A stretch of DNA of 64,000 nucleotides from positions 1 to 64,000 of the IMG/VR virus record IMGVR_UViG_3300012930_000002, one strand, 5' to 3'. Shown one piece after another: positions 1 through 64,000 of the stretch. The translations under genes were made by a program, and so were the position numbers. This DNA comes from a virus. Position 1 is the stretch's first letter. The number at the start of each line of letters is the position of its first letter. The notes below the pieces were generated by a model, which did no database searches, was not told the DNA's origin, and saw nothing but the letters and a program-made list of their open reading frames with translations.

Positions 1-257
1 ATTGCCTCGAATTGTGCGGCGATTTGGTCAAGGTTGGCTTGTGGCGGTTTGGCTGCTGATTTTGGCGCAGAAGCAATTGCTGATACAGTCTTTGACGGCT
101 GTAACTTTGACACATCGGGCACAAACTCGCTGAACTTTGGTATCTGTGCAGCGAGAGAATCAGCCGCTGCGACTTTGCCAGTCAACGCCTGATGCTTTTC
201 CTCAACGTCGCTTTCGGCAACAAAACGGCCAAATGATGGTATGGGCTGATCTTGCAT
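1..257 (-). CDS. Virion-block protein, N-terminal part (runs off window)
   Basis: The ATG at 257-255 opens a frame that stays open to the window edge (at least 85 residues). It starts two bases after the stop of the upstream gene, so it continues the virion operon. The visible part is rich in Ala, Ser, Pro and Gln and has no recognisable domain. In this position a large internal virion or ejection protein is possible, but that is only inference. Confidence 0.6.
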   Translation of the reverse strand, partial: MQDQPIPSFGRFVAESDVEEKHQALTGKVAAADSLAAQIPKFSEFVPDVSKLQPSKTVSAIASAPKSAAKPPQANLDQIAAQFEA

Positions 258-259
258 GG

Positions 260-1555
260 CTAAGGGTGTGCGGCGGCATATGCACGGGCACGTTCAATGT
301 CGCCGCCGAAGTATTTATCCGCGTAGGCTTTCATTTTAGGATCAATCCGCGTAGTTGCCGTGCCCGGTGTTGTCGCCCGCTGTTTCCATCTAATGTCAGG
401 ATAGCCGCCCTCGCTTGGTCCCGCTTCCAGCTGGTCAGGATACTGCGCGACGGCATTATCTCGTGCCACTCGCGCTGCTTGCCATTCAGGGTCGGTTGCA
501 GGATCGGCAGTTCCCTCTCCACGTGGCCGCTTACGGGTAGCATTAGTAATCAACTCCTGCACGTGCTTCATTGCTGCCGCTGCGTCCTTAGTTGATAGGC
601 GATTCTGAGTAGCTTGCTGAGCGGGAGTCATTCCACCTTCCTTTGTTTGCACCGTTGGCCCACCCTGCACACGCTCGACAGTCGTTCCCGCTGCCCCCAC
701 TCTTACTACGCTCATCGTACCGTCGTTGTTTGCTCGTACTGTAACGTGATCTTTCTCGGGCTTAAGTGCGTTGTACTGTCGCACCATTGAGTCTACGGAC
801 TTCTGTGGAAGTGCATCGACTTCGCCTAGCTTGAAGAACGTAGAGAAGTCAGGAGCGAGTGGTACTTTGGGCTCGGCGGCTGCCTTAGCTGCTGCCTTGT
901 AGCCTTCCGCTCTCGCTGCCAGCCGTGCCTTCAACTCTTCCTGGCCCACATAAGCATCATAGGCTTTCTGTTGTTGTTCCTGTGCTGTAGGGACGTAGAA
1001 ATCACCGACTGGAGTCTTAGCCCTCATTCGCGGCTCTTGTGGCGGGCCGAATGCCTCGTTCATTGCACCTGTCACGCGCTCAACTCCCGGCGTAATCGGC
1101 ACTGCACCCATCTGGTTCATGCTAAGTTGAGTTTGCAAGTCCTGCATTTGATTCGCGCGTTGAAGCCGGCCGGCCTGTACTTCCATTTGCTGTCGCTGTA
1201 GTTCACGATCTTGCTTCTGAGCCGTCGCGTTCACCATCGCACCGATGATTGCCGGACCTTGTGGGTGAAGGACGAGAAATAGCAACTCACCTAATCCAAG
1301 GTTGCTCAGGTCAATGCCGCCTTTGCCGCTGACTGAACGCGGCTTAGGCGCAGATTTAGTCGCAGGAATGCGCGGCGCAGGTAGTTGACCTGGTTGCCGA
1401 CGACCGCCATATTGGCCCGGAATGGCCGAAGGCACACTGCCTAACTGGCCAGCTTGATCAGTTGGTATACCCGCCGATTCGCCCGGCATGAGTGATGCAG
1501 TAGGTGGTAACCCGCCGTCCGTGATCAGCGCAAGAAGGTCAAGAGGATCGGTCAT
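260..1555 (-). CDS. Gln/Ala-rich putative virion protein, 431 aa
   Basis: I do not recognise the family. Residues 1-75 are Pro/Gly-rich and probably disordered. Residues 85-145 are a Gln/Arg-rich helical stretch (AQKQDRELQRQQMEVQAG) that looks like a coiled coil. Ala/Lys-rich segments follow, and the end is charged. The start overlaps the stop of the 1552-2184 gene by four bases (ATGA), so translation is coupled. Position downstream of the tail genes suggests an internal or tail-tip virion component. Confidence 0.7.
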   Translation of the reverse strand: MTDPLDLLALITDGGLPPTASLMPGESAGIPTDQAGQLGSVPSAIPGQYGGRRQPGQLPAPRIPATKSAPKPRSVSGKGGIDLSNLGLGELLFLVLHPQGPAIIGAMVNATAQKQDRELQRQQMEVQAGRLQRANQMQDLQTQLSMNQMGAVPITPGVERVTGAMNEAFGPPQEPRMRAKTPVGDFYVPTAQEQQQKAYDAYVGQEELKARLAARAEGYKAAAKAAAEPKVPLAPDFSTFFKLGEVDALPQKSVDSMVRQYNALKPEKDHVTVRANNDGTMSVVRVGAAGTTVERVQGGPTVQTKEGGMTPAQQATQNRLSTKDAAAAMKHVQELITNATRKRPRGEGTADPATDPEWQAARVARDNAVAQYPDQLEAGPSEGGYPDIRWKQRATTPGTATTRIDPKMKAYADKYFGGDIERARAYAAAHP

Positions 1556-2184
1556 ACTTGTCCTGTGAAATCAGTAAACGGCGTGCCGCTGAAGTCGCCG
1601 CTACCACCGCCTGCCAGCAGATTCTTCAAAAACTGGCTTAGCGCAAATCCACTGCCACCAATGATGTTGCCTAACTGCGACGGCCCCGTTGCTGAGCCTG
1701 TGCCCGTCTCCGTTGTATTGACCGTTCGCGGTGTCAGAAACTGATGACTTAACCCAAGCGTTGATAAGAACCGCTGCATCGCTTCCTGTCGCAGTCCCGC
1801 CTCACCCGCTTGAATCTGATTACTCCGCGCAATGTCCAGCCCCTTGAATCCTGCCCCAAGTTTACCGCTGTTGCCAAAGCCGCGTGACACCAGCGATGAC
1901 TCCAGCCGTGGCGCAATCGCATTATAGGTCTGGTTTGTCTGCGTGCGCATCAGGTTACGATCGCTCTGCATCACGTTCGGTCCCTGGCTAATCAGATCCA
2001 TTAACGTGTTCAGGTCTAATTTCTCAAGACGATGCTGGCGTGGAGTAAGAATGCCTTCCGTGCTGCCCGAGCGTGAGAAATCACTGGTACTTGTGCGGCC
2101 TGATTTGCTGTTTTGAAGCAGCCCGCCACCAATGCTAGTAGCAGCCCCGATAATTGCAGGAAGAAATGGAACAATCATTGGCAT
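1552..2184 (-). CDS. Putative virion protein with Gly/Ala-rich N-terminus, 210 aa
   Basis: The family is not recognised. Residues 1-25 are hydrophobic and Gly-rich (FLPAIIGAATSIGGGLL), which could be a membrane-active segment. The middle has a helical region rich in Gln, Arg and Leu, and the tail is Gly/Ser/Thr-rich. Short virion proteins with such an N-terminus next to longer Gln-rich proteins are common in podovirus ejection clusters. An ejection role is inferred from this context only. Confidence 0.65.
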   Translation of the reverse strand: MPMIVPFLPAIIGAATSIGGGLLQNSKSGRTSTSDFSRSGSTEGILTPRQHRLEKLDLNTLMDLISQGPNVMQSDRNLMRTQTNQTYNAIAPRLESSLVSRGFGNSGKLGAGFKGLDIARSNQIQAGEAGLRQEAMQRFLSTLGLSHQFLTPRTVNTTETGTGSATGPSQLGNIIGGSGFALSQFLKNLLAGGGSGDFSGTPFTDFTGQV

Positions 2185-2189
2185 AGTCT

Positions 2190-2741
2190 TTACTCCATCT
2201 TTAGTGACTCTCGATACAGACCATAAACCACCATGTCGATAGGCTTGCCGTCGCGCATGACTTGTGCGCTGAGTGTGCCTTCTACGCGTCCTCCAAGGCG
2301 GCTAATTAAGCCTTTAATCGCATGATTATCACTGAACACCCACATCTCAATCTTCAGAACCTTGTCATCAAACAACTCCTGACAGATCTGCTTACCCGCC
2401 GCGCCGGTTGTAGCGTCTCCTCTAAACGATTTCTTAAACACGCAATGCAGTTGGGCAATCCACCGTCTTTGTGGAAATCGAATAGCAGAAACAAATCCCC
2501 CCAGTTCATCGCCCCGCCAGATTCCCCACGTTTTAACGGATGAATCGTCTGTTATTCCAATCTCGAATTCAACGAAGCCTTCCCGGTCCTTTGGCGTGTC
2601 GTCACTAGCGATTAGTTTCCATACCGGTAAACTCCAGTCATAGAGCTGAAAGTACGCATGTGCAGGAAAGGGCGAGCGCACACTTAGCGAGCCAAGACCC
2701 GTCACCCATCGCTCCTGTCGTGAGACTGCTTGACTGCTCAT
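2190..2741 (-). CDS. GNAT-like acetyltransferase-fold protein
   Basis: 183 residues. The C-terminal half (about 90-178) has the strand-helix-strand pattern of a GNAT fold: a hydrophobic strand (WIAQLHCVF), a Gly-containing loop before a helix (GDATTGAAGKQICQELF), a strand (LKIEMWVF), then SDNHAIKGLISRLGG, the usual 'N-x-A-x-x-(L)-x-x-x-x-G' acetyl-CoA-side pattern. Phages often carry such a protein among tail genes, but its substrate is unknown. The start overlaps the stop of the GroES-like gene by four bases. Confidence 0.65.
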   Translation of the reverse strand: MSSQAVSRQERWVTGLGSLSVRSPFPAHAYFQLYDWSLPVWKLIASDDTPKDREGFVEFEIGITDDSSVKTWGIWRGDELGGFVSAIRFPQRRWIAQLHCVFKKSFRGDATTGAAGKQICQELFDDKVLKIEMWVFSDNHAIKGLISRLGGRVEGTLSAQVMRDGKPIDMVVYGLYRESLKME

Positions 2742-3022
2742 AATTCAATCACCGCAATGATATCCTGCTCCCGACACGTCCACTTTTCCTCGCCGTTCAA
2801 CTCGATTGCCTTAGCATCGTGTTTGCCAATAAGCACACGATCTCCGGCTTTCACGTCAAGCGGCTGCAAGCGGCCTCGCTTATCATACTCGCCCTTACCA
2901 GCGTACTCGACAATGTACTCTTGTGACAGCCTCACTGCTTGATCAGGTGCGAAGATAGAGCCGTAGCGCCGGGGTAGATTGAGACGCCGTGCGATTATTT
3001 TGTCGCCAATAACTTCTATCAC
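2738..3022 (-). CDS. GroES-like co-chaperonin
   Basis: 94 residues, the normal length of GroES/Cpn10. The C-terminal half matches the GroES pattern closely: VKAGDRVLIGKHDAKAIEL, then a short loop, then EEKWTCREQDIIAVIEL, corresponding to the 'V-GD-VLFGKY' and 'REDDILAVIE' segments of GroES. The start is GTG at 3022, overlapping the upstream stop. The mobile-loop region (about 18-40) differs from the bacterial one, as is usual in phage homologues such as T4 gp31. It probably caps host GroEL to fold a capsid or tail protein. Confidence 0.85.
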   Translation of the reverse strand: MIEVIGDKIIARRLNLPRRYGSIFAPDQAVRLSQEYIVEYAGKGEYDKRGRLQPLDVKAGDRVLIGKHDAKAIELNGEEKWTCREQDIIAVIEL

Positions 3023-3183
3023 TTACCTTTTACCTTACGGAGATTTGGATTCGCCTTCTTTGCTGTCGGTGACGCCTTCCGTGTCGAGTTAGCGAGAATG
3101 GCTCCAGCGTTCTTCATCGGGATACCTTCTCTTGCTGCGATTTTAGCTTGTACAGCTTGAAAGCCCGGATGCTTCTTTGCCAT
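3019..3183 (-). CDS. Small basic phage protein, 54 aa
   Basis: Starts with ATG at 3183 and stops inside the GTG start of the GroES-like gene. It begins MAKKHPGFQAVQAKIAAREG and ends in a Lys-rich tail. The pattern 'HPGFQAVQAKIA-(R/K)-(E/Q)G-(I/V)-AGAILA-(N/A)-TR-ASP-AKK-NP-L-KV' recurs in many phage and prophage small proteins of unknown function. The basic charge suggests nucleic-acid contact, but this is unproven. Confidence 0.75.
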   Translation of the reverse strand: MAKKHPGFQAVQAKIAAREGIPMKNAGAILANSTRKASPTAKKANPNLRKVKGK

Positions 3184-3206
3184 TGATCAATCTCCTTTTG
3201 TATAGA

Positions 3207-4379
3207 TTATGCCTTACCCGGCGCAAAAGTAAGTAGTAGCGCGACACCGTGAGTAGCGGCACCGCGGTGCTCCTCGCTAGTGGCTATTGCAAAGTGAAAA
3301 GTATTTTCGCCGACCTCTGGACATGGAACGGCACAATAAGAAGTTTCTATGGAAGTGTTACCAACACCAAAAAAACCGCCACCGCTGCCACCGCCCCATT
3401 CGAGAATCCCCGGAGTCGGATCAGGATCGGGCGCTATGCCGCTTGTGCTAGCTATAGCAGTGGTTGTCCCTACGAAGAGCTGGATATAAGCATATGGCCC
3501 ATTCGCGTCAACCGTTAAAGGCGGAACATGAATGCCATCAGGAAATACGAATGCCTCAAAGTTCAAGTGTTGGATTATTGGAGTCGGGCCACCTGTAGGC
3601 ACTCTGGAAATCAGATCAACCTGTGCCATTTGTATAGTAGTAACCCAGAGAGTAGGTGGATTATCTCTATCCCCAAGAGGAACAAAGGGTATAGTAAACG
3701 TCCAGTTTGTCTCTGTACCATCTGCAACTTTTGTCAACCAAGTAAAATCACTTAGCTTTCCCTGAAACGTCCATCCTGGTGAGCTAACTGCTGGCGAGCC
3801 AAATCCATCTAGTCGCGTAATACAAAAAGCTACCATCAAAGTATTAGGTGGAGGAGGCACGGAATTGCGGGTCGTATAAGTAAAACGTTCTTCGTCGCTT
3901 CCGCCGGCGGCACCGCTATCATTACCAACCATCTCAATGATACTGGGACAATCCACTGGAACACAAGGCTGACAAGGACGGCGATCTAGCATCACGTCTA
4001 AACACTCATCAAACATCTTCTCAAACCAGAAGCAGTCCTTCTCGTGCTTACGCCAGTATTCAAGAGTAATAGGCTCGCTGTCCTGTGTAGGCTGGCTGCT
4101 GAATCCAATGCCGCGCCCGCCTTGCAGATCGAGGGCCGGGCCAGCTGAATGCGAACTTGAAGCCTTTGGCTGCTTGGCGATAGTGACCGTACCATGATGT
4201 CCGGCTTGCGCCTCAATGCGAGTATTGAGCACGGCCAAATGTTGATTAATCTCTCGCACCAGCCGCGTACCGAGCCCCGGATTGCCCGCACTCTCACCAA
4301 GCGTGTTAAGATCGTCAACTATCGCTCCGCCAATGCGCCCTATACCTCGCCGGGTATTTGCGGTCTTCTTTCTAGCCAT
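3207..4379 (-). CDS. Fibre-like virion protein with duplicated N-terminal module, 390 aa
   Basis: Residues 1-130 are clearly homologous to the whole of the neighbouring 126-residue protein: both share RRGIG near the start, AGHHGTVTIA, GPALDLQGG, GFSSQP and SEPITLEYWRKHEKDC. Residues 150-390 are beta-rich, Pro/Gly/Thr-rich and typical of a fibre or spike, with a distinct 'CQPCVPVDCP' cysteine cluster at the junction. The shared module is likely a virion-attachment domain and the extra part a receptor-binding or decoration domain (inference). The start overlaps the end of the paralogue by eight bases. Confidence 0.75.
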   Translation of the reverse strand: MARKKTANTRRGIGRIGGAIVDDLNTLGESAGNPGLGTRLVREINQHLAVLNTRIEAQAGHHGTVTIAKQPKASSSHSAGPALDLQGGRGIGFSSQPTQDSEPITLEYWRKHEKDCFWFEKMFDECLDVMLDRRPCQPCVPVDCPSIIEMVGNDSGAAGGSDEERFTYTTRNSVPPPPNTLMVAFCITRLDGFGSPAVSSPGWTFQGKLSDFTWLTKVADGTETNWTFTIPFVPLGDRDNPPTLWVTTIQMAQVDLISRVPTGGPTPIIQHLNFEAFVFPDGIHVPPLTVDANGPYAYIQLFVGTTTAIASTSGIAPDPDPTPGILEWGGGSGGGFFGVGNTSIETSYCAVPCPEVGENTFHFAIATSEEHRGAATHGVALLLTFAPGKA

Positions 4380-4752
4380 TCAGCTCTATACACTCGTCAA
4401 ACATACGCTCAAACCATTGGCAGTCTTTTTCGTGTTTACGCCAATACTCAAGGGTGATAGGTTCGCTACCGTCACGCGGTTGACTACTAAATCCTACGGC
4501 ACTGCCGCCCTGTAAATCGAGCGCTGGACCAACCGTCTTCTTTTGCGTAGCAATCGTCACCGTGCCGTGATGTCCCGCCCGTGCTTCAACACGACTATTG
4601 AGCGCTGCCAGATGCCGGTTAATCTCGCTAACTAACCGAGTCCCGATGTCAGGCATGCCGATATCCTTGCCAGCAGCATTCAACTCTTCCGCAATAGCGC
4701 TACTGACCTGTCCGATCCCGCGCCGGAGATTCGCTGGTTGTCTTTTTGCCAT
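4372..4752 (-). CDS. Short paralogue of the adjacent fibre N-terminal module, 126 aa
   Basis: Aligns from its first residue with residues 1-130 of the downstream 390-residue protein (MAKRQPANLRRGIG against MARKKTANTRRGIG). This fixes the start at 4752 even though it overlaps the previous gene by 53 bases. It stops right after the EYWRKHEKDCQWFERMFDEC motif and lacks the beta-rich C-terminal domain. Either a tandem duplicate that lost its tail or a free assembly module. Confidence 0.75.
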   Translation of the reverse strand: MAKRQPANLRRGIGQVSSAIAEELNAAGKDIGMPDIGTRLVSEINRHLAALNSRVEARAGHHGTVTIATQKKTVGPALDLQGGSAVGFSSQPRDGSEPITLEYWRKHEKDCQWFERMFDECIELNG

Positions 4753-4873
4753 CTAATGCTCGCTTACATTTCTCCGCTAGCCGCCTTGCCCTCGCCCGGC
4801 ACCCCGCACACTTCGCGGTAGCGGCCTTGTGCTCGAAGAACTCGGCGGCTTTGCGTAGTGTTGCTTCCTTCAT
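4700..4873 (-). CDS. Small Cys/Lys-rich protein, 57 aa
   Basis: The ATG at 4873 overlaps the stop of the 976-residue gene (ATGA), a better start than the upstream one inside that gene. The sequence is helical and basic with a CAGC pair (AATAKCAGCRARARRLAEKC), so metal binding is possible. Its last 53 bases overlap the next gene in another frame. Function unknown. Confidence 0.55.
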   Translation of the reverse strand: MKEATLRKAAEFFEHKAATAKCAGCRARARRLAEKCKRALDGKKTTSESPARDRTGQ

Positions 4874-7800
4874 CCTACTGCATCTGCTCCAAAGCTTAAA
4901 CTTGTCCAAATCGCATCTTGGGTCTTCTGTTGCGGCAAATCAACCCACGCCCAAGACGTAGCACTTGGCGCTCCGACAAGCTTCATCCAAAACCGAATAG
5001 CCTCAATTCTACAATCAACAGTCGGCTCTAAACGAAGCTGATAAAGCCTTCCTTTAATCAACCCACCTGTTGGAATCTTCACGCTCTGCTCGCCAACAGT
5101 GGCTAGAAGCGCAGAGGTAAATCGGCTACTAATCTTGTTACCCGGCAAGTCTGTTGATAGAGTCAGTGCAACCGTTCCCGCCGTCGAATACACAATTTCT
5201 ATCTCTTTAATCAGTTTAATTCGCTCACTGGAGAAATCGAGCGGATCACTTAGATAGTATTCGGATTTTTGCCCATGCAGCCATAGACCAATCTCTTGCA
5301 CCAGCGCTCTCACCCCAAACATATGAAAGTAGCCTGTGCCGCTGGCAACCACGCGGAAATCGTGACCGTACCGCTCGGCATTCATCACCACTGGCTCGGT
5401 ACGGCGAAACAGATTAGTGCCGATGGTATGTACTTCACGCGAGGTCAGTGCAAAACTCGGCACGTCGGTTTCAAGTTTGAGTGTCACGTCCGTTGCATTC
5501 TCAAGATCGGCGTGCAGTTCGCGGATCAGTTTCACCTTTGGTGTGCCCGCGTCACTCACCTGCGTGTCAAACGACTTCGCCTCACGCGCTTCTGGATAGT
5601 AGTTGATGTCAATAGAGTCAATGAACACTTCATCTGTTACATCGCCGTGAATTCTGATTGCTAAGTTTCGTGCGCGTATACCATCACCGCTGTTGAGCTG
5701 GAACACCGTACGACCGTTGCCAAGGGTAGTGGAGACGCCTATCCCTTCCGCGTAGTAGACTGTCAGGGTGAGTGCCTGCCCGCCAGTGTTGGCGCGAACC
5801 GTCACATCCTCGAACCGCTTTTCGTTATCGTTTATTCCGCAGTCGTATGCTTTGCTGAGAAAGTCCAGCGATATTGCCGCGCCACCATCGCTGGTACCCG
5901 ATTCCAACTTGACGACTCCACCACCGTTCAACGCGCCCAGGATCCCCGCCTCGCTCTCGCCCTGAAAGCAGGTGAATGACCGGTTGTCCTGAAACCAGCG
6001 CTGAGTAGCCAGTTCACATCTGACCGTGCCTGCATCGTAGCTCACCCAGACAATCCCGTCGTCGTAACCCACAGCTACACTTGATGGATTACCTACGGGC
6101 TGAACCGATGTACCGTCCCACAACGTTACCGCTCGCCCCTTGAATATCGGGTCAATCTGCTGGCTGATTTTGCGAATGCTGGAACCGTCAACAAGATAGA
6201 TGCCTTGTCCAAGATAGGCCACGTCAACACCACCTGCCTTTGCCACCCCAGTCCTGGACGGCGTACCCATCGCGATACCAGAGGGGTGTACTTCACCTGC
6301 CGCGTCTGCCGGATCGCCAACAAGGATGAATATCTCATTTTCACCATACAGCCACGCCTCGTGTGGACGAATACTGATCCATTTAATGTCACCGGCATTC
6401 TCGTCTACGTCGGCCCAGTCGCCATCGGGTCCATCGGGGTTAGCAAACGCATAAGGCTTGTCTAAATGTGACCAATAGAAACGGCTGCCTTTCCAAGCGA
6501 GAATGCGCCCGTAGTAAGGACCAGCATCGCCATCTGCGTCGGGCGGGTCGTCGTGGTCATCTTCCAACACCACGTCAAAGTTGGTAAGATCATCCGCGCT
6601 GGCAATAATCGTATAGGTCGCGCCCATTACGGGACCAGGATCATCCTCACCATCCGCAGCTTCCTTTGCGCCATTCACCCGGTACACTGCACCAAGCGTG
6701 CCGCCTGTCAGATAGACGTTCTTGCCCGTTACCTGGGGATCGGCCGACTCCTTCATCTCGCTGACTTCAATCGAAGCGTGATTGACAACTATGGCATCGC
6801 TTGGCGGTGAGGGGTTCGATTCGTGACCGTCCTCAGTCGTATAGGTGTAATAGACCTTATAATCATCGCCCTCAAGGGTGTTGTCCTCGTCGCCAATCAT
6901 ATCCCAAGCGACAAACCAGAAGCGGGTTGCTAGCGTGAATTCCACCTTCACCCTCAGTTTAACAACCGAGCGCCAATCTTTGTCAGTAGCCGAACCAACC
7001 CGCTCGAACGCGCCGTATCTGAACTTGTCATCGGCGGCAACGTCTACTTCCTTAATTCGCTTTCGTAGATAGAAGGTAATGATTTCCTTACGCGCCGCTT
7101 TGATCATGTTCAACGGCATCCGCACGCGATAGTAGTCGTTGGTGAAAGAGCCGTCGCCTACGTCTACCTCGAAGGTTACGCCTGCAACATTACTCCACTT
7201 CTTTGCGGCAACCTTGATCTTGAACACGTCGTCAATATCCTGCCCGTCGTAGAGATTGAGGCCGACTTCCTTAGTGGCGCTGATTACCGTATCGTCGCTC
7301 CCCTGAATGAACAGGCCATCGATTCCGTGTGCGCCAAATTCAAACTCCGTGTCATCGGGGTCAACTTCCCACCCACCGCTGAAATCATCGACAACGGTTA
7401 TCACCTCCTCAGCGGTCTTAATCGTCGCCTTGTCCGTTGGAGCCTCGGCAATCCAGCGCCAGTCACTTGTGCCGTCGCTCTTACGCGGACCACCCTGACT
7501 GATGATTGCCCCGCAGTCTTTGTTAGCCGCACCCCCGCCCATTTTCCATATGTACTTCTTAAATCCAGCAATGTATGCGCTGCCTGTCGCCTGCCAACGA
7601 GAGCCCATTGCCCGCATCATCTGCTTGACATCGGAGGCCGAACAGATGGACTCGTGTCCCTTACGCGAACGAATACCATTGTTCTGATCGTAGGCGACAT
7701 TGATGCTCTTCTGGTGCTCGTGATCGGCTATCTCGGTACCGCGAGCACGCAAGTTGAGAGAGCCGCCGAGGACGCGTTGCACGGACTTTTGAAACGGCAC
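4870..7800 (-). CDS. Large tail protein, nozzle/propeller candidate, 976 aa
   Basis: Residues 1-60 carry the pattern seen at the start of tail-nozzle or stabilisation proteins (GGSLNLRARGTEIADHEHQK, then RKGHESI). The centre (about 400-620) has repeated strand-turn units such as ILAWKGSRFYWSHLDKPYAF, GENEIFILVGDPA and VAYLGQGIYLVDGSSIRKI, typical of beta-propeller tail proteins like P22 gp10 or T7 gp12. The last 300 residues are beta-rich and may be a receptor-facing domain. The role is inferred from repeat pattern, size and position after adaptor genes. It is coupled to its neighbours by one- and four-base overlaps. Confidence 0.6.
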   Translation of the reverse strand: MPFQKSVQRVLGGSLNLRARGTEIADHEHQKSINVAYDQNNGIRSRKGHESICSASDVKQMMRAMGSRWQATGSAYIAGFKKYIWKMGGGAANKDCGAIISQGGPRKSDGTSDWRWIAEAPTDKATIKTAEEVITVVDDFSGGWEVDPDDTEFEFGAHGIDGLFIQGSDDTVISATKEVGLNLYDGQDIDDVFKIKVAAKKWSNVAGVTFEVDVGDGSFTNDYYRVRMPLNMIKAARKEIITFYLRKRIKEVDVAADDKFRYGAFERVGSATDKDWRSVVKLRVKVEFTLATRFWFVAWDMIGDEDNTLEGDDYKVYYTYTTEDGHESNPSPPSDAIVVNHASIEVSEMKESADPQVTGKNVYLTGGTLGAVYRVNGAKEAADGEDDPGPVMGATYTIIASADDLTNFDVVLEDDHDDPPDADGDAGPYYGRILAWKGSRFYWSHLDKPYAFANPDGPDGDWADVDENAGDIKWISIRPHEAWLYGENEIFILVGDPADAAGEVHPSGIAMGTPSRTGVAKAGGVDVAYLGQGIYLVDGSSIRKISQQIDPIFKGRAVTLWDGTSVQPVGNPSSVAVGYDDGIVWVSYDAGTVRCELATQRWFQDNRSFTCFQGESEAGILGALNGGGVVKLESGTSDGGAAISLDFLSKAYDCGINDNEKRFEDVTVRANTGGQALTLTVYYAEGIGVSTTLGNGRTVFQLNSGDGIRARNLAIRIHGDVTDEVFIDSIDINYYPEAREAKSFDTQVSDAGTPKVKLIRELHADLENATDVTLKLETDVPSFALTSREVHTIGTNLFRRTEPVVMNAERYGHDFRVVASGTGYFHMFGVRALVQEIGLWLHGQKSEYYLSDPLDFSSERIKLIKEIEIVYSTAGTVALTLSTDLPGNKISSRFTSALLATVGEQSVKIPTGGLIKGRLYQLRLEPTVDCRIEAIRFWMKLVGAPSATSWAWVDLPQQKTQDAIWTSLSFGADAVG

Positions 7801-8432
7801 TACTGATCTCTCCCGTATAGCTCAAGGAAGTTGGGTTTGTAGAGTTGTTCGATTGCCTGAGTGGTCATCTGTGCCACTTCAGGAAGCTGCATATCTGATT
7901 CGCATTTATATGCTTCAGTCAGCGTACGCAATTCAAGCATATCGCCGAGAATCAGCGGCGCATCGAGCGTTGTGCTAGTATGCGCTTCATCGAACGCGCA
8001 GGGTGACTTGTGGTAGATCAGGTCGAGTTGTGAGCCAGCGGCTAGAGCGTTTGGCACAGGATATACGCCTAACTGATGATATTCACCGTGATCGAGATAC
8101 CAATATTGTGGAGTGCCCTGATCGTATTGAAACGATTCTGATAGCATCTCCAGTTCACTGGTACTGGACGGAATCAGCGCCACTCCATCCAGCGCTACAC
8201 GGATCACATCAAGCAGGTCAGATGGCAGCATGTAGTAAATGACACCTTGAATCAGATTGATAAACGAGTCGTTGTGTGCAACAAATAGACCGCTAGTACG
8301 GGTCGCTTCACGTAGACCGTCGTTGAACTCGCGGGTAAGGAAGGAATCGTCCCATGCCACTAAATTTGCTCGCGTGTCACTGTGGAGCATAGGCAGAAGC
8401 GCGGTGATTCTCGTTACGACCGAATCGCTCAT
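7800..8432 (-). CDS. Head-tail adaptor-like protein A, 210 aa
   Basis: Shares an architecture with the 12452-13381 product and with the C-terminus of the 8908-10890 product: an N-terminal helical part, then strands with LPSDLLDVIRVALDG, a 'GTPQYWYLDHGEY' segment, a 'GVYPVPNA' turn, a LIYHKSP strand and a C-terminal helical bundle. This pattern is found in phage connector or tail-tubular-A-like adaptors that sit under the portal. Assignment is by pattern only. Confidence 0.6.
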   Translation of the reverse strand: MSDSVVTRITALLPMLHSDTRANLVAWDDSFLTREFNDGLREATRTSGLFVAHNDSFINLIQGVIYYMLPSDLLDVIRVALDGVALIPSSTSELEMLSESFQYDQGTPQYWYLDHGEYHQLGVYPVPNALAAGSQLDLIYHKSPCAFDEAHTSTTLDAPLILGDMLELRTLTEAYKCESDMQLPEVAQMTTQAIEQLYKPNFLELYGRDQ

Positions 8433-8911
8433 GCGTTATACGCTTCCTCAATCTCAGCCGCTCGCACATCCCCAATGCCGTCAATCTCGGTTAGCGTTCC
8501 TGCCTCGATACGTTTGCGGAGCCTAGCATAGGTGTTCACGCCGCCTGCCGTGAGAAAGCTCAGATAAGGGAAGTCGTCAGGCAAACTACCCCGCTTTACT
8601 TGATTGGTCGCTTCGTCTTCGGTGGCTTCCCCGGCAGTGTCCTCAGTGGATTCTTCGACCTCGGATTTCTCGGTAGGCGATTTCTCAACGGCAGTCTCCT
8701 CTGCTGGTATCTTAGCCGCCTCATCTTCCGCATACTTTGCCAGAAACGCCTCAATCTGTTCCTCTGTCGTTGCTTTCTCCGTAGGCCCACCCGTGAACAC
8801 TATCGTAGGGCGCATTGTTGGCTGTGCTGGTGGGGCAGTGATGTCAAATGAACCATCGCTGGCAATCTGAATGCTGAGCCCCGTTTTCTCATCGGCGTAA
8901 TTATTACTCAT
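8429..8911 (-). CDS. Acidic protein with C-terminal helix-hairpin-helix motif, 160 aa
   Basis: Residues 45-115 are a long Glu/Thr/Ala low-complexity linker. The last 45 residues contain LTEIDGIGDVRAAEIEEAY, a helix-hairpin-helix with the 'G-I-G' hairpin used to contact DNA backbone. An acidic linker joined to an HhH inside the virion operon is unusual. It might touch packaged DNA at the portal or act as an assembly peptide. Coupled at both ends by four-base overlaps. Confidence 0.6.
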   Translation of the reverse strand: MSNNYADEKTGLSIQIASDGSFDITAPPAQPTMRPTIVFTGGPTEKATTEEQIEAFLAKYAEDEAAKIPAEETAVEKSPTEKSEVEESTEDTAGEATEDEATNQVKRGSLPDDFPYLSFLTAGGVNTYARLRKRIEAGTLTEIDGIGDVRAAEIEEAYNA

Positions 8912-10890
8912 GCTGCTTTCTCCTTTTTCTGCGGTCTGAACATAAAGCGGGATAGGTCGAAGTGCGTTAGTTCGACTGGCGCACTATCATAAAGCTGAGC
9001 CTGACTCCGCGCCTGCACGTACTCGCGATACTTCTTAGCGCCTTGCACGAATCTACCAAACCCTTCAAGTGTTGCCTGACTTTCAGCGCCACCTTCCTTC
9101 AGTCGCAACCACCAGATCGCTCCATCTACTAACAGCGGTAACTGATCACTCGGCACATCAAAAGCACTTTGCAAACTTGTAATCGACAACGGTTCTGCAG
9201 CGTAGGTAAAATGCAGCGACGTACCTATTGCCGGCTGCGGATAGATTGCCATAAAATCGACGCCCATCGTGCAGTAGTAACGCGCCGTGCCAGGTGTTGA
9301 CTGCCAGCCCTCGTCCAGCTTATCAAGATCGTCCAGCGTCATCGGTAGGAGCCGCGCGCCGTTTGATTGTAAGCTGACCCGCAGCGGTGCCCAGAAGTCA
9401 GATAGCTCAGAGCGAATAGAGTAGAACGTTTGACCTCCGATGAGACTGAAGCTAGCACGATGCTCGACGCACATGGTCAGCCACGCGAACAGTCGTTGAA
9501 TAATGTCGAGAGCGTGTAGCACCTCCGGTTCTGTGTAATACGTGCCGTTGTCGTCAAGCCGTTCATAGATACGAGCAACTAAATCCGCAACGTCCAGTTC
9601 GCATGTTCCAGCATCACCCGTGCTCTTTGCCCGGCGAAGAATACCGAAGAAGCTGAGCACGCCAGAAAGCGCCTGCGTTATCCGTTTGGTCAATCCTCCA
9701 GAAGTGTTTAACGTTCCACCTCGGGCAATACCGGCACGCTTTGTAAGTATTCCCGATGTTACCAGCGTTCCAGCCGGTGAAATTGCCCGAGCGTTTGTCA
9801 GCGTTCCCGTTTCTACCAACGTCCCCGCAAAATGACTACTTACCGCTTTCTTGACTGCTCCTGCTAGGTTTAAGACTCCAGCAAGGGACAGTCCCATATT
9901 GTGATCCGTGGTCAGGTCGCCGGATAAGCTGAGCTGGCCCGATGCGGCTTTTGTAATTACCGTTCTGAGCGCGCCACTTGTTGCTAGGGTTCCACCGGTA
10001 TTGAGTATCGTGACTTTAAGATTAGCTAAGGCTCCAGTACTTGCCAGTGTACCCGCAAAGGGTGTCCCTCGCGTGACTGCTTTAGTTGGAGCGCCGGACA
10101 TGGACAAGCTGCCCGCCATGCTCCGGGTGACGCTCATCTGTACGGTGCCTGCGGTGGCTAATGTGCCGCTAAAACTTGCAAACTGCGTTGTCGAGTGTAT
10201 CGAGACAGCGGCTTGAGCACCCGGTTCAATTAGCGCAGGACCGGGAGTAGCAACAGCACCATTAACCGTTGCTGTATTGCCGTAGAATAACTCGACTTCA
10301 GGACTGGCTCGACCGATTAGGGGCCAGTAATAAGGCTTGGAAGTTGGACGAATAAGAATCGGCGAAACGCCCTTAGCAAGCGCGGCGGCTTCAGCAGCAT
10401 CCAGCAACACGCCGGGCCAGATTGCAACGTTAGCAAGCCGTCCAGCACCAAACAGACTCGCATTATTGCGAGACATGAAATTAAGCGTACTGTTTGCAAA
10501 GTTGTTTGTGTTATTCGCGTTCGCGACCATCGTGACCGTAACGCTTGAACCATCCAGATAAACGGGACCGATCTCATTCGTGCTCGCGGATTTGTCAAAG
10601 ATGATGACGTAATGATGCCACGCGGCGGCGCTTGGACGATCTATCCGGCCTGTAACCTGACCAACATTACCGAGATGCGCAATGCTGATTTTTGAACTGG
10701 ATGAATTAGGGTCAACTACCCAGCCCGTTGTGCCAGTGTCCGCATTAGCCGTGTGCTCCAGCGCGAGGTCATCGTTTGTGCCGAAGGAATCCCAGTAGAG
10801 CTCAAAGGCGAGCGTAAATTTATTGACCCCGGATAGGTCAACCGAGGCAGCTTGTAAGCTGTCGTTCACGCCATCGAATAATCTCGCCAT
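8908..10890 (-). CDS. Fusion: LamG-like domain, GTL-SG repeats, adaptor-like domain, 660 aa
   Basis: Three parts are visible. Residues 1-200 look like a LamG/concanavalin-type jelly roll (MARLFDGVNDSLQAASVDLSG, AAWHHYVIIFDKS, GRLANVAIWPGVL). Residues 235-425 contain about ten degenerate repeats of the form GTL-x-T/S-x-G-x-L, each around 15-20 residues. Residues 430-640 resemble the adaptor-like proteins nearby (RLDDNGTYYTEPEVLHALD, 'GTARYYCTMGVDFMAIYPQP'). The combination suggests an adaptor fused to a surface-exposed, carbohydrate-binding fibre. Confidence 0.65.
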   Translation of the reverse strand: MARLFDGVNDSLQAASVDLSGVNKFTLAFELYWDSFGTNDDLALEHTANADTGTTGWVVDPNSSSSKISIAHLGNVGQVTGRIDRPSAAAWHHYVIIFDKSASTNEIGPVYLDGSSVTVTMVANANNTNNFANSTLNFMSRNNASLFGAGRLANVAIWPGVLLDAAEAAALAKGVSPILIRPTSKPYYWPLIGRASPEVELFYGNTATVNGAVATPGPALIEPGAQAAVSIHSTTQFASFSGTLATAGTVQMSVTRSMAGSLSMSGAPTKAVTRGTPFAGTLASTGALANLKVTILNTGGTLATSGALRTVITKAASGQLSLSGDLTTDHNMGLSLAGVLNLAGAVKKAVSSHFAGTLVETGTLTNARAISPAGTLVTSGILTKRAGIARGGTLNTSGGLTKRITQALSGVLSFFGILRRAKSTGDAGTCELDVADLVARIYERLDDNGTYYTEPEVLHALDIIQRLFAWLTMCVEHRASFSLIGGQTFYSIRSELSDFWAPLRVSLQSNGARLLPMTLDDLDKLDEGWQSTPGTARYYCTMGVDFMAIYPQPAIGTSLHFTYAAEPLSITSLQSAFDVPSDQLPLLVDGAIWWLRLKEGGAESQATLEGFGRFVQGAKKYREYVQARSQAQLYDSAPVELTHFDLSRFMFRPQKKEKAA

Positions 10891-10900
10891 GAAGGATTAT

Positions 10901-11401
10901 TTATGACTCTTTCAGCTCACACCGAAGTAGCTCACAGTCCGTCGTGATGTCATCCGTCCCGCTTGTCCCATCCGCATCACGGCGAATCTTCAACCTGAAC
11001 GCTTCGCCTACGGCTACCGAATCCATCTGCGCTCCATTGGTGAACGTAACCGCGACTACGATAAGTTGGCCCGAGGTGCCGGGCGCGGTACCGCCTGCCG
11101 ATTGAAATGAAGCAAACGAGTCCGCGTCAATGTCAAGCGAGGATGCATCCATTCGCTCAAACGCAGCCTGGATGCGAACTGAGCCCGAGGTCGCTGACGT
11201 AAAGGCCACATAGCAATTGACCGTGAGTCCGCCGCTGGCATAGTTGCGTGGCAAGACGCTGGGAAAGATCGCTTCCTCGTCTGTCGCACCATCGAAGTCA
11301 AGCACGAGATGACCATTCCGCGTGTCAAGCGTTGCATAGGCGCTCGACGGCGGCTGATTCATGTGTGGGGTGAATACTAGGAGCGTATCGCCTGATGCCA
11401 T
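10901..11401 (-). CDS. Beta-rich putative virion protein, 166 aa
   Basis: I do not recognise a named family. It is rich in Ser, Thr, Ala and Asp with alternating strands (GHLVLDFDGATDEEAIFPSV, RIQAAFERMD, EAFRLKIRRDADGTSGTDD), like small jelly-roll fibre or decoration domains. It starts on the last base of the upstream stop region and ends 11 bases before the LamG fusion gene, so it is probably co-translated and part of the same appendage. Confidence 0.6.
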   Translation of the reverse strand: MASGDTLLVFTPHMNQPPSSAYATLDTRNGHLVLDFDGATDEEAIFPSVLPRNYASGGLTVNCYVAFTSATSGSVRIQAAFERMDASSLDIDADSFASFQSAGGTAPGTSGQLIVVAVTFTNGAQMDSVAVGEAFRLKIRRDADGTSGTDDITTDCELLRCELKES

Positions 11402-12102
11402 TATGCTTCTGCGCTCGCAGTGAGATCGTAGGTCGAAGCCAAGCTATCTCCACTAAATAGAGTAATTGCAGAGTATAAGGTTCGGTCCCACAATGTACCG
11501 CCTGAAGCTGCACTTAGGATGCCATGCTCTCTGAGTGCCGCTCCGGGCGTGCCATCAAGGGTGTTGGTACCAAGCGTGCGGAAGATATTTGAACTGGCCC
11601 CCTCGGTCAGTGAACCAGTCGCGCGGGTGCTGTCAGGGTTGTACTCAGTGGTCAGCTCAGTGCCAAGTGCGGTATCAGCGTTAGATTCCGCGCCCGTACC
11701 CGTGCCAAGCCCGTGATACTTCATATTCTCCATTTCAACCGAGTTCTGCCATGCGTCTACAAGATAGTTGACACCTGCGGTCGTTACCTTTTTCCAGCCG
11801 ACTGAGCCGTAATCCTCGACAGCACGGCGGTCGTTGAAATTCAACAGCGACTCGCGCCCACGATAGACGATGATATTAAGATTACTTTCAAGAACAACGG
11901 CAGCAGAAAGCCGATCAATCAGCTCAATCGCCGCGTCCCGCGCTCCAGGCATATTTCGTGGCAGGTAACGTAATACATCACGGATAGCCTGTGCAATGTG
12001 ATCTTTCCGCTTTCGCAGAGAAGTGTCCAGTGCGGGCGGCAGCCACGCATCATGCACGTTGAGCGTGAGATTTGACTTAACCTGCTGCGGTGCTGTAGCC
12101 AT
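11401..12102 (-). CDS. Putative virion protein, 233 aa
   Basis: N-terminal 110 residues are helical and charged; the remainder is Gly/Thr/Ser-rich with MKYHGLGTGTGAESNADTAL, a segment I recall from many phage structural proteins encoded among tail genes. Function unknown. It overlaps the neighbours by one base on each side, so it belongs to the tightly coupled virion operon. Confidence 0.6.
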   Translation of the reverse strand: MATAPQQVKSNLTLNVHDAWLPPALDTSLRKRKDHIAQAIRDVLRYLPRNMPGARDAAIELIDRLSAAVVLESNLNIIVYRGRESLLNFNDRRAVEDYGSVGWKKVTTAGVNYLVDAWQNSVEMENMKYHGLGTGTGAESNADTALGTELTTEYNPDSTRATGSLTEGASSNIFRTLGTNTLDGTPGAALREHGILSAASGGTLWDRTLYSAITLFSGDSLASTYDLTASAEA

Positions 12103-12443
12103 TATGCATCCTCCTTCATCTCGCCATGCGTTACTGCGTAGTGCCGGGCAGCATAGGCACTCTGAAGCGTAAGAAACTTGATCTGCTCGCTGTAGGCATT
12201 GATAACTTGACCTATCGCAGCCTTGAGAGGAGCGAGGCCGGGATCGTCAAGATCAACATGTTCGGTTAAAGAGCGATTACCGTAGCTCGCAGTCCCGAAT
12301 AGACGAACGGTGAACGCGCCCTCGTCGTCCGCCTCAACTCGCACCCAGCAGCCACCGTAAGCCACACCGACCTTCGCTGCCGGTGGCGGATTCAGTATAA
12401 GATTCACTCCACCCTCAAAAATCGCTTCGCCCTTACTATCCAT
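12102..12443 (-). CDS. Hypothetical virion-operon protein, 113 aa
   Basis: A longer frame is open upstream, but the ATG at 12443 is preceded five bases earlier by AGGAG and lies just after the upstream stop, so it is the likely start. The protein is acidic at the N-terminus, has a beta-rich middle (GGCWVRVEADDEGAFTVRLF) and ends in a helix. No family is recognised. Confidence 0.65.
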   Translation of the reverse strand: MDSKGEAIFEGGVNLILNPPPAAKVGVAYGGCWVRVEADDEGAFTVRLFGTASYGNRSLTEHVDLDDPGLAPLKAAIGQVINAYSEQIKFLTLQSAYAARHYAVTHGEMKEDA

Positions 12444-12451
12444 ATCGTCTC

Positions 12452-13381
12452 CTAATTGCTGTTTCTCAGTTGTATCCAGTGTCGGTTGAACGTGTCGTGG
12501 TTCAACGCCCGTGCTGTTCGATGCCACGTGAATCGCTCGTCCATAATCATCGCGGTTGGGCCTTGCCGGTCGCTATCGCTGGACATGGCGTCACGTAGCA
12601 ACACTTGAAACTTCGCCTCTTTCATCTGGTAGCCGTTTAGGTCGCCCTTGATCGCGTACAATTCCGCCTCGCACCCTGCGACAATGCACTCGATTGGCAC
12701 CCACGGCAGGAAGGTGTTGGACGTAGAGGTCATCGGGTCCACCGTCTCGTGATAGTGGATGATCAGACCTTCGGCAATGGACGGTACTGGATAGAACTCG
12801 ACAGCGGCATAGACGATATTGCTGACCGTCACATCTGGCGCAGGTGCGTACAGCGATGGATGCCCAAGCGCCCAACGGTCAGTAGCGAGTTTATCAAGGT
12901 ACTCAGCGGTGACCTGATCCAAGTCCTGATTCGTGCTCGGTACTTCGATTGAGTCGATGAAGTCAACGTCAACGGGAACAGCATAGATGGACTGGAAAAT
13001 AACATACGTTCCAGTTGTTTGCGTATTACCTTCGTAAGCTCTGTCTATAGTCGCGCTCTCAGGGGAAACGTAAGTGAACACATAGGTTTCATTCTGTCCC
13101 GCTATGCGGATTCGCCGACCGGTCATCGCGGCCGTCCACACGGTATCTACACCCGTAAGTACAGTACTCGGGCCTTCTTCGCTGTCAGCAATCGCTACGA
13201 AGCCAGTTTGATAAACGGCAGTCGTCTCAATCACGCCCGACTTGACCAGCCGTGACCACTGATAGGAGCCGAGAAAGCGCTGATAGACATCGTTGACCAC
13301 GCCGAGCAACACGGTCTTATCCACACCCGCGCTCTGCGGGAGCTTGCTAAGCCTGATTTGTACTTGTCCCAGTGTCGTCAT
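12452..13381 (-). CDS. Head-tail adaptor-like protein B, 309 aa
   Basis: N-terminal helices with a 'VNDVYQRFLGSYQWSRLVKSG' type segment are typical of phage adaptor proteins, where a conserved aromatic pair follows the first helix bundle. Then come beta strands (FVAIADSEEGPSTVLTG, ESATIDRAY) and a C-terminal region with EFYPVPSIAEGLIIHYHE and IECIVAGCEAELYAIKGD, matching the 'YPVP ... LxIxYH' signature of the other two adaptor-like proteins here. Start overlaps the upstream stop by four bases. Confidence 0.65.
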   Translation of the reverse strand: MTTLGQVQIRLSKLPQSAGVDKTVLLGVVNDVYQRFLGSYQWSRLVKSGVIETTAVYQTGFVAIADSEEGPSTVLTGVDTVWTAAMTGRRIRIAGQNETYVFTYVSPESATIDRAYEGNTQTTGTYVIFQSIYAVPVDVDFIDSIEVPSTNQDLDQVTAEYLDKLATDRWALGHPSLYAPAPDVTVSNIVYAAVEFYPVPSIAEGLIIHYHETVDPMTSTSNTFLPWVPIECIVAGCEAELYAIKGDLNGYQMKEAKFQVLLRDAMSSDSDRQGPTAMIMDERFTWHRTARALNHDTFNRHWIQLRNSN

Positions 13382-13821
13382 TCTGACAACCTCTTAACGT
13401 GCTGGTTCCAGCGATGCCGCCAAGCACGGACGGTTCGCACAATATGCAGATTGCCAATCGTGATAAGATCGCCTCCCTGAATAGCTCCAAATCCCCAGAC
13501 TATTGCTGTTAAGATCATCCGCGTCCGAAGAATTTGACCCCAACGGGTAAGCGGCCAGAGCAAAGCAAGCAACCATGCTATCCATCCGTCAAGACATACC
13601 GTCATTGCTCGTGAATCATACTCGTAATCAACCACACGCAATCGTAGATTGCCTATTACAAGAATGCCGCCAGCCCCAGCGGTCCTTATTCCGATGTCAG
13701 CTAAAGACCGATGAGAAAGATGAGCAAAACGTCCGCCTACCCAGGAATAGGTTCGTGACTCTAGCTGATTATCAAGTTCATTGCGCGTCACATGAACGAT
13801 GATGTTACCGTCTGTCGTCAT
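13378..13821 (-). CDS. Hypothetical protein with hydrophobic stretch, 147 aa
   Basis: Residues 77-95 (CLDGWIAWLLALLWPLTRW) are hydrophobic enough for one membrane segment, but the rest is soluble and Arg-rich. No family is recognised. Four-base overlaps at both ends place it firmly in the operon between the fibre-like gene and adaptor B. Confidence 0.6.
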   Translation of the reverse strand: MTTDGNIIVHVTRNELDNQLESRTYSWVGGRFAHLSHRSLADIGIRTAGAGGILVIGNLRLRVVDYEYDSRAMTVCLDGWIAWLLALLWPLTRWGQILRTRMILTAIVWGFGAIQGGDLITIGNLHIVRTVRAWRHRWNQHVKRLSE

Positions 13822-14045
13822 TGCTTTCTAACGATCTCACCATCGGGTGTGATCTGGTCGCCTTCCCGTAGTTCGTATCGCGCGCCGAGTTGTCCAAGCG
13901 TGAAGTCCATCACCGTCTTGGCCGATTCCTGCTGCTTTTGCGCGGCCCGCAGAAAAGCCAAGTCCGATGTGCTCAGGCGCTCGGCGTACATTCGCTCAGC
14001 GGATACAAACGACGCCTCGAATGGCTCGGTTAGTTCTGCGCTCAT
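13818..14045 (-). CDS. Small helical protein, 75 aa
   Basis: Mostly helical with ERMYAERLSTSDLAFLRAAQ, then a short beta end (YELREGDQITPDGEIVRKQ). No family is recognised. It lies eight bases after the 262-residue gene and overlaps the next by four. Confidence 0.6.
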   Translation of the reverse strand: MSAELTEPFEASFVSAERMYAERLSTSDLAFLRAAQKQQESAKTVMDFTLGQLGARYELREGDQITPDGEIVRKQ

Positions 14046-14052
14046 ATCTCTC

Positions 14053-14841
14053 CTATGATGCAGTAGTTACAGCAACCCATGCACTGGCACCATCCGAGTT
14101 AATAAATGCCCGCGTAGACGCCGACGAACCGTTTGTAGCAAGTGCCAGTGAACCCTTCGCTGCGGTCAGCTGCGCGTTCGGAGTCGCGGAGACAAACCAG
14201 ATGCCTAACAACGCAGTAGTCGAGGTAAGAAACGCCGCTGCCGCGCCCGACGGAGCCGCAACAGCTGTCGCGTTGTTCGTCGTCACCGCACCTGTCACCG
14301 ACAGCGACACGCCCGTTGCCGCCCGGCCAAGGACGATATTGCCAGTGGCGGTTACGTTGAGTGAAAGCGTGCCCGAGCCCTGTGCGTCGATAGTCAGGTT
14401 ACCGTTGGACGCCTCGCCGATAGCTGAGACAGCAACGCCATTGCCAGTTGCCGCTGACTTAATCTTAATGCCGGTGATTGAGGTTGCCGTGTTAGAATCG
14501 ACCACCAGCGCGGGAGTAGTCGCACCCAGCCGTCCCACTGCAAACGCCGCAGCGTTCGTGGACGTGATGATCAGCTGAGCAGTCGCAGCGGTGCCAAGCA
14601 GCGAGACAACGCCGGCGTTCGTGATAGACAGGTTTGATGCGGAGTCGGCGTTATTGCGGATGAGGAAGCTGGTAGCGCCGGGAATCAGCTTAGCCGACGC
14701 AGCAGTGAAGATGATGTTACCGCTGATAGTTTGGTCGCCGGTAATAGACCCTGCGCCGCCAGGAAAGGTGACAGCATCGTTGACTATCAGCGTGCCTACT
14801 TCTACTTTAGTGAAACGGGAATATGCTCTGTCGTGAGCCAT
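14053..14841 (-). CDS. Ala/Ser/Thr-rich beta-helical fibre or decoration protein, 262 aa
   Basis: The sequence is a run of short beta units with repeated 'T-x-G-x-I/L' and Asn turns (ITGDQTISGNIIFTAAS, SNLSITNAGVVSLLGTAAT, GNLTIDAQGSGTLSLNVT), typical of tail-fibre shafts and head fibres. It is the first gene after the capsid gene, separated by a 163-base gap with a strong inverted repeat. Confidence 0.65.
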   Translation of the reverse strand: MAHDRAYSRFTKVEVGTLIVNDAVTFPGGAGSITGDQTISGNIIFTAASAKLIPGATSFLIRNNADSASNLSITNAGVVSLLGTAATAQLIITSTNAAAFAVGRLGATTPALVVDSNTATSITGIKIKSAATGNGVAVSAIGEASNGNLTIDAQGSGTLSLNVTATGNIVLGRAATGVSLSVTGAVTTNNATAVAAPSGAAAAFLTSTTALLGIWFVSATPNAQLTAAKGSLALATNGSSASTRAFINSDGASAWVAVTTAS

Positions 14842-14937
14842 GATAACCTCCTAGACGATAAGTCGAATAGCCGAAGCCTGCCTACTGGCCGAGGTCCAGC
14901 CAGCGTCCGATCCTCATCGCTGCTATCGTGATCGGTT

Positions 14938-14978
14938 CAAGATCGGGCCACAGGCTTGCGCTCAGTGACCCGATCTTG
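14938..14978. terminator. Perfect 10-bp inverted repeat after the capsid gene
   Basis: CAAGATCGGG (14938-14947) and CCCGATCTTG (14969-14978) form a perfect 10-bp stem with a 21-base loop. It lies just downstream of the capsid gene on the coding (minus) strand. There is no T-tract, so it may be an RNA-processing or partial termination element that sets capsid mRNA levels rather than a full terminator. The rest of the 14842-15004 gap shows nothing else. Confidence 0.5.
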
Positions 14979-15004
14979 CTCTAAGCTGGTGTCGTGTGGG
15001 CCAG

Positions 15005-15934
15005 CTAAGCTCCTTGCGTACCGGCAATGCCTTCCCATCCGTCAAAGCCGACATCAAACGTCATCCAGCCGGCGGTTTTGATGGAGCGGGAGTCAAAGTC
15101 AACATCGTGCATAGTTGCGAATCGCTCTCGATGGATAACACGAAGGCGAAGGTCGGAAGGGTTGGCGATGACAAACCACGCGTCGGTGTCAGTGAGGTAC
15201 TCATATACCTTAGGCGTAATAGTGCCTTGCTCGATACCGCCAGCCTTGAACGCATTGATCGTGTTGTTCGCCGTGTCGGAGCGCATCTGCGAAGACAGGA
15301 TTTCAGTCATCGCAAAGGCCAGTTCAGGCGGGCCAACCAGAAACTTTGGCAAGAGTCGTTTCTTCAATCCGCGATGATTCACGAACTTGCGAAAGAGTGT
15401 GATCATGGATTCAAGTGACGGAATGTCCAGGTCCGCATCGGTCGGCCTATTCGCCTGCGTGCCCCCGCCTACCAACGGGTGTGCTGTTGAGCATAGGATC
15501 ACGCCGTCTGGTCCGAGATACGACGAGTTGAACGCCCGGTTGTAGACGTTCGCAGACTGAACCTCGATGGTTTCCTGCGAGGATTGAGGCAGAGACGCTG
15601 TGACGGCCTTGATGATCCCGTACTTGTCATCGGCCACCATCCGGTGAGTAATACGCGTGCCAAGCGACCAATCAACTGGCGTGTAGGTCTTGTTGAACGC
15701 CTGGATTGGCGCATCGTAGCGAACGTTCTCACCTTCTGCCGTCTGATTCATCAGGCCGAGAGTAGCAATCTCGCCCTTTTGCACGATGCTGTTGGTCGTG
15801 TCTTCAACGTTGAAGAACTGAGGATACTGTTCAGGCCGTGAAGCCTGCTCATCTGCAATTACCGCCTCAAGCGCCGGAAGCATAGTCGAGAGGTAGTAAT
15901 CGGTGAACTGTAATCTACTCGATGGTATCGCCAT
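15005..15934 (-). CDS. Major capsid protein
   Basis: 309 residues, encoded after the scaffold and decoration genes. The order N-arm helix, 'VRYDAPIQAFNKTYTPVDWSLG' type E-loop segment, spine helix, DGVILCSTAHPLVGG and a C-terminal P-domain ending in DVDFDSRSIKTAGWM fits phage major head subunits with the HK97 fold (Mu gpT-like group). The STAHPL motif recurs in these proteins. The large spacing after the gene and the isolated hairpin are consistent with high expression. Confidence 0.85.
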   Translation of the reverse strand: MAIPSSRLQFTDYYLSTMLPALEAVIADEQASRPEQYPQFFNVEDTTNSIVQKGEIATLGLMNQTAEGENVRYDAPIQAFNKTYTPVDWSLGTRITHRMVADDKYGIIKAVTASLPQSSQETIEVQSANVYNRAFNSSYLGPDGVILCSTAHPLVGGGTQANRPTDADLDIPSLESMITLFRKFVNHRGLKKRLLPKFLVGPPELAFAMTEILSSQMRSDTANNTINAFKAGGIEQGTITPKVYEYLTDTDAWFVIANPSDLRLRVIHRERFATMHDVDFDSRSIKTAGWMTFDVGFDGWEGIAGTQGA

Positions 15935-15943
15935 GATTACTCC

Positions 15944-16483
15944 TTATGCCAAGCCGACTACGCCAGTCGCTCTGCGGTGATTGTTGAAGGACACTTCCCA
16001 GCGCGAGAAGGCCCCGTAAGCGTTCGCGCCGTTGAAAGCATCTGCGTAATTGTAAAGGCGGCGAAGGTGAAGTTGCAGCGTGTTGGTCGTGCTGAACGTA
16101 CTCTCGTCCATCTCGTTGAGGCTAATCTTCGTCGGGACACTGGCAACAGCAGCAGTGGTGAACTCAATGTCCACGTTGCCGCCGCGATCGGCCGCTGCAA
16201 ATCCATCCGTATCATTGTTATCCTGCATCTCGCCGATGATGAACGGATCGACCACGACAAGGTGCGTACTCGCTACTCCTGTCGCGCCGTAGTTCAGGTT
16301 GACGCCGCTGACCGCTGCGCCCGCCGCGCCGATGGCGATGTTACCGTCTGTTTCCTGCACAATCACATCATTGACGTATAACACGCCGCCGCCCGAATCC
16401 TTATCCATCTGCTCCACTTCAGGCCCAACCCCGAACATGTGGCCAATAATACGCATGCCATGTGCGTTGTCCACATTTGCCAT
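15944..16483 (-). CDS. Putative head decoration or stabilisation protein, 179 aa
   Basis: A Gly/Ala/Val-rich beta protein directly upstream of the capsid gene, the usual place for a decoration protein. Segments such as GGVLYVNDVIVQETDG and IGAAGAAVSGVNLNYGATG suggest strands and turns; the C-terminus is helical. Similar proteins next to capsid genes are common in phages. The assignment rests on position and composition. Confidence 0.6.
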   Translation of the reverse strand: MANVDNAHGMRIIGHMFGVGPEVEQMDKDSGGGVLYVNDVIVQETDGNIAIGAAGAAVSGVNLNYGATGVASTHLVVVDPFIIGEMQDNNDTDGFAAADRGGNVDIEFTTAAVASVPTKISLNEMDESTFSTTNTLQLHLRRLYNYADAFNGANAYGAFSRWEVSFNNHRRATGVVGLA

Positions 16484-16562
16484 AGCTATTCTCCTGACAC
16501 GACTTTAGGGATTAGTAACTGAAGCTGGCAGCGGGTTACGCTGTCACAACCTGATGGGATCG

Positions 16563-16579
16563 AGGACGGGTTGCGTCCT
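16563..16579. other. Short hairpin in the gap upstream of the decoration gene
   Basis: AGGACG (16563-16568) and CGTCCT (16574-16579) form a 6-bp stem with a 5-base loop, within the 140-base gap 16484-16623. No T-tract follows on either side. It could slow transcription or protect mRNA, but the evidence is weak. Confidence 0.3.
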
Positions 16580-16623
16580 ACGATGAGAGCACGGTACCAC
16601 AGATACAACCTTGAGCGCAAGTG

Positions 16624-17325
16624 CTATTTTGCATTACGTATCGCTTTGTACATATCCGAGTTGCGAATATCGCTACCGCTTGTGCCGGTACCGCCAGCAC
16701 CGCCGAGTGTGCGAGCAGTATCAAACGCATCCAGCGCCGCCGTGCCAAGTCCCATTGCCTTACCTGCATCGGCAAGCTGCTCGCGTATCGGCTCCTGACG
16801 TTGTGCCGCCTGACCATCAGTCTTAGCGTCTACTCGCCGTACTCGCTCCTCGTGAATATGCATAGGGATGGAGCTGAGAGTCATCCCGCTGACCACCACA
16901 GGCTTACCGCTTGCCTTGTCAATTACCGGCACGTAGCCGCGCTTGCCTCTGCGTTTGGTCATCACATCGCCGATGTAACGGAAGTGACGGTCAGGATTGG
17001 CAAGCTTGTAGGGCGCGGCAGCTTCCTCGAAGGGCTCGCCTTGCTCAATCTGCCCGTCCCATTCGTCGGTGATGACGTAGGCGCTTGCTTCTTCGTCAGT
17101 AAGAGTGCGGGCAAGATCGGGAACGGCGAAAGCAGCAGTAACGTCAGGTGGCGATGGTGGTTCAGGCACGGCCTCCATGATCAGCTTTGACCTGTCCACC
17201 TTAACCGAGTTACCGTCAGCCATCTTGACCCGCACATCGCCGAAGCGACCATCTGCAATTACGCCCTCTTCGATATTTGGCCCAAGCTGAACCTTGACTG
17301 TTGTACCTACTGGAATAATGTCCAT
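16624..17325 (-). CDS. Hypothetical head-assembly-region protein, 233 aa
   Basis: Residues 1-50 form a small beta barrel-like start (VGTTVKVQLGPNIEEGVIAD, then GDVRVKMADGNSVKVDRSKL). A charged middle contains RKRGYVPVIDKASGKPVVVSG, and the C-terminus is Gly-rich. GGAGA lies before the start codon. It sits between scaffold and decoration genes, so a role in head assembly is possible. No family is recognised. Confidence 0.6.
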   Translation of the reverse strand: MDIIPVGTTVKVQLGPNIEEGVIADGRFGDVRVKMADGNSVKVDRSKLIMEAVPEPPSPPDVTAAFAVPDLARTLTDEEASAYVITDEWDGQIEQGEPFEEAAAPYKLANPDRHFRYIGDVMTKRRGKRGYVPVIDKASGKPVVVSGMTLSSIPMHIHEERVRRVDAKTDGQAAQRQEPIREQLADAGKAMGLGTAALDAFDTARTLGGAGGTGTSGSDIRNSDMYKAIRNAK

Positions 17326-17335
17326 TGCGATTCTC

Positions 17336-18175
17336 CTATTTCCACTTCACTACACGCGGCATCTGCTCGATGATCTTTTCAACCGGGATACCAAGCCCGC
17401 GCGAATGCTTCTGAATCAGCTCCATTTGATCGGCGGGAATGTTGGCGAACTTGTCAGGAGCAGCTGCTTTACGGCCCTTGCTGCCAGCTTGGGCGGCAAT
17501 TGCGGCAGTGCGCTGGCCGTTGAGGGGGCGAGGAACAGTAGCAGCGGTTGCCACTTCCTCTTCGTCGTCCTTTGTCGCACCGCCAGCACGCAAATAATCA
17601 GCCTCGGCCTGACTAATTGCTAGCTTCATTGCTACCAGCGGGTCTAGATTCTTCATGCTCTCATCCTGCTGCATTGCACGAATCTTTCCAGCGACAAGCT
17701 GAGTAAGCGGATGCTTGTTATCGGCAAGTTCAGGAAGGCGCTGCTGCTCGGTTACCCACGCACTCTCAAGTCGTCGTTGCTCGCCGGTAATAGCATTGGC
17801 TTTAGCATCGGTAACGGACTGAGCAATAGCCTGAGCCCGCTGAGTCGCAATACGATCAACCAAGCCAGCAAACTTCTGCTTATCATTCAGAGCAGTGCCC
17901 CATTCATCGTCGCTGATGTCAAAAGCAGGCGGCTCAACGGCCTTTACCGGTTCAGCCGCCTCAGCCTTGGCAATCGCTTTGTCGTACCAGAACACCGACT
18001 GCTTTTCCGCGTCTTCGCGCAGCTTTGTCTCATGCTCGAACTTGCGAGTTAGTTCATCTAGCTGAGACTGTAACACGACAGGATCAGGCGCGTCATCTAC
18101 CGTCTCGTCCACTGTTGCATTTGGGTCAATCACATAGTTAGGATCGACCGCTGCATTGTCCACATTTGCACTCAT
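17336..18175 (-). CDS. Scaffolding protein
   Basis: 279 residues, acidic and mostly helical. Residues 35-70 form a coiled coil (LQSQLDELTRKFEHETKLRE), the middle is long helices rich in Ala, Gln and Glu, and the basic C-terminus (after residue 235) would bind capsid. No enzymatic motif. The position between portal and capsid genes and the composition match phage scaffolds. It starts two bases after the upstream stop. Confidence 0.7.
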   Translation of the reverse strand: MSANVDNAAVDPNYVIDPNATVDETVDDAPDPVVLQSQLDELTRKFEHETKLREDAEKQSVFWYDKAIAKAEAAEPVKAVEPPAFDISDDEWGTALNDKQKFAGLVDRIATQRAQAIAQSVTDAKANAITGEQRRLESAWVTEQQRLPELADNKHPLTQLVAGKIRAMQQDESMKNLDPLVAMKLAISQAEADYLRAGGATKDDEEEVATAATVPRPLNGQRTAAIAAQAGSKGRKAAAPDKFANIPADQMELIQKHSRGLGIPVEKIIEQMPRVVKWK

Positions 18176-18177
18176 GG

Positions 18178-18360
18178 TTAATTATCCTCGCCTCGCAAAT
18201 CTTCCTCATGACTGTCTATCGCACAACGTATCGTGCTCACCCATTGACAAGCTAAAGTATCACTTATCTGGATGTACCGAGAACCTTCAGGATTGTCTAT
18301 GTCACTACCTAGACGTGGCGCATCCTCAATAGTCTTAGCAAGGTCCAACAAGTCGCTCAT
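18178..18360 (-). CDS. Small acidic protein, 60 aa
   Basis: Acidic protein with a CxW pattern (SDTLACQWVSTIRCAIDSHE). Starts in a four-base overlap and stops two bases before the scaffold start. Function unknown. Confidence 0.55.
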   Translation of the reverse strand: MSDLLDLAKTIEDAPRLGSDIDNPEGSRYIQISDTLACQWVSTIRCAIDSHEEDLRGEDN

Positions 18361-18539
18361 ACTTGTTCACCTTCCTGGTCAGCGACCGCCACTATTGCGC
18401 GGCCACCAGTAGATGCGCCTTGTCGTATCTCCCGCTCAAACTGCCTCAGCGCTTCTGCCAGCCACGCGACTGGATCGGCGCGCTGGTTGGCGTTTAGTTC
18501 GTCGTAGATGACCCGTGCGCGTTCTTCGATGCTGATCAT
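18357..18539 (-). CDS. Small helical protein, 60 aa
   Basis: Helical: MISIEERARVIYDELNAN, then WLAEALRQFEREIRQG. Overlaps both neighbours by four bases. Resembles many phage small proteins of unknown role. Confidence 0.55.
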   Translation of the reverse strand: MISIEERARVIYDELNANQRADPVAWLAEALRQFEREIRQGASTGGRAIVAVADQEGEQV

Positions 18540-18664
18540 AGATAGATTCCTCGTTCAGCAAGCAGCTTGACTAGATGCTGCCATTCATCCTTATCGTAAT
18601 TCGGCTGACTCGCAGCTTTAGTCCAAAGGCGATGAAAGAGAGCGTTGATTTCCTCGCTGCTCAT
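18536..18664 (-). CDS. Small protein, 42 aa
   Basis: Starts ATG at 18664 in a four-base overlap with the previous stop and ends TGA inside the next start. It begins MSSEEINALFHRLWTKAASQ and ends with a helix (LVKLLAERGIYL). Perfect coupling at both ends is the main support. Function unknown. Confidence 0.55.
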   Translation of the reverse strand: MSSEEINALFHRLWTKAASQPNYDKDEWQHLVKLLAERGIYL

Positions 18665-18891
18665 TTCTTTCTCCGTCGCTTTGCTGCCGTCGCTCGGTTA
18701 TTACGTTTCACTCTAAATACAACGCTGATCCGCCCACTTAATTCCTTCTTGGCGCGAAACTGCATTTTATGTACTAGATCACAGTCACAGCAAGCTAGCC
18801 GATAGTTGCGATCACCGTGGCCGTGTAGCGGCGAAATCCAGCGGCTCCATCCGTTCGCCTCGGCATATTCTTGTCGATAGCGCTTAGGCAT
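18661..18891 (-). CDS. Small Cys-containing basic protein, 76 aa
   Basis: Contains 'YRLACCDCDLVHKMQF' in the middle and an Arg-rich tail with FRVKRNNRATAAKRRRK. I recall this 'LACCDCgLVH' signature in many phage and prophage small proteins of unknown function. The CCxC may bind metal, and the basic tail suggests nucleic-acid contact. Confidence 0.65.
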   Translation of the reverse strand: MPKRYRQEYAEANGWSRWISPLHGHGDRNYRLACCDCDLVHKMQFRAKKELSGRISVVFRVKRNNRATAAKRRRKK

Positions 18892-19300
18892 GCATCCCTT
18901 TCCGTAATCGCCGCCAATGCTCCCTTACCATCCTCGCCATCATCTCTTCCTTGCTGAGATGCTTAAACCTACCCGCCGCTGTCGCCGTGCTCATTCGCGC
19001 TGTTAATGCATCTGAATGCCTGCGACACAGTAGTTCGGCCACACCTGCCGCGACGTGCATGTACAGCTTGCCGCCGAGTTGATCAGCAGTCTTGAGACAT
19101 TCAGCGCATCGGGCCATTTGCGTCGGTTGTACGGCAAGTAGGTCAAGCAAGGTCGCATAGGCTTTCTGCTCATCCGCGTAGCACGTCTCGCAAATGTGGC
19201 CGCGCAGGTCATCCCCGCCGACAATATCGTCAACGGAAGGGGTGACTGCTTTGCCGCATACCCGACAAGGAAGGCCAAAGATGACAGCCGGTGCAATCAC
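18884..19300 (-). CDS. Double zinc-finger-like protein, 138 aa
   Basis: Two Cys clusters are seen: CRVCGKAV with HICETCYADE (about 12-42) and ARCAECLKTA followed by a distal Cys-His pair (LLCRRHSDAL). Each could hold one zinc. The C-terminus is basic and helical. Sits between portal and scaffold genes with short overlaps. Role unknown. Confidence 0.6.
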   Translation of the reverse strand: MIAPAVIFGLPCRVCGKAVTPSVDDIVGGDDLRGHICETCYADEQKAYATLLDLLAVQPTQMARCAECLKTADQLGGKLYMHVAAGVAELLCRRHSDALTARMSTATAAGRFKHLSKEEMMARMVREHWRRLRKGMHA

Positions 19301-19662
19301 AAACTCTCCATCAGCGCCGCTACGATGCGCGTGAAAAGTACGTCACGTTGCTGCTCCTCGCGAGGTAAGAGCGACCACGGGAGGAGACGACGATGGCACT
19401 TCTGTTTCACGTCCGTAAACTCGGCCAGCCGCCAACCGTCATGCAGAAGCGTCACCATCCAGCGGTCGTGTGCGGACGAAGCAGGCGCGCCGCGATTCTC
19501 CACGCAGAACAGCACGCGGGCTTCGATCTCAGCCTTCGCGGGCGCTGCCAGCTTATCAAACGGCTGCTGTGAGAAGTCACCGAAGACTTGCTGGTTGTAG
19601 GCACGGCTGGCCTCATACGCGATCTTGGCAATGTCAGTAATGTTCACTCCGCTCCTTTCCAA
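19297..19662 (-). CDS. RyR-domain protein, 121 aa
   Basis: Residues 7-115 match the prokaryotic/phage RyR domain pattern: IAKIAYEASRAYNQQVFGD, then a 'W/F-D-L' segment, helix EIEARVLFCVENRGAP, 'DRWMVTLLHDGWRLAEFTDV' and finally WSLLPREEQQRDVLFTRIV, corresponding to 'YDxLPxEQRxKDxLFxxIV'. The domain is named after ryanodine receptors. Its phage role is unknown; ligand or nucleotide sensing has been proposed for related domains. Confidence 0.75.
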   Translation of the reverse strand: MERSGVNITDIAKIAYEASRAYNQQVFGDFSQQPFDKLAAPAKAEIEARVLFCVENRGAPASSAHDRWMVTLLHDGWRLAEFTDVKQKCHRRLLPWSLLPREEQQRDVLFTRIVAALMESL

Positions 19663-19958
19663 CCAAATGCCGCATCCGCCTTAGCGTGTGCGCTATCTTC
19701 CTTATCCTCGAAGCTGGCGAGTTCGCCGGTTAATTCTTCAATCATCTGCTCGCGCAAAATACGCATCTCGTACAACGTGCGAATGCTGCCCTGCCGCTGA
19801 CCAACCTCTTGTATACCCATATCGCGGATCGACGCAGTATGCGCCTGCTCAAGCATTTGGGCCACACGGGCCATGATCAGCGCCCACCCCGGATGCGTCT
19901 CAAGGTCACGGAGGGCGTCGCGGTCGCTGGATTTAGGACTGGCTAGTGGATTTGGCAT
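19644..19958 (-). CDS. Hypothetical helical protein, 104 aa
   Basis: Helical throughout, with HPGWALIMARVAQMLEQ near the N-terminus and a charged coiled-coil-like C-terminus (MRILREQMIEELTGELASFE). Similar small 'HPGW' proteins are common between portal and scaffold genes of podoviruses, where some are minor virion components. Function unassigned. Confidence 0.6.
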   Translation of the reverse strand: MPNPLASPKSSDRDALRDLETHPGWALIMARVAQMLEQAHTASIRDMGIQEVGQRQGSIRTLYEMRILREQMIEELTGELASFEDKEDSAHAKADAAFGWKGAE

Positions 19959-20058
19959 GATAACTCACGAAGTCAAACTTTCCGTTGCGAACCGTGAACG
20001 CGCCCCAAGAGTCCGGTGATGACTCACGGGTCCATATTTCTTTACACTCAGTCGTCAT
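19933..20058 (-). CDS. Small protein, 41 aa
   Basis: ATG at 20058 lies inside the 3' end of the previous small gene, and the stop lies 26 bases inside the next one. It begins MTTECKEIWTRESSPDSWGA and has a short beta end (FTVRNGKFDFVSY). Only coding look and the chain of overlaps support it. Confidence 0.45.
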   Translation of the reverse strand: MTTECKEIWTRESSPDSWGAFTVRNGKFDFVSYHAKSTSQS

Positions 20059-20155
20059 TAAGGTCATAAGGCTTATATAAGAAAGGAGTGCAGGCTGCAA
20101 CGCTTGGATGCACGGGCTTAGGACGTTTGCTAAATAACTTCCGTAGAAAGCTCAT
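20048..20155 (-). CDS. Small basic protein, 35 aa
   Basis: Starts at an ATGA overlap with the previous stop. It begins MSFLRKLFSKRPKPVHPSVA and ends YDLNDD. The start resembles short amphipathic basic peptides in phage virion operons. Function unknown. Confidence 0.45.
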   Translation of the reverse strand: MSFLRKLFSKRPKPVHPSVAACTPFLYKPYDLNDD

Positions 20156-20310
20156 GACAACCCCTCCCGTGCCTCAGGTCGAGCAATGGCGTTGGCCTGA
20201 TCCATAGCTTTTATGAAATCCTCATCGCTCGCATCGCGAACAAAGGCGCGTAGAAACACCCAGCCGCTCTCGTGTCGCCACTGTTCAATAAGCTCGCGCT
20301 TGTAACCCAC
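20152..20310 (-). CDS. Small protein with GTG start, 52 aa
   Basis: The GTG at 20310 is preceded by GAGGC; no ATG is available in frame after the upstream TGA. The sequence (KRELIEQWRHESGWVFLRAF and ANAIARPEAREG) is protein-like and its stop overlaps the next ATG. Function unknown. Confidence 0.45.
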   Translation of the reverse strand: MGYKRELIEQWRHESGWVFLRAFVRDASDEDFIKAMDQANAIARPEAREGLS

Positions 20311-20328
20311 CGCCTCAATTTGAGCTAT

Positions 20329-20514
20329 TCATTCACTGGCCGAAGTTCCCTGCGAGTTCACCGAATACGGATGTTCTGTAAGTTCAAACACCGGTTCTTC
20401 AAATAACCGTCCGTAATACTGACAATCTGGATTATCACAACGGAGCGTCGGAGGAATCCTGGATAGCGCCTGTCCGCATTCGCAACGTAGGACAGGATAA
20501 ATTCTCGCCTTCAT
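20329..20514 (-). CDS. Zinc-ribbon-like small protein, 61 aa
   Basis: Residues 9-32 carry LRCECGQALSR and LRCDNPDCQYYG, a C-x-C ... C-x4-C ribbon. Directly downstream of portal with a four-base overlap, so translation of the two is linked. Function unknown. Confidence 0.6.
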   Translation of the reverse strand: MKARIYPVLRCECGQALSRIPPTLRCDNPDCQYYGRLFEEPVFELTEHPYSVNSQGTSASE

Positions 20515-22868
20515 GAAATCCCTGGCATTCCTTGCGTCACATCACCACCACTTGGCTGTCCGCCGCTGAACTGGCCCGGTTGCGGAGGCGATGGCATTCC
20601 TGGTTGTCCACCGTTCTGCCCGCCCATCGGAGCCATACTCGCTTGTCCGGTCAACTCAGCCGGATCAACGCCAAGATGATTAGCCACGGTTGCTATCGCC
20701 GCCTGCCGCATCGCCACCTGCATCGCTGCTGCAATCTTCTTCTGCTTCTGCTGAATGTGCTCGATGATGTGCTGGCCGAGAGCTTTATTCGCGCTTGGAT
20801 CAGGCTCGCGACTAGCTACCGCCTCGCCTAATTGTACCTGATGCTTGGCAATGTGCAAGTCGTCCTGGTCGAGGGCGTGAACGTGCACTTCCTCACCTTG
20901 CAGAATCCGCGTCCACTCCTCATCGGGATTCATCGGTATGTCGATTGGCGGCGGTTCGGGCACGATCATCTTGAAGTTGTCGCGGCCCATTGCCTTGTAA
21001 AAGTCATTCAGCACGTGCCACTGGGCCTGCGGATTGGTCTGCACAAGCGGGGTCATTAGCGCGGTTTGTGTAAGTATTGTCGCTTTCTCCTTCTCCGCCT
21101 CACGACTCATACTCGACGTGGCAAATTTCAACTGAAAGTCGTAGCGACCACCCCGTTCCTCGGCAGTCATCTCGCCGAAGCCCTTACTGGTCGCAAACAA
21201 GCCATTCGCCTTCTCCTCGGTCACGCGAAAGAACACGGACTCAGGCGCATAGCTGGAATCAATCAGCCAGATGCGTTGTAATATTCGTGACAGGTGCTCT
21301 CTCAGTGTCACGTTATCCAAGTTCAGGCGTACATCGCCCTTGCTCATTAGCGCAATCTGTCCACGCGCCGTCCTCGGTGCATTGGGCCGGTCAATTGCAC
21401 GGCCAAGGGTCTGGTCGCTAACGCCCGTGACACGTTCCGCATAACTCATCAACGCTTGCTCTTGAACGGTTGTGTACTGAAGGTCGGTTCTGAAATCAAG
21501 CATACGCGCATCGGTTGCAGGATTATCTAGTTCGATAACCATCTTTGGTGTCCATCGTGCCTGCTTGAACTGATAGCCTTCGCCGCGCTTCACTCCCAAT
21601 ACCGGCCCGACCGAACCTTCGCCTCCTTCAGTACGAAGATTGTTGTTCACGGTCAACTCATACGCCGTATCTACCAGCATCTCCGGGTAGCCCTTGCACC
21701 AGTACTCGCCTGTGTCAGAGTAAGCAATCTCATCAAGTGGTCGTCGGTCTTTCATGCCAGGATACAGGTCTGCTAATCGCTGTTCGCTGATTGTCTCGCC
21801 GGTTTCGGTAATGCGCCGTACGACTAGCGGCGTCTCTTTCATCTCACGCTTATCCCAATCTTCAAGGCCCACATCCTCGCCGTTATAGAGATAGCCATCT
21901 TGTTGGCCATCGGCAACAGCGTTCGTGTTACCCGCCTTGAGCATCCGCCAGTTGCCGTACCATTCCTGTACCTCAACGGTGTTCCGCGCCGATTGCCCGC
22001 CGTAGGTGATGCCCTCGATACCGTCATTCGCTGTTCGTACAGGCTGAGCATCTTGTGAACCGTGCCGGCCTTCGTGACTGCTGGCAGCCTTGTAGATTCG
22101 CGCCCAATTGATTGGATCGCTGATAGAGCCCGGTCGATACTTGCCAGCCAGTTCATCGCGCAGCAGGTCATCAGGTGTGGCTCGGTAACGATGAATGACA
22201 AAGCTGAACTCGTGCAGGCTGGTGACCTCCTCGGCGGGTACGATTAGATCATCAGGATAGAGCGGGATGAAGTCCGGTCCCTCGTAGTCAACTTGTGCGT
22301 TACCGCTCGCATCTTCATAGGTCTTCTGGCAGTAGGGAATCTTGACGAACGCCCGCCCAAACAGCAAACAACGGAATAGCAGCGTAATCAGCGGCGACTT
22401 GATCTTCATCGCGCTCATCACCAGCCAGGTCATGTACAGGCCGACTTTGGGCGCGGTTTCTTGGTCGGTCGGCCCGACTGGATCAGCAACAATCTCCGCG
22501 TCGTCGCCAAACAGCGAGTCCACGACATTAGCTAGCTTCGCCAGTATCGTCCACTCAATCAGTGGCACCTTAAAGTTGGGCTTGCCAATTGCGCCGTCAG
22601 GCCCGCCAACTGGCGTGCGCCAGAGATTATAGAAATGAGCAAAGCGATTCATCCGCCCGCGATGGTCGGCAATAGCGGAGGTGAAATCGCTGTCGATTTG
22701 GTCAGCGAGGCGGCGGCGCTCGATGTTGCTGAGTTGTAAGAACGTTGCGGACAGCGGTGGCGATTCGCCTGACTGCTCATCGGGCAGGCCGGGAGAGTCG
22801 GCGTAGGTGGACGGGTCGGGTGGCAGTTGCTCGGGTTGACCGTTAGGCGGCTGTGTGATTGGATACAT
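20511..22868 (-). CDS. Portal protein
   Basis: 785 residues, a typical podovirus portal size, directly after TerL (four-base gap including the stop). The N-terminal 90 residues contain RRRLADQIDSDFTSAIADHRG and the GPDGAIGKPNFKVPLIEWT segment seen in portals. The centre has a wing or stem helical region around residues 450-560 (VSDQTLGRAIDRPNAPRTAR). The C-terminus is Gln/Gly/Pro-rich and disordered. It would form the dodecameric head vertex through which DNA is pumped. Confidence 0.85.
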   Translation of the reverse strand: MYPITQPPNGQPEQLPPDPSTYADSPGLPDEQSGESPPLSATFLQLSNIERRRLADQIDSDFTSAIADHRGRMNRFAHFYNLWRTPVGGPDGAIGKPNFKVPLIEWTILAKLANVVDSLFGDDAEIVADPVGPTDQETAPKVGLYMTWLVMSAMKIKSPLITLLFRCLLFGRAFVKIPYCQKTYEDASGNAQVDYEGPDFIPLYPDDLIVPAEEVTSLHEFSFVIHRYRATPDDLLRDELAGKYRPGSISDPINWARIYKAASSHEGRHGSQDAQPVRTANDGIEGITYGGQSARNTVEVQEWYGNWRMLKAGNTNAVADGQQDGYLYNGEDVGLEDWDKREMKETPLVVRRITETGETISEQRLADLYPGMKDRRPLDEIAYSDTGEYWCKGYPEMLVDTAYELTVNNNLRTEGGEGSVGPVLGVKRGEGYQFKQARWTPKMVIELDNPATDARMLDFRTDLQYTTVQEQALMSYAERVTGVSDQTLGRAIDRPNAPRTARGQIALMSKGDVRLNLDNVTLREHLSRILQRIWLIDSSYAPESVFFRVTEEKANGLFATSKGFGEMTAEERGGRYDFQLKFATSSMSREAEKEKATILTQTALMTPLVQTNPQAQWHVLNDFYKAMGRDNFKMIVPEPPPIDIPMNPDEEWTRILQGEEVHVHALDQDDLHIAKHQVQLGEAVASREPDPSANKALGQHIIEHIQQKQKKIAAAMQVAMRQAAIATVANHLGVDPAELTGQASMAPMGGQNGGQPGMPSPPQPGQFSGGQPSGGDVTQGMPGIS

Positions 22869-22871
22869 AGA

Positions 22872-24734
22872 TTACATTCGAGAGCGAAACCTGTTCAAGT
22901 CCCGCTGCTGTGTCACCTGTCCGTAGAACGCACCTGCTGCGCGTTCACTGGCGGTCTGCCCGTAGCTTGGATCGAACTTGCCGTGTTGTTTCTCTTGCTT
23001 AGCCAGTTCGGTCGATGCAAACAGCTCGCGAGCGTAAGGCAGACCGATTGCTGATAGCCCTCCCGATGTGCAGGTGTCGTCATGACAGCCAGATTCGGCT
23101 TCAGCCCTACCACCTGTCTTAATCTTGAAACTGTACGCTTCTCTGATCGAAACCTTTGAGCGAAGTATTAATCCGCCATCGCCAAATCCTGCCAGCGCCG
23201 ATTCATAAGCTGCAATCCATTGATCTCTAGTTGTGCTGGTCGTCTTAAACCCGATCTTGTTCGTAGCCGGCCTACCCGCCTCATCGTAGATCACGCGATG
23301 ATAGAGCCGATCACTGGGATAGCCCAGAGCGATGAGCGAGTCTACGGTTGACTGACCGATACCGTTCACCTCCGGCACGATGTATGCCCAGTTATACCAC
23401 TTGCCCAACTCGAACAGATAGCGCCCGAACTCACTTGGAGTGAGCCGTTCACGCAATTGAGCGACTTGGATACCAACCGCCGCCTCGAACACGTCACCAA
23501 CCGAGTAGTCGGGGTCTGCCGTGCCGGTCCCCTCGTTCACGTCGATACCTTCGCTCGTGTCTGCCCCGATCACATAGCCGTGGCCCTTTTGCGGTCGCTC
23601 CCACACGTGTAGTGCGCCGCGCTCACTGACTTCAAGAAACGTCTCCGCACGTGGCCCAATCTGCTCAACTCGCAACTCACCACGAATGGACGGCTCGACG
23701 GCAAGGTGTCGCTTGATGTAGGCAGGACGAAAACGCGGACGACCAGAGCTGATAAACGCTTCCTCTGCCGTGCTCGGATACTCCTGCCGAAACCGGTCCT
23801 CGTCCCCTTCGCACTTGTTCGCTATGCACCAGCGTCGCCAGTTGATTCGCTCAAGCGAGAGGCTAAACGCACGCATCAACTCCCGCTCTTCCGTGCTCAT
23901 TGAGGCCTGGAATTGTTCAGCAGGAACGTCCAGCGCGCGTGTGTACTCTTCGTGCTCCCACCAGGCAAGGAATACAGCGACAAAATCATTCTTCCCCTCG
24001 ACTGCCCGGTTCCACGCATCGTAAAACGCGCCACCCATGCCGTTGGCCGTGCTCTCGATGATAAGCATGGTGTCTGGATCATCAGGAAGCGACTGCATCA
24101 GTCCGGTCATTAGAGTTGCTGCGTTGCGATAGAACGCGTACTCGGACAGGTGAATGCGGCGGGCTGTAAACGAGCGGCCCCCTGCGAGATTATTCGCCGT
24201 CTCGACCTGGACGTAGCTTTCATTCGCCCACTTCATCAATTCTTGTTGTGGATTGTCGAGGTTCTTGGGCGTGATAAGTGCAGGCAGCTTGACGCCGTGA
24301 TAGGGCGTGTAGTGCTTCTGAAATCGCTTGTAGTACTCGAATATCTTCTTAGCGCTGTCATTGTCATGGGCAACAACCATCGCCGCCTGCCCTTTGACAA
24401 ACGCCGTCTCCTTGAATATCTTCATTGCTGCGCCCGTTGAGATCCACGCTTGGCGAGGCTTCAGGTAGATCACACGCACAGGCTTGCCAGCAGCACGTTG
24501 CTTCTGGATTGCCTCAAATAGTCGTCGCTGACCATGTCCCCACTTGCCGCTAGTCAGCTTACCTGATTTATCCTGTACGGTCAGGCTCGCACAGAACGCC
24601 TCATCATCTTGCCACTCGGGTACGTTCCACGGCGCTGGATTAGTCACACGAAGAGTTGCAATGGCCACATCAGCAGCCAGGGCGGCAGCGGCGAGTTGCG
24701 CAGATGTGGGAGGCGGGATGGTGGAGGTGGACAT
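22872..24734 (-). CDS. Terminase large subunit
   Basis: 620 residues. The N-terminal ATPase shows a divergent Walker A region VIYLKPRQAWISTGAAMKIF (the 'PRQ-G-ST' variant with Trp-Ile for the usual Gly), a Walker B-like RRIHLSEYAFY and the downstream ESTANGMGGAFYDAWNRA segment. The C-terminal RNaseH-like nuclease begins at VIGADTSEGIDV, with later acidic residues near IVPEVNGIGQ and SGCHDDTC. It cuts and pumps DNA into the prohead through the portal. Confidence 0.9.
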   Translation of the reverse strand: MSTSTIPPPTSAQLAAAALAADVAIATLRVTNPAPWNVPEWQDDEAFCASLTVQDKSGKLTSGKWGHGQRRLFEAIQKQRAAGKPVRVIYLKPRQAWISTGAAMKIFKETAFVKGQAAMVVAHDNDSAKKIFEYYKRFQKHYTPYHGVKLPALITPKNLDNPQQELMKWANESYVQVETANNLAGGRSFTARRIHLSEYAFYRNAATLMTGLMQSLPDDPDTMLIIESTANGMGGAFYDAWNRAVEGKNDFVAVFLAWWEHEEYTRALDVPAEQFQASMSTEERELMRAFSLSLERINWRRWCIANKCEGDEDRFRQEYPSTAEEAFISSGRPRFRPAYIKRHLAVEPSIRGELRVEQIGPRAETFLEVSERGALHVWERPQKGHGYVIGADTSEGIDVNEGTGTADPDYSVGDVFEAAVGIQVAQLRERLTPSEFGRYLFELGKWYNWAYIVPEVNGIGQSTVDSLIALGYPSDRLYHRVIYDEAGRPATNKIGFKTTSTTRDQWIAAYESALAGFGDGGLILRSKVSIREAYSFKIKTGGRAEAESGCHDDTCTSGGLSAIGLPYARELFASTELAKQEKQHGKFDPSYGQTASERAAGAFYGQVTQQRDLNRFRSRM

Positions 24735-24868
24735 TACCGAATCGTTTTGTCGTACCGCTTTAATTCCAAATAGGCCTTACTCAATTCCGGCAAACACCGG
24801 TCAAGATGAACAGGCAGAAGTTGAGGTATGCCAAATAGCCTCCACTTGAGATAGTGCCAGAGCTTCAT
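24734..24868 (-). CDS. Small basic protein upstream of terL, 44 aa
   Basis: Starts ATG at 24868 (four-base overlap with the previous stop) and ends TAA sharing TAATG with the terL start. It begins MKLWHYLKWRLFGIPQLLPV and is amphipathic and basic. Function unknown; tight coupling is the support. Confidence 0.5.
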   Translation of the reverse strand: MKLWHYLKWRLFGIPQLLPVHLDRCLPELSKAYLELKRYDKTIR

Positions 24869-24957
24869 TGCGCACCTCGCAGCCACTTCCGCCAGAACGG
24901 TGATAGAGATCGCAGCCAGCGACGGTGGCGGAGGTTACGGATTATCGCGGTGATCAT
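24865..24957 (-). CDS. Small Arg/Trp-rich peptide, 30 aa
   Basis: ATG at 24957, TGA overlapping the next ATG. It begins MITAIIRNLRHRRWLRSLSP and is strongly basic. Supported only by coupling and position eight bases after the previous gene. Confidence 0.4.
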   Translation of the reverse strand: MITAIIRNLRHRRWLRSLSPFWRKWLRGAQ

Positions 24958-24965
24958 TATAACAT

Positions 24966-25157
24966 TTACCTTTCGACATGCGGGAAGACGCAGTCAATAA
25001 GATCCAAACCAGCACATCCCTTCATATGTCGCCGATATGCCCTTTCCCAAAATTCAGGTGAGTGGCCAAACGAATAAGTACGGAGAAATGTGAGCAAAGC
25101 AACACTACCCTGCGACCTCGCGATCTCTAAATCCTCACGTTGTTTTGCCGTCATCAC
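24966..25157 (-). CDS. Small hypothetical protein, 63 aa
   Basis: Starts MMTAKQREDLEIARSQGSVA and contains SFGHSPEFWERAYRRHMKG. Helical. No family recognised. In the packaging cluster between the small-terminase candidate and terL. Confidence 0.5.
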   Translation of the reverse strand: MMTAKQREDLEIARSQGSVALLTFLRTYSFGHSPEFWERAYRRHMKGCAGLDLIDCVFPHVER

Positions 25158-25182
25158 ACGCCCTGAAACCGGCTCCCACGGC

Positions 25183-25665
25183 CTACTTTACGTCTACCAA
25201 CTCTCTCAACTCCGGCCTCGCAGCCAGCATCCATTCACGCGCTATGTCCAGCGAGACGCCGTGATCGCGGGCGAGTTTCGTAGCTGCATCGAGGATAACC
25301 CGCACCTGGACAACGTTCACGTTCACATCGCTCGTAATATCAACACGTTGCGGTGCTTTACCCTCAGTGCGGTCGGTGATTTCTTTGACGGCGGGCAAAG
25401 ACGGAGTCAGCGGAGAACTGCCACGAGCATCCTTAATTTGACGTAGCGCGATCTCTTCAGCAACGTTGACTGGCTCGTACCCATCAAGCTCATCGGGAGC
25501 TAGCAGAATCAGCCGTTTGTAGCATTCACTGACAAACACTTGGCCCTTGCGGACGCCGCCAGGATTACCTGATTCACCAGATTGAAACTTATTGAGATTG
25601 GCTAGGGAATTAGGGTGGATATATCTCTGTTTTTCAGAGACGGAAGATTGAACGTCTGCACTCAT
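25183..25665 (-). CDS. DUF5681-like protein, small-terminase candidate, 160 aa
   Basis: The N-terminal LANLNKFQSGESGNPGGVRK is the 'F-(K/Q)-GxSGNPxGRxKG' motif of DUF5681-type proteins, which often lie just before large terminase genes. A helical region and an acidic, valine-rich section follow, then ARDHGVSLDIAREWMLAARP. By position it is the best candidate for the DNA-recognition subunit of the terminase; no classical HTH was seen. Confidence 0.6.
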   Translation of the reverse strand: MSADVQSSVSEKQRYIHPNSLANLNKFQSGESGNPGGVRKGQVFVSECYKRLILLAPDELDGYEPVNVAEEIALRQIKDARGSSPLTPSLPAVKEITDRTEGKAPQRVDITSDVNVNVVQVRVILDAATKLARDHGVSLDIAREWMLAARPELRELVDVK

Positions 25666-25671
25666 AATCGG

Positions 25672-25905
25672 CTAGTAGTAATTAATCAGTTCGGTTGAAA
25701 CTTTAACCGCTTTTGATTCTTCCGTTTGACGCCCGCGATAGTTCGCCTCAGTCGCGGTCATTTTACCTGAGTAGAGCCAACAGCGCCAAAGCATTAGGCC
25801 GAGGATTGAGCGCAGGTAATCGTTGCTGGTAACAGTGATTAGACCAGCAGCAATCTTGCGTGATTTGATTTCACGGCGAGTTTTCTTGGAAAGGTTTCGG
25901 GCCAC
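25672..25905 (-). CDS. First gene of the leftward virion operon, 77 aa
   Basis: Basic N-terminus (MARNLSKKTRREIKSRKIA) followed by a hydrophobic helix (SILGLMLWRCWLYSG). No family recognised. It starts the long minus-strand block and ends six bases before the DUF5681-like gene. Confidence 0.55.
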   Translation of the reverse strand: MARNLSKKTRREIKSRKIAAGLITVTSNDYLRSILGLMLWRCWLYSGKMTATEANYRGRQTEESKAVKVSTELINYY

Positions 25906-26141
25906 GATTTGAGAAAGCGGTAGCTAAACTTGCGCCCTGATACGACCTGGCTCAACTCCGGTCGCCAAGGATTTGAGCGCATCACAAGCGAGAGTAGCCA
26001 CCGCTAAAGAAATTACCGGCAAGGAGGAGCGGCCTCTCGGGCGCAAGTCTAAGCGCAAAAGGCGAGGCGTGTCAATGATAAAATTGCACATATCGAATTA
26101 CTACTTGACAAGTTAATAATTCTTCGGTTATCATTAGCGCA
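25906..26141. promoter_or_regulatory. Divergent control region between virion and early blocks
   Basis: 236 bases without a gene, between divergent transcription units. A perfect 10-bp inverted repeat, ACTTGCGCCC (25928-25937) and GGGCGCAAGT (26039-26048), frames the left half. A minus-strand promoter candidate (TTGACA 26075-26070, 18-base spacer, TAGACT 26051-26046) overlaps the right arm and points into the virion block. The early promoter lies at 26105-26134. Confidence 0.55.
26105..26134 (+). promoter_or_regulatory. Early promoter P1, probably leaderless
   Basis: TTGACA (26105-26110), 18-base spacer, TATCAT (26129-26134). The ATG at 26142 begins only 7 bases after the -10 box, so the usual start point is at 26141 or so and the transcript would have almost no leader. 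The spacer contains TAATTCT (26117-26123), shared with P2. Confidence 0.75.
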
Positions 26142-26345
26142 ATGAAAGACGATTTCACGATAGCCACAAAGGATGCTGCTACCGAGCTTGGCGTGACCGC
26201 TAGTCGAGTGCGCCAGTTGTTCTATGCTGGCATCTTATCTGCAAAGCTCATTGGCCGCGACTTATTTATTTCGGAGCGATCTATCGATAAGGCTAAGCAA
26301 CGCAAGACTTTACCCGGTCCCGCGAAAAAAGACCAGCAAGATTGA
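26142..26345 (+). CDS. HTH (excisionase/MerR-type) regulator, 67 aa
   Basis: Residues 10-52 match the HTH_17-type winged helix: AATELGVTASRVRQLFYAG, then LSAKLIGRDLFISERSIDKA, where 'A-x-x-LGV-x-x-x-RV-Q-L--G ... IGR-x-x-x-I' is the family pattern. First rightward gene, opposite the virion operon, flanked by two similar promoters that share a TAATTCT box, so it probably controls both (inference). Its start fits a leaderless transcript; no Shine-Dalgarno site is seen. Confidence 0.75.
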   Translation: MKDDFTIATKDAATELGVTASRVRQLFYAGILSAKLIGRDLFISERSIDKAKQRKTLPGPAKKDQQD

Positions 26346-26354
26346 ATTATTTGC

Positions 26355-26383
26355 TTGACAGATAGTAATTCTAGGAGTAATAT
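26355..26383 (+). promoter_or_regulatory. Early promoter P2
   Basis: TTGACA (26355-26360), 17-base spacer, TAATAT (26378-26383). The ATG of the next gene is at 26393, nine bases after the -10 box, predicting a leader of about three bases. TAATTCT recurs in the spacer at 26366-26372, six bases after the -35 box (seven in P1). Confidence 0.75.
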
Positions 26384-26392
26384 CTATTCAAG

Positions 26393-26536
26393 ATGAACAG
26401 CAAAACACAGAACGAGCCGACATTCGCGCAAGTCATTGGGCAAGCGATGACCGACTGGAATAATGCGACCAAAGAGCAGCGGCAAGAAGCGCTGGCTTAT
26501 GCTGCGGAGCAAGCGCGGCGCGTTGAGAGAGTATAA
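26393..26536 (+). CDS. Small helical protein, 47 aa
   Basis: Starts ATG at 26393 directly behind P2 and ends TAA at 26536. Helical (FAQVIGQAMTDWNNATKEQ, then QEALAYAAEQARR). No family recognised. It is the first gene of the main early operon, so probably expressed immediately on infection. Confidence 0.55.
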   Translation: MNSKTQNEPTFAQVIGQAMTDWNNATKEQRQEALAYAAEQARRVERV

Positions 26537-26558
26537 GCGGCAAGGAGAGCGACAAACG

Positions 26559-26681
26559 ATGAAGCTGCCCTTTATAATTCTGATCCATGCCCATGATTAT
26601 ATCTGGCAATCCGATTGGCCTTTTGCGGTTAGAAAAGACGCTACTCAACTTATTTGGGGGCTAATTTGCAAAGGAGTCTAG
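26559..26681 (+). CDS. Small protein, 40 aa
   Basis: AAGGAGAG precedes the ATG at 26559. Aromatic and hydrophobic (MKLPFIILIHAHDYIWQSDW). A longer open frame upstream overlaps the previous gene and is less likely. Function unknown. Confidence 0.5.
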   Translation: MKLPFIILIHAHDYIWQSDWPFAVRKDATQLIWGLICKGV

Positions 26682-26726
26682 TTGTCAAAACATCCACCCG
26701 TGATTATAGCACAGGGAGGTAACGAG

Positions 26727-26915
26727 ATGAGCAAGCAAGTAGTGCGAACCGGCAAATCGACAATGCTGATGGAGAAAGCACAGCGAGAAATCCACGCCAA
26801 CCTCTGGCTCGCATTTGAGCTTGGGTACAAGGCTGCTGAAAAGGGTCAGAACTGGCAAGCGGCACAGATGGAATTTGACAAGACGCTCGATGACGCGATG
26901 AAAGCAAAGGAGTAG
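26727..26915 (+). CDS. Small helical protein, 62 aa
   Basis: GGGAGGTAACGAG before the ATG at 26727 selects this start over the TTG at 26682. Charged and helical (STMLMEKAQREIHANLWLAF, then AAQMEFDKTLDDAMKAKE). No family recognised. Confidence 0.6.
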   Translation: MSKQVVRTGKSTMLMEKAQREIHANLWLAFELGYKAAEKGQNWQAAQMEFDKTLDDAMKAKE

Positions 26916-26917
26916 TC

Positions 26918-27166
26918 ATGTACACCACATCCGACACAACCGAAGAAGCATTACAGGCCGCGTACATCAAATTGCACGGCGAGCGCATGTCAGAGACGGT
27001 AGCGCTGACCTGGATGGATGATGGTCACATTGACAATCGCGAAGTCGCGTTATTCATCGCGCTGCGAAAGGCGCTTGATGAGCACCTGACCGACCTTGAA
27101 CTAGCCGAACTGGCGAGCAGGTGCGTGCAAGGGCCGACGTTTGCAGAGTTTTGTGAAGGAGAGTGA
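26918..27166 (+). CDS. Hypothetical protein, 82 aa
   Basis: Acidic helical protein with VALTWMDDGHIDNREVALFI. Starts two bases after the previous stop. No family recognised. Confidence 0.55.
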   Translation: MYTTSDTTEEALQAAYIKLHGERMSETVALTWMDDGHIDNREVALFIALRKALDEHLTDLELAELASRCVQGPTFAEFCEGE

Positions 27167-27453
27167 TGACGAATCTAAATAAAGTTATTCGGCGAAACAC
27201 AAGTGCGCATAGGCACGAAAAGTCCAAAACTCGTGCAATCATCTTGTCACTAGAGCCGCCGGCCAAGGTCGGAGTCAGGCTTATGGGAACACGGCAAACA
27301 TACCGCCTCGATGCTGAATCAGTCTACGAGATTGCTGTTCTCGCACACGAGCGACAGATTGAGCGTGAAGCAAAGCGGCTAGTCAAAGATTGCAAATCTA
27401 TCCGAGAAGCGAGAGCGAAAGCGCGCCGACAGTGCAAAGCGTTACTGGCATAA
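27166..27453 (+). CDS. Basic hypothetical protein, 95 aa
   Basis: ATG at 27166 overlaps the upstream stop and has AAGGAG four bases before it; a GTG three bases earlier is the alternative. Contains AIILSLEPPAKVGVRLMGTR and a Lys/Arg-rich coiled-coil C-terminus. Charge suggests nucleic-acid binding, function unknown. Confidence 0.55.
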   Translation: MTNLNKVIRRNTSAHRHEKSKTRAIILSLEPPAKVGVRLMGTRQTYRLDAESVYEIAVLAHERQIEREAKRLVKDCKSIREARAKARRQCKALLA

Positions 27454-27465
27454 AAGGGAGCAATT

Positions 27466-27705
27466 ATGAGCACGCTACTGAGTGACCAGCTTGACCAAGA
27501 GCGGATCGAGGATGCGCACGCAGACCTAAGCGAGTGGCTGGTCAATGCACGCACGGACCTTGCCAGCTTCGCAACATCTTTGCACCGCGCCCATCGTGAG
27601 GCGACTATTGCGGAGCCCGTCACGGCGTTATACATCCTACCGATGATCAAGGCAGCACGAGAATTGGAACAGCAATTGAGCGAGCTTATCGAGGTGAGGA
27701 AATGA
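27466..27705 (+). CDS. Helical hypothetical protein, 79 aa
   Basis: Predicted all-helical, with DLSEWLVNARTDLASFATSL and a C-terminal ARELEQQLSELIEVRK coiled coil. GGGAGC lies before the start. No family recognised. Confidence 0.55.
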   Translation: MSTLLSDQLDQERIEDAHADLSEWLVNARTDLASFATSLHRAHREATIAEPVTALYILPMIKAARELEQQLSELIEVRK

Positions 27706-27944
27706 GCGATTGTGCCGCTCAAGAAACACTACGATGGATCGCTACTCTGCCCTATGATGACGAGCGCAACTTTGGCGATCTCCTTGTAGTTCAGCAAGCT
27801 CTCGATGGTCGCTGTACTCGTCACGAGCACGATCATCAAATCGTCGATGCGCTTGAGGCAATCTTGAGGCAATGTGGAGAAAGGAAATCGGCGGCGATAC
27901 GGAGCGGCATATCAATACAGCGGTGCATTGTGGAGAAAGCCTAA
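27702..27944 (+). CDS. Hypothetical protein, 80 aa
   Basis: Four-base overlap with the previous gene. Begins MSDCAAQETLRWIATLPYDD and contains VVQQALDGRCTRHEHDHQIV, with Cys and His that might bind metal. The following 116 bases (27945-28060) hold only short frames, including a 39-codon one at 27872-27991 that overlaps this gene; none is convincing. Confidence 0.5.
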   Translation: MSDCAAQETLRWIATLPYDDERNFGDLLVVQQALDGRCTRHEHDHQIVDALEAILRQCGERKSAAIRSGISIQRCIVEKA

Positions 27945-28060
27945 GAGTGGCAGTAGAAAAGTGGCTGGCGGTTGATTGCGATAAAGAGTGAGACGAAATG
28001 ATAATCAGTCGGACATACAGCGACAGTTGGATCAGCTTATCAGCGTGAGAGGTAAGTAAA

Positions 28061-28174
28061 ATGGACGATGATGCAAACTGCGAAGAAACTGGCGATTATA
28101 GTGAAGGTTGCTGCTGCAAGACTTGTATAAACAATGGTTTTGGTGCAGCAACGGAGGGCAAAAACGATGAGTAG
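28061..28174 (+). CDS. Tiny Cys-rich acidic protein, 37 aa
   Basis: GAGAGG precedes the ATG at 28061. Contains EGCCCKTC, a dense Cys cluster that could bind metal. The stop overlaps the next start by eight bases. Function unknown. Confidence 0.45.
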   Translation: MDDDANCEETGDYSEGCCCKTCINNGFGAATEGKNDE

Positions 28175-28868
28175 CGCAATTGACATGTGGGGCAGTGACA
28201 CGATACCAGATGACGACCCGGACGGCACGGCAGCCGAGGCGCAAGAGGCGGATGATTTATTAACCGAGCTGTTCGGTCAAATTGAACGAGCTTGGATTGA
28301 CCATCACGACCGCATGCTCGTTTACGAATTGAGCGAAAAGCACCCTGAATTTCGCGATCAGTTGTATGAGTTCTTTGAGGATCTTGTTTTGGGTCCGAGC
28401 AACCAGTTCAACAGAGAAATTGAGGAGGCTGAGGACCGGGTTCATAAATGGCTTCAGTCATCTGGGATCGAGATCGCCAAGGCTGCCGCGGTGCAAAAGG
28501 CGGATGAGGATGAGGAACGCTGGCCTGAACGCTATCAGCAACTTTGTCCGGAGCGCTATCCTGCAATCGAGGCAGCAAGTCATACATGTGATTATTGTAA
28601 TGGACTTGGCGAAGTGTTTGATCCTTTCGGGCGTAATCAATTAGCAACTTGTCCAAAGTGCAAAGGTGAAGGCGTGCGCCTAGATGCGATATTAGCAATT
28701 GACCGCCCCGGAATGTCCACCGACTTACTGGCGATGGCAGAGCGGGCAGACCTTGAAATGCTCAACAGGTATCGCAATCACGATAGGATCGCATTACAGC
28801 TTTGCGATTTCTGGAGTGAGTGCCACGCTTTTGCAGCAGAGCTTCAGCGGCGGGAGGAGCAACGATGA
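28167..28868 (+). CDS. DnaJ-type zinc-finger protein, 233 aa
   Basis: The ATG at 28167 follows ACGGAGGG; an earlier ATG overlaps the preceding gene. Around residues 142-170 two CxxCxGxG-type knuckles appear: CDYCNGLGEVFD and TCPKCKGEGVRLD, as in the DnaJ cysteine-rich region. The flanking sequence is acidic and helical and lacks a J domain. Possibly a substrate-binding or RNA-binding phage protein; not a co-chaperone by itself. Confidence 0.65.
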   Translation: MSSAIDMWGSDTIPDDDPDGTAAEAQEADDLLTELFGQIERAWIDHHDRMLVYELSEKHPEFRDQLYEFFEDLVLGPSNQFNREIEEAEDRVHKWLQSSGIEIAKAAAVQKADEDEERWPERYQQLCPERYPAIEAASHTCDYCNGLGEVFDPFGRNQLATCPKCKGEGVRLDAILAIDRPGMSTDLLAMAERADLEMLNRYRNHDRIALQLCDFWSECHAFAAELQRREEQR

Positions 28869-29047
28869 CGACAACACGAGTGAAGTTACAGAGACAGCTT
28901 GATGAATTGGATTCTAAGATCGCACATGCTGCGCAGGCTTCGCGTATGGCTCAAGAGCGGTTTCAGAAACTACAGCGAGAACGTATTAACGTACAACAGC
29001 AAATGAATGAAATGCTGCGAGCGGAATTGGCAAAGGAGCAGCCATGA
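28865..29047 (+). CDS. Coiled-coil protein, 60 aa
   Basis: Entirely charged heptads (VKLQRQLDELDSKIAHAAQ, then RFQKLQRERINVQQQMNEML). Four-base overlaps on both sides; this selects 28865 as the start. Likely oligomeric; partner unknown. Confidence 0.6.
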   Translation: MTTTRVKLQRQLDELDSKIAHAAQASRMAQERFQKLQRERINVQQQMNEMLRAELAKEQP

Positions 29048-29343
29048 GCACAACCGATAACGACGCCCGCGCTATTGCCAAGATGAACGACGCGGAATTT
29101 GCAGAGGGGCTGCAACGGCTGGAGCGAATCATCGCCCCTGCCGCTATCGGCACAGACGAATGGCGGCGAGCTGAGCGGAACCGGGCAGAGGCCACACTTG
29201 CCCAGGCGTTCGAGGATGCACTTGAACAACTAGGGTACCGAGCCAGTGTCGAAGTAGTCGCTAATATCATCGGTGCGCGCGGCGAGGAAGAGCGGGCGGC
29301 GGCGCTGTTTGAGGCAGCGGAAACGCGAGAGGACGGACAATGA
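29044..29343 (+). CDS. Helical hypothetical protein, 99 aa
   Basis: Acidic helical protein with AEFAEGLQRLERIIAPAAIG and LAQAFEDALEQLGYRASVE. No family recognised. Overlaps the upstream coiled-coil gene by four bases. Confidence 0.55.
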   Translation: MSTTDNDARAIAKMNDAEFAEGLQRLERIIAPAAIGTDEWRRAERNRAEATLAQAFEDALEQLGYRASVEVVANIIGARGEEERAAALFEAAETREDGQ

Positions 29344-29399
29344 ACAAACGGGCGCGATAATCCTGATACCGAAGCAGGCGAGCGCAGAGGAGGATGGTG

Positions 29400-29642
29400 A
29401 TGACGGCAGATGAAATACGACAGTTTCACGCAAGGCTTGAACCTCAGTTCAATAAACGACTAGATAAAGATTCATCTAGCGAATTGACGGCTAAAGCTCA
29501 GATGATCAGCTTGATTTACCAAGCCGAGATCGCGGCTCAATTGGCGGAAATGACCGCTCTCGCCCGCCTGCGGCTCAAGGCGGAGTACGCGCAGGATGAG
29601 ACGGAGCAAGGTAAGATTTATGAGGAGATTGAAAAGTTATGA
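29400..29642 (+). CDS. Helical hypothetical protein, 80 aa
   Basis: AGGAGG lies six bases before the ATG at 29400; the ATG at 29394 would have no spacing. Charged helices (MTADEIRQFHARLEPQFNK and AQLAEMTALARLRLKAEYAQ). No family recognised. Confidence 0.55.
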   Translation: MTADEIRQFHARLEPQFNKRLDKDSSSELTAKAQMISLIYQAEIAAQLAEMTALARLRLKAEYAQDETEQGKIYEEIEKL

Positions 29643-30034
29643 CGCTTTGGCGACGAATTGGCCGATGGATTTTTCCAACAGGGCGAGTGCCGTTTCCCTG
29701 TCTTGATCCGAAAATCTACAAGCTGCGTTTGCAAGATCGCTGTGACCGATTACCGACCTTCATCAAGCATCGCATCTATCCGTTGGTTGTTCAGAATTGT
29801 CATATGGTTCTTGAGGCTGAAGCGGGTGGCACGTATCGGGCTGTTGCTAAGCACCTATGGTGGGTACTTAAACACGATGTTGAATCAGTTCACTGGCATT
29901 GGCGAGAACGGCTAGCATACTTGGCTCTTCGGCTACGCGGGTGGGACCGGACAGCCATAGCAATGAAAGCGGAGAGCGATTATTACGCCGAGTTTCCAGA
30001 AGAGGAAGAGACTGCGGAGGAAATTGAGCAATGA
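29639..30034 (+). CDS. Trp/Arg-rich hypothetical protein, 131 aa
   Basis: Basic N-terminus (MTLWRRIGRWIFPTGR), several Trp-rich helices (AVAKHLWWVLKHDVESVHWH), and an acidic tail. No family recognised. Could be a small DNA- or RNA-binding protein, without proof. Confidence 0.55.
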   Translation: MTLWRRIGRWIFPTGRVPFPCLDPKIYKLRLQDRCDRLPTFIKHRIYPLVVQNCHMVLEAEAGGTYRAVAKHLWWVLKHDVESVHWHWRERLAYLALRLRGWDRTAIAMKAESDYYAEFPEEEETAEEIEQ

Positions 30035-30378
30035 GTCTCATAATCACCGACTACCCCGATAACGGCGAGACTAGCCAATATCCATTCGACTCACGTGTAC
30101 CCCGCCGCATAGTCGTGCTGAGAGGACGGTGGGGGAGATGGAATCCTCGCGTCCACGAACGCGTTGACGGATGCGTTGCTGACGTGGTAGAATCAACGCA
30201 TGAGCAAGTGCCGGTTGCCGGGGTGGGCGACGGTAAGAGCCAATTACCGCAAGGGCAAAGCTTATCAAGGGCACACGCCGAGCTTACGGGGCCAGTACAT
30301 CCCATGTGGCTACTGTTTCGAGAATTGGGCATCTGGATACGATCACATCCGGTCCGTCTCGCGTGGTGGAAGCGATGA
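30031..30378 (+). CDS. Hypothetical protein partly overlapped by an HNH gene, 115 aa
   Basis: Starts in a four-base overlap; the first 55 residues (MSLIITDYPDNGETSQYPFD, then VVLRGRWGRWNPRVHERVDG) look coding. The last 60 residues overlap the HNH gene in another frame and look less natural. The original 3' end may have been displaced when the HNH gene arrived. Confidence 0.45.
   Translation: MSLIITDYPDNGETSQYPFDSRVPRRIVVLRGRWGRWNPRVHERVDGCVADVVESTHEQVPVAGVGDGKSQLPQGQSLSRAHAELTGPVHPMWLLFRELGIWIRSHPVRLAWWKR
30164..30193 (+). promoter_or_regulatory. Leaderless promoter of an HNH gene
   Basis: TTGACG (30164-30169), 18-base spacer, TAGAAT (30188-30193). The usual start point seven bases on is exactly the A of the ATG at 30200. 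The homing-type gene thus seems to carry its own promoter inside the preceding frame. Confidence 0.65.
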
Positions 30379-30682
30379 AGCGTCTAATCTATATCCATCG
30401 TGTCGGCGATGTAATAACCTGCTTGGTGCAAAACTATTCGCATCGCTAGAGGAGAAACGAGAGTATGTCAGACACAGGCTTATTGAAAAAGGAAAGTGGC
30501 GTCTGCCCAATCTGCAAGAAGAAGTTCAAGAAAGTTACGAAGCATCAAGTTTTCGATCTGCCAAAGTGCAGACGAAAACATTGGGAGTTGATGCACCCGC
30601 GTATGAATATGGACACGCAATCGACTGCGAACACTGCGGAAAATCAACAGTGAGGAAACAAGTATGGACAGACGTAAAGTAG
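30200..30682 (+). CDS. HNH endonuclease
   Basis: 160 residues. The HNH core spans about 30-90: IPCGYCFENWASGYDHIRSV, then SRGGSDEASNLYPSCRRCNN, with the CxxC pair, the DH catalytic pair, Asn and the second CxxC of zinc-stabilised HNH nucleases. After residue 95 the sequence is less typical, and another frame (30465-30653) encodes a zinc knuckle. Free-standing phage HNH genes usually spread by cutting related genomes. Its own leaderless promoter supports mobility. Confidence 0.8.
   Translation: MSKCRLPGWATVRANYRKGKAYQGHTPSLRGQYIPCGYCFENWASGYDHIRSVSRGGSDEASNLYPSCRRCNNLLGAKLFASLEEKREYVRHRLIEKGKWRLPNLQEEVQESYEASSFRSAKVQTKTLGVDAPAYEYGHAIDCEHCGKSTVRKQVWTDVK
30465..30653 (+). CDS. Zinc-knuckle frame overlapping the HNH 3' part, 62 aa
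   Basis: Fully inside the HNH frame, shifted by one base. Residues 13-42 carry GVCPICKKKFKKVTKHQVF and LPKCRRKHWELMH, matching the 'CxxCgkxF ... F-s-x-KCrxxyW' zinc ribbon frequent in phage proteins. Either a genuine overlapping gene or the displaced C-terminal domain of the HNH protein after a frameshift. Confidence 0.45.
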   Translation: MSDTGLLKKESGVCPICKKKFKKVTKHQVFDLPKCRRKHWELMHPRMNMDTQSTANTAENQQ

Positions 30683-30795
30683 ACGGCACGATCTGGCAGG
30701 TGCGCGAGATCAAGATATTCGGCTTTGTGATCTGGCACTGGAATACGAAGCGACTGACCACGGCGGAACTGATGCGACGGATTGGTATTCGTTGA
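30664..30795 (+). CDS. Small basic protein, 43 aa
   Basis: AGGAA precedes the ATG at 30664, which overlaps the HNH stop by 19 bases. Beta-like sequence (GTIWQVREIKIFGFVIWHW). Function unknown. Confidence 0.45.
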   Translation: MDRRKVDGTIWQVREIKIFGFVIWHWNTKRLTTAELMRRIGIR

Positions 30796-30866
30796 TGACG
30801 GACGCCGAGCGCGGGCAAGGGGACAGCACGAATGCACGTTTACATCGTCTGTTGAAAGGAACCTAA
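30795..30866 (+). CDS. Coupled mini-peptide, 24 aa
   Basis: TGATG at its start and TAATG at its end link it to both neighbours. MTDAERGQGDSTNARLHRLL. Possibly only a coupling device. Confidence 0.3.
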   Translation: MTDAERGQGDSTNARLHRLLKGT

Positions 30867-31132
30867 TGGGCAATCGAATTATTAAACAACCTGACGGCAA
30901 ATTTGCAGTATGGTCAACGGCCGTAGACGCTTCCACGATGATCGACGCAACGCCTGATGAGATTGTCGAAGAGTGGCTATCTGATGAGCGAGCACGATTA
31001 ACACAGCGGGCAGAACAAATCACTACCGCTTTAGACGCAGACGAGCGCCCTTATCACCAATTTACTGAATCGTGGGAAGAAGCGCTGGAAACGTATCAAG
31101 ATATTCACGGCGAGTCGTTCGATTTAGAGTAG
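30866..31132 (+). CDS. Hypothetical protein, 88 aa
   Basis: GAAAGGAACCTA precedes the ATG at 30866. Begins MGNRIIKQPDGKFAVWSTAV, a pattern seen in many small phage proteins, followed by charged helices. Function unknown. The downstream 12-codon frame at 31142-31180 probably only couples to the next gene. Confidence 0.6.
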   Translation: MGNRIIKQPDGKFAVWSTAVDASTMIDATPDEIVEEWLSDERARLTQRAEQITTALDADERPYHQFTESWEEALETYQDIHGESFDLE

Positions 31133-31176
31133 GAACGGGCAATGGCCGAGAGACGGAAGCGGGAGGCGGAAGGGCG

Positions 31177-31350
31177 ATGACGACATTTGAAATAGAGAAC
31201 AGCACAAAGAAACAGCGAGCCATGCTCAGGTTGGGATACGACATTGAGCAACTGGATTCCAGGTATACCAACGTCACGTGTGAGGATGCGGAGATTGACG
31301 ACCTAAGTGAGCTTTTAGACGAAATGGGTTTGGAGTATCGGCTAGCATAG
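31177..31350 (+). CDS. Acidic small protein, 57 aa
   Basis: GGAAGGGCG precedes the ATG at 31177. MTTFEIENSTKKQRAMLRLG, then an acidic end (EDAEIDDLSELLDEMGLEYR). No family recognised. Confidence 0.5.
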   Translation: MTTFEIENSTKKQRAMLRLGYDIEQLDSRYTNVTCEDAEIDDLSELLDEMGLEYRLA

Positions 31351-31358
31351 GATCACAA

Positions 31359-32012
31359 ATGAGATTCACGATAGCTAAGAATTTGCGCGGCGTGCCAGAA
31401 GGATTCAGCGGCGAAGTCGTTACCGCCGACGAATACGACACGCTCCAGGCTTGCTATGATAAGGCGCAGACTCAGCACGACGCTTATCAAAACGGTCTGC
31501 AACGGATCGCTGCCGCAGTCGGCGTCGATACACCATTGCAGCTTATAACCGAAGCCGAAAATAACGAGCAGGATTACTTCGATCTACTGATTAAGATCAT
31601 CCAGCGCAATTACATGGAGCCAGTCGCCGCTCTCGCTGCTCGTTGCGACGAACTTAGCAGCCGTTATAGAGCCGTACTCGCTGAGAACTATACTGATCTA
31701 CTTGACCAAATGGATGAAGCCTGGGGCGTTAGCGGCCAGCCGGAGCGTGTTGAGATTAATGCTTTCATTGAGAGCCGCCGTGTGCATAAGCCGACGACAC
31801 GATTACGAGAGCGGATCGCCACACTGGAGGCCGAGATTGAGGAAGCGTGCGCGGATTGCTGTATCGACTGTCGCGTTTCTAAATCCGACCGCACTGAACC
31901 CGGCGACTGGATTCATGTGTTTCAAAGCAGGATTGTCGGTAGCGGGCATCGGTACTGTTTTGCTGCCTCTATTCGCGAACGAGCGTATCAACGGAAGCAG
32001 AAAGGCAAATGA
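31359..32012 (+). CDS. Coiled-coil protein with C-terminal Cys cluster, 217 aa
   Basis: Long helical region (residues 25-165) with an acidic second half, then EACADCCIDCRVSKSDRTEP and a beta-like tail. The CxxCCxxC cluster could bind zinc. No family recognised. Stop overlaps the next start by four bases. Confidence 0.55.
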   Translation: MRFTIAKNLRGVPEGFSGEVVTADEYDTLQACYDKAQTQHDAYQNGLQRIAAAVGVDTPLQLITEAENNEQDYFDLLIKIIQRNYMEPVAALAARCDELSSRYRAVLAENYTDLLDQMDEAWGVSGQPERVEINAFIESRRVHKPTTRLRERIATLEAEIEEACADCCIDCRVSKSDRTEPGDWIHVFQSRIVGSGHRYCFAASIRERAYQRKQKGK

Positions 32013-32215
32013 GCGACAGACAAAATCCACCAAAGCCGAGTAGCGCTAAAGCCATGCGGAAGTATGTCCATAAAGCCGCACACGACACCTATTCAAATCG
32101 CCAGTGGTGTAATGGACATCAGGCTTGGCACTATCGCGGCGCGTTCAGCAGTGGTCGAGCAAATGATTGCCTTGAAGTGCTGCGGCATAGGCGAAAGCAG
32201 AAAGCAGAACAATGA
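32009..32215 (+). CDS. Small basic protein, 68 aa
   Basis: Basic, His/Trp/Cys-containing (KAAHDTYSNRQWCNGHQAWH). Overlaps both neighbours by four bases. Function unknown. Confidence 0.5.
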   Translation: MSDRQNPPKPSSAKAMRKYVHKAAHDTYSNRQWCNGHQAWHYRGAFSSGRANDCLEVLRHRRKQKAEQ

Positions 32216-32373
32216 CAATGAACATAGTCAACCTAATCGTAATTATCAGTTGCACCGTTGTCGCTACTCTCTGTGCGACAAAGAATCTGTGGCCGGTTGT
32301 CGCAATCAGCATTGGCGCAGTCCTGCTTAACGCTATTGGCTTACTGCTCAGAAATCACCAGCGCACTTCCTAG
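32212..32373 (+). CDS. Two-span membrane protein, 53 aa
   Basis: Two hydrophobic segments: residues 3-22 (MNIVNLIVIISCTVVATLC) and 28-46 (PVVAISIGAVLLNAIGLLL), then a short basic tail. ATGs at 32212 and 32218 are both possible. Resembles many tiny phage membrane proteins; role unknown. Confidence 0.6.
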   Translation: MTMNIVNLIVIISCTVVATLCATKNLWPVVAISIGAVLLNAIGLLLRNHQRTS

Positions 32374-32418
32374 CTTGCCAGCTCTTTGAAGATGTGATAG
32401 GATAGGCAAGACAAGAAC

Positions 32419-32536
32419 GGGCGAGTAGACTCCGCCGAATAGACTGTTGGGCAGGCCCTTTAGTTCTAGGGCGCTTCTGGCATTCTCACGCCCAATGAGA
32501 GAGTCTACTAGCGCCGGGCGCTCTGGAACTAAGGGG
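32419..32536 (+). promoter_or_regulatory. Structured leader hiding the helicase ribosome binding site
   Basis: 32456-32476 pairs with 32516-32536 over about 21 positions (core CCCTTTAGTTC with GAACTAAGGGG, a few G-U pairs). The 3' arm contains AAGGGG, eight bases before the TTG start at 32545. The loop holds a second hairpin (32484-32501) and GAGTCTACT (32501-32509), which can pair with AGTAGACTC at 32424-32432 upstream, giving a pseudoknot topology. CTTTTC follows the stem, so partial termination is also possible. Confidence 0.65.
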
Positions 32537-32544
32537 CTTTTCAT

Positions 32545-33954
32545 TTGCCTACAAAACCGAACGGACGCTATTTCTCTCTTACCGATGACGGTAACGGCAA
32601 ACTTTTCACGCAGCTCTTTCACGGTCAGGTTCTTTTCGATACTTCAACGGGTCAGTGGTATTACTGGAATAAGCAACGATGGGTTACTGATTCCAATTGG
32701 CGTATGTGGCGCGCGGCAAAGTTAGTTTCACGGCAGCGAACACAAGCCGCTCGTGAAATGCCCGATGGGGATATGAAAGTAGCAATGTTAGGCTTTGCAA
32801 AACAATCACTCAATGTGCCAAAGATTGAATCGCTATTACGGTCGGCACGATCAGAATACGGAATGTCTACAACTGGAGCTGAATGGGATGCAGAGCCGTT
32901 GTTACTAGGTTGTCAGAATGGCGTGCTCGATCTTGCCACAGGCAGATTAATAAAGCCTCAATCTAAGATGCGTATTACACAACAGGCCAATACAGTGTTT
33001 GATCCTGCCGCAAAGTGTCCATTGTGGGAAAAGACGCTACAGTCTTACTGGCCCGATGACGACGAGATAGTCGGATTCGTGCAACGGGCAGTGGGCTATT
33101 CAATGTCAGGTTCAATTAGCGAGCAGGTATTCTTTTGTCTATTTGGTGAAGGCGCGAACGGTAAGAGTACATTTCTCGGAGTAATCCAAAAACTACTTGG
33201 TGACTACGCTTACACAATGCCATTCTCAACTGTTGAGTTTGACAATCGTTCGACTATTTCAAATGACGTAGCAGCATTGCGTGGAAAACGGTTTGTACTA
33301 TCAAGCGAGACACAAGAGGATATCCGACTGAACGAAGGGCGCATCAAGTCATTAACCGGTGATTCAACTATCACCGCTCGGTTCCTGCGCCAAGAATATT
33401 TTACTTTTCAACCAGTCGGCAAGTTCTGGCTCGCATTCAATCATAAACCACGTATCGTCGATCAGAGCTATGGATTGTGGCGGCGACTTCGGCTGATTTG
33501 CTTCAATCAGACATTTGATAAAGAACGGCGAGTTAAGGGACTAGAACAGCAGCTACTCGCTGAGTTGCCCGGCATTCTTACTTGGGCCGTGCGCGGGTGC
33601 CTTGACTGGCAGAAGCAGGGATTAGAAGCAACTGCTTCGATTTTACGCGAGACCGAGCGATACAAACGAGAATCCAACATACTGGACGATTATCTAGAGG
33701 ATCGTTGCTTGCGCCAAGAGGGATTGAGCGTACCTAAGGCTGATCTCTATGCCGACTATCTTGATTGGTGTGCGGATAACAGAGAAAAGTGGCCAGTTGG
33801 CAAAAAAGGATTTAGCCAGCGCATCCTCGGCATGGGCATTCGCGACGGGCATAAGAAAGAAGGCCACTCAACTGTTCGTATCTGGCTCGGGCTAGACATT
33901 CAATCTGTAAACCAATCTGTAAACCAAGTAAGTGACGTAGATTCAGTGAATTAG
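32545..33954 (+). CDS. P4/D5-type replicative helicase
   Basis: 469 residues. The N-terminus (GRYFSLTDDGNGKLFTQLF, then GQWYYWNKQRW) is the D5_N-type start seen in phage/plasmid P4-family primase-helicases. The superfamily 3 ATPase has Walker A LFGEGANGKSTFLG, and GKRFVLSSETQEDIRLNEGR as the Walker B/B' region, then NHKPRI and WRRLRLICF. A C-terminal winged-helix part follows. No primase domain is fused. The start is TTG with AAGGGG buried in an upstream hairpin. The last codons (SVNQSVNQVSDVDSVN) belong to a DNA repeat array. Confidence 0.85.
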   Translation: MPTKPNGRYFSLTDDGNGKLFTQLFHGQVLFDTSTGQWYYWNKQRWVTDSNWRMWRAAKLVSRQRTQAAREMPDGDMKVAMLGFAKQSLNVPKIESLLRSARSEYGMSTTGAEWDAEPLLLGCQNGVLDLATGRLIKPQSKMRITQQANTVFDPAAKCPLWEKTLQSYWPDDDEIVGFVQRAVGYSMSGSISEQVFFCLFGEGANGKSTFLGVIQKLLGDYAYTMPFSTVEFDNRSTISNDVAALRGKRFVLSSETQEDIRLNEGRIKSLTGDSTITARFLRQEYFTFQPVGKFWLAFNHKPRIVDQSYGLWRRLRLICFNQTFDKERRVKGLEQQLLAELPGILTWAVRGCLDWQKQGLEATASILRETERYKRESNILDDYLEDRCLRQEGLSVPKADLYADYLDWCADNREKWPVGKKGFSQRILGMGIRDGHKKEGHSTVRIWLGLDIQSVNQSVNQVSDVDSVN

Positions 33955-34138
33955 AGAAATGGATTTTTTCCGTTTACACTTGGATTTTTGAAGTGTAAAC
34001 CAAGGAAGTGACACAGACTCAATGAATTATAGTCAATTTTCTATTAAAGTTTACACTTCAAAACTACATAGAACGCGCTCATGCGCATGCGCGCGCACCG
34101 TCGATTGGAATTTGAGGCTCCATCTGTAAACTGTAAAC
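33906..34138. repeat. TGTAAAC box array, origin or operator candidate
   Basis: Seven copies of TGTAAAC or its complement lie at 33906, 33918, 33972 (inverted), 33994, 34049 (inverted), 34125 and 34132. Two form a perfect 10-bp inverted repeat, GTTTACACTT (33972-33981) and AAGTGTAAAC (33991-34000). A degenerate direct repeat of about 37 bases covers 33918-33954 and 33994-34030. GC-alternating DNA (34081-34097) follows. Location between the two helicase genes suits a replication origin or a shared operator. Confidence 0.65.
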
Positions 34139-34149
34139 GGAGGTTTTCA

Positions 34150-35445
34150 ATGGAATCAATAGTTAGCTACGACGACGATGATCTAGCGGTGGAGTTTGAC
34201 GAGCAGCCGAGCGGTCAAGTTGCCACAGAGTTTCTGACCGGAAGCGCCGGCACGGGCAAGAGCTACGAGGTTAACCGGCGCATCGAGGTCAATCCGAGCT
34301 ATGCACTAATCGCCGCCACAACCGGCATTGCCGCTATCAACCTTGGCGAAGGTGTGACCACGATCAACGCCGCCCTTGGCTACTTCGACACCGAAAGCCT
34401 GATCGACAGCTACGTGCAAGGCTGGTTGACAAAGCGGCTGCGAAAGATTGCCAAGATGGGCTATGAGAACCTGGTGATTGACGAAGTGTCGATGATGGCT
34501 GCTGAGCAACTGGACTGTATTGTCAAGGCGATGGATGAGGTAGGAAGCATGGGGCTTGTGCTGACCGGCGACTTTTGCCAGCTGCCACCGATCAAGGCGC
34601 GTTGGGCATTTGAGGCCGACTGTTGGCGAGAGCGGTTCGAGGGCGAGCACGTAACGAAGCTGACCAAGTGTTGGCGACAGGATGATGTGACCTTTCTAGC
34701 AGCACTAGCGGCGATTCGGCGCGGCGACGGCGACCAAGGGGTTGAACTACTTGACCAATGTAGTATCACCTACGCCAGCAACAATGCGCTCGACTTCGCG
34801 GGCACTACACTGGTTAGCAAGAACGATGAAGTCGAGCGATTCAACTGGGTCTGTCATAGCAAGCTGACCACTCCTGCAATGACCGTAAAATCGTTCCGCT
34901 GGGGAAAACAGAAAGGTGAGTGGAAACTGGTGCCTGAACGGTTGGAGTTAAAACAAGGCGCATATGTAATGATTCTCGCGAATAAGCGATGGAATCCAGA
35001 TGACGGCGATGGATTCGAATATGTCAACGGGGACTGCGGCGATATTGTCAGCGTCGATAAGACAAGCGGTGTTTTCACCGTAGCGCTCAAGCGAGATGGG
35101 CGAGAAGTGCGAGTGACGCCGATTACCCGCCGCAATGAGCAAAAAGAGCGACCTGCCGACGAAAGCGAGCGGACATATTTTGATGAAATAAAGAAGCGAT
35201 GGATAGTAGGCGAGATTAGCTACGTGCCGCTGCGACTGGCCTATGCGAGCACTGTTCATAAGAGCCAAGGACTGTCACTGGACGCAGTGCAGATCAACTT
35301 GACTAATGCGTTTTTTGGAAGCCCGGCAATGGCATATGTCGCACTTTCACGCTGTCGAGCCGTTAGCGGACTGCGGATCGTCGGCGACAGGGACACGTTA
35401 AGACGGCGGGTGAAAACTGATCCAAAGGTGCTACGGTTTTTGTAA
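34150..35445 (+). CDS. Pif1/RecD-like superfamily 1B helicase
   Basis: 431 residues from the ATG at 34150, preceded by CGGAGG. Motif I is FLTGSAGTGKSYEV, motif II VIDEVSMM, motif III LTGDFCQLPPIKARW. The C-terminal 2B/SH3-type region ends with TVHKSQGLSLDAVQI and YVALSRCRAVSGLRIVG, the Pif1/Dda signature. Acts as a 5'-3' DNA helicase, probably at replication or recombination forks. It lies directly after the box array. Confidence 0.9.
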   Translation: MESIVSYDDDDLAVEFDEQPSGQVATEFLTGSAGTGKSYEVNRRIEVNPSYALIAATTGIAAINLGEGVTTINAALGYFDTESLIDSYVQGWLTKRLRKIAKMGYENLVIDEVSMMAAEQLDCIVKAMDEVGSMGLVLTGDFCQLPPIKARWAFEADCWRERFEGEHVTKLTKCWRQDDVTFLAALAAIRRGDGDQGVELLDQCSITYASNNALDFAGTTLVSKNDEVERFNWVCHSKLTTPAMTVKSFRWGKQKGEWKLVPERLELKQGAYVMILANKRWNPDDGDGFEYVNGDCGDIVSVDKTSGVFTVALKRDGREVRVTPITRRNEQKERPADESERTYFDEIKKRWIVGEISYVPLRLAYASTVHKSQGLSLDAVQINLTNAFFGSPAMAYVALSRCRAVSGLRIVGDRDTLRRRVKTDPKVLRFL

Positions 35446-35486
35446 TGCGTATCATAATCCCCCCTGCCAAAGAAGGAGACAACGTG

Positions 35487-35627
35487 ATGCGCGACGGCCT
35501 GTATCAAGTCACAACGCGCTATTTGACGGCCGGGTTCGTGGTCGAGAATGGCAAAGTAACAATATATGCACCGATCCTGAGAGCGCGATTAAGCTACTGG
35601 ATGACGGTAGCGGTGAGAATTGGCTAA
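35487..35627 (+). CDS. Small phage protein, 46 aa
   Basis: GAAGGAGACAACGTG precedes the ATG at 35487, a better start than the ATG at 35445. MRDGLYQVTTRYLTAGFVVE then APILRARLSYWMTVA: this 'LYQVTTRYLTAGFVVE' pattern is widespread in phage and prophage small proteins of unknown function. Confidence 0.75.
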   Translation: MRDGLYQVTTRYLTAGFVVENGKVTIYAPILRARLSYWMTVAVRIG

Positions 35628-35646
35628 CGAGAGGGGAGACAGCGTG

Positions 35647-35964
35647 ATGGACGATTATCCGACCGATGACGAACTGGAGCGGATTACCAAGTGGCCACAC
35701 GATGATCCTGCCGGCTGGTTTAAATATGTGCGCTCGGTTGGAAACTACTGGAGCGATCAACCTCCGTGGGGCTGGCACGAAGAGACTGCGGACGATGACG
35801 GTAAGCAGGTTAAAGAGATTCACGTTTCAACGGGCGGCTGGTCTGGCAACGAAGACATTATCCTCGCGATGCAACAGAACTTTGTCTTATGGTCGCTCAA
35901 TTGGTACCAGCACCAGACCGGCGGACATTACATCTTTCGGCTACATCCAGCACTTGGAGAATGA
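35647..35964 (+). CDS. Hypothetical protein, 105 aa
   Basis: AGAGGGGAGACAGCGTG precedes the ATG at 35647. Trp- and Asp-rich (WPHDDPAGWFKYVRSVGNYW), then KQVKEIHVSTGGWSGNEDII and FVLWSLNWYQHQTGGHYIF, a pattern I recall from small phage proteins of unknown role. Confidence 0.65.
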   Translation: MDDYPTDDELERITKWPHDDPAGWFKYVRSVGNYWSDQPPWGWHEETADDDGKQVKEIHVSTGGWSGNEDIILAMQQNFVLWSLNWYQHQTGGHYIFRLHPALGE

Positions 35965-36155
35965 CGGCGATGAGACAACTACCACGAAGCATCAAGAGTT
36001 TCCTTTGTTACAACCTGCATATCCACGTTGACCTGAATCACGGGCCGTTCGAGGACGGTAGCTATCAGAGCTGGTGTCATTGGTGCGGCTGGCGAAAGTC
36101 CTACGCGATTGGATTCAAGGGGATGCTCACATCGCGATTTATGGAGTGGGAGTAA
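35961..36155 (+). CDS. Small protein with CHWCGW motif, 64 aa
   Basis: Begins MTAMRQLPRSIKSFLCYNLH; contains SWCHWCGWRKSYAIGFKGML, a single CxxC. Four-base overlap with the previous gene and TAATG with the next. Its start ATGACGGCGATGA is repeated at the next gene. Confidence 0.55.
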   Translation: MTAMRQLPRSIKSFLCYNLHIHVDLNHGPFEDGSYQSWCHWCGWRKSYAIGFKGMLTSRFMEWE

Positions 36156-36343
36156 TGACGGCGATGACGACAGCAGTAGTAACCGACAAGTTCAAGGTTC
36201 ACGTTTGGGTCTGCGGTGATTACGCCAGTGCCTATGAGTTCAATACTCGCGAAGAAGCACGGGCAGATATTGAATCGCGCCAGCCGATGCTTGCTTGTCA
36301 TTGCTATTACGAAACGGAGGAGCCAGATGACGATAGCAACTAG
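36155..36343 (+). CDS. Small beta protein, 62 aa
   Basis: Begins MTAMTTAVVTDKFKVHVWVC; the strand pattern and CHCYYETEEPDDD tail look coding. No family recognised. Confidence 0.5.
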   Translation: MTAMTTAVVTDKFKVHVWVCGDYASAYEFNTREEARADIESRQPMLACHCYYETEEPDDDSN

Positions 36344-36470
36344 GCTAGAGCGGCTAGAGACACTGTATGCCGCCCTCGTCCGTCACCAATCCGACCTGCA
36401 TAACTGGCGGTGGATAGAAGTGCTGGCAGCAATGAAAGCGATAGGAGAAACCGATGAGCAAAATACTTGA
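36327..36470 (+). CDS. Small helical protein, 47 aa
   Basis: MTIATRLERLETLYAALVRH; a short coiled coil. Overlaps the neighbours by 17 bases on both sides; GGAGCC is before the start. Function unknown. Confidence 0.5.
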   Translation: MTIATRLERLETLYAALVRHQSDLHNWRWIEVLAAMKAIGETDEQNT

Positions 36471-36900
36471 TCCGAATCGTCGCTATGTTGTCGGCTTCGT
36501 CTTCTCTCTTGATCGCCATAATGTTCTCCTGATCCGCAAAAAGCGTCCAGTTTGGCAAGAGGGAAAGCTAAACGGTATCGGCGGTGCAATCGAGACAGGT
36601 GAGACGCCAACCGCCGCAATGGTCCGCGAGTTTGCTGAAGAATGCGGGATAGTCTTACCGCTCCAAGCGTGGCAGTTGTTTGCCTCAATTCGCGATAGTC
36701 GCGGTTGGTGGGTTGATTTTTTCTACGCTTGGCACGGTGAGATAGGCGATGCGCGATCGTTGACCGATGAGGACGTTGAGTTAGTGCCGGTCAGTTTTAT
36801 CAGCAATGCCAAGTGCTTACCAAGTCTTCGCTGGCTGATTCCAATGGCGTTGTCAATGAGCAGCGAGAGTCATCGTGGTTATGAGATTCAAGAGAGGTAG
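36454..36900 (+). CDS. Nudix hydrolase, 148 aa
   Basis: Complete Nudix box at residues 44-66: GGAIETGETPTAAMVREFAE, then ECG-I, with the REFAEE catalytic metal-binding glutamates. The N-terminal strand VVGFVFSLDRHNVLLIRKK and KLNGIGGAIE fit MutT/NudF-type folds. Likely removes damaged or regulatory nucleoside diphosphate derivatives. Position next to DNA modification genes may indicate nucleotide-pool cleaning, which is inference. Confidence 0.9.
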   Translation: MSKILDPNRRYVVGFVFSLDRHNVLLIRKKRPVWQEGKLNGIGGAIETGETPTAAMVREFAEECGIVLPLQAWQLFASIRDSRGWWVDFFYAWHGEIGDARSLTDEDVELVPVSFISNAKCLPSLRWLIPMALSMSSESHRGYEIQER

Positions 36901-36903
36901 AAC

Positions 36904-37158
36904 GTGGCAAAATCACAGAACCAAACACCAGCGCTATTCGATCTAGGTGAACCAGCAGCCATGACAGCACCCGCAATAGTCACTGTCGATCCTGGCGCAC
37001 TGACGCGATTGCTAACCGAGTACGCCGAGGGCAAGGAGCGGCGGCGCGAGGTGGCGATGGAGTTATGGGCGCACCCTGAAAGTCCGCTGTTTGATGAACT
37101 GATGCGGGCGTTGGAGGCAGCAGAGGCACATGGACAATGGAAGAAAGAACACTTTTAA
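36904..37158 (+). CDS. Hypothetical protein, 84 aa
   Basis: GTG start three bases after the Nudix stop, with AGAGAGG before it. N-terminal part is Ala/Pro-rich; C-terminus is helical (VAMELWAHPESPLFDELMRA). It overlaps the methyltransferase start by 22 bases. Unknown. Confidence 0.5.
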   Translation: MAKSQNQTPALFDLGEPAAMTAPAIVTVDPGALTRLLTEYAEGKERRREVAMELWAHPESPLFDELMRALEAAEAHGQWKKEHF

Positions 37159-37901
37159 CCTTTGGCTCATTGTTCGCAGGTATCGGCGGCTTTGATTTAG
37201 GTCTTGAACGTGCTGGAATGAAATGCAAATGGCAAGTTGAGATTGATGATTATGCATCGAAAGTCCTCGCGAAACACTGGCCCAATGTTACCCGATTTCG
37301 AGACGTGCGGGAGTGTGGAAGGCATAACCTTGCCAACGTTGATCTCATCTGCGGAGGGTTTCCGTGTCAAGACATCAGCAATGCAGGAAAACGAGCGGGA
37401 ATTGACGGAGAGCGCAGCGGATTATGGTCGGAGTACGCAAGAATCATTCGCGAGTTACGACCCCAATACGTGCTCGTGGAAAACGTCGCAGCTTTGCTTG
37501 GGCGGGGAATGGGCAGAGTTCTCGGAGACTTGGCCGCGTGCGGGTATGATGCAGAGTGGGACATGTTACCCGCTTGTGCCTTTGGTGCCAAACATATCCG
37601 TGAAAGACTTTGGATATTATCCTACCCCTACGAAAAGCGACCACAAAGGCGCATCTTCGGGATGTGGAAAGATCAAGAACGAAGAACTTTCGATGCTTCG
37701 TTATTATCTATTCAGCTTGGAGCCAATCATTGGGACGCTTTACCCTCATCCAGAGTTTGTCGAGTGGCTAATGGGATTCCCAATAGGGCACACAGAACTA
37801 TGACGGTTGGGAATAGTATCGTCCCCCAAATCGCAGAATGGATCGGACGAAGAATCATAGCCGCAGAGGAGCATGGAGCATGGAAAGCACGGAACTTTTA
37901 G
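37137..37901 (+). CDS. DNA cytosine-5 methyltransferase, compact
   Basis: 254 residues, short for the family (usually 330 or more) because the target-recognition part is small. Motif I FGSLFAGIGGFDLGLERAG, motif IV GGFPCQDIS with the catalytic Cys, motif VI LVENVAALL, motif VIII-like HIRERLWILSY, and motif IX/X NRAHRTMTVGNSIVPQIAEW. All catalytic motifs are present, so it should be active. A second 188-codon frame lies entirely inside it. It probably protects phage DNA from host restriction. Confidence 0.9.
   Translation: MEERTLLTFGSLFAGIGGFDLGLERAGMKCKWQVEIDDYASKVLAKHWPNVTRFRDVRECGRHNLANVDLICGGFPCQDISNAGKRAGIDGERSGLWSEYARIIRELRPQYVLVENVAALLGRGMGRVLGDLAACGYDAEWDMLPACAFGAKHIRERLWILSYPYEKRPQRRIFGMWKDQERRTFDASLLSIQLGANHWDALPSSRVCRVANGIPNRAHRTMTVGNSIVPQIAEWIGRRIIAAEEHGAWKARNF
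37237..37803 (+). CDS. Overprinted frame inside the C5 methyltransferase gene, 188 aa
   Basis: The +1 frame stays open from a TTG at 37237 (ATGs at 37246, 37252 and 37381) to TGA at 37803. Its product holds ESFASYDPNTCSWKTSQLCL, WAEFSETWPRAGMMQSGTC, FGYYPTPTKSDHKG and EFVEWLMGFPIGHTEL. From memory these motifs mark a recurrent, usually unnamed phage protein family often found near methyltransferases. They lie exactly over methyltransferase motifs VI to IX. No convincing ribosome binding site was found, so expression is uncertain. Confidence 0.5.
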   Translation: MRLMIMHRKSSRNTGPMLPDFETCGSVEGITLPTLISSAEGFRVKTSAMQENERELTESAADYGRSTQESFASYDPNTCSWKTSQLCLGGEWAEFSETWPRAGMMQSGTCYPLVPLVPNISVKDFGYYPTPTKSDHKGASSGCGKIKNEELSMLRYYLFSLEPIIGTLYPHPEFVEWLMGFPIGHTEL

Positions 37902-40156
37902 GTGAGCGGGATTATACTGATTTTCTAGCGAGCAAGCGACTGGTTGCGCCCGCTACTGGCATTGAGATCGACCGCGCCGATTTGCACCCTGCCATGTTTC
38001 CCTTTCAGGCGGACGTAACAACTTGGGCGCTACGTAAGGGCCGTGCGGCAATGTTTCTAGATTGCGTCGCGGGATCATCGCGAATACTGACATCGCAAGG
38101 CTACCAACCTATTCAAGAGCGGAATCGGCAATGGACAGAAATTTATTCGCTGTCACCAACAGGTCCGGTTGTTACTCCTGCTTTTATCTTTAAGAAGGGC
38201 AATGCGGGCCTATTACGTATTCGCACTCAAGGCGGCAGAACTATTGAGATCGCTTCACGGCATCTATTCTTAACGTCTTCCGGCTGGCTTTTGGCTTCCG
38301 AGATCGAGGTCGGCGTATCGCTTGCAGTATCCGACGCCGACCGTCTTCTGTCCATTTTGGAATCCGGCCAGTTAGTTCAGCACGAAGATGATCGCCATTG
38401 GTCGGATACAATTCAAGATTGTCAGGCTCGTTACACTGTTTCCCCTTCGCAGTGTTCTTATGGTGAACCACCTCTTCGGGGCGCAAGTATCGCCCAATTA
38501 CCATTTCTATCACAAGTCGGTGTTCAAGAACTCGCCCCGCTTTTGAGGCAAATGGATGTTCGGGACAATAAATTGAAACGTACCCATCCGCGTCTAAGTA
38601 TCGGCCGCCTTTCCATGCGGGATTATGTGACCCCGGCAAGCTATGCTGAGAGTGACGCGGGATATTGTTCCTTTTCATCGTTTGCCAAATGGTATTCTTT
38701 GAATAGCCAAGAACTATTCCGACCTGCTTCATCCGATAGCCCTGAGCAGTCAATTCCCGAATTTTCTCAATCTCATCAAGTTGAAGATTATATAAGCGAG
38801 GTCGTCCAGTTTTCATGCTTAGAAGTATACCATGATCCTATAGTCAGTGTCGAGAAAGTAGATGCGGCGGACTATTATGATATGTACGTACCCGGCTATC
38901 ACAATTACCTTGCAGAAGGTATGTGGCATCATAATACAGGTCTTGGCAAATCGTTCTGTCAAATTGAATGGGCGCGCATCCTCAATAACCAGGGTTACTG
39001 CGTGTTGATAGTAGCCCCTCTCGCTGTCGCTAAACAAACTGTGCGCGAGGCTGCGAAGTGGGGTACGGCAATCGAGTATGTGCGAGAGCCGGCAGCAATC
39101 AGCGGCACAACTGAAACGATCATCACCAACTATGAACACGTGCAGAAGTTCGATATGCGGCAGTTTGGCGGCGTGGTACTGGACGAATCAAGCATCCTCA
39201 AGTCGCAAGACGGTAAGACACGTACACGGTTGATTGAAATGTGCCGCGAGATACCTTTCCGCCTATGCTGCACGGCCACCCCTGCACCAAACGACATTAG
39301 CGAGATTGCCAACCATGCTGAGTTCTTAGGATTGATGTCCCGCACTGAAATGCTCGCCCATTTCTTCGTTCACGGTGACACCGGCTGGCGACTGAAAGGT
39401 CACGCTAGCGAACCGTTCTATCGCTGGCTGGCGTCCTGGGGGATGTCAGTGAAGAAGCCGAGCGACCTGGGCTACGAGGACGGTGCATTCATCTTGCCAC
39501 CGCTTACCATCACTCCGCACTTTGTTCAAACCGACTGGAAGCCGGACGGGATGCTATTCAGCGTCAAGTTACGTGGCATCGGCGAACGGTCACAAGCACG
39601 GAAGGCGACACTGCTACCACGTGTTGCGAAAACAGTTGAGATTGTTGAAGCGGAGCCGAACCAACGTTGGCTGATCTTTTGTGACACGAACGATGAATCG
39701 ACGGCATTGAAAAAAGCACTGGATGCAGTCGAGGTCAAGGGCAGCGATACGCTAGATCACAAAGAACGGTCACTGCTTGGATTTGCCAACGGTGACATTC
39801 CGCGACTTGTAAGCAAGACCTCAATTGCGGGCTTTGGTTTGAATCTCCAAGTCTGCTCCCGCGTCCTTTACTGCGGCCTCAGCGACAGTGAGGAAAAGTT
39901 CTATCAAGGCACCCGGCGAGTCTGGCGATTTGGCCAGCCTGATCCCGTTACCGCGCATATCGTGCTGAGCGATGCCGAGTATCCGATCTACGAGAACGTG
40001 ATGAGGAAAGAAGCGAAGGCAGCAGAGATGTCAGCTAACCTGATTCAGAATGTCGCTGCATATGAACGCACCGAGATCAGTTCGCATCTTGGCAGCTTTA
40101 ACTATGCGGACGATCAGGAAATAAAGCTTCCATCTTGGCTTAATGGTGGTGTATAA
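37880..40156 (+). CDS. SNF2/DEAD-like helicase interrupted by an intein
   Basis: 758 residues from the ATG at 37880 (AGAGGAG nine bases before). The first 61 residues include AMFPFQADVTTWALRKGRAA. The P-loop reads FLD | TGLGKSFCQ, split by 291 intein residues. After it come VLIVAPLAVAKQTVREAAKW, motif II VVLDESSILKS, motif III CTATPAPND, and C-terminal SIAGFGLNLQVC with VWRFGQPDPVTAHI, the SNF2 motif VI region. After splicing the protein has about 467 residues. Similar helicases next to methyltransferases are found in phages; the task may be DNA translocation during modification or recombination. Confidence 0.85.
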   Translation: MESTELLGERDYTDFLASKRLVAPATGIEIDRADLHPAMFPFQADVTTWALRKGRAAMFLDCVAGSSRILTSQGYQPIQERNRQWTEIYSLSPTGPVVTPAFIFKKGNAGLLRIRTQGGRTIEIASRHLFLTSSGWLLASEIEVGVSLAVSDADRLLSILESGQLVQHEDDRHWSDTIQDCQARYTVSPSQCSYGEPPLRGASIAQLPFLSQVGVQELAPLLRQMDVRDNKLKRTHPRLSIGRLSMRDYVTPASYAESDAGYCSFSSFAKWYSLNSQELFRPASSDSPEQSIPEFSQSHQVEDYISEVVQFSCLEVYHDPIVSVEKVDAADYYDMYVPGYHNYLAEGMWHHNTGLGKSFCQIEWARILNNQGYCVLIVAPLAVAKQTVREAAKWGTAIEYVREPAAISGTTETIITNYEHVQKFDMRQFGGVVLDESSILKSQDGKTRTRLIEMCREIPFRLCCTATPAPNDISEIANHAEFLGLMSRTEMLAHFFVHGDTGWRLKGHASEPFYRWLASWGMSVKKPSDLGYEDGAFILPPLTITPHFVQTDWKPDGMLFSVKLRGIGERSQARKATLLPRVAKTVEIVEAEPNQRWLIFCDTNDESTALKKALDAVEVKGSDTLDHKERSLLGFANGDIPRLVSKTSIAGFGLNLQVCSRVLYCGLSDSEEKFYQGTRRVWRFGQPDPVTAHIVLSDAEYPIYENVMRKEAKAAEMSANLIQNVAAYERTEISSHLGSFNYADDQEIKLPSWLNGGV
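38241..38816 (-). CDS. HNH homing endonuclease encoded antisense to the intein
   Basis: 191 residues. N-terminal HTH (EIEKIRELTAQGYRMKQVG, then LGYSKNTIWQTMKR), a linker with HNPAWKGGRYLDADGYVSI, and an HNH_3-type core: EHRLVIEMVIGRYLRPEEVV, HHKNTAKGKQCNEPDNLEL, then YPTNGDHLRAEL. Basic C-terminus. The gene lies wholly within the intein coding region on the other strand, and the two reading frames are both open. It has its own promoter-like sequence. It would cut intein-free helicase alleles. Confidence 0.85.
   Translation of the reverse strand: MKTGRPRLYNLQLDEIEKIRELTAQGYRMKQVGIVLGYSKNTIWQTMKRNNIPRHSQHSLPGSHNPAWKGGRYLDADGYVSIYCPEHPFASKAGRVLEHRLVIEMVIGRYLRPEEVVHHKNTAKGKQCNEPDNLELYPTNGDHLRAELTGRIPKWTEDGRRRILQAIRRPRSRKPKASRKTLRIDAVKRSQ
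38824..38853 (-). promoter_or_regulatory. Leaderless promoter for the antisense endonuclease
   Basis: On the minus strand TCGACA (38853-38848), 18-base spacer, TATACT (38829-38824). The ATG at 38816 starts seven bases after the -10 box, so the transcript would be leaderless; no Shine-Dalgarno sequence is seen. It lies inside the C-terminal splicing domain of the intein. Confidence 0.6.
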
Positions 40157-40157
40157 T
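40152..40157 (+). promoter_or_regulatory. -10 box of a probable leaderless HNH promoter
   Basis: A perfect TATAAT formed by the last codons of the helicase gene. The GTG at 40164 lies at the expected start point. The -35 region is poor (TTCCAT at 40128-40133), so strength depends on context. Confidence 0.5.
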
Positions 40158-40163
40158 GGTGGC

Positions 40164-40949
40164 GTGAAGATTCCGTTGCCGGTACGTCAAAAAGTCAAGT
40201 GTGCGATCTGTGACAGAACTCTTAGTCGGGTTATTTGGAACTACCCAAAGAATCGGCCTATCGCCTTTTTCTTTTGTAACAACAGCTGCAAGGGGCAATG
40301 GCAAAGAGAACAGCGGGAGGCATTAGGATTTACGCGAGAATGGCTGATAGAGCAGTATATTGTTCTTAAAAAGACGGCTAATGATATTGCTACTGAGATC
40401 GGTCGTGATCCTAAGCGCGTTTGGGAATGGATCAGGGATTATAAAATTGCGACTCGCCCACGTGGAACCGCAACTCATCTGAAAGGCGGCGTGCCGTTTG
40501 GACGTGGCAACATTGGCCGGAAGCATTCACCTGAAATGAAAGCAAAGCTACGAGCTATCGCATTAGCTGACGGTCGCGTTCCTTATGATCCAAAAGTCGG
40601 ACCTCCGTTCAAAGGAAAACGTGGAGCCGAAACACCAAACTGGAAAGGCGGTGTTACGCCAGAGCGACAGGCTTTTTATTCATCGCCTGAATGGGCAAAA
40701 GCGATCAAGGCAGTCTGGCATCGAGCGGATGCAAAATGCGAGCGATGCGGATTAGATCATCGGACGATTGATCGAACAAAGAAACGGTTTCATGTTCATC
40801 ATATCGTTAGCTTTCAAATACGCGAGCTGCGGGCGGTAGTAAGCAATCTCGCATTACTCTGTGATACCTGTCATCGATGGGTACATAGCAAAAGGAATAA
40901 GAACCATGAGTTCATCCGCGAAAGTAATGGCGCAGGCACAGGGCTCTAA
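40164..40949 (+). CDS. HNH endonuclease with zinc finger and HTH
   Basis: 261 residues from the GTG at 40164. An N-terminal zinc ribbon (KCAICDRTLSRVIWNY, FFFCNNSCKGQW) is followed by an HTH (ANDIATEIGRDPKRVWEWIR), a GRKHSPEMKAKLRAIA segment like the NUMOD3 DNA-binding motif, and the HNH core KCERCGLDHRT, FHVHHIVSFQIRE, LALLCDTCHRWVHS. The modular build is typical of homing nucleases. Lies between the helicase and methyltransferase genes and overlaps the latter by 44 bases. Confidence 0.85.
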   Translation: MKIPLPVRQKVKCAICDRTLSRVIWNYPKNRPIAFFFCNNSCKGQWQREQREALGFTREWLIEQYIVLKKTANDIATEIGRDPKRVWEWIRDYKIATRPRGTATHLKGGVPFGRGNIGRKHSPEMKAKLRAIALADGRVPYDPKVGPPFKGKRGAETPNWKGGVTPERQAFYSSPEWAKAIKAVWHRADAKCERCGLDHRTIDRTKKRFHVHHIVSFQIRELRAVVSNLALLCDTCHRWVHSKRNKNHEFIRESNGAGTGL

Positions 40950-41895
40950 TTGGGCTTTATATAATGGGGATTCTGCCGAGATTATGAAAGGGCTTCCTTC
41001 CGAGTCTGTTGACTTAAGCCTGTTCTCTCCGCCTTTTGGCGCATTATTTGTGTATTCCAATACCGAACGTGATCTAGGTAACAGCAAAAACGCGGATGAG
41101 TTCTTTACCCACTTCGCCTACATTACCAGTGAAATTTATCGCGTGATGAAACCGGGACGGAATGTCTGTGTACACGTCGCGCAGTTGCCATTGACTAAAC
41201 AGACAGATGGCGTCATCGGCATCAAGGACTTTCGCGGTGATGTAATCCGGCACTTTGTCGCGCAGAATTTTATCTTTCACGGCGAAGTTTGTATAGACAA
41301 AGATCCGCAAGCCCAGGCAATTCGCACGCACAATAAGGGGTTGTTATTCGTGCAGCTCAAGAAGGACTCAAGCTGGTTGCGACCCGCGTTCGCTGACTAC
41401 GTGCTAGTGTTTCGCAAGCCTGGAGAGAACGCCGTAGCGATCCATCCTAATATCAGTAACGACGACTGGATCAAGTGGGCACATCCGCTTTGGCAAATTG
41501 AAACGACTGACGAGGACCGAGCGCTATTCGATAGCTCCGAGCTGTTCGACCTTGCGCCGGGCACTCCGCTAATCTGGTACGGCATTCGCGAGAGTGACAC
41601 GCTGCAAGGCATGCGTGAGGCTCGTGATGAGAAGGACGGCAAGCATATTTGTCCGTTGCAGCTTGGTACGATAGAGCGATGTGTTAGGTTGTGGAGTAAT
41701 CCAGGCGAGCTAGTGTTCTCGCCCTTTGCAGGCATCGGCAGCGAGCCGTATCAAGCGGTCAAGTTTGGCCGGCGCGGATTAGGTATTGAACTGAAGCCAC
41801 AGTATTACTCTGTCGCCGTCAAAAACCTCCAGCAAGCCGAGCGTGAGGCGATGTCAGGATCGCTGTTTGGGCTGATGGAAGCTGCCGCGCCGTAG
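40906..41895 (+). CDS. DNA N4/N6-type methyltransferase
   Basis: 329 residues from the ATG at 40906 (AAGGA upstream); a GTG and ATG further up lie inside the HNH gene. Motif IV is VDLSLFSPPFGALFVYS, and motif I near the C-terminus is GELVFSPFAGIGSEPYQAVK followed by RRGLGIELKPQY. Motif IV before motif I indicates the beta class of amino-methyltransferases. SPPF suggests N4-cytosine or N6-adenine methylation. Together with the helicase it may form a modification pair. Confidence 0.85.
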   Translation: MSSSAKVMAQAQGSNWALYNGDSAEIMKGLPSESVDLSLFSPPFGALFVYSNTERDLGNSKNADEFFTHFAYITSEIYRVMKPGRNVCVHVAQLPLTKQTDGVIGIKDFRGDVIRHFVAQNFIFHGEVCIDKDPQAQAIRTHNKGLLFVQLKKDSSWLRPAFADYVLVFRKPGENAVAIHPNISNDDWIKWAHPLWQIETTDEDRALFDSSELFDLAPGTPLIWYGIRESDTLQGMREARDEKDGKHICPLQLGTIERCVRLWSNPGELVFSPFAGIGSEPYQAVKFGRRGLGIELKPQYYSVAVKNLQQAEREAMSGSLFGLMEAAAP

Positions 41896-41944
41896 CCCCT
41901 CCACCCCGTTTATCCGCAGGTGGAAAAATAGTTGCAGAAAGTTC

Positions 41945-41973
41945 TTGACAAGATATACGCAAAGATATACACT
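41945..41973 (+). promoter_or_regulatory. Promoter with AGATATAC direct repeat
   Basis: TTGACA (41945-41950), 17-base spacer, TACACT (41968-41973); ATG at 41984. AGATATAC occurs twice (41951-41958 and 41963-41970) within the promoter, so the next gene's product may bind it and autoregulate. Confidence 0.6.
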
Positions 41974-41983
41974 CCAATCCGCA

Positions 41984-42148
41984 ATGAAATCTAGAAAGAG
42001 AGAGCCGCGAACCAAACCGCTACTGGTCAGGATGAATGAATATGAGCGCGACGAGTTAGCACGGCTGGCTCGGCGGTGGGACGTGACGCCAACAGAAGCA
42101 ATACGGTTGGCAATTCGCGTTATCAATGATCGGTTGGTGAAACTATGA
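41984..42148 (+). CDS. Ribbon-helix-helix-type regulator, 54 aa
   Basis: A basic start (MKSRKREPRTKPLLVRMNE) then YERDELARLARRWDVTPTEA and IRLAIRVIN: a short strand and two helices, the CopG/Arc RHH pattern. ATG at 41984 lies ten bases after a -10 box and has no Shine-Dalgarno site. Probably an autoregulator of the segment 41984-44252. Confidence 0.7.
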   Translation: MKSRKREPRTKPLLVRMNEYERDELARLARRWDVTPTEAIRLAIRVINDRLVKL

Positions 42149-42396
42149 TTAAAGTGACGCTTGATGACGGTGATTATGATCTGCTGAAAGACGCAATTGC
42201 TCTAAAGAAGCTCGACATCCAAAGGATTACGAAATGGGAGCTTCCTTTATCAAATACTACCACTGCAAAATTGGAGATTGTCGGGCCGGTGGATGAGCTA
42301 CTTGCTATTGAGTTCTTCACCGTTGCAATGGATATCATCGTAGCGGCACGAGATAAACTTATGCCGGCGACAGCGATTAAAGGAGCACAGCAATGA
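42145..42396 (+). CDS. Hypothetical protein, 83 aa
   Basis: Begins MIKVTLDDGDYDLLKDAIAL; ends ARDKLMPATAIKGAQQ. Four-base overlaps at both ends. No family recognised. Confidence 0.55.
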   Translation: MIKVTLDDGDYDLLKDAIALKKLDIQRITKWELPLSNTTTAKLEIVGPVDELLAIEFFTVAMDIIVAARDKLMPATAIKGAQQ

Positions 42397-42648
42397 CCTC
42401 ACCGTTTGACGATTTCAAGTTCAAGATTGGCGATCTCGTGCAGCTTTGCAGTGAGCCTCCGGTTGGCGGATACATCATCGTTCAGCGGCTACTCGTGCAA
42501 GGGAGTTGCTGGCGGTCAATTTCGCGCTTATGGGCTTTCTGAAGATATGAGGCCGTGGCGACCTGAAATAGAGTTACAGGCATCAGAACTCGCACCTATC
42601 GCGGCTCACTGGCATTTCAGCTATGACAAACCGGAGGAGAGCAAATGA
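42393..42648 (+). pseudogene. Frameshifted small gene
   Basis: AAAGGAGC precedes ATG at 42393. Frame 0 encodes MTSPFDDFKFKIGDLVQLCS, then EPPVGGYIIVQRLLV, then runs into nonsense and TGA. The +1 frame continues naturally with GQFRAYGLSEDMRPWRPE and ends with its TGA overlapping the next ATG. Joined, the product of about 84 residues resembles small phage proteins of the 'KF-(V/I)GDLVQL-SEP-VGG-IIVQRLL' type. One base shift near 42490-42510 explains it: mutation, assembly error or programmed shift. Confidence 0.65.
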
Positions 42649-42833
42649 CCTCACCGATTACAGCGACGAGAGCTAACAGTAAGACGCCTGAAGAGTACGC
42701 AAAGGCACAGGAGATACCAATGGAAGTACTGACCGAACAATTAGTTCGTAGTCTACTTCGTAACGCCTTCGCAGCAGGAATCAACGAAGGGCTAAATATA
42801 GCGATGAAGAAAATCGAGGAGTACGAACGATGA
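42645..42833 (+). CDS. Small helical protein, 62 aa
   Basis: GGAGAGCAA precedes the start. Begins MTSPITATRANSKTPEEYAK, sharing the ATGACCTCACCG start with the previous gene; then EQLVRSLLRNAFAAGINEGL. No family recognised. Confidence 0.55.
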   Translation: MTSPITATRANSKTPEEYAKAQEIPMEVLTEQLVRSLLRNAFAAGINEGLNIAMKKIEEYER

Positions 42834-43012
42834 CCGCCAGCACAATCGCGTTAGATGAACCAACCGAAACAGCCGCCCAGACCGCAATCCGCGCCAAGAT
42901 CGCCAAGCTGGAGGACGATGCAATCGCGAATCGCATCAAGGCCATTGGGCGGGCGGTCAAGACGCGGCAAGAGCGACAGGCCGAGACGGTAATTGCTGTA
43001 AAGCGGAGTTGA
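42830..43012 (+). CDS. Small helical protein, 60 aa
   Basis: MTASTIALDEPTETAAQTAI, then a charged helix with RIKAIGRAVKTRQERQAET. Overlaps the previous gene by four bases. Unknown. Confidence 0.5.
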   Translation: MTASTIALDEPTETAAQTAIRAKIAKLEDDAIANRIKAIGRAVKTRQERQAETVIAVKRS

Positions 43013-43027
43013 AGAAGGATTAGGACA

Positions 43028-43204
43028 ATGACAGCAATGAACAACAACCAACTCTATGTCAAACTCTTACGATTAGACCCGACTATTCGAGCTACTATTC
43101 AAGACGTTCTTTGTGAGCTTCGATACCGTATTGCTTTCGATAGCCAGAGAAGCGAAGAGGCCGTGCAAAACGAGTGCGAGGAGATAGCGAGAAGTGGACA
43201 ATAA
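43028..43204 (+). CDS. Small protein, 58 aa
   Basis: GAAGGATTAGGACA precedes the ATG at 43028. MTAMNNNQLYVKLLRLDPTI; acidic helical end. Its stop overlaps the nuclease start by 11 bases. Unknown. Confidence 0.5.
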   Translation: MTAMNNNQLYVKLLRLDPTIRATIQDVLCELRYRIAFDSQRSEEAVQNECEEIARSGQ

Positions 43205-44252
43205 GATTAGCAACCCGTCTTTCAGTTCCTTGAGCCAGTATCGTAACTGCCAGCTACTCTACAAATACGGCAATCACCTTGGGCTGGTGCCACGAGGGGC
43301 GGCGACTAATCACGACCTGCTGTACGGCTCAGCGGGACACGCGGCACTGGCGGCGCTTTACAACAATGAGCCAATACGGGCGGTAGGCGAGACATTTATG
43401 AATGCTTATCCCGCTGGCCTCTATCCAGACCCGCTGCCCAAATACGGTCAAGGCAAGAGTCAGGCTAACTTTCTTGCTGCCCTATGGCGATACATCAATG
43501 ACATCTGGCGGGTGGATTGCGAGAACTGGGAGGTGCTGAGCGTAGAGAGGCCGGAGAGCACCGAGGGCCTGGGCGAGTATGACCACCTGCTGGTGCTGGA
43601 CCTAGTTGTTCGCGACAAGCAAGACGGATTAGTCTGGGGTATAGATCACAAAATTACTGGCAGCTATCTTAGCGACATCTGGCCACGCTACGAGCTATCG
43701 TCGCAGGTGCGAATGTATACCGCTGACATCAAGCGGCGATACGGGAATTGCGGCGGGTTTATTATCAATGCTATCAGCTTGAGACATCGCAGTAAAGCAT
43801 ATACACCGCGAACAGGAGCCGACAAGGGGAAGCAGCTACCAGCGGGAGATTGGTTCGCATTCGGGCGGATGGTATACCGGCCTAATGAAGAATGCTTAAA
43901 GCTGGAACAGGCAAATGTGCAAGCTACCACCGACGCAATGCGGGACAGCATACAGCGCGACGTGTGGAGCTACAATACCGCTCGATGCCACATTGGTAAG
44001 GATTACGCTTGCCCATTCGTCACCATCTGCCAACCCGGCTGGTCGTGGCCGCAGGACAGGGAGAGCATTCTGGAGTACTACCGGCAGCGATGCGGACAGA
44101 GGATCATCGCGACAGGTGCAACAATTGGTCATTGCGAGCTGAACCGAGAGCACGATGGCGAATGCAGTCCCAATGCGCCAGAAGAATCGCCACTGCCGCA
44201 GATCATTGTTGTGCCAGAGAACGATCCCTATTTCGCCAGTATCGAGGACTAG
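43194..44252 (+). CDS. PD-(D/E)XK nuclease with Cys cluster (Cas4/RecB-like)
   Basis: 352 residues, GTG start preceded by GAGGAG at a distance. SFSSLSQYRNCQLLYKYGN is the usual entry motif of RecB/Cas4-type nucleases, GSAGHAALAALY the second, and EYDHLLVLDLVVRDKQDGLV with WGIDHKITG the catalytic D...DxK core (DHK). C-terminal CHIGKDYACPFVTICQPGW supplies three cysteines for a likely iron-sulphur cluster. It probably resects DNA ends for the Sak4-like recombinase encoded downstream. Confidence 0.85.
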   Translation: MDNKISNPSFSSLSQYRNCQLLYKYGNHLGLVPRGAATNHDLLYGSAGHAALAALYNNEPIRAVGETFMNAYPAGLYPDPLPKYGQGKSQANFLAALWRYINDIWRVDCENWEVLSVERPESTEGLGEYDHLLVLDLVVRDKQDGLVWGIDHKITGSYLSDIWPRYELSSQVRMYTADIKRRYGNCGGFIINAISLRHRSKAYTPRTGADKGKQLPAGDWFAFGRMVYRPNEECLKLEQANVQATTDAMRDSIQRDVWSYNTARCHIGKDYACPFVTICQPGWSWPQDRESILEYYRQRCGQRIIATGATIGHCELNREHDGECSPNAPEESPLPQIIVVPENDPYFASIED

Positions 44253-44254
44253 CT

Positions 44255-44563
44255 ATGATGCCTTTAATTACTATTCTCTGTTTGGCTTTCGCGCAGAACG
44301 TGTCATTCAGCATTGTCAGTTGTAGTCGCAATCGCAGTAGCTTCAGCTACCATATGATGGCATCAGTGTTCAGCAACGGCATCTGGTTCCTGACATTCCG
44401 ACAGCTGGTTATGGGTGAGATGAATTGGTTATTGTTTATCCCGTACACCATTGGCACCGTTGCTGGCAGTCTATCGGGAGCGAAGCTGTCAATGTGGATA
44501 GAAGCAAAGATTGGCGCAGTTTCAGACGCGCATATACCAATACCAATCAGAGCAAAGGACTAA
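44255..44563 (+). CDS. Phage membrane protein, 102 aa
   Basis: Three hydrophobic parts: PLITILCLAFAQNVSFSIV, MMASVFSNGIWFLTFRQLV and WLLFIPYTIGTVAGSLSGAK. The order 'AQN-SF--VSR-RN ... HG-AS-FSNGIW ... YTIGTV-GS--G' recurs in many phage genomes as an unnamed membrane protein. ATGs at 44255 and 44258 are both possible. Confidence 0.7.
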   Translation: MMPLITILCLAFAQNVSFSIVSCSRNRSSFSYHMMASVFSNGIWFLTFRQLVMGEMNWLLFIPYTIGTVAGSLSGAKLSMWIEAKIGAVSDAHIPIPIRAKD

Positions 44564-44568
44564 CAGCA

Positions 44569-45570
44569 ATGGATGTAGCTACTCTCAAATCGCGTCGTCC
44601 CGCTTACGCTGTCTGCCTCATCGGCGCTGCTGGCAGTGGCAAGACTCAACAGGGTTGCACCTTTCCAAAGGTCTACTACATCGGCACTGACCCGACTGGC
44701 CTTGATACTGTCTTGCGCAACCCTGAGAACGCAAAGCTAGTGGCGAATGTCGTAGCAGGCAATGTGCTCAACGGGCTACCTGCTGAGGACGTGTTTGCTG
44801 ACGATGAAACTAGCGAGAGCAGCATCTACGGCAACATCGCACTCGCCTGTGACATGGCTGAACGAGGCGAGATTAGGACGATCTTTCTGGACAATCTCAC
44901 CTACCTACTTGAGCCGATGTATTGGCGCTTTATTGGCGGTGATAAGGCGGTGGATACAAGACAGGCGTACCGGCAAGTCGCAGGCTTTGCTGGTGACCTT
45001 GTACTGTCACGATTACTGCCCTTGGCCAACCGCCAAGGTATCAACGTAGTCATCAGCATCCATATCCAGCGCGAAAGTAAGGAAGCGGTGGAGGGAATTG
45101 AGAACTTTAACAGCGGCAAGCGGAAGCTTGAAGAGGTTGGCGGGAGTAAGAGACACGTGAATCTCAAGAGCGACCTGTCACCAATGGTCATAGGCGGACT
45201 GCGGCAAAAGATAGCGGGTATGCCCAGTGCTCAGCTCTGGCTGAATAACGACTTGCAGGATGGCAAGCTGGTGTATGAAGCGTATTGTCAGAAGCAGTAC
45301 GTTGCCGCTTGGGATGCCGAGATCGAGGCGAAGAACCGCTACGGCCTACCGCCAACGCTAGTGCTGACCGGCGCAAGTCTCTATGCCACGTTAGTCCAGG
45401 CCAGCAAGCGGGCGATGGAGGCGCAGAAGGCGGTAGCAGCAAAGGCGACCGCAAGCGCGACTAAGGTTACCAGCCCCGGCGATGGGCCACCGCCAGAGCC
45501 AGTAGCAGTAACCAGTGGCCTCGCCCCAAGTGGGCAAACACTAATCAATGACAAGGAGAGAAAATCATGA
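44569..45570 (+). CDS. Sak4-like ATPase (RecA-fold recombination protein)
   Basis: 333 residues from the ATG at 44569 (AAAGGA upstream). Walker A is LIGAAGSGKTQQG, Walker B is IRTIFLDNLTYLLEP, followed by QAYRQVAGFAGDLVLSRLLP and INVVISIHIQRES, the AAA_24/Sak4 pattern. C-terminal 60 residues are Ala/Pro/Lys-rich and probably disordered. Such single-domain RecA relatives promote single-strand annealing with a phage ssDNA-binding protein, which fits the next gene. Confidence 0.8.
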   Translation: MDVATLKSRRPAYAVCLIGAAGSGKTQQGCTFPKVYYIGTDPTGLDTVLRNPENAKLVANVVAGNVLNGLPAEDVFADDETSESSIYGNIALACDMAERGEIRTIFLDNLTYLLEPMYWRFIGGDKAVDTRQAYRQVAGFAGDLVLSRLLPLANRQGINVVISIHIQRESKEAVEGIENFNSGKRKLEEVGGSKRHVNLKSDLSPMVIGGLRQKIAGMPSAQLWLNNDLQDGKLVYEAYCQKQYVAAWDAEIEAKNRYGLPPTLVLTGASLYATLVQASKRAMEAQKAVAAKATASATKVTSPGDGPPPEPVAVTSGLAPSGQTLINDKERKS

Positions 45571-46349
45571 GTAGCGCAGAGACAGAAGTAGCAGCAGCGA
45601 CAACAGTGGACGACATCCCGAACGACGAAGAAGTAGCCGGGGCAGCGGCCGCTCCCGCTGGCGACGGTACGCCCGATTGGGTCAAGGAAGGCACCACAGA
45701 AGACGAGGACGACATCCCTAGTCAAGCAGTCGCCGGCGCAAAGCCGATGGAACCGTTTGGCGACTGGGTTGAGCCAGCAAAGGGCGTGGAGCTGGAGATC
45801 GTTAAGGCGGTGGTCGAAACATACGTACCGCGTGACGAGAGTGAGTGGAAGTTCAAGCAGATGAACGTTCATCTCAAGGTCAAGAATGGCATCACCTACA
45901 AGGCCGGGCAGAAGCCGATGTACAAGGGAAAGATGTTCTTTCATCGCTTCTACGTGGCAGTGAACCGAGCAGCAGAGCAGGCAGGCGTCTACGACTTCAG
46001 CAAAAATGCCCAAGGCAAGCCGACTGTGTTCTGGGATGTACCGCGCAAAGGGGATGACAAGGCGGGGCAGGCGTGGGGGGATTACAACGAGTTCTTGGTC
46101 GCGCTTGGTTTCCCGACTGACGGTTCCCTGCGGAACAACAAGAGCTTCCGGGACAGCCTTGTCGGTCGTGGCATCATCTACGATATCGACAAGGACAAGA
46201 AAGAAGAATACAACCGCCAAACCGAGAAGCGAGAGAAGGTGGCCGGCGAGTTTGTCAACGCGCTACGGCATGCGAAGGCGACAAAGGTGGCAGCGGTGGC
46301 TCCGGTAGCAGCAGCGGCGACAGCTGACACGCCCGACTGGGAGAGCTAG
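45567..46349 (+). CDS. Probable ssDNA-binding protein, recombinase partner, 260 aa
   Basis: Acidic N-terminal tail (residues 1-65), a beta-rich centre (VELEIVKAVVETYVPRDESE, QMNVHLKVK, KMFFHRFYVAVN) of OB-fold type, and SFRDSLVGRGIIYDIDKDKK. It is coupled by four bases to the Sak4-like gene. Phage Sak4 genes usually neighbour an SSB or a DUF669-type protein, and this fits either. Name kept general because the OB fold is inferred. Confidence 0.6.
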   Translation: MSSAETEVAAATTVDDIPNDEEVAGAAAAPAGDGTPDWVKEGTTEDEDDIPSQAVAGAKPMEPFGDWVEPAKGVELEIVKAVVETYVPRDESEWKFKQMNVHLKVKNGITYKAGQKPMYKGKMFFHRFYVAVNRAAEQAGVYDFSKNAQGKPTVFWDVPRKGDDKAGQAWGDYNEFLVALGFPTDGSLRNNKSFRDSLVGRGIIYDIDKDKKEEYNRQTEKREKVAGEFVNALRHAKATKVAAVAPVAAAATADTPDWES

Positions 46350-46354
46350 CAACG

Positions 46355-46462
46355 ATGGTGGCACTTACTAATGTGACAGGGAGGCCGGTAGTGGCGGCGC
46401 GGGTTAATCAGGTCGTGTTCACTTTGCCCTCCCTGCCCCTCAGTAAGCCAGACAGGTCATAA
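46355..46462 (+). pseudogene. Orphaned rusA 5' fragment
   Basis: 35 codons; residues 17-30 (VNQVVFTLPSLPLSK) parallel INSVTMILPDLPISKNK at the start of the intact RusA-like protein 650 bases downstream. The fragment then diverges and ends with TAA two bases before the HNH ATG. Best read as the original 5' end of rusA, separated by insertion of the HNH gene. Confidence 0.6.
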
Positions 46463-46464
46463 AA

Positions 46465-47112
46465 ATGGGAAAAAGAAAATATCCGCTAGTTCAAGTCGGA
46501 GATGTTTTTAATAGGCTAACAGTTATAGCTTTAGGCGAACCGTTTCAGACCAAACGTCAGTCACTTAAGCGATGGCGATGTAAATGTACCTGCGGTAAAG
46601 AGTGTCTCGCTTACGATTACGCATTGCCTTCAAGTCGTACTGTTTCCTGCGGATGTTTTCAGAGAGAATCAGCTAGTATCGCCTTAAGGATTACAAGCAC
46701 AACCCACGGTGAAACTGGCAGTCCTGAGCATCGCACTTGGATTCGTATGAACGAACGATGTTATCGAGAAGCACATGATAACTATAAGCATTACGGCGGT
46801 AGGGGTATATCTGTGTGTGAGCAATGGAGGCTATCTTTCACTGCCTTTCTTCAGGACGTTGGCCGAAAGCCGTCGCCACGTCATACCCTTGATCGAATTG
46901 ACAATAATGGCAACTACGAACCAAGTAACGTGCGATGGGCTACACAGAAAGAACAGTGTCGGAATAGACGAACGAATCGACTTATAAATATCGGGGAAAA
47001 GGTTCAAACTATCGCGCAATGGTCAGATGAAACAGGTATTAAATACGCGACTCTTTATCGACGACTAGAGTTAGGATGGCCACCGGAGAAATTATTATGT
47101 CCAACGGTATAA
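46465..47112 (+). CDS. HNH endonuclease inserted in the rusA region
   Basis: 215 residues. N-terminal zinc-binding region (RWRCKCTCGKECLAYDY, SCGCFQRES), then HRTWIRMNERCYREAHDNYK, HYGGRGISVCEQW, HTLDRIDNNGNYEPSNVRW and ATQKEQCRNRRTNR, the HNH/AP2-neighbouring family widespread in phages. A C-terminal HTH (QTIAQWSDETGIKYATLYRR) could read DNA. Separates the rusA 5' fragment from the functional rusA frame and overlaps its start by 16 bases. Confidence 0.85.
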   Translation: MGKRKYPLVQVGDVFNRLTVIALGEPFQTKRQSLKRWRCKCTCGKECLAYDYALPSSRTVSCGCFQRESASIALRITSTTHGETGSPEHRTWIRMNERCYREAHDNYKHYGGRGISVCEQWRLSFTAFLQDVGRKPSPRHTLDRIDNNGNYEPSNVRWATQKEQCRNRRTNRLINIGEKVQTIAQWSDETGIKYATLYRRLELGWPPEKLLCPTV

Positions 47113-47513
47113 ATTCGGTGACTATGATTCTTCCAGATTTGCCGATAAGCAAAAATAAGTTGTATGGACCAGAGCCACGTACTATTCATGGTAATAGGGT
47201 AACCTGGGGGCCAACGCTAGAAGCGCGGCGATGGAGGTCTGGTATGCAGCGCTACGTGAAACCGTTGGCGATAGCAGCCACCAGCACTGTTGCTTGGGAC
47301 TTGCACTACTACTTCAATCGCTACCTGAAGGATGGTTGCACTTGGCGCAAGGTTGACGTGAGCAACTTTATCGACTGGACAATTGACACCGTGACCATGA
47401 AGCAAGAGTGGGATGATTATCTGCTGTCGCGGCTGGTGGTGACGTTTAGCCATGATGCAGATAGGCCGCGTGTGGCAATTAGGCTAACGGAGATAGTAAA
47501 TGGCAAACATTGA
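47097..47513 (+). CDS. RusA-family Holliday junction resolvase
   Basis: 138 residues from the ATG at 47097 (CGGAGA upstream, inside the HNH 3' end). MILPDLPISKNKLYGPEPRT is the RusA-type 'LP-PPS-N--Y' start, and KVDVSNFIDWTIDTVTMKQE with WDDYLLSRLVVTFSHDADRP carry the acidic residues for metal binding. Resolves branched DNA before packaging. Its 5' end may have been rebuilt after the HNH insertion. Confidence 0.75.
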   Translation: MSNGINSVTMILPDLPISKNKLYGPEPRTIHGNRVTWGPTLEARRWRSGMQRYVKPLAIAATSTVAWDLHYYFNRYLKDGCTWRKVDVSNFIDWTIDTVTMKQEWDDYLLSRLVVTFSHDADRPRVAIRLTEIVNGKH

Positions 47514-47643
47514 AACCTACCACTCTGGACATCGGTACGTGAACGGTATGCACTGGATCGCACAATGCCCGACTTGTAGCGCGCTGGTGGCTAAGGCGGA
47601 ACAGGTGGCGGCGAGTGCGGCTAATGACAGCAGTAAACGTTAG
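47500..47643 (+). CDS. Small CPTC protein, 47 aa
   Basis: MANIETYHSGHRYVNGMHWI, then AQCPTCSALVAKAEQ. A single CxxC; overlaps the RusA 3' end by 14 bases. Unknown. Confidence 0.5.
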   Translation: MANIETYHSGHRYVNGMHWIAQCPTCSALVAKAEQVAASAANDSSKR

Positions 47644-47705
47644 TCACTGGCGCGACTACTGGGGGCGTGGTAGAGGGGTGGCAATGATAACAACGGAGGA
47701 TAGCG

Positions 47706-48071
47706 ATGAAAAATCCAGAAGATCCAAAGCTCAACATCAATGTTCGCTTACTACGGCGAATTCAGCGGGCGATTCTGAAGTGGCCGAAGAGTTATGATCA
47801 AAGCTCATTTGGCCCCTTGTTCGCGTTCAATGCTAAGAAGCAAAAAGAGCCAACCTGTGGAACAGCCTGTTGTATTGCCGGGTGGGCCTGCGCATTAGAG
47901 GGAATGCCACCTGCTGATATGTATAGTGATGTTCCCATGCAAGCGCGTGAGCTATTGGGACTGACTAGAGATCAAGCGGGTGAATTATTCCAAGGACGTA
48001 GAGCAACGACTAAAAGGGCCGTCAAAGCAATCGACCGGCTAATAGCAACTAGGGGTGCGCGGAGTTGGTAG
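47706..48071 (+). CDS. Hypothetical protein, 121 aa
   Basis: ACGGAGG lies before the start. Contains TCGTACCIAGWACALEGMPP and LGLTRDQAGELFQGRRATTK, a pattern found in several phage and bacterial small proteins of unknown role ('CG-(T/A)-CCIAGWA ... LGL-----LF'). Confidence 0.7.
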   Translation: MKNPEDPKLNINVRLLRRIQRAILKWPKSYDQSSFGPLFAFNAKKQKEPTCGTACCIAGWACALEGMPPADMYSDVPMQARELLGLTRDQAGELFQGRRATTKRAVKAIDRLIATRGARSW

Positions 48072-48090
48072 GAGCGAAAGGAGCACAACC

Positions 48091-48459
48091 ATGAGCAATT
48101 CCGAGAAGGTGATAGCCGAAGATCTACGGAATCGTTTTGACGATCAGATGCTCGCGGATTTGCACCGCGATGTGTTAGCAGAAGATGTTCCGTGGAGAGA
48201 TTGCGCAAAGTGCCTTGCCGGCAGAGTCATTATGGCCGGTGCTCTCGCAGTCGATACCAGAGCACTTAATAAAGCATATCTATATCTTGGCGATGACGAC
48301 TCCTCGCGCTACAAGCGACTACGGCCCTTAGTGGCTGCTGAACTCGCCCGCCGCGCCTCTCTCCGCGCCGCCGTAGCAGGTGAGATAGCGGAGTGGGGGA
48401 GAGGACTGAGCACAGTAGACGCGACAGTCGCAAATGGGTGCGGAGTCATCCTCCGTTGA
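48091..48459 (+). CDS. Hypothetical protein, 122 aa
   Basis: AAAGGAGCACAACC selects the ATG at 48091. Charged N-terminal half (DDQMLADLHRDVLAEDVPW, DCAKCLAG), an Ala/Arg-rich C-terminal half. CxxC at about 35-40. Unknown. Confidence 0.55.
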   Translation: MSNSEKVIAEDLRNRFDDQMLADLHRDVLAEDVPWRDCAKCLAGRVIMAGALAVDTRALNKAYLYLGDDDSSRYKRLRPLVAAELARRASLRAAVAGEIAEWGRGLSTVDATVANGCGVILR

Positions 48460-48864
48460 AGTTCGATTCTTCACGGCTGTCATTGCGAATCGTTGACAAT
48501 TATGGGCGGTAAGACCGGCTAACGGCACCTGCCAGTCGGTCGCAGTGGTGATACTATGCAACCCTAGCCGCCCTTCCAGTTCTTTGAGATCGAATAATGA
48601 CCCCTTGAGTCTGGCGCAGTGGTCATTGAGGGCAGAAGGAAGCAACTACAGACCGTTACGGTTGTGGTCATGAACACTGAGCGACCTGAGCCACTGCGCC
48701 ACTCAGGGAAGCGAAAGCTAGACCTGTAGCACATCAACGAGGGTACGAGGACAGAGCGTGATGTAAAAGATCCGCGACCAAGAGTGCCAAAGCTGGTTCC
48801 AAATCCAGCCTCGCGCCAGCAACCCCGGCCCAACCCTCTTGCTTGGTAAGATGGAGGATGAACC
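48460..48864 (+). ncRNA. 405-base gene-free region with several RNA-like stems
   Basis: No convincing frame on either strand. GGGCGGT (48504-48510) pairs with GCCGCCC (48567-48573) and encloses GACCG/CGGTC (48513-48517, 48537-48541). CCTTGAG plus TGGCGCAGTGG (48603-48622, two-base bulge) pairs with CCACTGCGCCACTCAGGG (48691-48708), enclosing a smaller hairpin near 48645-48668. AATGACC (48596-48602) can instead pair with GGTCATT (48621-48627). A structured RNA or DNA origin is possible; strand is assumed. Confidence 0.45.
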
Positions 48865-49023
48865 TTGAAGGTCGCAATGTTACTATTCGCGCTTTTGATC
48901 GCTGGCGTAGTTGGCTGCTGTGTGTTTATCGCAACTGGCCATGCCGCTTGGGGGTTTGCTGCTCAAGGTTTCTGTAGCCTCTTGGTAGTGCTAACGGATC
49001 AGCTTGTCGAGAATCAAAAGTGA
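48865..49023 (+). CDS. Small membrane protein with TTG start, 52 aa
   Basis: GGAGG lies seven bases before the TTG at 48865. Hydrophobic throughout (MKVAMLLFALLIAGVVGCCV, then GFAAQGFCSLLVVL): one or two spans. Role unknown. Confidence 0.55.
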   Translation: MKVAMLLFALLIAGVVGCCVFIATGHAAWGFAAQGFCSLLVVLTDQLVENQK

Positions 49024-49069
49024 GATGGTGGAAGTAAGGGGGTTGGCTGATTGCAGTAAGGATGATGCT

Positions 49070-49357
49070 ATGGAACTTACAGAACAAATCGCGGAGCTGA
49101 GTAGTCAGATAAGGCAACTCAGCGAGCAACGTCAGACGTTAATTCAGCAATGGGCGGCTCAAGTGTCGCCGTGGAAAATCGGAGATATCACGGACGTTCG
49201 TGGCTACACATTCCAAGGGAAACAATGCAAGGTGACATTCATTGGAGGGAAGCTAAGTTATAGTGGCCGCCCCCAGGTCCAAATAGTAGGAAGAATACTA
49301 AAGCAAGACGGAACCGATGGTAAGAACATGGCTGATTGGTGCTGGAGTCCGGAATGA
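49070..49357 (+). CDS. Coiled-coil plus beta-barrel-like protein, 95 aa
   Basis: AAGGATG precedes the ATG at 49070; an ATG at 49025 is the alternative. Coiled coil LTEQIAELSSQIRQLSEQR, then WKIGDITDVRGYTFQGKQCK and GRPQVQIVGRILKQDG, an SH3-like strand pattern. An 18-codon frame (49354-49410) follows in a four-base overlap and is probably only a linker. Confidence 0.55.
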   Translation: MELTEQIAELSSQIRQLSEQRQTLIQQWAAQVSPWKIGDITDVRGYTFQGKQCKVTFIGGKLSYSGRPQVQIVGRILKQDGTDGKNMADWCWSPE

Positions 49358-49415
49358 CACCACCCGCCATGCTCGCCTACGCGATTGTGCTGGAGGATGT
49401 GTTGCAATAAGCACG

Positions 49416-49595
49416 ATGAAACCTACCGATAAGCTGATCTGCCCATACTGTGACGAGGAACTGGAAGGCGAGGCAGATGATTATGCTATTGCCGGACGAA
49501 TTGGACCTGATAGCGAATCGTCCACGCAATGTGGTTATTGTGACGAGTGGTTTCGAGTACGGAGGCTGGCAAATGGACAAATCCAATTCAGATAA
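49416..49595 (+). CDS. Zinc-ribbon protein, 59 aa
   Basis: MKPTDKLICPYCDEELEGEA, then TQCGYCDEWFRVRR: two CxxC pairs 30 residues apart. Probably a structural zinc site. Unknown role. Confidence 0.6.
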   Translation: MKPTDKLICPYCDEELEGEADDYAIAGRIGPDSESSTQCGYCDEWFRVRRLANGQIQFR

Positions 49596-49881
49596 GACTA
49601 CTGACACACTACTGAATGAGCTTGCCGAGCGGATTGCCAAGAGGCTATTTGTTAACGGCTGTGGCGAGCATGCTAAGCGGCTTGTACTTGAACTGGATAA
49701 CGGTCGTGATGGTGGAGGTTGGTGCGAAAGTGCCGTAAGAGATCAGGTCGCCGCCGAACTAGCAGGCATAGGAGCAGTACTGGACGCCGCACGTCGCGTA
49801 GTAGCCAATCCCGCTTGGGCTGGCGTATGCGATGAGGACGTGGAGTTGGAGCGGGCACTGGCTGTACTTTACCGTGAGTAA
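49573..49881 (+). CDS. Hypothetical protein, 102 aa
   Basis: ACGGAGG precedes the ATG at 49573. Helical (LLNELAERIAKRLFVNGCGE, AAELAGIGAVLDAARRVV). Overlaps the previous gene by 23 bases. Unknown. Confidence 0.55.
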   Translation: MDKSNSDKTTDTLLNELAERIAKRLFVNGCGEHAKRLVLELDNGRDGGGWCESAVRDQVAAELAGIGAVLDAARRVVANPAWAGVCDEDVELERALAVLYRE

Positions 49882-49883
49882 AA

Positions 49884-50103
49884 ATGATGACTGCCAACCC
49901 TATCAACGAGGCCTTAGCGCAAATTGCGGAGCGAATCACTCGAGCTCGGGAACATTTTCTCTGCGGTGTTGGAAAAGGCGCAGATTGTCATCATCGCCCG
50001 GCATCACCACGATGACTGTTGCCCTGATGCAAGAGCGTTTGAAGCAGCGCTGACTGACTTACGAGTTGCTCTTGACGACCTTTACCGTAAGGAACAACCA
50101 TGA
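49884..50103 (+). pseudogene. Frameshifted small gene
   Basis: Frame 0 encodes MMTANPINEALAQIAERITR then, after ARE, becomes unnatural and stops at about 50012. The +1 frame continues with IFSAVLEKAQIVIIARHHHD and ALTDLRVALDDLYRKEQP, ending in TGA that overlaps the next ATG. A shift near the TTTT at 49957-49960 joins the two halves (about 72 residues). Confidence 0.6.
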
Positions 50104-50330
50104 CCAAGCATATGAAGCGACAAGCGCTGAACGCGGTTGTAGGGGCAATCTGTCTAACTGTTCTCATCTGGAACCCTATTCATGCCCCTGCAACAGCGTG
50201 GATGCTTGTAGCGGCGTTCTTCTTCGGTGCGCTATTCGGACTTGCGATTAAGGCAATTACCGTTGAAGGGCATCTGCATCGAGAGCATCTACCCCAATCA
50301 TCCATTGACTATATTCTAAGTAACGACTAG
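50100..50330 (+). CDS. Two-span membrane protein, 76 aa
   Basis: Hydrophobic AVVGAICLTVLIWNPIH and AWMLVAAFFFGALFGLAIKA segments, then a soluble tail. Four-base overlap with the broken gene upstream. Role unknown. Confidence 0.55.
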   Translation: MTKHMKRQALNAVVGAICLTVLIWNPIHAPATAWMLVAAFFFGALFGLAIKAITVEGHLHREHLPQSSIDYILSND

Positions 50331-50388
50331 GGGCAATCATGACCACCACCAACCAGCCTGACCGCCGCTAGGCTTATGGGATAGATTG

Positions 50389-50511
50389 ATGACGCCGCAG
50401 GATAAAGAAAGATGGTGCCGTAAGTGTAAACGCCGTACTTGGCATCTCTATCATCGGTTCTGGGTCTGCTATGAATGTCGCACGAAGACGCGAGATAAGC
50501 GATATGAGTAA
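50389..50511 (+). CDS. Tiny zinc-ribbon protein, 40 aa
   Basis: MTPQDKERWCRKCKRRTWHL, then FWVCYECRTKTRD: two CxxC pairs, basic. Overlaps the next start by eight bases. Unknown. Confidence 0.55.
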   Translation: MTPQDKERWCRKCKRRTWHLYHRFWVCYECRTKTRDKRYE

Positions 50512-51118
50512 GGACCACACCAACCAACCCAACCCCGCACAAGCCGCTGGTGATTGGGCAGATGTTATTGCAGCTGAGAAGTTGCCGTGCGTTTTGTGGA
50601 ACGGCACAGGATGTAGCTTTCATCAGACTGATTGCCCGACGGTCTTTCGCCCTGCCGTAGCCGCCGCTCTTCGTGAAGCCGCAGCAACCTTAGCTTACGG
50701 TAGCGCTCCGACCGAAGCACGGATAATGTTCGGCAAAGCTTTGTACCCTGATCTAAACGGAGACGCTCCCGAAGGAATGCCCAATACACTCTGGGCCTTT
50801 GCTAAAGAAGCAGCACGGCAAATCAAAGCCCGCGCCGAAGGACAGCGGGAGATCGAGCGGCTAGAACGAGTCTGCGAATTTCTCAATACGCGAATTGGCG
50901 AGATGGCAAATGAGAAGCAGGAAGCCGAGCAGCACGGCTACAAGAAGGCGATTGAGGACGCAGCCTCGATAGCGCACAAAGCTGCACTGTGGGCGGCTGA
51001 GAGAACTGAGAATAACCCTCGCAGTGATGATCCGCGATACGGACATAAAGCTACTACTGCTGTAGAGATTGAACGACAGATTCGCGCCCTCAAGGAGGCA
51101 CACGATGAGCAGCGATAA
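50504..51118 (+). CDS. Coiled-coil protein, 204 aa
   Basis: ATG at 50504 within the end of the zinc-ribbon gene. First 85 residues contain DCPTVFRPAVAAALREAAAT and LNGDAPEGMPNTLWAFAKEA; the rest is charged heptads (EIERLERVCEFLNTRIGEMA). CAAGGAGG at its end serves the next gene. No family recognised. Confidence 0.55.
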   Translation: MSKDHTNQPNPAQAAGDWADVIAAEKLPCVLWNGTGCSFHQTDCPTVFRPAVAAALREAAATLAYGSAPTEARIMFGKALYPDLNGDAPEGMPNTLWAFAKEAARQIKARAEGQREIERLERVCEFLNTRIGEMANEKQEAEQHGYKKAIEDAASIAHKAALWAAERTENNPRSDDPRYGHKATTAVEIERQIRALKEAHDEQR

Positions 51119-51221
51119 AAGTCTACAATTTCTCGTAACGTTTCTGTTGCTTCGGGGCGGGGTAGCGCTAATTACCGGCGGGTTGATTTGTATTATCTTT
51201 GTATTTCGGAGGTTGCAATGA
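51105..51221 (+). CDS. Single-span membrane peptide, 38 aa
   Basis: MSSDKSLQFLVTFLLLRGGV, then ITGGLICIIFVFRR. AAGGAGG precedes the start. Its stop shares ATGA with the next gene. Role unknown. Confidence 0.5.
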   Translation: MSSDKSLQFLVTFLLLRGGVALITGGLICIIFVFRRLQ

Positions 51222-51493
51222 GCAGCGACAGGAGCAGCAGCGCCTTTGACACGTGGTTCAAAGAAACAACTTGGGCCGCTCATGGGTGCGAGCCCGGCGC
51301 TGCTGATGCGTGGAACGCGGCTACTGAGCAAGAGCGGGCGCGATGCTTAGCGGCGGTTGCTACTATCGAGCACCAGCTTGATCCGCTATTCGACGGGCGA
51401 TACTGTGCTGGCTATATGATCGCCTGTGATGAAATCGCCCGCAGGATCAGCCAGCCCGAAGCAGAGGGCGGGGAGGAGGATGACCAGTCGTGA
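51218..51493 (+). CDS. Hypothetical protein, 91 aa
   Basis: CGGAGG precedes the ATG at 51218. Begins MSSDRSSSAFDTWFKETTWA; Trp- and acid-rich with Cys residues. The start repeats ATGAGCAGCGAYARRAG of the gene before. Unknown. Confidence 0.5.
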   Translation: MSSDRSSSAFDTWFKETTWAAHGCEPGAADAWNAATEQERARCLAAVATIEHQLDPLFDGRYCAGYMIACDEIARRISQPEAEGGEEDDQS

Positions 51494-51614
51494 GCGCAAA
51501 CAATTACGTGAGGCAATTCGACTACTCTGTGCACCTCAAAAGGACGCAAGCAATTGGGATAGGGCTATGAGAATCTTACAGCGGCTATGCCGGGAGAGGA
51601 GTAAGGACGGATGA
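51480..51614 (+). CDS. Small basic protein, 44 aa
   Basis: GGGGAGGAGG precedes the ATG at 51480. MTSRERKQLREAIRLLCAPQ, then a helical basic end. Overlaps the previous gene by 14 bases. Unknown. Confidence 0.5.
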   Translation: MTSRERKQLREAIRLLCAPQKDASNWDRAMRILQRLCRERSKDG

Positions 51615-51787
51615 GTGACAAGATCGACAAGATCAAGGTCGGCGACTGGGTCCGTTTCTACCAAGATGGTAGGCTGGTCATCGGCATCGTGCAATACGTC
51701 CACAAGTAGGAGTTCGATGACGATTTAGAGCTTTGCACGGACATAGGCGAAACTTCGACCGATGCAGTTCAGGAGGTGCGGCGATGA
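51611..51787 (+). pseudogene. Small gene with in-frame TAG
   Basis: The first 32 codons (MSDKIDKIKVGDWVRFYQDG, then RLVIGIVQYVHK) stop at TAG 51707-51709. Without it the frame runs to TGA at 51787 with EFDDDLELCTDIGETSTDAV then QEVRR, and this stop overlaps the next ATG. The joined 'KVGDWVRFY--GRLVIG-VQY ... ELCTDIG-----VLEVR' pattern is a familiar small phage protein. One nonsense change, a readthrough site, or an assembly error. Confidence 0.65.
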
Positions 51788-52560
51788 GCGTCAAGACTGA
51801 GCTAGAGGCAGCTTTGGACGCGATCAAGCAGCGACAGAAAGCGGCACAGTCAAGTACCGACACGAAAGCGTTGTTGATTCAGACTTTCATCACCGACCTG
51901 CCGTGGCTGATTGAGCAAGTCGAGCGGCTGGAGCAAGAGAATGCTGAATGTCAAGGCAAGCCACACTCATCAAAGGCGCAAGAGCAGTCACATCGAAATC
52001 AGATTGACACACTGCACGGGATTGCCAAGAAGCTGACGACGGATAACGCGAAGCTAGAGCGGGAGAATGCCGAACTGCGACAATTAAATATCGAACAAAC
52101 CCGTGTATCTCGCGGCTATTGCGGAGAAATGATAAAAGCACGAAACCAAGTAGCGCGACTGCGAGAGGCATTGGAAACCATTGCTTCGCAACCTACTGGC
52201 CTGCCTGTTTCTCCTGACGCGCGGAGAGATGAGGCGCAGCTACGAAAGCTTGATACCGAGGATGCCATTGCAATAGCCCGCTCGCTTGAAGGGGAGAAAC
52301 GGATTGCAGAGCTTGAGCAGCAACTTGAGGAAACTATTAATAACGCTAATAACCTCAGTGAGATTCGTTGTCGTCAGGTAGACGAACTTGAAACGTCAGT
52401 CGAGCAGCTACAAGCCGAACTTGCAGTGCTCAGGGAAGCGTGTGCACCATTTGTCAAGGTAGTACATCTGATTGACAGGATGGGCGACGATACGATGGTT
52501 GCAAAGAAGCACTGGCACAAACTCGCTGCCGCTGTAGGCGAGACGGAGGAAGTGAAATGA
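51784..52560 (+). CDS. Long coiled-coil protein, 258 aa
   Basis: CAGGAGG precedes the ATG at 51784. Heptads run almost throughout (LIEQVERLEQENAEC, LERENAELRQLNIEQTRV, IAELEQQLEETINNANNLSE, VEQLQAELAVLREACAPF). The end (HLIDRMGDDTMVAKKHWHKL) resembles ends of other phage coiled-coil proteins. Likely a scaffold or anti-host protein; no direct evidence. Confidence 0.6.
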   Translation: MSVKTELEAALDAIKQRQKAAQSSTDTKALLIQTFITDLPWLIEQVERLEQENAECQGKPHSSKAQEQSHRNQIDTLHGIAKKLTTDNAKLERENAELRQLNIEQTRVSRGYCGEMIKARNQVARLREALETIASQPTGLPVSPDARRDEAQLRKLDTEDAIAIARSLEGEKRIAELEQQLEETINNANNLSEIRCRQVDELETSVEQLQAELAVLREACAPFVKVVHLIDRMGDDTMVAKKHWHKLAAAVGETEEVK

Positions 52561-52772
52561 GCAAGCAAGATTTGCAGGCGAAAGCCTTCAGGCCACGGAG
52601 CGTTGGAGTCATAGATATATTCCCTAAACCAGAGGTTGTCTATTTAGACGATGCCCTCGCCGAACTCACTCGCCACGAGCAGCGCATCGCTGAACTTGAG
52701 CAGCATAAGCGCACACACCCTTGTATGGGCACAGACTGTAACTGCGATATGTATGAAGAGGAAGTGAAATGA
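52557..52772 (+). CDS. Small protein, 71 aa
   Basis: Shares with its neighbours the LTRHEQRIAELEQHK segment; ends with THPCMGTDCNCDMYEEE (CxxxxCxC). Four-base overlaps. Possibly derived from the adjacent coiled-coil gene. Unknown. Confidence 0.55.
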   Translation: MSKQDLQAKAFRPRSVGVIDIFPKPEVVYLDDALAELTRHEQRIAELEQHKRTHPCMGTDCNCDMYEEEVK

Positions 52773-53236
52773 GCTACTGTGGATTCTCAGACTGTTTCAT
52801 TCAGGGGCCGCACGTCCATAGTTCAGCGTCAACCATAGTTGATAAACCGAGCGCTGAACGTATTGCAGAACTCGAAGCTGAACTCGCCCGCCACGAGCAG
52901 GCTGGCGCGAAGTTGATACTGCGGCTACGCCATCACGATTGCGGGGCTACAACTCCTGAGGACCGTTTACGCTGTCATCTACAGGCCGTTGGTGCTTGTA
53001 CTACTTGCCAACTTGTAGATGCCAAGAACCACGTGGCGGGCCTGATGCTGCGGCTGCATCGGGCAACGGACGCGTTAGGACAAATCGCTAATGATCCTCA
53101 CTGTGTTTATACTAACTACTACGGGACAGACCCCCAGTACAACACGGGCGTCACTGACGGGCATCGCTGTGCTGCGACTAAGGCCCGCGCCGCCCTCAGC
53201 CAGCTTGAAGACGGGGGCGCGGAGGTTAGCAAATGA
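52769..53236 (+). CDS. Cys/His-rich protein with coiled coil, 155 aa
   Basis: Starts MSYCGFSDCFIQGPHVHSSA, then ERIAELEAELARHEQAGAKL (a repeat of the neighbour's segment) and VGACTTCQLVDAKNHVAGLM. Several Cys/His sets could bind zinc. Unknown. Confidence 0.55.
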   Translation: MSYCGFSDCFIQGPHVHSSASTIVDKPSAERIAELEAELARHEQAGAKLILRLRHHDCGATTPEDRLRCHLQAVGACTTCQLVDAKNHVAGLMLRLHRATDALGQIANDPHCVYTNYYGTDPQYNTGVTDGHRCAATKARAALSQLEDGGAEVSK

Positions 53237-53457
53237 GTTACGGTCTAGTCGTATGTAATATGTGCAATCGCGAAGTTCATCAAAGAACAAATCGTGTTTG
53301 GTTTCACTGCGCCGACATGCAGCCGATTTGCGAGAACGGGCAGGCGATCTATCCTAAAGGCGCAGCAGACATCGCGGGCCAGTTTTGCGCGGCAGACGAT
53401 CTTGACGGTGAGTACGAGCAAGAACGTAAGCGACGACAGAAAGAGGCTAGCAAATGA
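53233..53457 (+). CDS. Cys-rich small protein, 74 aa
   Basis: MSYGLVVCNMCNREVHQRTN, then VWFHCADMQPICENGQAIYP: a CxxC and further Cys/His ligands form a probable zinc finger. Acidic tail. Four-base overlaps. Unknown. Confidence 0.55.
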   Translation: MSYGLVVCNMCNREVHQRTNRVWFHCADMQPICENGQAIYPKGAADIAGQFCAADDLDGEYEQERKRRQKEASK

Positions 53458-53612
53458 ACCGGCAAGCAAGAGCACATAGAGCAATTCAGGGCCGGTGGCA
53501 ACGTGAGAAACCGCGATGCGCGTGTGGCTCTACTGAAACTAACTGGAAAGGGCTATGTAAGAAATGCGGCTCGCTTATGCGCCCGAAACAAGGTAAAGGA
53601 AAGAAGCGGTGA
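53454..53612 (+). CDS. Basic zinc-ribbon protein, 52 aa
   Basis: MNRQARAHRAIQGRWQREKP, then RCACGSTETNWKGLCKKCGS: CxC ... CxxC, strongly basic end. Overlaps both neighbours by four bases. May bind nucleic acid. Confidence 0.55.
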   Translation: MNRQARAHRAIQGRWQREKPRCACGSTETNWKGLCKKCGSLMRPKQGKGKKR

Positions 53613-53710
53613 ACCCACCCTCCCGCACAACCGTAACCTTTGCGCTGCTGCTTGGCGGGTTGCTGATTGTGATTGGGTACGATGTAAGTTTTCTATGGTG
53701 GCTATTATGA
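53609..53710 (+). CDS. Single-span membrane peptide, GTG start, 33 aa
   Basis: AAAGGAAAGAAGCG lies before GTG at 53609. One span (TFALLLGGLLIVIGYDV) and a Trp-rich end. Stop shares ATGA with the next gene. Unknown. Confidence 0.45.
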   Translation: MNPPSRTTVTFALLLGGLLIVIGYDVSFLWWLL

Positions 53711-53988
53711 CAAGGCCGACCGACGCAGACATGCTTAAGCTGGAGCAGGCATTCTTTCGTAATCTTCAACGTGACGATTGTGAATATGGAGCCATTGGGG
53801 TTGATTGTAAGCGGCCCTTTGGTAATTCGGATGTTGAAGGCGACATATTAGAATTAATTGGCGCTAAGCCTGATGGTGACGACGGTGAATCAGAATACTG
53901 GAGCCGCTGTCAGCGAGAATACGCAGCAGATATGTACAGCGATCTAATTGAATGGCTACAAAAGAAGTACCTGAGAAAGTCGCGATGA
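53707..53988 (+). CDS. Acidic hypothetical protein, 93 aa
   Basis: MTRPTDADMLKLEQAFFRNL, then VDCKRPFGNSDVEGDILELI and CQREYAADMYSDLIEWLQKK. This 'CKRPFGNSDVEGDILE-IG' core is familiar from phage proteins of unknown role. Coupled by four bases. Confidence 0.6.
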   Translation: MTRPTDADMLKLEQAFFRNLQRDDCEYGAIGVDCKRPFGNSDVEGDILELIGAKPDGDDGESEYWSRCQREYAADMYSDLIEWLQKKYLRKSR

Positions 53989-54016
53989 CCGCTGCGTTTC
54001 TGGTGGAGATGGGGAG

Positions 54017-54217
54017 ATGAGTTACGGAAGTATCACAGTTCAGCGCTGTGGCTATTGCTGGAGTCCGTCTAGCGATTGCCGCGTCGTGCAGCTTAGAGAA
54101 GCGCCGCGCGTATGGCAATCACCTATTCTCGCCTGTACGAGCTGTCGCAAATACCTTCGTGGAGTATTTCGTTATGTTCGTAAACCTGCGACACCAAACC
54201 GGGAGCCAGCCTCTTAG
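54017..54217 (+). CDS. Zinc-ribbon small protein, 66 aa
   Basis: GGGGAG precedes the ATG at 54017. MSYGSITVQRCGYCWSPSSD, then ILACTSCRKYLRGVFRYV: two CxxC pairs. An overlapping frame at 54048-54281 looks less natural. Unknown. Confidence 0.5.
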   Translation: MSYGSITVQRCGYCWSPSSDCRVVQLREAPRVWQSPILACTSCRKYLRGVFRYVRKPATPNREPAS

Positions 54218-54270
54218 CCACGTCAGAAGCAGTTGCAATCAAGCCGTCAAAGTACAAAAGGAGATTAACG

Positions 54271-54678
54271 ATGAGAGATAACGATGACAGCGATTATCGA
54301 CGTATGCGAAGATGGATTCTCGGCACGATTGGAGGCGCAATATTTATTGCAGCAGTATTAACCATCGGCTGCCCTCCATACAATGTCTGGACAGCGAAAC
54401 TGGCAGGTGAAGCAGAACTTTCTCACGCTGAGAGCGCTCGCCGAATCCAGATTACCCAAGCGGGCGCAGAACGGGAGGCGGCACAGTTGCGAGCTGATGC
54501 AATAGCAATTGTTGGTAAGGCCGCAACTGACTTTCCAGCATATAGACAGCAGGAGTTTATTGGCGCATTCGCTGAAGCGCTCAAGGAAGGCAAGATCACG
54601 CAGATCATGTACATTCCAACTGAGGCGAATATCCCAATCATTGAGGCGGGGCGGCACCCGCTACCGAAGAAAGAATAG
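54271..54678 (+). CDS. Membrane-anchored SPFH-tail-like protein, 135 aa
   Basis: AAAGGAGATTAACG precedes the ATG. N-terminal span at 15-35 (ILGTIGGAIFIAAVLTIGC), then a coiled coil GEAELSHAESARRIQITQAG and AEREAAQLRADAIAIVGKAA, and the end IMYIPTEANIPIIEAGR. This resembles the C-terminal helix-rich part of band-7/SPFH proteins and recurs in phages. Membrane scaffold role is possible. Confidence 0.65.
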   Translation: MRDNDDSDYRRMRRWILGTIGGAIFIAAVLTIGCPPYNVWTAKLAGEAELSHAESARRIQITQAGAEREAAQLRADAIAIVGKAATDFPAYRQQEFIGAFAEALKEGKITQIMYIPTEANIPIIEAGRHPLPKKE

Positions 54679-54683
54679 CTAAC

Positions 54684-54709
54684 GGGAGCCAGCCCCTTGA
54701 CCGGCTCCC
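54684..54709. terminator. Terminator-like hairpin between convergent genes
   Basis: GGGAGCC (54684-54690) and GGCTCCC (54703-54709) form a 7-bp GC-rich stem. No T-tract; its place between converging transcripts suggests bidirectional use. Confidence 0.5.
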
Positions 54710-54732
54710 TGCTGATCGGTGCTGTGATTCGC

Positions 54733-54963
54733 CTACGGATTGGCGGCAACTGCGTCTGCAAGTCCTTGGGTTGATGCTGTCAACGAAGCAACTTCGGCAG
54801 TCACCGGAGCAAGTTCCTCGGCGGTCGCACCGTTCGCCAGCGCCGCATCAACCGCAGCTTGAATACGAGCCGCGATTCCATTCAGCACGGCAACCGCTGA
54901 TGCGATGACGCCGTTAGTTGTTTCGACTTGGGCGCGAAGGTCTTCTAGAACTGGATTTGGCAT
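54733..54963 (-). CDS. Small helical protein of inserted minus-strand pair, 76 aa
   Basis: GGAGAACGAA precedes the start. Begins MPNPVLEDLRAQVETTNGVI; the end (EVASLTASTQGLADAVAANP) resembles the end of the other pair member. Helical, Ala-rich, common in phages as a short unnamed protein. Opposite in direction to everything around it. Confidence 0.6.
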   Translation of the reverse strand: MPNPVLEDLRAQVETTNGVIASAVAVLNGIAARIQAAVDAALANGATAEELAPVTAEVASLTASTQGLADAVAANP

Positions 54964-54979
54964 TTCGTTCTCCTAAAGG

Positions 54980-55297
54980 TTAAGGGGTTCCCGTGTTTGC
55001 CTTCACCGCCGCAGCTAAGGCCGCAGTAGAAGGAGTAAGTTTGGCAGTGAGCGCTGCGAGTTCTGGGTCAATCTCGACCAGCCCTTGAAGCAGCGTCTTG
55101 ATGGAATTATCAATGTCGGTTTCGGCTTCGACCTTTGCGATTAAAGATGACAGGTCGAGTGCTTCTTGCTCCTCGCGTCCTTCGATGCGATCAAGGCGGC
55201 GATTCATTCTACGAAGCTGGCCGGCGATAGAGTCAAACTCCTCAATAGCAGAAATGATGCGGCTAGCTAGTTCGTCTGGTACGTCGATAGTTGCCAT
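54980..55297 (-). CDS. Helical protein of inserted minus-strand pair, 105 aa
   Basis: MATIDVPDELASRIISAIEE, then a coiled coil (LRRMNRRLDRIEGREEQEAL) and a C-terminal ELAALTAKLTPSTAALAAAV similar to its neighbour. ATG at 55297; a weak TTGCTC-17-TAGAGT promoter is possible just upstream. A moron-like insertion is inferred. Confidence 0.6.
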   Translation of the reverse strand: MATIDVPDELASRIISAIEEFDSIAGQLRRMNRRLDRIEGREEQEALDLSSLIAKVEAETDIDNSIKTLLQGLVEIDPELAALTAKLTPSTAALAAAVKANTGTP

Positions 55298-55354
55298 CTC
55301 GCTGCAACTCTAGCACGATTGGCCGGGAAGAGCAAGACGATTTGCAACGGGGGC

Positions 55355-55383
55355 TTGACACACCATTGCGCTCGTGGTACAAT
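55355..55383 (+). promoter_or_regulatory. Promoter of the second plus-strand block
   Basis: TTGACA (55355-55360), 17-base spacer, TACAAT (55378-55383). The GTG at 55393 is nine bases after the -10 box, giving a leader of about three bases. One of the best promoter matches in the window. Confidence 0.75.
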
Positions 55384-55392
55384 AAGTAGTAA

Positions 55393-55602
55393 GTGAAACA
55401 ATGGGGTGACGCGCTGAGATGCATAGCATTAATCCCGGAACCGCCGTACTACTTACATGAGCATCGTTGTCGGCGACCGGCGACTAAGAAGATTGGCGAC
55501 TATGGCGTCTGTGGCACCCACGCTAAAGTTGCTCAACGGTGGCTAGATCAAAAGCGGCTTGTGCCTATGGTGGAACACTGGTGGAAGCGGGAGGCGCGTT
55601 AA
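55393..55602 (+). CDS. Small Cys/His protein, GTG start, 69 aa
   Basis: Starts GTG at 55393 right behind the promoter. Contains YYLHEHRCRRPATKKIGDYG and VCGTHAKVAQRWLDQ; Cys and His could hold a metal. Similar 'R-CRRPA--KIGDYGVCGTHA' proteins occur in phages. First gene of the block, so early expressed. Confidence 0.65.
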   Translation: MKQWGDALRCIALIPEPPYYLHEHRCRRPATKKIGDYGVCGTHAKVAQRWLDQKRLVPMVEHWWKREAR

Positions 55603-55603
55603 C

Positions 55604-55828
55604 ATGCTCAACCTCGCCACAGTAATGAAACAGTATCGATGGGCCAGTAAACGCACTTTGCGTGAACTTGGCAGCGAGATTGGCCTGCCAGCAGCAACCC
55701 TGATGCGTCTGGAACAAGGCTACGCATCAGACGGGCCGACATTCGCGAAACTGATAGCGTGGCTGCTCGTTGATGACGGACAATCGGCGCAGCGCAGTCC
55801 AGCGCACGCTAAGCGGGGGAAGAAATGA
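55604..55828 (+). CDS. XRE-type HTH protein, 74 aa
   Basis: MLNLATVMKQYRWASKRTLR, then ELGSEIGLPAATLMRLEQG and FAKLIAWLL: the five-helix Cro/CI pattern with recognition helix PAATLMRLEQG. Second gene behind the 55355 promoter, so it may repress it. ATG at 55604 one base after the upstream stop. Confidence 0.75.
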   Translation: MLNLATVMKQYRWASKRTLRELGSEIGLPAATLMRLEQGYASDGPTFAKLIAWLLVDDGQSAQRSPAHAKRGKK

Positions 55829-56238
55829 GTGCAAGATTAAACACCGTGATCTTTACAGCGCACCTAATCAGCGAGGTTTGCTGCAGGTGTGGCATTTGTT
55901 TCGGCGTCCCTTCAGAGTTTCTGAATAATAGAATCAAAGATAAGGCTCAATTTTACTGTCCAAACGGTCACGGTCAATCCTATGTCGAAAGCGAAGCTGA
56001 TAAAGTGCGCCGCGAAATGCAGAAACAGCTTGACGCCGAGAAGAACCGCGTTGAGTTTCTCCGCCGCGAAAACGAGAGCAAGAAACGAGAATTGATAGCC
56101 ACGAAAGGCAAACTGACAAAGGTAAAGAACCGGATTAAGAACGGTGTCTGTCCAGTCTGTCGGCGAAACTTCGCAGCCCTTGGCAAGCACCTGAGAAAAC
56201 AGCATCCAGAGTTTTGTGAGCAGGAAGTCCATCAATGA
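55825..56238 (+). CDS. Zinc-binding coiled-coil protein, 137 aa
   Basis: Starts with a four-Cys/His knuckle (VCCRCGICFGVPSEF, FYCPNGHGQSY), a basic coiled coil (EMQKQLDAEKNRVEFLRREN), and a C-terminal C2H2-like finger (CPVCRRNFAALGKHLRKQHP). This layout recurs in phage proteins of unknown function. Coupled by four bases. Confidence 0.7.
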   Translation: MSARLNTVIFTAHLISEVCCRCGICFGVPSEFLNNRIKDKAQFYCPNGHGQSYVESEADKVRREMQKQLDAEKNRVEFLRRENESKKRELIATKGKLTKVKNRIKNGVCPVCRRNFAALGKHLRKQHPEFCEQEVHQ

Positions 56239-56417
56239 GTGACTGTCTAGCGGAATTACATCTTGGAGATGATTATGGGGATAATCAATGCACGATACAT
56301 TGTCAACTACCGCCTGAACATGAACCCCCGCACTGTGAGCGATTCCAACGCGGAGGATTGCCGGTAGTTATCACATGGCATATTGATGACAGGGAAGACA
56401 AAGAGGACGGTTATTAA
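56235..56417 (+). CDS. Small acidic protein, 60 aa
   Basis: MSDCLAELHLGDDYGDNQCT, then IHCQLPPEHEPPHCERFQRG: Cys/His repeat that could bind zinc ('C-C-L-PEHEGPH' pattern familiar from phages). Four-base overlap upstream. Confidence 0.6.
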   Translation: MSDCLAELHLGDDYGDNQCTIHCQLPPEHEPPHCERFQRGGLPVVITWHIDDREDKEDGY

Positions 56418-56430
56418 AGGAGCGCGCCCG

Positions 56431-56709
56431 ATGACGAAACGCAGCACGAAGCGACCACGCCTTATTCGCTGTGAAATCAGATACAACGCTAAGCAAGGTG
56501 CGTGGTATTATCGTGAGAAGATAGACGGCGTGTGGGAGCCAAGCTATGAGGGCTTCCCTAAACTCGCGTTCATCAGGGACACCGTTCAGCGACTTCGACA
56601 GCGCATTGCTTTAGTGCCAGCGTGCTTCTCCCTGCGAATCTACAAGCGAAATGGACAGTACCAGGATGAGCGAAGTTATGGGCATGACCCGAGAAAGTCA
56701 AAGGGATAA
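56431..56709 (+). CDS. DUF2188-like basic protein, 92 aa
   Basis: AAAGGAGCGCGCCCG selects the ATG at 56431. IRYNAKQGAWYYREKIDGVW and FSLRIYKRNGQYQDERSYGH show the two-stranded 'W-v--------F-----A' and 'L-I-k-dG-iq-E-tYg' pattern of DUF2188-type proteins. Function unknown. Confidence 0.6.
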   Translation: MTKRSTKRPRLIRCEIRYNAKQGAWYYREKIDGVWEPSYEGFPKLAFIRDTVQRLRQRIALVPACFSLRIYKRNGQYQDERSYGHDPRKSKG

Positions 56710-56711
56710 AA

Positions 56712-56963
56712 ATGAAGCACGATCAAGATGCTCGGTTTTATTATGAAATCATTCCGTTAACCTTTGGCCGCGCTCGGATCATCTATACCGACGGAACTGT
56801 CATAGCAGATGGTTGGTGATATGACGGTCCAATTGCTGCGGTCGCGGCACTCGAAGCATTTCAGCAAAACGAAGATGAGGAACCGGAAGGATGGATGCGA
56901 CATCCGCAATCTGGCCGGCGGCGTCCGAATGGCGACAGAAATAAAGAATATATTTATCCCTAG
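56712..56963 (+). pseudogene. Small gene with in-frame TGA
   Basis: Frame: MKHDQDARFYYEIIPLTFGR, then IIYTDGTVIADGW and TGA at 56817-56819. The same frame continues with YDGPIAAVAALEAFQQNE, EPEGWMRHPQSGRRRPNG, DRNKEYIYP and TAG. Together 83 codons, similar to the phage protein type '..DGW-YD----A--AA...EP-GW-RHP-(S/T)GRRRP-GD--KEY'. TGA would be one base from Cys or Trp codons. Mutation, readthrough or sequencing error. Confidence 0.65.
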
Positions 56964-56981
56964 TATTTAGCGCAGGCGTTG

Positions 56982-57107
56982 ATGATCCGCTTCCTCTACT
57001 TCATCCTCGGCTTGCTGATCGGCATAGCGACAGTTGAGACAGGAGAGAATAAATGCGTTACTGGTTCGACACTGAATTCATCGAGGACGGTAGAACGATT
57101 GACCTGA
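56982..57107 (+). CDS. Possible membrane peptide, 41 aa
   Basis: Starts MIRFLYFILGLLIGIATVET, one hydrophobic span, then enters the exonuclease gene in another frame. Only the first half looks natural. Low support. Confidence 0.3.
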   Translation: MIRFLYFILGLLIGIATVETGENKCVTGSTLNSSRTVERLT

Positions 57108-57586
57108 TTAGCATCGGGATCGTCGCTGAAGACGGGCGCGAGTTCTACGGACAGAACGCTATCTGTGACTTTGGAAACGCAAGTGGATGGGTAGAAGATA
57201 ACGTGTTAGTTCACTTACAAGAGTTTGACCTCAACTGCTACCAGCCTGCGAATCCTTCAACACTTGCTGCGCCTTGGTATTCTAAGAGCGAGCTAGCCGT
57301 AGCCATTCAGCAATTTATCAGTGGCGACAAACCCGAATTCTGGGCCTATTATGCCGATTACGATTGGGTTGTACTTTGCCAGCTGTTCGGCACGATGATG
57401 GACTTACCCAAAGGCTGGCCAATGTACTGTCGAGACATTAAACAATGGTGCGACATGCTCGGCAACCCAAAACTACCTGTGCAGAGCGACACGGAGCATC
57501 ACGCGTTAGCGGACGCCCGTTGGAATAAGACGGCTTGGGAATTCTTAGATCGCTATCACTGGATCGTGATTGCAACGGCGAGATAG
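57053..57586 (+). CDS. DEDDh 3'-5' exonuclease (Rv2179c-like)
   Basis: 177 residues. Motif I RYWFDTEFIEDGRTIDLISI (catalytic Asp and Glu), motif II YYADYDWVVLCQLFGTMMDL, motif III HHALADARWNK with the DEDDh His-Asp pair. The family trims RNA or DNA 3' ends. AGGAGA precedes the ATG. Probably acts on host or phage RNA. Confidence 0.85.
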   Translation: MRYWFDTEFIEDGRTIDLISIGIVAEDGREFYGQNAICDFGNASGWVEDNVLVHLQEFDLNCYQPANPSTLAAPWYSKSELAVAIQQFISGDKPEFWAYYADYDWVVLCQLFGTMMDLPKGWPMYCRDIKQWCDMLGNPKLPVQSDTEHHALADARWNKTAWEFLDRYHWIVIATAR

Positions 57587-57596
57587 AAGAACGGCA

Positions 57597-58070
57597 ATGA
57601 GAATCAGCTATAGCGACGATGAACAGTATCCCGGTCAATTCAATCTCTGGCAGGCGAACTGTGACCGTTCGCTGGTAGGGAGGAAGGGCCAGGCGGCGTT
57701 GCGAGAGTTGGAGGCGGCGCTAGTCGCTCTGCCTAACAAACGGTTGATCGCAGATGAGTTTGAGAACGAGGAAGGCATCTGTCCGCTGGCCGCAGTAGCA
57801 AAATATCGTGGTCTGACCAGGAGTGATATTAAGGCTGACCCTGAATCCGAGATGGAAGAAGTCGGTGTTGAGCTTGGCATGCCCCGGCTGGTTGCGTGGA
57901 AGATTGTCGAGTTGAATGACATCATCATTGATGGGCATTACGCTGACACAGTAGGGCCAGTTCGATACGGCGGCTGGCGACCTCGTGTGTTCATCCCCGC
58001 CATGCCAGAAGAACGGTACGAAAAGGTACTGTCTTGGGTTAGGTCGCGAATTGTTACGGAGGTAGGATGA
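57597..58070 (+). CDS. Hypothetical protein, 157 aa
   Basis: ATG at 57597 is favoured over one at 57570 inside the previous gene. Residues 25-90: FNLWQANCDRSLVGRKGQAA, LRELEAALVALPNKRLIADE and GICPLAAVAKYRGLTR; C-terminal RPRVFIPAMPEERYEKVLSW. A recurrent phage protein pattern ('LRELEAALLALP-KRLI'), function unknown. Confidence 0.7.
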   Translation: MRISYSDDEQYPGQFNLWQANCDRSLVGRKGQAALRELEAALVALPNKRLIADEFENEEGICPLAAVAKYRGLTRSDIKADPESEMEEVGVELGMPRLVAWKIVELNDIIIDGHYADTVGPVRYGGWRPRVFIPAMPEERYEKVLSWVRSRIVTEVG

Positions 58071-58585
58071 GCACGACAACGGAACTCACGGGCATAATCA
58101 ACGCGCATTCTGTGATCTTCAAAGCACCTGACGGCACCGATTTGCCCGTCCACCTCTACCGTGGCGGTGATGTATCAGTGCCGGGGATTGCGACGTTGAA
58201 AGCACTGAACGTGAGCAAGGTCATTAGCTTGCAGAACGCCAAACAAGACTCAGCCGCCACAATCCTATTCGAGCACGCACGCGTAGAGGAAGCGGGGATG
58301 ACGTGGGTGAATGTACCAATGGACTCGTCAGGCGTGTTCAGCTACGATGATATTAGCAAGGTGCCGCAGGTGCTGAGCGAAATTCAGAACACAATAGGGC
58401 CGGTCCTAATTCACTGCTCGAAAGGCGCTGACAGATCCTCCGTGGTCGCCTCAATCTATCGTATCCAGCATGGCTGGAGCGTTGATAAGGCAATCAAAGA
58501 GGGTCAGTCATATGGTTGGGCCTGGTGGAACAGCGGGATGCGTAAGGCGGTCAGGCAGTGGGCAAAGGATCAAGGATATAAGTAA
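58067..58585 (+). CDS. Dual-specificity/tyrosine phosphatase-like protein
   Basis: 172 residues. The catalytic loop VLIHCSKGADRSSVVASIYR fits HCx5RS. Upstream LKALNVSKVISLQNAKQDS and TWVNVPMDSSGVFSYDD match the beta-strands and general-acid loop region (Asp near 88). Probably removes phosphate from protein or small molecules. In a phage operon it may alter a host signal or kinase-based defence; that role is inference. Confidence 0.85.
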   Translation: MSTTTELTGIINAHSVIFKAPDGTDLPVHLYRGGDVSVPGIATLKALNVSKVISLQNAKQDSAATILFEHARVEEAGMTWVNVPMDSSGVFSYDDISKVPQVLSEIQNTIGPVLIHCSKGADRSSVVASIYRIQHGWSVDKAIKEGQSYGWAWWNSGMRKAVRQWAKDQGYK

Positions 58586-58761
58586 TGCCAACGACTCTTG
58601 ATAGCACCGTCATCACAACCGCTCAGCAAGAGCTACTTCGCTACATGATCCAGCAGGCGATAGTTGACCGGCTTGGGCGGGCGATGACGGCGGGTGAGAT
58701 AACGACTATGGAGTATTGGTTGACGTGGATAGAAGCGTGGCCAAAGGAAGATAAGCAATGA
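58585..58761 (+). CDS. Small helical protein, 58 aa
   Basis: MPTTLDSTVITTAQQELLRY, then RLGRAMTAGEITTMEYWLTW. Overlaps the phosphatase stop by one base and the next by four. Unknown. Confidence 0.55.
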   Translation: MPTTLDSTVITTAQQELLRYMIQQAIVDRLGRAMTAGEITTMEYWLTWIEAWPKEDKQ

Positions 58762-58880
58762 TCAAAGTCCTCTGTCCTCGCTGCTGCGGTCGCGGCTTCT
58801 TTCGCTGGCTTGCCCCCTACGGTTGGGACCGGCTCAATTGTGCGCTGTGTCACGGAGTGGGATGGTTGGTGAGGAGCTAG
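58758..58880 (+). CDS. Tiny DnaJ-type zinc protein, 40 aa
   Basis: MIKVLCPRCCGRGFFRWLAP, then LNCALCHGVGWLVRS: two CxxCxGxG-like knuckles form one probable zinc site. Unknown role. Confidence 0.6.
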   Translation: MIKVLCPRCCGRGFFRWLAPYGWDRLNCALCHGVGWLVRS

Positions 58881-58883
58881 TAG

Positions 58884-59444
58884 ATGGAACGAATCTTGAT
58901 CGCCTGTGAGTTTAGCGGAATCGTGCGGGATGCTTTCTTGGCACGAGGCCATGAGGCTTATAGCTGTGATTTATTGCCTAGTGAACGTAGCAGCGAGCGA
59001 CATTATCAGTGCCCGGTAGAATTAGTTCTTGACGGTGGTTGGGATTTGCTTATTGCCTTCCCGCCCTGTACTCATTTGGCTGTTAGTGGCGCTCGCTGGT
59101 TCAAGAATAAGATGACCGAACAGGATGCGGCGCTTTCCTTTATCCGTGTCCTAATGGCATGGCCGTGTCCTCGTATTGCAATTGAGAATCCTATCGGCAT
59201 AATCAGTAGTAAGATTCGGAAACCTGACCAAATCATTCAGCCGTGGCAATTTGGACACGGTGAAGTCAAGGCAACATGTTTGTGGCTCAAAGGACTTCCG
59301 CCTCTGTGCCCTACTGATATTGTGGATGGTCGCAGACCGCGAGTGCATCACGAGCCACCGTCGCCTGAGCGATGGAAGAACCGTAGCCGAACATTGCCCG
59401 GTATTGCAAAAGCAATGGCCGAACAATGGGGCGGGATACTATAA
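58884..59444 (+). CDS. C5-methylase-like protein without recognition domain, 186 aa
   Basis: ERILIACEFSGIVRDAFLAR resembles methylase motif I, and WDLLIAFPPCTHLAVSGARW carries the PPC of C5-type motif IV. IAIENPIGIISS parallels motif VI ENP. No target-recognition domain or motif X is seen. This 'CEFSG-VRDAF ... FPPCTHLAVSGARWF' protein is widespread in phages; activity is unproven. Confidence 0.75.
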   Translation: MERILIACEFSGIVRDAFLARGHEAYSCDLLPSERSSERHYQCPVELVLDGGWDLLIAFPPCTHLAVSGARWFKNKMTEQDAALSFIRVLMAWPCPRIAIENPIGIISSKIRKPDQIIQPWQFGHGEVKATCLWLKGLPPLCPTDIVDGRRPRVHHEPPSPERWKNRSRTLPGIAKAMAEQWGGIL

Positions 59445-59478
59445 TGCCCACAGTGCAAGTGGCGCAGGGGGAATCGTA

Positions 59479-59679
59479 ATGTACGATGACGTGCTGGTTG
59501 AAGAGATCGCTGAGCAGCTATACGACGCAGGGGTGGCGGTAGATGGCTACAACCCTGCCGAGCATTTCAAGCAAAGTAGGGATTATGAGAGCGTGTTCTA
59601 TGAGCGCTACTTCAGCCGGCTCCCAGAAGACGTGCAGGATGCGTATCGAAGGCAAGCTGAATGCAACAAATCCTTATGA
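59479..59679 (+). CDS. Small acidic protein, 66 aa
   Basis: GGGGGAATCGTA precedes the ATG at 59479. MYDDVLVEEIAEQLYDAGVA; acidic helical with SRDYESVFYERYFSRLPEDV. Unknown. Confidence 0.55.
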   Translation: MYDDVLVEEIAEQLYDAGVAVDGYNPAEHFKQSRDYESVFYERYFSRLPEDVQDAYRRQAECNKSL

Positions 59680-59691
59680 GCGAGATTGACT

Positions 59692-59820
59692 ATGAAGGTC
59701 GAAGTAACCGTCCACAGCACGCAGGAACTGACCGAGTGGCTAATGACCCACTACCCCAACGATGAGTTTGGACGGGACGAGGTGGTGGTGAGGTTGGTGC
59801 GAGATGCGGTAAAGGAGTAA
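59692..59820 (+). CDS. Small protein, 42 aa
   Basis: MKVEVTVHSTQELTEWLMTH, then EFGRDEVVVRLVRDAVKE. An overlapping 29-codon frame (59676-59765) is less likely. Unknown. Confidence 0.5.
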   Translation: MKVEVTVHSTQELTEWLMTHYPNDEFGRDEVVVRLVRDAVKE

Positions 59821-59891
59821 AGTTATAACTGGAATGATTGTCGGTTCATGTCAAAGTCTAGTCTAGTGCGAGTTTGAAAAGGAGAAATACT

Positions 59892-60323
59892 ATGTCAGGT
59901 TTGGTAGGTTCAACAAACGCAACAAGTCCGCCCCTCGTCATCGAGGGAGCGACCACGCAGATAACGGCGCAGTCGTATCTTAGCGTCGAGTCGGTTCATC
60001 TCTTCACACAGGCTGTTCGTGAATACGTGCGGATCAATCCAGAGCCGCAAAATCAAGGGCACTCGCGAAGTAGCCGTGAGAAGGCGCATGAGATAGGGGA
60101 TTGCTGTAGTCCGCTCAACGGACAACAACCAATCTTCGCCCTACTCGGTTATGAGGATATTCAGACGTTAGAGGGGCGACTACTAACTTTGGTAGATGCG
60201 TCTTTCTCTGACCGAGAGCAAAGGAAGGCGTTTAAGGATATGATACGTCGTGAGATTTGGTATAACTGGGTGAAGCACCTTGATACCGACGATGTTCATA
60301 TCGGGATGCCGCCAAGCAGGTAG
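59892..60323 (+). CDS. Last rightward gene, 143 aa
   Basis: AAAAGGAGAAATACT gives a strong site for the ATG at 59892. Contains NATSPPLVIEGATTQITAQS, LGYEDIQTLEGRLLTLVDAS and REQRKAFKDMIRREIWYNWV. 71 bases precede it (59821-59891), where a weak promoter (TTGTCG, TCTAGT) is possible. No family recognised. It converges with the lysis module; nothing clear terminates the two. Confidence 0.6.
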   Translation: MSGLVGSTNATSPPLVIEGATTQITAQSYLSVESVHLFTQAVREYVRINPEPQNQGHSRSSREKAHEIGDCCSPLNGQQPIFALLGYEDIQTLEGRLLTLVDASFSDREQRKAFKDMIRREIWYNWVKHLDTDDVHIGMPPSR

Positions 60324-60366
60324 TTTCAGAACCGACAATCATTCACTTAAACAACAGCAAGAATGC

Positions 60367-60582
60367 CTAGCCCTTCCCAACCAGCGAAATCAAGAACCAC
60401 AGTAGCAGGATGCCGCCGAGCGCCACTGCAATCCAGATTGCCCAACCTCGAATTGGCTCCGGAAACTTACTGAGAAGCCACCATAGCAGCGCAGCGAACA
60501 GCACCAAGATCAGGATGATAAGCAGGATTTCTGGCAACGTAGCCAGTGAGAACTGCGGGATGAGCAGAGCAAGCATTGCCAT
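60367..60582 (-). CDS. Holin-like membrane protein, 71 aa
   Basis: GCGGAGGTA precedes the ATG. Two spans: LPEILLIILILVLFAALLWW and WAIWIAVALGGILLLWFLIS, with a basic end. Last gene of the lysis module. Holin or antiholin, by pattern. Confidence 0.6.
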   Translation of the reverse strand: MAMLALLIPQFSLATLPEILLIILILVLFAALLWWLLSKFPEPIRGWAIWIAVALGGILLLWFLISLVGKG

Positions 60583-60678
60583 TACCTCCGCTGGTGAAAA
60601 TCGGACCCCCAGCGAGCGCTAAGAGTCGGGACTATCGCTTAAGGTTACTAGAGTTGGGCTGAGCTTAACACGACCGCT

Positions 60679-60795
60679 CTACACCGTCAAAGCCCAAGCT
60701 GCACGTGTCACTAGTCGCATCACCGCCAGTCCAGCAGCCGTGCAAGCCGCGAGAGCCAACCAGAACAGCACTAGGACTGCGTAGCCACGCTTCAT
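60679..60795 (-). CDS. Small lipoprotein-like peptide, 38 aa
   Basis: MKRGYAVLVLFWLALAACTA has a signal-like start with a LAAC lipobox, then AGLAVMRLVTRAAWALTV. Could be an Rz1-type outer-membrane partner, which would imply a Gram-negative host, but the mature part is short and not Pro-rich. Confidence 0.4.
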   Translation of the reverse strand: MKRGYAVLVLFWLALAACTAAGLAVMRLVTRAAWALTV

Positions 60796-60797
60796 GG

Positions 60798-61025
60798 TCA
60801 CGCTTCGCCGATCAGCTGGTCAAGCTCATCATCCACGAGCTTCAGTATCTTTTGCGCCTTCTCGCCCTTCAGCTGCGGTGCTGCCTGTAGCAAAAGCGCC
60901 GGCAGAACCGGGAAGATAAAGCTCATAAAGAAGCTGAGGAAGAAGCTGCCCGCTGATGCGGATGCTAGGTGTGTTGCGATTTGCTTTTGTGCTGCTGCTT
61001 GTTTGTCAGTTACTTTGTCGCTCAT
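60798..61025 (-). CDS. Membrane protein of the lysis module, 75 aa
   Basis: AGGAGAACTA precedes the ATG. Amphipathic N-terminus, span FFLSFFMSFIFPVLPALLL, then a charged helix (AQKILKLVDDELDQLIGEA). Holin-like by size, position and composition. Confidence 0.55.
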   Translation of the reverse strand: MSDKVTDKQAAAQKQIATHLASASAGSFFLSFFMSFIFPVLPALLLQAAPQLKGEKAQKILKLVDDELDQLIGEA

Positions 61026-61134
61026 TAGTTCTCCTTTTAGTCTTAGTCGCGGCTGTCCGATTCCCGATTCTCCACGGACGCTTCCCGATGAAGGATTTTA
61101 CCCTTACCAGCCGGTTCTTGTCGAACGTAGGCAT
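61006..61134 (-). CDS. Possible small basic protein, 42 aa
   Basis: Fills part of the gap 61026-61225. MPTFDKNRLVRVKSFIGKRP; very basic. It overlaps the next gene by 20 bases and has no good ribosome site. Otherwise the gap shows nothing. Confidence 0.3.
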   Translation of the reverse strand: MPTFDKNRLVRVKSFIGKRPWRIGNRTAATKTKRRTNERQSN

Positions 61135-61225
61135 TCAGCTTCGGGCGTGCTAATTTATTTATCGTGTCTGTCGGGGTTGGTTAGTTCCCCACCATCTACA
61201 CCAAGCCGCGATAGTTTTATTCTTC

Positions 61226-62236
61226 CTACTCAATCGTCTCAATCTGTACTATCGCATCCTTCAACACCCACGCCGTGTTGAACTCGCCCTTGAGTACCAC
61301 CACACCCTCATCATTGTTCTTGATTCGCGCCTGAAATTGCAAGGCACCCGCGTTCACCGTCACCTGTCGCCCGTGCAGGTTGGGCAAGTCTACTTCAGTC
61401 GCAGCAACGATCTTGCCCGGTTTCAGCAATAGCACTCGCGCTGCAAAGGTGTGATGGTTTGGGTCGGGTGGCGGCGGGGGAGGAGGGGGAGGAGGTGCGA
61501 TGAAGTCAATCACGTCGATCAGTTGATAGCCATAGACGTGGCGAGATTGAAAGTTACCGCCCTCTAGGAAGTGCCACTTCACACGAATGATTCTGAGATA
61601 TCGCCCCCAGGAGTTTAGGAAGATAGCGTGATCATTGTCTCCTAGCCCGTCATACGCGATGAAACAAAGTTGGTGATACCCCGATGTCGCGATCTCATTT
61701 GAATCCCAGCCCAGCACAGACGGTAGCAACATTGCTACGACACAGGGTCCATTTGCCACCAAGGCCGAGGCTAAGGTCAACCGCCACGCATTAGCTACTT
61801 GGGGAGCGAACGCATAACCCTGAATCTTCCGTATGAATCCTGTCGCCGGTTCAACAAGGCCGTAGTCACGGATATACCGTAGAGCGCGATCGGTAGAGAT
61901 CCCATTTTGCCCGGTGCCGCCACAGGCGCGATACAGTGCCTCGGCGTCATACATCCGCCAAAGCCTCTCATCCTTGAAGTCCTCAATTGACTTTGCGCCA
62001 CCCGAGGAATAAGCAACGCAGGCCCCTTCACCGTCCTGATCGTAAGCCACGCCAATTGCCGCCGAGATAGACTCTTCGGTCATCTCCGCATCCACGACGA
62101 TGCAGCTTGGCGGGGGCGATTCCGCGAGAACCTCTGCCGTATTGGGCTCGAGCTCAAGGTGCCAGTCGCGTAGGTCGGAGTCGCGAAACAATGCCCCGGT
62201 ACCGCCCCAATTTGGATCAAGTTGCGCTAAGTTCAT
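61226..62236 (-). CDS. Papain-like (C1) cysteine protease with Pro-rich linker, 336 aa
   Basis: Residues 45-245 form a C1-type peptidase: AYDQDGEGACVAYSSGG has the catalytic Cys after the oxyanion Gln, GYHQLCFIAYDGLGDNDHAI supplies the His region, and FLNSWGRY the Asn motif. A run of ten Pro (IAPPPPPPPPPPDPN) links to a 75-residue beta-rich domain. No signal peptide. Phages carry such proteases in tails or lysis modules; here it lies between lysozyme and holin-like genes, so it may cut a host wall or a virion protein. Confidence 0.8.
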   Translation of the reverse strand: MNLAQLDPNWGGTGALFRDSDLRDWHLELEPNTAEVLAESPPPSCIVVDAEMTEESISAAIGVAYDQDGEGACVAYSSGGAKSIEDFKDERLWRMYDAEALYRACGGTGQNGISTDRALRYIRDYGLVEPATGFIRKIQGYAFAPQVANAWRLTLASALVANGPCVVAMLLPSVLGWDSNEIATSGYHQLCFIAYDGLGDNDHAIFLNSWGRYLRIIRVKWHFLEGGNFQSRHVYGYQLIDVIDFIAPPPPPPPPPPDPNHHTFAARVLLLKPGKIVAATEVDLPNLHGRQVTVNAGALQFQARIKNNDEGVVVLKGEFNTAWVLKDAIVQIETIE

Positions 62237-62708
62237 AAACTCCTCGCCACATTTTTATCTCAACCTCGCGCCGGTTTACAAGTCCCTGTACGACCTTGCC
62301 ACCCGCACGTGTCCAGCGCCTCAATTGTGCTGGTATGGCAATCAGGTCTTGAGAGCGAATCAGCTTCAGCAACGTTGAGTTGAGAAAGGCGTTTGCGCCA
62401 ACATTGAAGGTAAAGGATACAAGCGCGTCAAACTGGCAGCCCAGCAGTTCACCTGTCGCCGTGCTGACAATATCCTCGACGGGCTTGATGTCCTGGGCGA
62501 GTAGCGCATCTATTTGCTCGGTGGTCAATCCCTCGCTCCAGCGCACCGGCTCACCAGCGATGTAGAGCTTGCCGCTGAATAGCTCGGACCGCGACAGCAA
62601 ATGACCTACACCGATTGTCGGCAGGCCCATTACATCCTTGTACATCTTAGCGCGAGAACCTTCAAGTCGAGTGAGAACCGCTCTGCCTTCAGGTGATAGC
62701 TTCATCAT
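62217..62708 (-). CDS. GH24 lysozyme (endolysin)
   Basis: 163 residues, T4-lysozyme type. Catalytic Glu in RLEGSRAKMYKDVMGLPTIG with IGVGHLLS, then FDALVSFTFNVGANAFLNST and AQLRRWTRAGGKVVQGLVNR, which is the 'W--AGG-----GL--RR--E' signature. No signal sequence, so it needs a holin. It overlaps the protease start by 20 bases. Confidence 0.9.
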   Translation of the reverse strand: MMKLSPEGRAVLTRLEGSRAKMYKDVMGLPTIGVGHLLSRSELFSGKLYIAGEPVRWSEGLTTEQIDALLAQDIKPVEDIVSTATGELLGCQFDALVSFTFNVGANAFLNSTLLKLIRSQDLIAIPAQLRRWTRAGGKVVQGLVNRREVEIKMWRGVYELSAT

Positions 62709-62711
62709 TGT

Positions 62712-62879
62712 CTAGCTCTTCGCGTTCGGCACATTGTACACGCCGATGAACGCCACGACTGCTGCTGCTACTACCGTACTCCACTCAACTGGCGTGATCA
62801 CTCCGTCCATAGAGGCGGTAGTGAATGCGCCGACAGCAGCAAGAACGGCGGCGAGTATAGCCTTTCGGTAGGTAGCCAT
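62712..62879 (-). CDS. Holin, 55 aa
   Basis: ATG at 62879 preceded by GGAGAGTGA. Two hydrophobic helices (KAILAAVLAAVGAFTTAS and VEWSTVVAAAVVAFIGVYNV) with a short turn containing GVITPVEW, typical of r1t-like phage holins directly upstream of an endolysin. Stop lies three bases before the lysozyme ATG. Confidence 0.75.
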   Translation of the reverse strand: MATYRKAILAAVLAAVGAFTTASMDGVITPVEWSTVVAAAVVAFIGVYNVPNAKS

Positions 62880-63001
62880 TCACTCTCCTGCGTATCGTTG
62901 ACCAGCACGAGGCCCCAACTCTTCTCACAAATTGGAATCCCACTAGCCCCGCCACGGCCCACCAACCAGCCCCAACGGTTCTACGTGCCGGTCAATATAG
63001 G

Positions 63002-63056
63002 TGACCGCTGCAATTTCGCTAAAAGCCTTCACGGGGAAGGCTTTTTACAGCGGTCA
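63002..63056. terminator. Bidirectional terminator, nested stems
   Basis: AAAAGCCTTC (63021-63030) and GAAGGCTTTT (63036-63045) form a perfect 10-bp stem with A- and T-tracts, a textbook bidirectional terminator. An outer 9-bp stem TGACCGCTG (63002-63010) and CAGCGGTCA (63048-63056) encloses it. Sits in the 270-base gap 62880-63149. Confidence 0.8.
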
Positions 63057-63069
63057 ATTTCAAAGATAG

Positions 63070-63105
63070 GATGGAGACGGTGCAGAAAATACCGCCTCCA
63101 TCTTT
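63070..63105. terminator. Second hairpin in the lysis-module gap
   Basis: GATGGAG then CGGT (63070-63081) pair with ACCG then CTCCATC (63091-63102), one mismatch, followed by TTT on the plus strand. A third, smaller stem (CGTCCG 63107-63112, CGGACG 63123-63128) follows. Both flanking genes are on the minus strand, so the module is divided here. Confidence 0.55.
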
Positions 63106-63149
63106 CCGTCCGGTGGACCTTACGGACGCGACGGATTATCAAACTCACG

Positions 63150-63416
63150 CTACGGTGACATCTTCGCATCAATGCGTCTAGCCGTTTCTTCAATCAGCCC
63201 CCGTAGCCCATCGTGATACTTCATATCGCTTGTGTAATGATCGGCGCAGAGCTGTTTCATCTTATCACGCAAATCATTGAAGTCTGAAAGGTTGAAAGCA
63301 CTACTAAGCAATTCTTGTCCTAAGATATCCAACACCTTCAGGTCTGCATTAATGAGCTTTTGCATTCCGCGTCCACCACCGTGATTGATAATGATTTTAT
63401 CCGGGTATCCTGGCAT
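63150..63416 (-). CDS. Hypothetical protein, 88 aa
   Basis: GGAGATACG precedes the start. Helical, with LINADLKVLDILGQELLSSA and LRGLIEETARRIDAKM. No family recognised. Ends just before the terminator cluster. Confidence 0.55.
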   Translation of the reverse strand: MPGYPDKIIINHGGGRGMQKLINADLKVLDILGQELLSSAFNLSDFNDLRDKMKQLCADHYTSDMKYHDGLRGLIEETARRIDAKMSP

Positions 63417-63425
63417 CGTATCTCC

Positions 63426-63926
63426 TTACTGTACTGGCATCTTAAATCCGTGACTCTCCAACGAGATACTAATCTGTCGATAGCGCTCATCACTCAAGGC
63501 CAGCTTCATCTCTGTCACCTTGCGGTATTCGATAAAGTTCTCGCGAGTCTCACGTAGCTGCTCGGTCAGTACCGCATTGCTGACTCTGATTTCACCTTCG
63601 GTTGTCTTGGCAATGTAGAGCGCGGTGAACACCCATCCAAGAAACACTACGGCAATAGTGATAAACGTTCGTCCCCAAGCACCCGGACCATTACCGTTCG
63701 CGGGCTGCACCGCTGCCGTTTGATTCGACAGTTTCGTCAGCAGCATAACTGACCCTGAGATATTGTGAACCATATCCCTAAGATCGGCTATGTCGGCCAG
63801 TTCCTGTTTAGTCATCGGCTCACCGTGATGTTCGTCACTATTCTGACGCGGGTGCAACTTTTTGGTAATCGGTTCCTCACGCTGGCTTATTTTACCTGTC
63901 GGAAAGTCTGCCGTTGTTGCGCTCAT
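63426..63926 (-). CDS. Membrane protein with coiled coil, spanin-like candidate, 166 aa
   Basis: One span near residues 87-105 (FITIAVVFLGWVFTALYIA), a soluble N-terminal half and a coiled-coil C-terminal half (VLTEQLRETRENFIEYRKVT). Topology resembles i-spanin or phage 'membrane-anchored' proteins; no partner is certain. The 74 bases beyond (63927-64000) hold no clear feature. Confidence 0.5.
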   Translation of the reverse strand: MSATTADFPTGKISQREEPITKKLHPRQNSDEHHGEPMTKQELADIADLRDMVHNISGSVMLLTKLSNQTAAVQPANGNGPGAWGRTFITIAVVFLGWVFTALYIAKTTEGEIRVSNAVLTEQLRETRENFIEYRKVTEMKLALSDERYRQISISLESHGFKMPVQ

Positions 63927-64000
63927 TGCACACTCTCATTTCTCCAAGCTGCTCACTGCGTCCTCAATGTGGCTTCGTAATAAAATACAGAATGATACCG

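What the first reader, a model, noticed from the sequence alone, without database searches (positions are those of the whole stretch)
33906..34138. TGTAAAC iteron-like array between two helicase genes
Seven copies of a 7-mer in 233 bases (about 0.03 expected by chance), direct and inverted, with a perfect 10-bp inverted pair, a 37-base degenerate direct repeat and GC-alternating DNA next to it. It runs into the end of the helicase gene, so the C-terminal repeats SVNQSVN are a by-product. This is the best origin candidate.
Basis: partly seen in the sequence, partly recalled or inferred. Interest (0 to 1): 0.75.

Follow-up and report, generated by a model that had tools for sequence, protein, structure and literature searches.

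The report
Phage replication origin beside its helicase
The cluster of short repeats right after a phage helicase gene is very probably the site where that helicase starts copying the phage DNA, and the same layout, with a different repeat word in each phage and often a stretch of alternating CG letters in the middle, recurs behind this type of helicase in many phages and prophages.

Summary
In detail: seven TGTAAAC boxes in 33906-34138, the densest 7-mer cluster in 64 kb (next best 4; shuffles reach 3-4). It overlaps and follows the 3' end of a stand-alone D5-type SF3 helicase gene (32545-33954).

The origin interpretation is strongly supported by comparison. In 84 non-redundant relatives, the 300 bp around the D5 stop codon carries a repeated 8-mer (at least 3 copies) in 57% of loci, against about 4% elsewhere. 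A held-out set of 72 prophage loci gave 50% against about 5%. Boxes differ between phages, sit in inverted sets on either side of an AT-rich dip, and are often about 65-75 bp apart. The alternating purine-pyrimidine tract next to the array (34080-34098) also recurs: GC-rich tracts are 16-19 times denser there than elsewhere, often at the centre of the gap. In one clade the two inverted arms change together.

The helicase model matches the SaPI5 primase-helicase. Its C-terminal winged helix matches RFX DNA-binding domains and the P4 origin-binding domain.

Verdict: an origin of the SaPI/PICI type, here in a tailed phage, with a Z-prone centre. It is a new variant of a known kind. Binding and replication were not tested.

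The parts
32545..33954 (+). stand-alone D5-type SF3 helicase (D5_N, DUF5906, Pox_D5), proposed initiator
   Evidence: Pfam/PHROG matches; AF2 model pLDDT 93, SaPI5 primase-helicase Z 30, ASFV PrimPol Z 32; no Prim-Pol or PolA in the record
33652..33924 (+). codons of the C-terminal winged-helix domain, proposed box reader
   Evidence: AF2 pLDDT 87.7; RFX5 Z 11.0, RFX1-X-box Z 9.7, P4 origin-binding domain Z 8.5; Pox_D5 and sub-threshold RFX_DNA_binding Pfam matches
33901..33924 (+). boxes 1 and 2 inside the helicase gene: two 12-nt units CAATCTGTAAAC
33972..34000 (.). boxes 3 and 4: perfect 10-bp inverted pair GTTTACACTT-9 nt-AAGTGTAAAC
33918..34032 (+). 39-nt direct repeat, two copies 76 nt apart, 85% identical
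34010..34060 (.). AT-rich stretch (40-bp minimum 20% GC starting about 34019) with boxes on both sides; candidate unwinding element
34044..34055 (-). box 5 with flank, left inverted arm of the 69-bp gap
   Evidence: inverted repeat I5, 92% complementary to 34125-34136
34080..34098 (.). alternating purine-pyrimidine tract CATGCGCATGCGCGCGCAC at the centre of the 69-bp inter-box gap; Z-prone
   Evidence: same element enriched behind D5 helicases in two sets
34125..34138 (+). boxes 6 and 7 head to tail, right inverted arm; directly before the ribosome-binding site of the next gene
34150..35445 (+). SF1 Dda/PIF1-like helicase, downstream neighbour

Best explanation
The region 33901-34138 is the replication origin (or one origin) of this tailed phage. 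Inferred mechanism: the D5-type SF3 helicase encoded immediately upstream binds the TGTAAAC boxes with its C-terminal RFX-like winged helix; helicase rings assemble from the two inverted sets of boxes; they open the AT-rich and alternating purine-pyrimidine DNA lying between them; forks then leave the site. Shown here: the array, its uniqueness in the window, the recurrence of such arrays at this exact position behind this helicase in many phages, their inverted two-sided layout, the AT dip and central alternating tract, and the predicted winged helix. Inferred: binding, ring assembly, melting and replication start. Which primase and polymerase act is open, because no Prim-Pol or family-A polymerase was found in the record.
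For: Densest 7-mer cluster in the window. Across 84 non-redundant D5 loci, a repeated 8-mer (3 or more) lies in 57% of windows at the D5 stop against about 4% at other offsets within 3 kb; it is the best window of its locus in 37/84, 1.9 expected. Held-out set of 72 loci from three phyla: 50% against about 5%, 4 or more copies 29% against about 1%. GC dip of 0.09 just after the stop; boxes on both sides of the AT minimum 50/62, 33 expected. Inner boxes inverted 37/50, p=0.0009. Alternating tract: 18% and 16.7% of loci against about 1%, inside the widest inter-box gap 10/16, 2.9 expected. In the AcaML1-like clade the tract is present in 64/71 and arms match their own partner 15.3/16 against 12.7/16 for other partners. 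Structure: SaPI5 primase-helicase, P4 origin-binding domain. Papers: SaPI Rep and SCCmec Cch2 bind repeats directly downstream of their genes (PMC7581432); PICI pri-rep-ori function tested on plasmids (PMC6092414); the region 3' of pRN1 orf904 is essential (PMC4234260).
Against: No binding or replication data. GC skew has no step at 34 kb. About 40-50% of relatives show no clear array by this measure, several because the next gene follows without a gap. Boxes do not track the C-terminal domain much better than the helicase core (partial Mantel 0.08-0.17 against 0.09-0.12). A TGTAAACC pair alone did not find D5 helicases in 80 viral loci. No close relative with the same box was found.
Confidence: 0.85

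Rival explanations
1. The boxes are operators: a phage regulator, or the D5 helicase itself, binds them to control the downstream SF1 helicase gene, and replication starts elsewhere.
For: Boxes 6 and 7 lie directly before the ribosome-binding site of the next gene; inverted pairs are typical of operators.
Against: No sigma-70-like promoter or terminator was found in 33700-34400; the other TGTAAAC copies in the record are single, near the chance number; the array position follows the D5 gene across phyla.
Confidence: 0.08
2. Single-strand or stem-loop origin as proposed for pRN1: the important feature is a large hairpin recognised by the helicase, and the boxes are merely its stem.
For: 20-nt arms 33981-34000/34049-34068 with 48-nt loop, 90% complementary; ssDNA fold z -3.1; pRN1 needs an intact stem-loop of similar size; arms co-evolve in the AcaML1-like clade.
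Against: Direct copies on the same side outnumber inverted ones 120 to 41, which a hairpin does not need; SCCmec Cch2 binding needs the direct, not the inverted, repeats.
Confidence: 0.06
3. Chance or coding-driven repeats (tail of the helicase gene) plus local AT bias.
For: Two boxes are in coding sequence and make SVNQSVN; TGTAAACC pairs occur in viral contigs without a D5 helicase.
Against: Five boxes are non-coding; local shuffles never exceed 2 copies; recurrence in relatives and held-out set.
Confidence: 0.01

Closest known systems
SaPI/PICI rep-ori (Staphylococcus SaPIs, E. coli PICIs)
   Same: Origin immediately 3' of a related helicase gene; two sets of short repeats flank an AT-rich stretch (PMC6092414); SaPI5 primase-helicase is among the best structural matches over the whole model.
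   Different: This is a tailed phage genome with portal-like and virion genes, not a satellite; the helicase has no fused primase; a centred alternating purine-pyrimidine tract is present, which the passages of those papers that I read do not mention; box word differs.
SCCmec Cch2 and its putative origin
   Same: Helicase C-terminal domain binds direct repeats just downstream of the operon (PMC7581432).
   Different: Three short repeats there; different box; priming by a PolA-MP pair, and no PolA is found in this record.
Archaeal plasmid pRN1 ORF904 origin
   Same: Essential about 100-bp inverted-repeat element 3' of a D5-type replication gene, with low sequence but conserved arm symmetry (PMC4234260).
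   Different: Described as a stem-loop without iterons; here boxes are multiple and partly direct.
Phage P4 alpha protein and ori/crr
   Same: SF3 helicase whose C-terminal winged helix binds origin repeats; the domain fold matches (1ka8, Z 8.5).
   Different: P4 alpha is fused to a Toprim primase; sequence similarity is weak.
Eukaryotic RFX transcription factors
   Same: C-terminal domain matches RFX DNA-binding domains (Z 11.0 and 9.7; Pfam RFX in 27/45 relatives); some boxes resemble the GTNRCC half-site (motif from memory).
   Different: RFX are transcription factors without a helicase; the window's own Pfam match is below the curated cut-off; TGTAAAC is not an exact GTNRCC.

Membership tests
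D5/SF3 primase-helicase family | D5_N plus SF3 ATPase core with invariant GxGxNGKS motif | tested here: met
   Pfam D5_N 1.3e-24, DUF5906 4.3e-12 above cut-offs; motif invariant in 53 sequences
D5/SF3 primase-helicase family | C-terminal winged-helix DNA-binding domain | tested here: met
   Pox_D5 above cut-off; predicted winged helix matching known DNA-binding domains
D5/SF3 primase-helicase family | fused N-terminal primase domain (common, not universal, so not required for membership) | tested here: not met
   Frame opens at 32533, about 470 codons; no Prim-Pol in the record
SaPI/PICI-type rep-ori (design) | repeat array immediately 3' of the initiator helicase gene | tested here: met
SaPI/PICI-type rep-ori (design) | two sets of repeats flanking an AT-rich region | tested here: met
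   4 boxes left and 3 right of the AT minimum in the window
SaPI/PICI-type rep-ori (design) | initiator binds the repeats; region replicates a plasmid with the initiator | not testable with these tools
   needs bench work
PICI (the element itself) | phage satellite without its own full set of virion genes | tested here: not met
   71.8-kb virus record with portal-like and internal-virion-like protein matches; so it works like a PICI origin but is not a PICI
pRN1-type stem-loop origin | large inverted repeat 3' of the replication gene | tested here: met
   20-nt arms, 48-nt loop; fold z -3.1
pRN1-type stem-loop origin | intact stem required for replication | not testable with these tools
   needs mutants
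RFX DNA-binding domain | match above the curated Pfam threshold | tested here: not met
   window 22.9 bits, cut-off 27
RFX DNA-binding domain | RFX fold | tested here: met
   1dp7 Z 9.7, rmsd 2.2 over 74 residues, 26% identity; 8zjr Z 11.0

The most novel reading that the evidence does not exclude
Tailed phages with D5-type helicases share one general origin design: two inverted sets of helicase boxes about 65-75 bp apart with a Z-prone alternating purine-pyrimidine (or AT-rich) tract centred between them, read by an RFX-like winged helix at the helicase C-terminus. The central alternating tract acts as the superhelicity-driven opening element, so the origin and its box word can be predicted from sequence for thousands of uncultured phages.
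Probability: 0.4. Interest if true: 0.78.

Novelty: new variant of a known kind. Interest (0 to 1): 0.62.

Why it matters
I know of few mapped origins among phages with D5-type helicases. [quoted passage not shown] The survey here finds that layout behind D5 helicases in many phages and prophages, gives a simple rule to locate the origin and its box, and adds a recurring alternating purine-pyrimidine centre that held up in held-out loci. That makes origin recognition by this helicase family, and the role of the centre, directly testable.

Tried and rejected
Searching viral contigs by a TGTAAACC pair alone: 80 loci, none with a D5 helicase; many matches look like coding repeats with a 9-nt period, so the box alone is not diagnostic. 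Close relatives by helicase or SF1 helicase protein: none with a D5 helicase nearby; the portal relative L381 is a short contig. DNA-level match of the region in phage records: none. GC skew: follows gene direction, no step at 34 kb. Box against C-terminal domain by partial Mantel test: significant but weak, and the core is about as good. GTNRCC half-site test: 4/48 exact against 0.7 expected, p 0.008, but the motif is from memory and was tested after seeing the data, so kept as a lead. Rfam: nothing in the window. tRNA: none. Literature: Sfi21-type origin papers are not in the held library.

Full report
Observation. Whole-window shuffling predicts about 4.9 copies in 64 kb, hence about 0.02 in 233 bp; shuffling the local AT-rich 300 bp predicts 0.066. 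No other 7-mer in the window reaches more than 4 copies in 233 bp, and shuffles reach 3-4. The 10-bp perfect inverted pair, the 39-nt direct repeat (85%) and the GC-alternating tract are all present. Two boxes lie in the last codons of the upstream gene and make its SVNQSVN tail, which is predicted to be disordered. Similar overlap of boxes with the gene end is seen in several relatives, so the 'by-product' remark is sound.

Neighbours. The upstream gene (32545-33954) is a D5-type SF3 helicase with D5_N, the SF3 core and a Pox_D5 C-terminal domain. Unlike the fused proteins in the named phages inspected it starts directly at the helicase half; the record holds no Prim-Pol match and no family-A polymerase, although other primases were not excluded. 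The downstream gene is an SF1 Dda/PIF1-like helicase.

What relatives show. In phages as different as phi105, PSA, AcaML1, CR28 and Milly the gap after the helicase gene holds arrays of short boxes, each phage with its own word. I then tested this systematically. In 84 loci with D5 proteins under 70% identical, a 300-bp window starting 60 nt before the D5 stop has at least three copies of some 8-mer in 57% of cases, against about 4% of windows at other offsets up to 3 kb, and at least four copies in 34% against under 1%; it is the single best window of the locus in 37 of 84, with 1.9 expected. The same windows show a GC dip of 0.09. Where boxes are clear, they lie on both sides of the AT minimum in 50 of 62 cases (33 expected), the inner pair is inverted in 37 of 50 (p 0.0009), and boxes on one side are mostly direct (120 to 41); patterns such as ++|-- with a gap near 70 bp are common.

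The central tract. Alternating purine-pyrimidine runs of 13 nt or more occur in 18% of the 200-bp stretches just after the D5 stop, against about 1% elsewhere; GC-rich ones are at 0.65 per kb against 0.040 per kb. They sit inside the widest inter-box gap in 10 of 16 cases (2.9 expected), often at its exact centre, as in the window (34080-34098, fraction 0.49 of a 69-bp gap). This was found after looking, so I repeated both measures unchanged on 72 held-out prophage loci from three bacterial phyla: boxes 50% against about 5%, alternating runs 16.7% against about 1%, GC-rich runs 0.83 against 0.044 per kb. In a clade around AcaML1 (71 distinct regions) 64 have an alternating run of 11 nt or more against 5.9% of controls; the inverted arms differ between members yet match their own partner (15.3 of 16) better than others' partners (12.7), with a median gap of 65 bp. 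The arms therefore evolve together, as expected if both are read by the same protein; the own-partner figure is a best fit chosen within each region, which favours it somewhat.

The helicase model (pLDDT 93) superposes on the SaPI5 primase-helicase (Z 30) and African swine fever virus PrimPol (Z 32). Its C-terminal domain modelled alone (pLDDT 87.7) is best matched by RFX5 (Z 11.0) and RFX1 bound to its X-box (Z 9.7, 26% identity), then by the PrimPol and the P4 origin-binding domain (both Z 8.5). Pfam's RFX domain is hit by 27 of 45 relatives at a loose threshold (E up to 1, best 3.8e-6), the window's own hit (1.4e-4) being below the curated cut-off. Boxes contain the RFX half-site GTNRCC more than expected (4 of 48 against 0.7), a lead only. 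Box similarity correlates weakly with C-terminal similarity beyond core similarity (0.08-0.17), but the core does about as well given the C-terminus, so specificity by this domain is inferred rather than shown.

Mechanism. I propose that the D5 helicase binds the two inverted sets of boxes with its C-terminal winged helix, assembles rings, opens the AT-rich and alternating DNA between them, and starts replication. Published precedents: SaPI Rep and SCCmec Cch2 bind repeats directly downstream of their own genes (PMC7581432), PICI origins have two sets of iterons around an AT-rich region and support a plasmid with the pri gene (PMC6092414), and the pRN1 element 3' of orf904 is essential (PMC4234260). 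The pRN1 'stem-loop' with variable sequence and conserved arms looks like the inverted-arm layout seen here; that both are protein-binding arms is my inference.

Limits. No binding, opening or replication was measured. About half of the relatives show no array by this measure, in several because the next gene follows at once. GC skew gives no support, changing sign near 25 and 60 kb, roughly with gene direction. A regulatory role on the downstream gene cannot be excluded, although no sigma-70 promoter-like site was found.

Novelty. The locus follows the SaPI/PICI-like helicase-plus-downstream-origin design, in a tailed phage, with a stand-alone helicase and a centred alternating tract. The survey goes against the published view that this layout is peculiar to PICIs. 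I did not find the alternating tract or the RFX link described for such origins in the papers searched, but subscription papers are not in the library.

Noticed in passing
window 37838-40156: SNF2-like helicase ORF interrupted by an intein splicing domain (Pfam PF14890, 1.6e-11).
   Followed up: no
window 32450-32540: Long imperfect inverted repeat (CCCTTTAGTTCTAG.../...CTGGAACTAAGGGG) just before the D5 helicase start; ssDNA fold only mildly better than shuffles (z -1.9); no Rfam match.
   Followed up: partly
window about 25000 and 60000: GC skew changes sign roughly where gene direction changes, so skew here looks like a transcription or gene-strand effect.
   Followed up: partly
window 37137-41895: Cluster of a short C5-cytosine methylase, SNF2-like helicase with intein, HNH endonuclease and N6/N4 methylase.
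   Followed up: no
L382-L459, 140 nt after the D5 stop: AcaML1-like clade: inverted box pairs around a 15-25 nt alternating GC tract, arms co-varying; a ready-made set for studying origin evolution.
   Followed up: yes
L144, L131, L157 and others: Many TGTAAACC copies at spacings that are multiples of 9 nt in viral contigs without a D5 helicase, probably coding repeats.
   Followed up: no
whole record, 71817 bases: No Prim-Pol and no family-A polymerase match although a D5 helicase is present; the source of primers is unknown and other primase families were not searched.
   Followed up: partly

Follow-up and report, generated by a model that had tools for sequence, protein, structure and literature searches.

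The motifs of one C5-cytosine DNA methyltransferase can be shared by two polypeptides, as they are in M.AquI (CYCGRG), where motifs IX and X lie on the small chain, and in M.EcoHK31I (YGGCCR). In M.EcoHK31I, the gene of the small subunit lies in another frame inside the gene of the large subunit, and activity needs both; motif IX of C5 methyltransferases is of the ...E..RLMGFP.. type. Specifically, the large subunit of M.EcoHK31I carries motifs I-VIII and X as well as the predicted recognition domain, and the small subunit contributes only motif IX (PMC3404938). A further type of hidden reading frame is known from the ShiLan-domain insertion, in which phage methylases contain an out-of-frame HNH endonuclease (PMC11855218).

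The present analysis concerns a window of 64,000 nucleotides, the whole stretch of DNA that was analysed, from an IMG/VR virus record of 71,817 bases. A nested ORF of 188 codons (beta) lies there in the +1 frame of a methyltransferase ORF (alpha), just as the original prediction had placed it, with SWKTSQ over LVENVAAL and EWLMGFP over RVANGIP (Table 1). The reading favored here, with a probability of roughly 0.8, is that alpha and beta together form one C5-cytosine DNA methyltransferase, made of two polypeptides from overlapping frames. The domain that binds AdoMet and performs catalysis (motifs I-VIII, with the GFPCQ loop) would come from alpha, as would motif X, and beta would provide a probable target-recognition segment and motif IX, plus an overprinted N-terminal extension (SWKTSQ...SETWPRSGMM) that may dock beta onto alpha. 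We infer that beta is translated from an internal start in the +1 frame, that the two chains assemble into a standard C5-methyltransferase fold, and that the resulting enzyme methylates phage DNA, thereby probably shielding it from host restriction.

Compared by described motif layout, the pair resembles M.EcoHK31I in having motifs I-VIII and X on alpha and motif IX on beta, and since this architecture is already known, it does not constitute a new kind of enzyme. It differs in that it belongs to a phage, that no restriction endonuclease was recognised in the neighbourhood of the locus in the window, and that its probable recognition segment lies in beta, whereas in M.EcoHK31I a recognition domain is predicted in the large subunit. 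With M.AquI it shares the distribution of one enzyme's motifs over two polypeptides, but it keeps motif X on alpha and beta lies wholly within alpha, which sets it apart from the AquI type. Like the ShiLan-domain insertion, furthermore, beta adds a hidden reading frame to a phage methylase gene whose own frame stays open (PMC11855218); that insertion is a mobile HNH element, however, whereas beta overlies the conserved methyltransferase core and shows no HNH match.

Table 1 Features of the nested methyltransferase locus and its surroundings, in window coordinates
Feature	Position	Strand	Basis or remark
alpha, C5-cytosine methyltransferase ORF, 254 aa	37137..37901	+	motifs I-VIII and X, without motif IX
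beta, nested ORF, 188 aa counted from TTG	37237..37803	+	+1 frame of alpha; phrog_1008, shuffle tests
beta N-terminal half, SWKTSQ	37474-37491	+	over alpha motif IV; Z=19
beta N-terminal half, SETWPRAGMM	37522-37551	+	over stretch 3' of alpha motif IV; Z=44
beta N-terminal half, apparently overprinted block	37474..37551	+	low alpha third-position change, alpha 111-145
beta, probable target-recognition region, YYPTPTKSDHKG...	37615..37740	+	beta HMM against LPTPxxxD of L099/L101; Z=31
motif IX in beta, HPEFVEWLMGFPIGHTEL	37747..37800	+	motif census, codon-position profile, Z=63
motif X in alpha, RTMTVGNSIVPQ	37794..37829	+	overlaps beta end; motif census, codon positions
NUDIX hydrolase	36454-36900	+	upstream of methyltransferase
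SNF2-type helicase ORF	37838-40156	+	broken by apparent intein (PF14890)
HNH endonuclease ORF	38241-38816	-	inside intein region of SNF2-type helicase ORF, opposite strand
second DNA methyltransferase, by eye	40861-41895	+	downstream; other class (SPPFG motif)

Alpha is a member of the C5 methyltransferase family PF00145 (E=3.4e-48; 165 bits against a cut-off of 22), matches phrog_363 at E=2.6e-79, and displays both GGFPCQDIS, with the PCQ catalytic loop, and VENV, the ENV motif. The PF00145 match covers only profile positions 2-166 of 324, and motif IX and the recognition domain do not follow in the same chain. Beta matches phrog_1008 (E=1e-25 in a profile search), as do all 74 of 74 beta proteins of relatives, and is without a matching family in Pfam or NCBIfam. 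The original prediction had assigned its motifs to a recurrent unnamed phage family; recurrent it is, but it largely corresponds to phrog_1008, which carries the label 'DNA methyltransferase'. That label is silent on the fact that the members are +1 products of methyltransferase genes, with motif IX instead of a catalytic domain. PHROG 16143, identically labelled, likewise matches +1 products of such genes. A search with beta retrieved 51 viral loci and 370 phage records, 296 of the latter from mycobacteriophages. Most records inspected annotate one frame of the two: gene lists of Bacteroides, Acinetobacter and Leptospira plasmid records give alpha only (the table of plasmid genes has known gaps), and those of Virus Rctr197k and Microcystis phage Mwe-JY08 give beta only.

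For the main tests of dual coding, loci were picked by an alpha search alone, because a beta search would select for open +1 frames; the loci are thus the best-scoring relatives of the window's alpha and provide no estimate of the share among all C5 methyltransferases. In the null model, the codons of alpha were shuffled among synonymous positions with protein and codon counts fixed, codon-pair effects lying outside the model. Across 118 unique alpha-selected genes, the +1 frame over alpha residues 93-200 contains 16 stops versus 320 +/- 14 expected, and the +2 frame 506 versus 538 +/- 19. Openness of the +1 frame is individually significant at 0.05 in 102 of these genes, and only 9 of the 118 have at least one +1 stop over the region; the genes with +1 stops include four in which motif IX lies in frame 0 (L099, L101, L294 and L301). 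A second alpha-selected set gives the same picture (70 of 79 genes significant in +1, 1 of 79 in +2), and the window's gene by itself has a +1 open stretch of 193 codons, compared with a shuffle mean of 80 (p = 0.001).

The beta frame is, furthermore, conserved beyond what alpha demands. In 79 non-redundant genes, the excess reaches Z = 19 at SWKTSQLC, Z = 44 at SETWPRAG, Z = 31 at YPTPTKSD and Z = 63 at EWLMGFPI, and 25 chromosomal single-chain enzymes, tested alike as a negative control, yield a mean Z of -0.12 and a maximum of 2.1. Among Planctomycetota chromosomal enzymes, a profile reveals a clear nested beta only in L104, L125 and L127. The proposal that the methylase motifs in alpha's frame suffice to explain the +1 motifs is not supported by these values, which far exceed what alpha dictates. 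In the converse test, in which the codons of beta were shuffled, alpha proved independently constrained along its whole length, and together the two results place both frames under selection. The codon positions reflect this division: at alpha residues 206-221, the motif IX region, the first alpha codon position, which is the third of beta, varies most, and at residues 222-232, motif X, the third alpha position is once more the most variable. Dual coding at the locus is therefore strongly supported by stop depletion and by conservation beyond alpha, with no comparable effect in +2, and it is old and widespread among relatives of the window's gene.

Less well placed is the start of beta. The TTG at 37237 finds no support, as +1 conservation does not climb before about alpha residues 65-97 (approximately 37330-37430); other in-frame candidates are ATG at 37246, 37252, 37285 and 37381 and TTG at 37330. 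No strong Shine-Dalgarno site was seen at the beta starts inspected in the window. The starts differ among relatives, and some are preceded by good Shine-Dalgarno sequences (L006, L022, L045).

A motif census clarifies what the two frames encode. In most nested genes, motif IX appears in the +1 frame as LNPxFVEWLMGFPxGWT and is absent from frame 0, and motif X (LGNAVVPQ) appears in frame 0. EWLMGFP had been taken for the shadow of a methylase motif, RVANGIP, but RVANGIP is no methyltransferase motif; EFVEWLMGFPIGHTEL is itself motif IX of the methyltransferase and is missing from alpha. In the single-chain relatives L099 and L101, a long +1 ORF is missing and motif IX is found in frame 0, in the same chain as an LPTPxxxD segment; the beta HMM matches both. 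The C-terminal half of beta therefore corresponds to a recognition segment followed by motif IX, and the former probably represents the target-recognition region. This segment, which matches the recognition regions of single-chain enzymes, sits in beta and not in alpha, although alpha residues 169-205 are constrained too. At the level of sequence, selection acts on both frames, beta houses motif IX and alpha motif X, and the C-terminal pieces of beta recur in frame in single-chain relatives.

Natural variants divide these pieces differently. In Gordonia phage Jumbo, alpha has motifs I-VIII only and matches the N-terminal part of L101, and the beta ORF combines the N-terminal half, the recognition segment, motif IX and motif X, matching the recognition-IX-X region of L101 at E=2e-18 and the window's beta at E=2e-13. 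This is the split of M.AquI, with motifs IX and X on an overlapping small chain, and it is seen in the Gordonia phages Jumbo and GordTnk2 (L143, L307). In L294, motif IX has shifted into the frame of alpha and beta keeps the remainder. Judged by their motifs, the layouts of Jumbo and L294 are the same pieces apportioned in other ways between two frames. In a tree with uneven backbone support, the nested genes are grouped at 0.86, and the single-chain L099 and L101 as well as L294 fall inside this group; the placement has modest support, and we make no claim as to whether these forms are ancestral or re-fused.

Other two-piece or fused arrangements were set aside. L044 was considered as an alpha-beta fusion and is ambiguous, its beta frame being interrupted. 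The split genes of the mycobacteriophage Seabastian type look like a recent lesion and not a designed split, as one inserted base relative to Spikelee breaks both frames (L053 versus L052); this two-piece match recurs in several related phages.

The N-terminal half of beta raises a distinct question. It looks overprinted, because SWKTSQ and SETWPRAGMM have no in-frame counterpart in single-chain relatives, and the suggestion that the whole family arose by overprinting would hold for this half only, the C-terminal half consisting of enzyme pieces of those relatives. This half can still be recognised in the +1 frame of the single-chain enzymes of the actinophages ShiLan, Wachhund and Papez, with openness by itself significant in Wachhund only; the methylases of ShiLan and Wachhund (L304, L305) also contain repeats of LLPTPxxxDGxGG in their recognition region. 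A second class of +1 ORF occurs in Firmicutes phages and plasmids at 35-53% GC (L137, L138, L192-L224), whose single-chain enzyme is complete and has its motif IX in frame. Above the core of this enzyme, about 150-190 codons are open in +1; the ORF matches phrog_16143, is conserved to a degree that alpha does not impose (Z up to 21), has zero +1 stops over alpha residues 57-192, and ends in SLSDILEEEVDEKYFLS instead of motif IX. The presence of the N-terminal half over enzymes that are already complete is not accounted for by enzyme completion, and it may thus have a further role.

These observations lend themselves to the view that beta is a separate functional protein, for instance a methyltransferase regulator or a counter-defence factor, that took over motif IX and the recognition segment in some lineages. 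The conservation of its N-terminal half in +1 over the complete Firmicutes enzymes, and the recognisable trace of that half in actinophage enzymes, would fit such a protein, but an alpha of the window's type, without motif IX, could not work as a normal enzyme, and the beta-only search found no beta outside methyltransferase genes. In addition, a segment similar to the SDIL...KY end of the Firmicutes +1 ORF occurs in frame 3' of motif VIII in the ordinary methyltransferase L105, so that the Firmicutes-type beta, on this one example, may likewise supply an enzyme piece. A separate protein is accordingly unlikely. A related proposal concerns the N-terminal half itself, namely that it is an old overprinted accessory protein, kept in +1 above the catalytic core in several lineages of phage C5 methyltransferases, among them complete single-chain enzymes, while evolution shuffled motifs IX and X and the recognition segment between the frames; this is possible, and we hold it tentatively, at somewhat less than even odds.

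Structure prediction bears on the shared enzyme and, at the same time, on the idea that both parts are made as one chain. AlphaFold2 models beta alone with a pLDDT of 60 and a pTM of 0.21, confidently only at the motif IX helix, and no match emerged when solved structures were searched with beta alone and with a beta profile. In a test fusion, an artificial read-through from alpha 1-161 into the C-terminal part of beta, made with a four-letter word, AlphaFold2 predicts a C5-methyltransferase fold (pLDDT 84, pTM 0.82) that aligns with M.HhaI over residues 10-292 (Z 20, rmsd 2.2, 181 residues). Most of the beta-derived part has a pLDDT of 44-70, so that the good Z is owed mostly to alpha. Motif IX of M.HhaI ends near residue 292, which is where the last beta residues of the model fall. 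As such, the fusion model supports the shared-enzyme reading without being decisive for it.

That the fusion folds in silico, and that single-chain relatives exist, could also suit programmed frameshifting, in which ribosomes would pass from alpha into +1 before the recognition segment and produce one chain with motifs I-VIII, the recognition segment and motif IX. However, conserved parts of beta, SWKTSQ and SETWPRAG, precede every useful shift point, and a shift would not need them; motif X would be lost unless a second shift restored it; and the internal starts, if variable, are plausible and in some relatives well equipped for ribosome binding. Frameshifting is for these reasons quite improbable. 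That the +1 ORF is no gene at all, but a shadow cast by the sequence and codon usage of the methyltransferase, is barely credible and, as a full account, already refuted: all beta matches in the loci examined overlie methyltransferase genes, no Pfam or NCBIfam family covers beta and beta alone has no predicted fold, yet synonymous shuffles that fix the alpha protein and codon counts give 20 times more stops and far weaker conservation than seen, the variable codon position at motif IX switches to the third of beta, ordinary C5 methyltransferases show nothing similar, and alpha has no motif IX. The original prediction had counted a lack of homologues outside methylase genes against the ORF, and none were found there; the ORF nevertheless stands, because the shuffle and codon-position tests separate coding from shadow.

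The findings place two polypeptides from overlapping frames, probably acting as one methyltransferase, in a wider context. In the open-access papers searched, a nested C5 methyltransferase distributed across phages is not described, and within that searchable literature the widespread phage family, the deep dual coding and the coexistence of nested, split and single-chain forms appear to be new. A layout earlier known mainly from one odd bacterial enzyme becomes a common phage strategy, and the locus presents a long, deeply conserved dual-coding gene both of whose products should belong to one enzyme. Since the family comprises nested and split genes as well as partly re-fused and single-chain ones, it is furthermore a clean model of how overlapping genes arise and are maintained.
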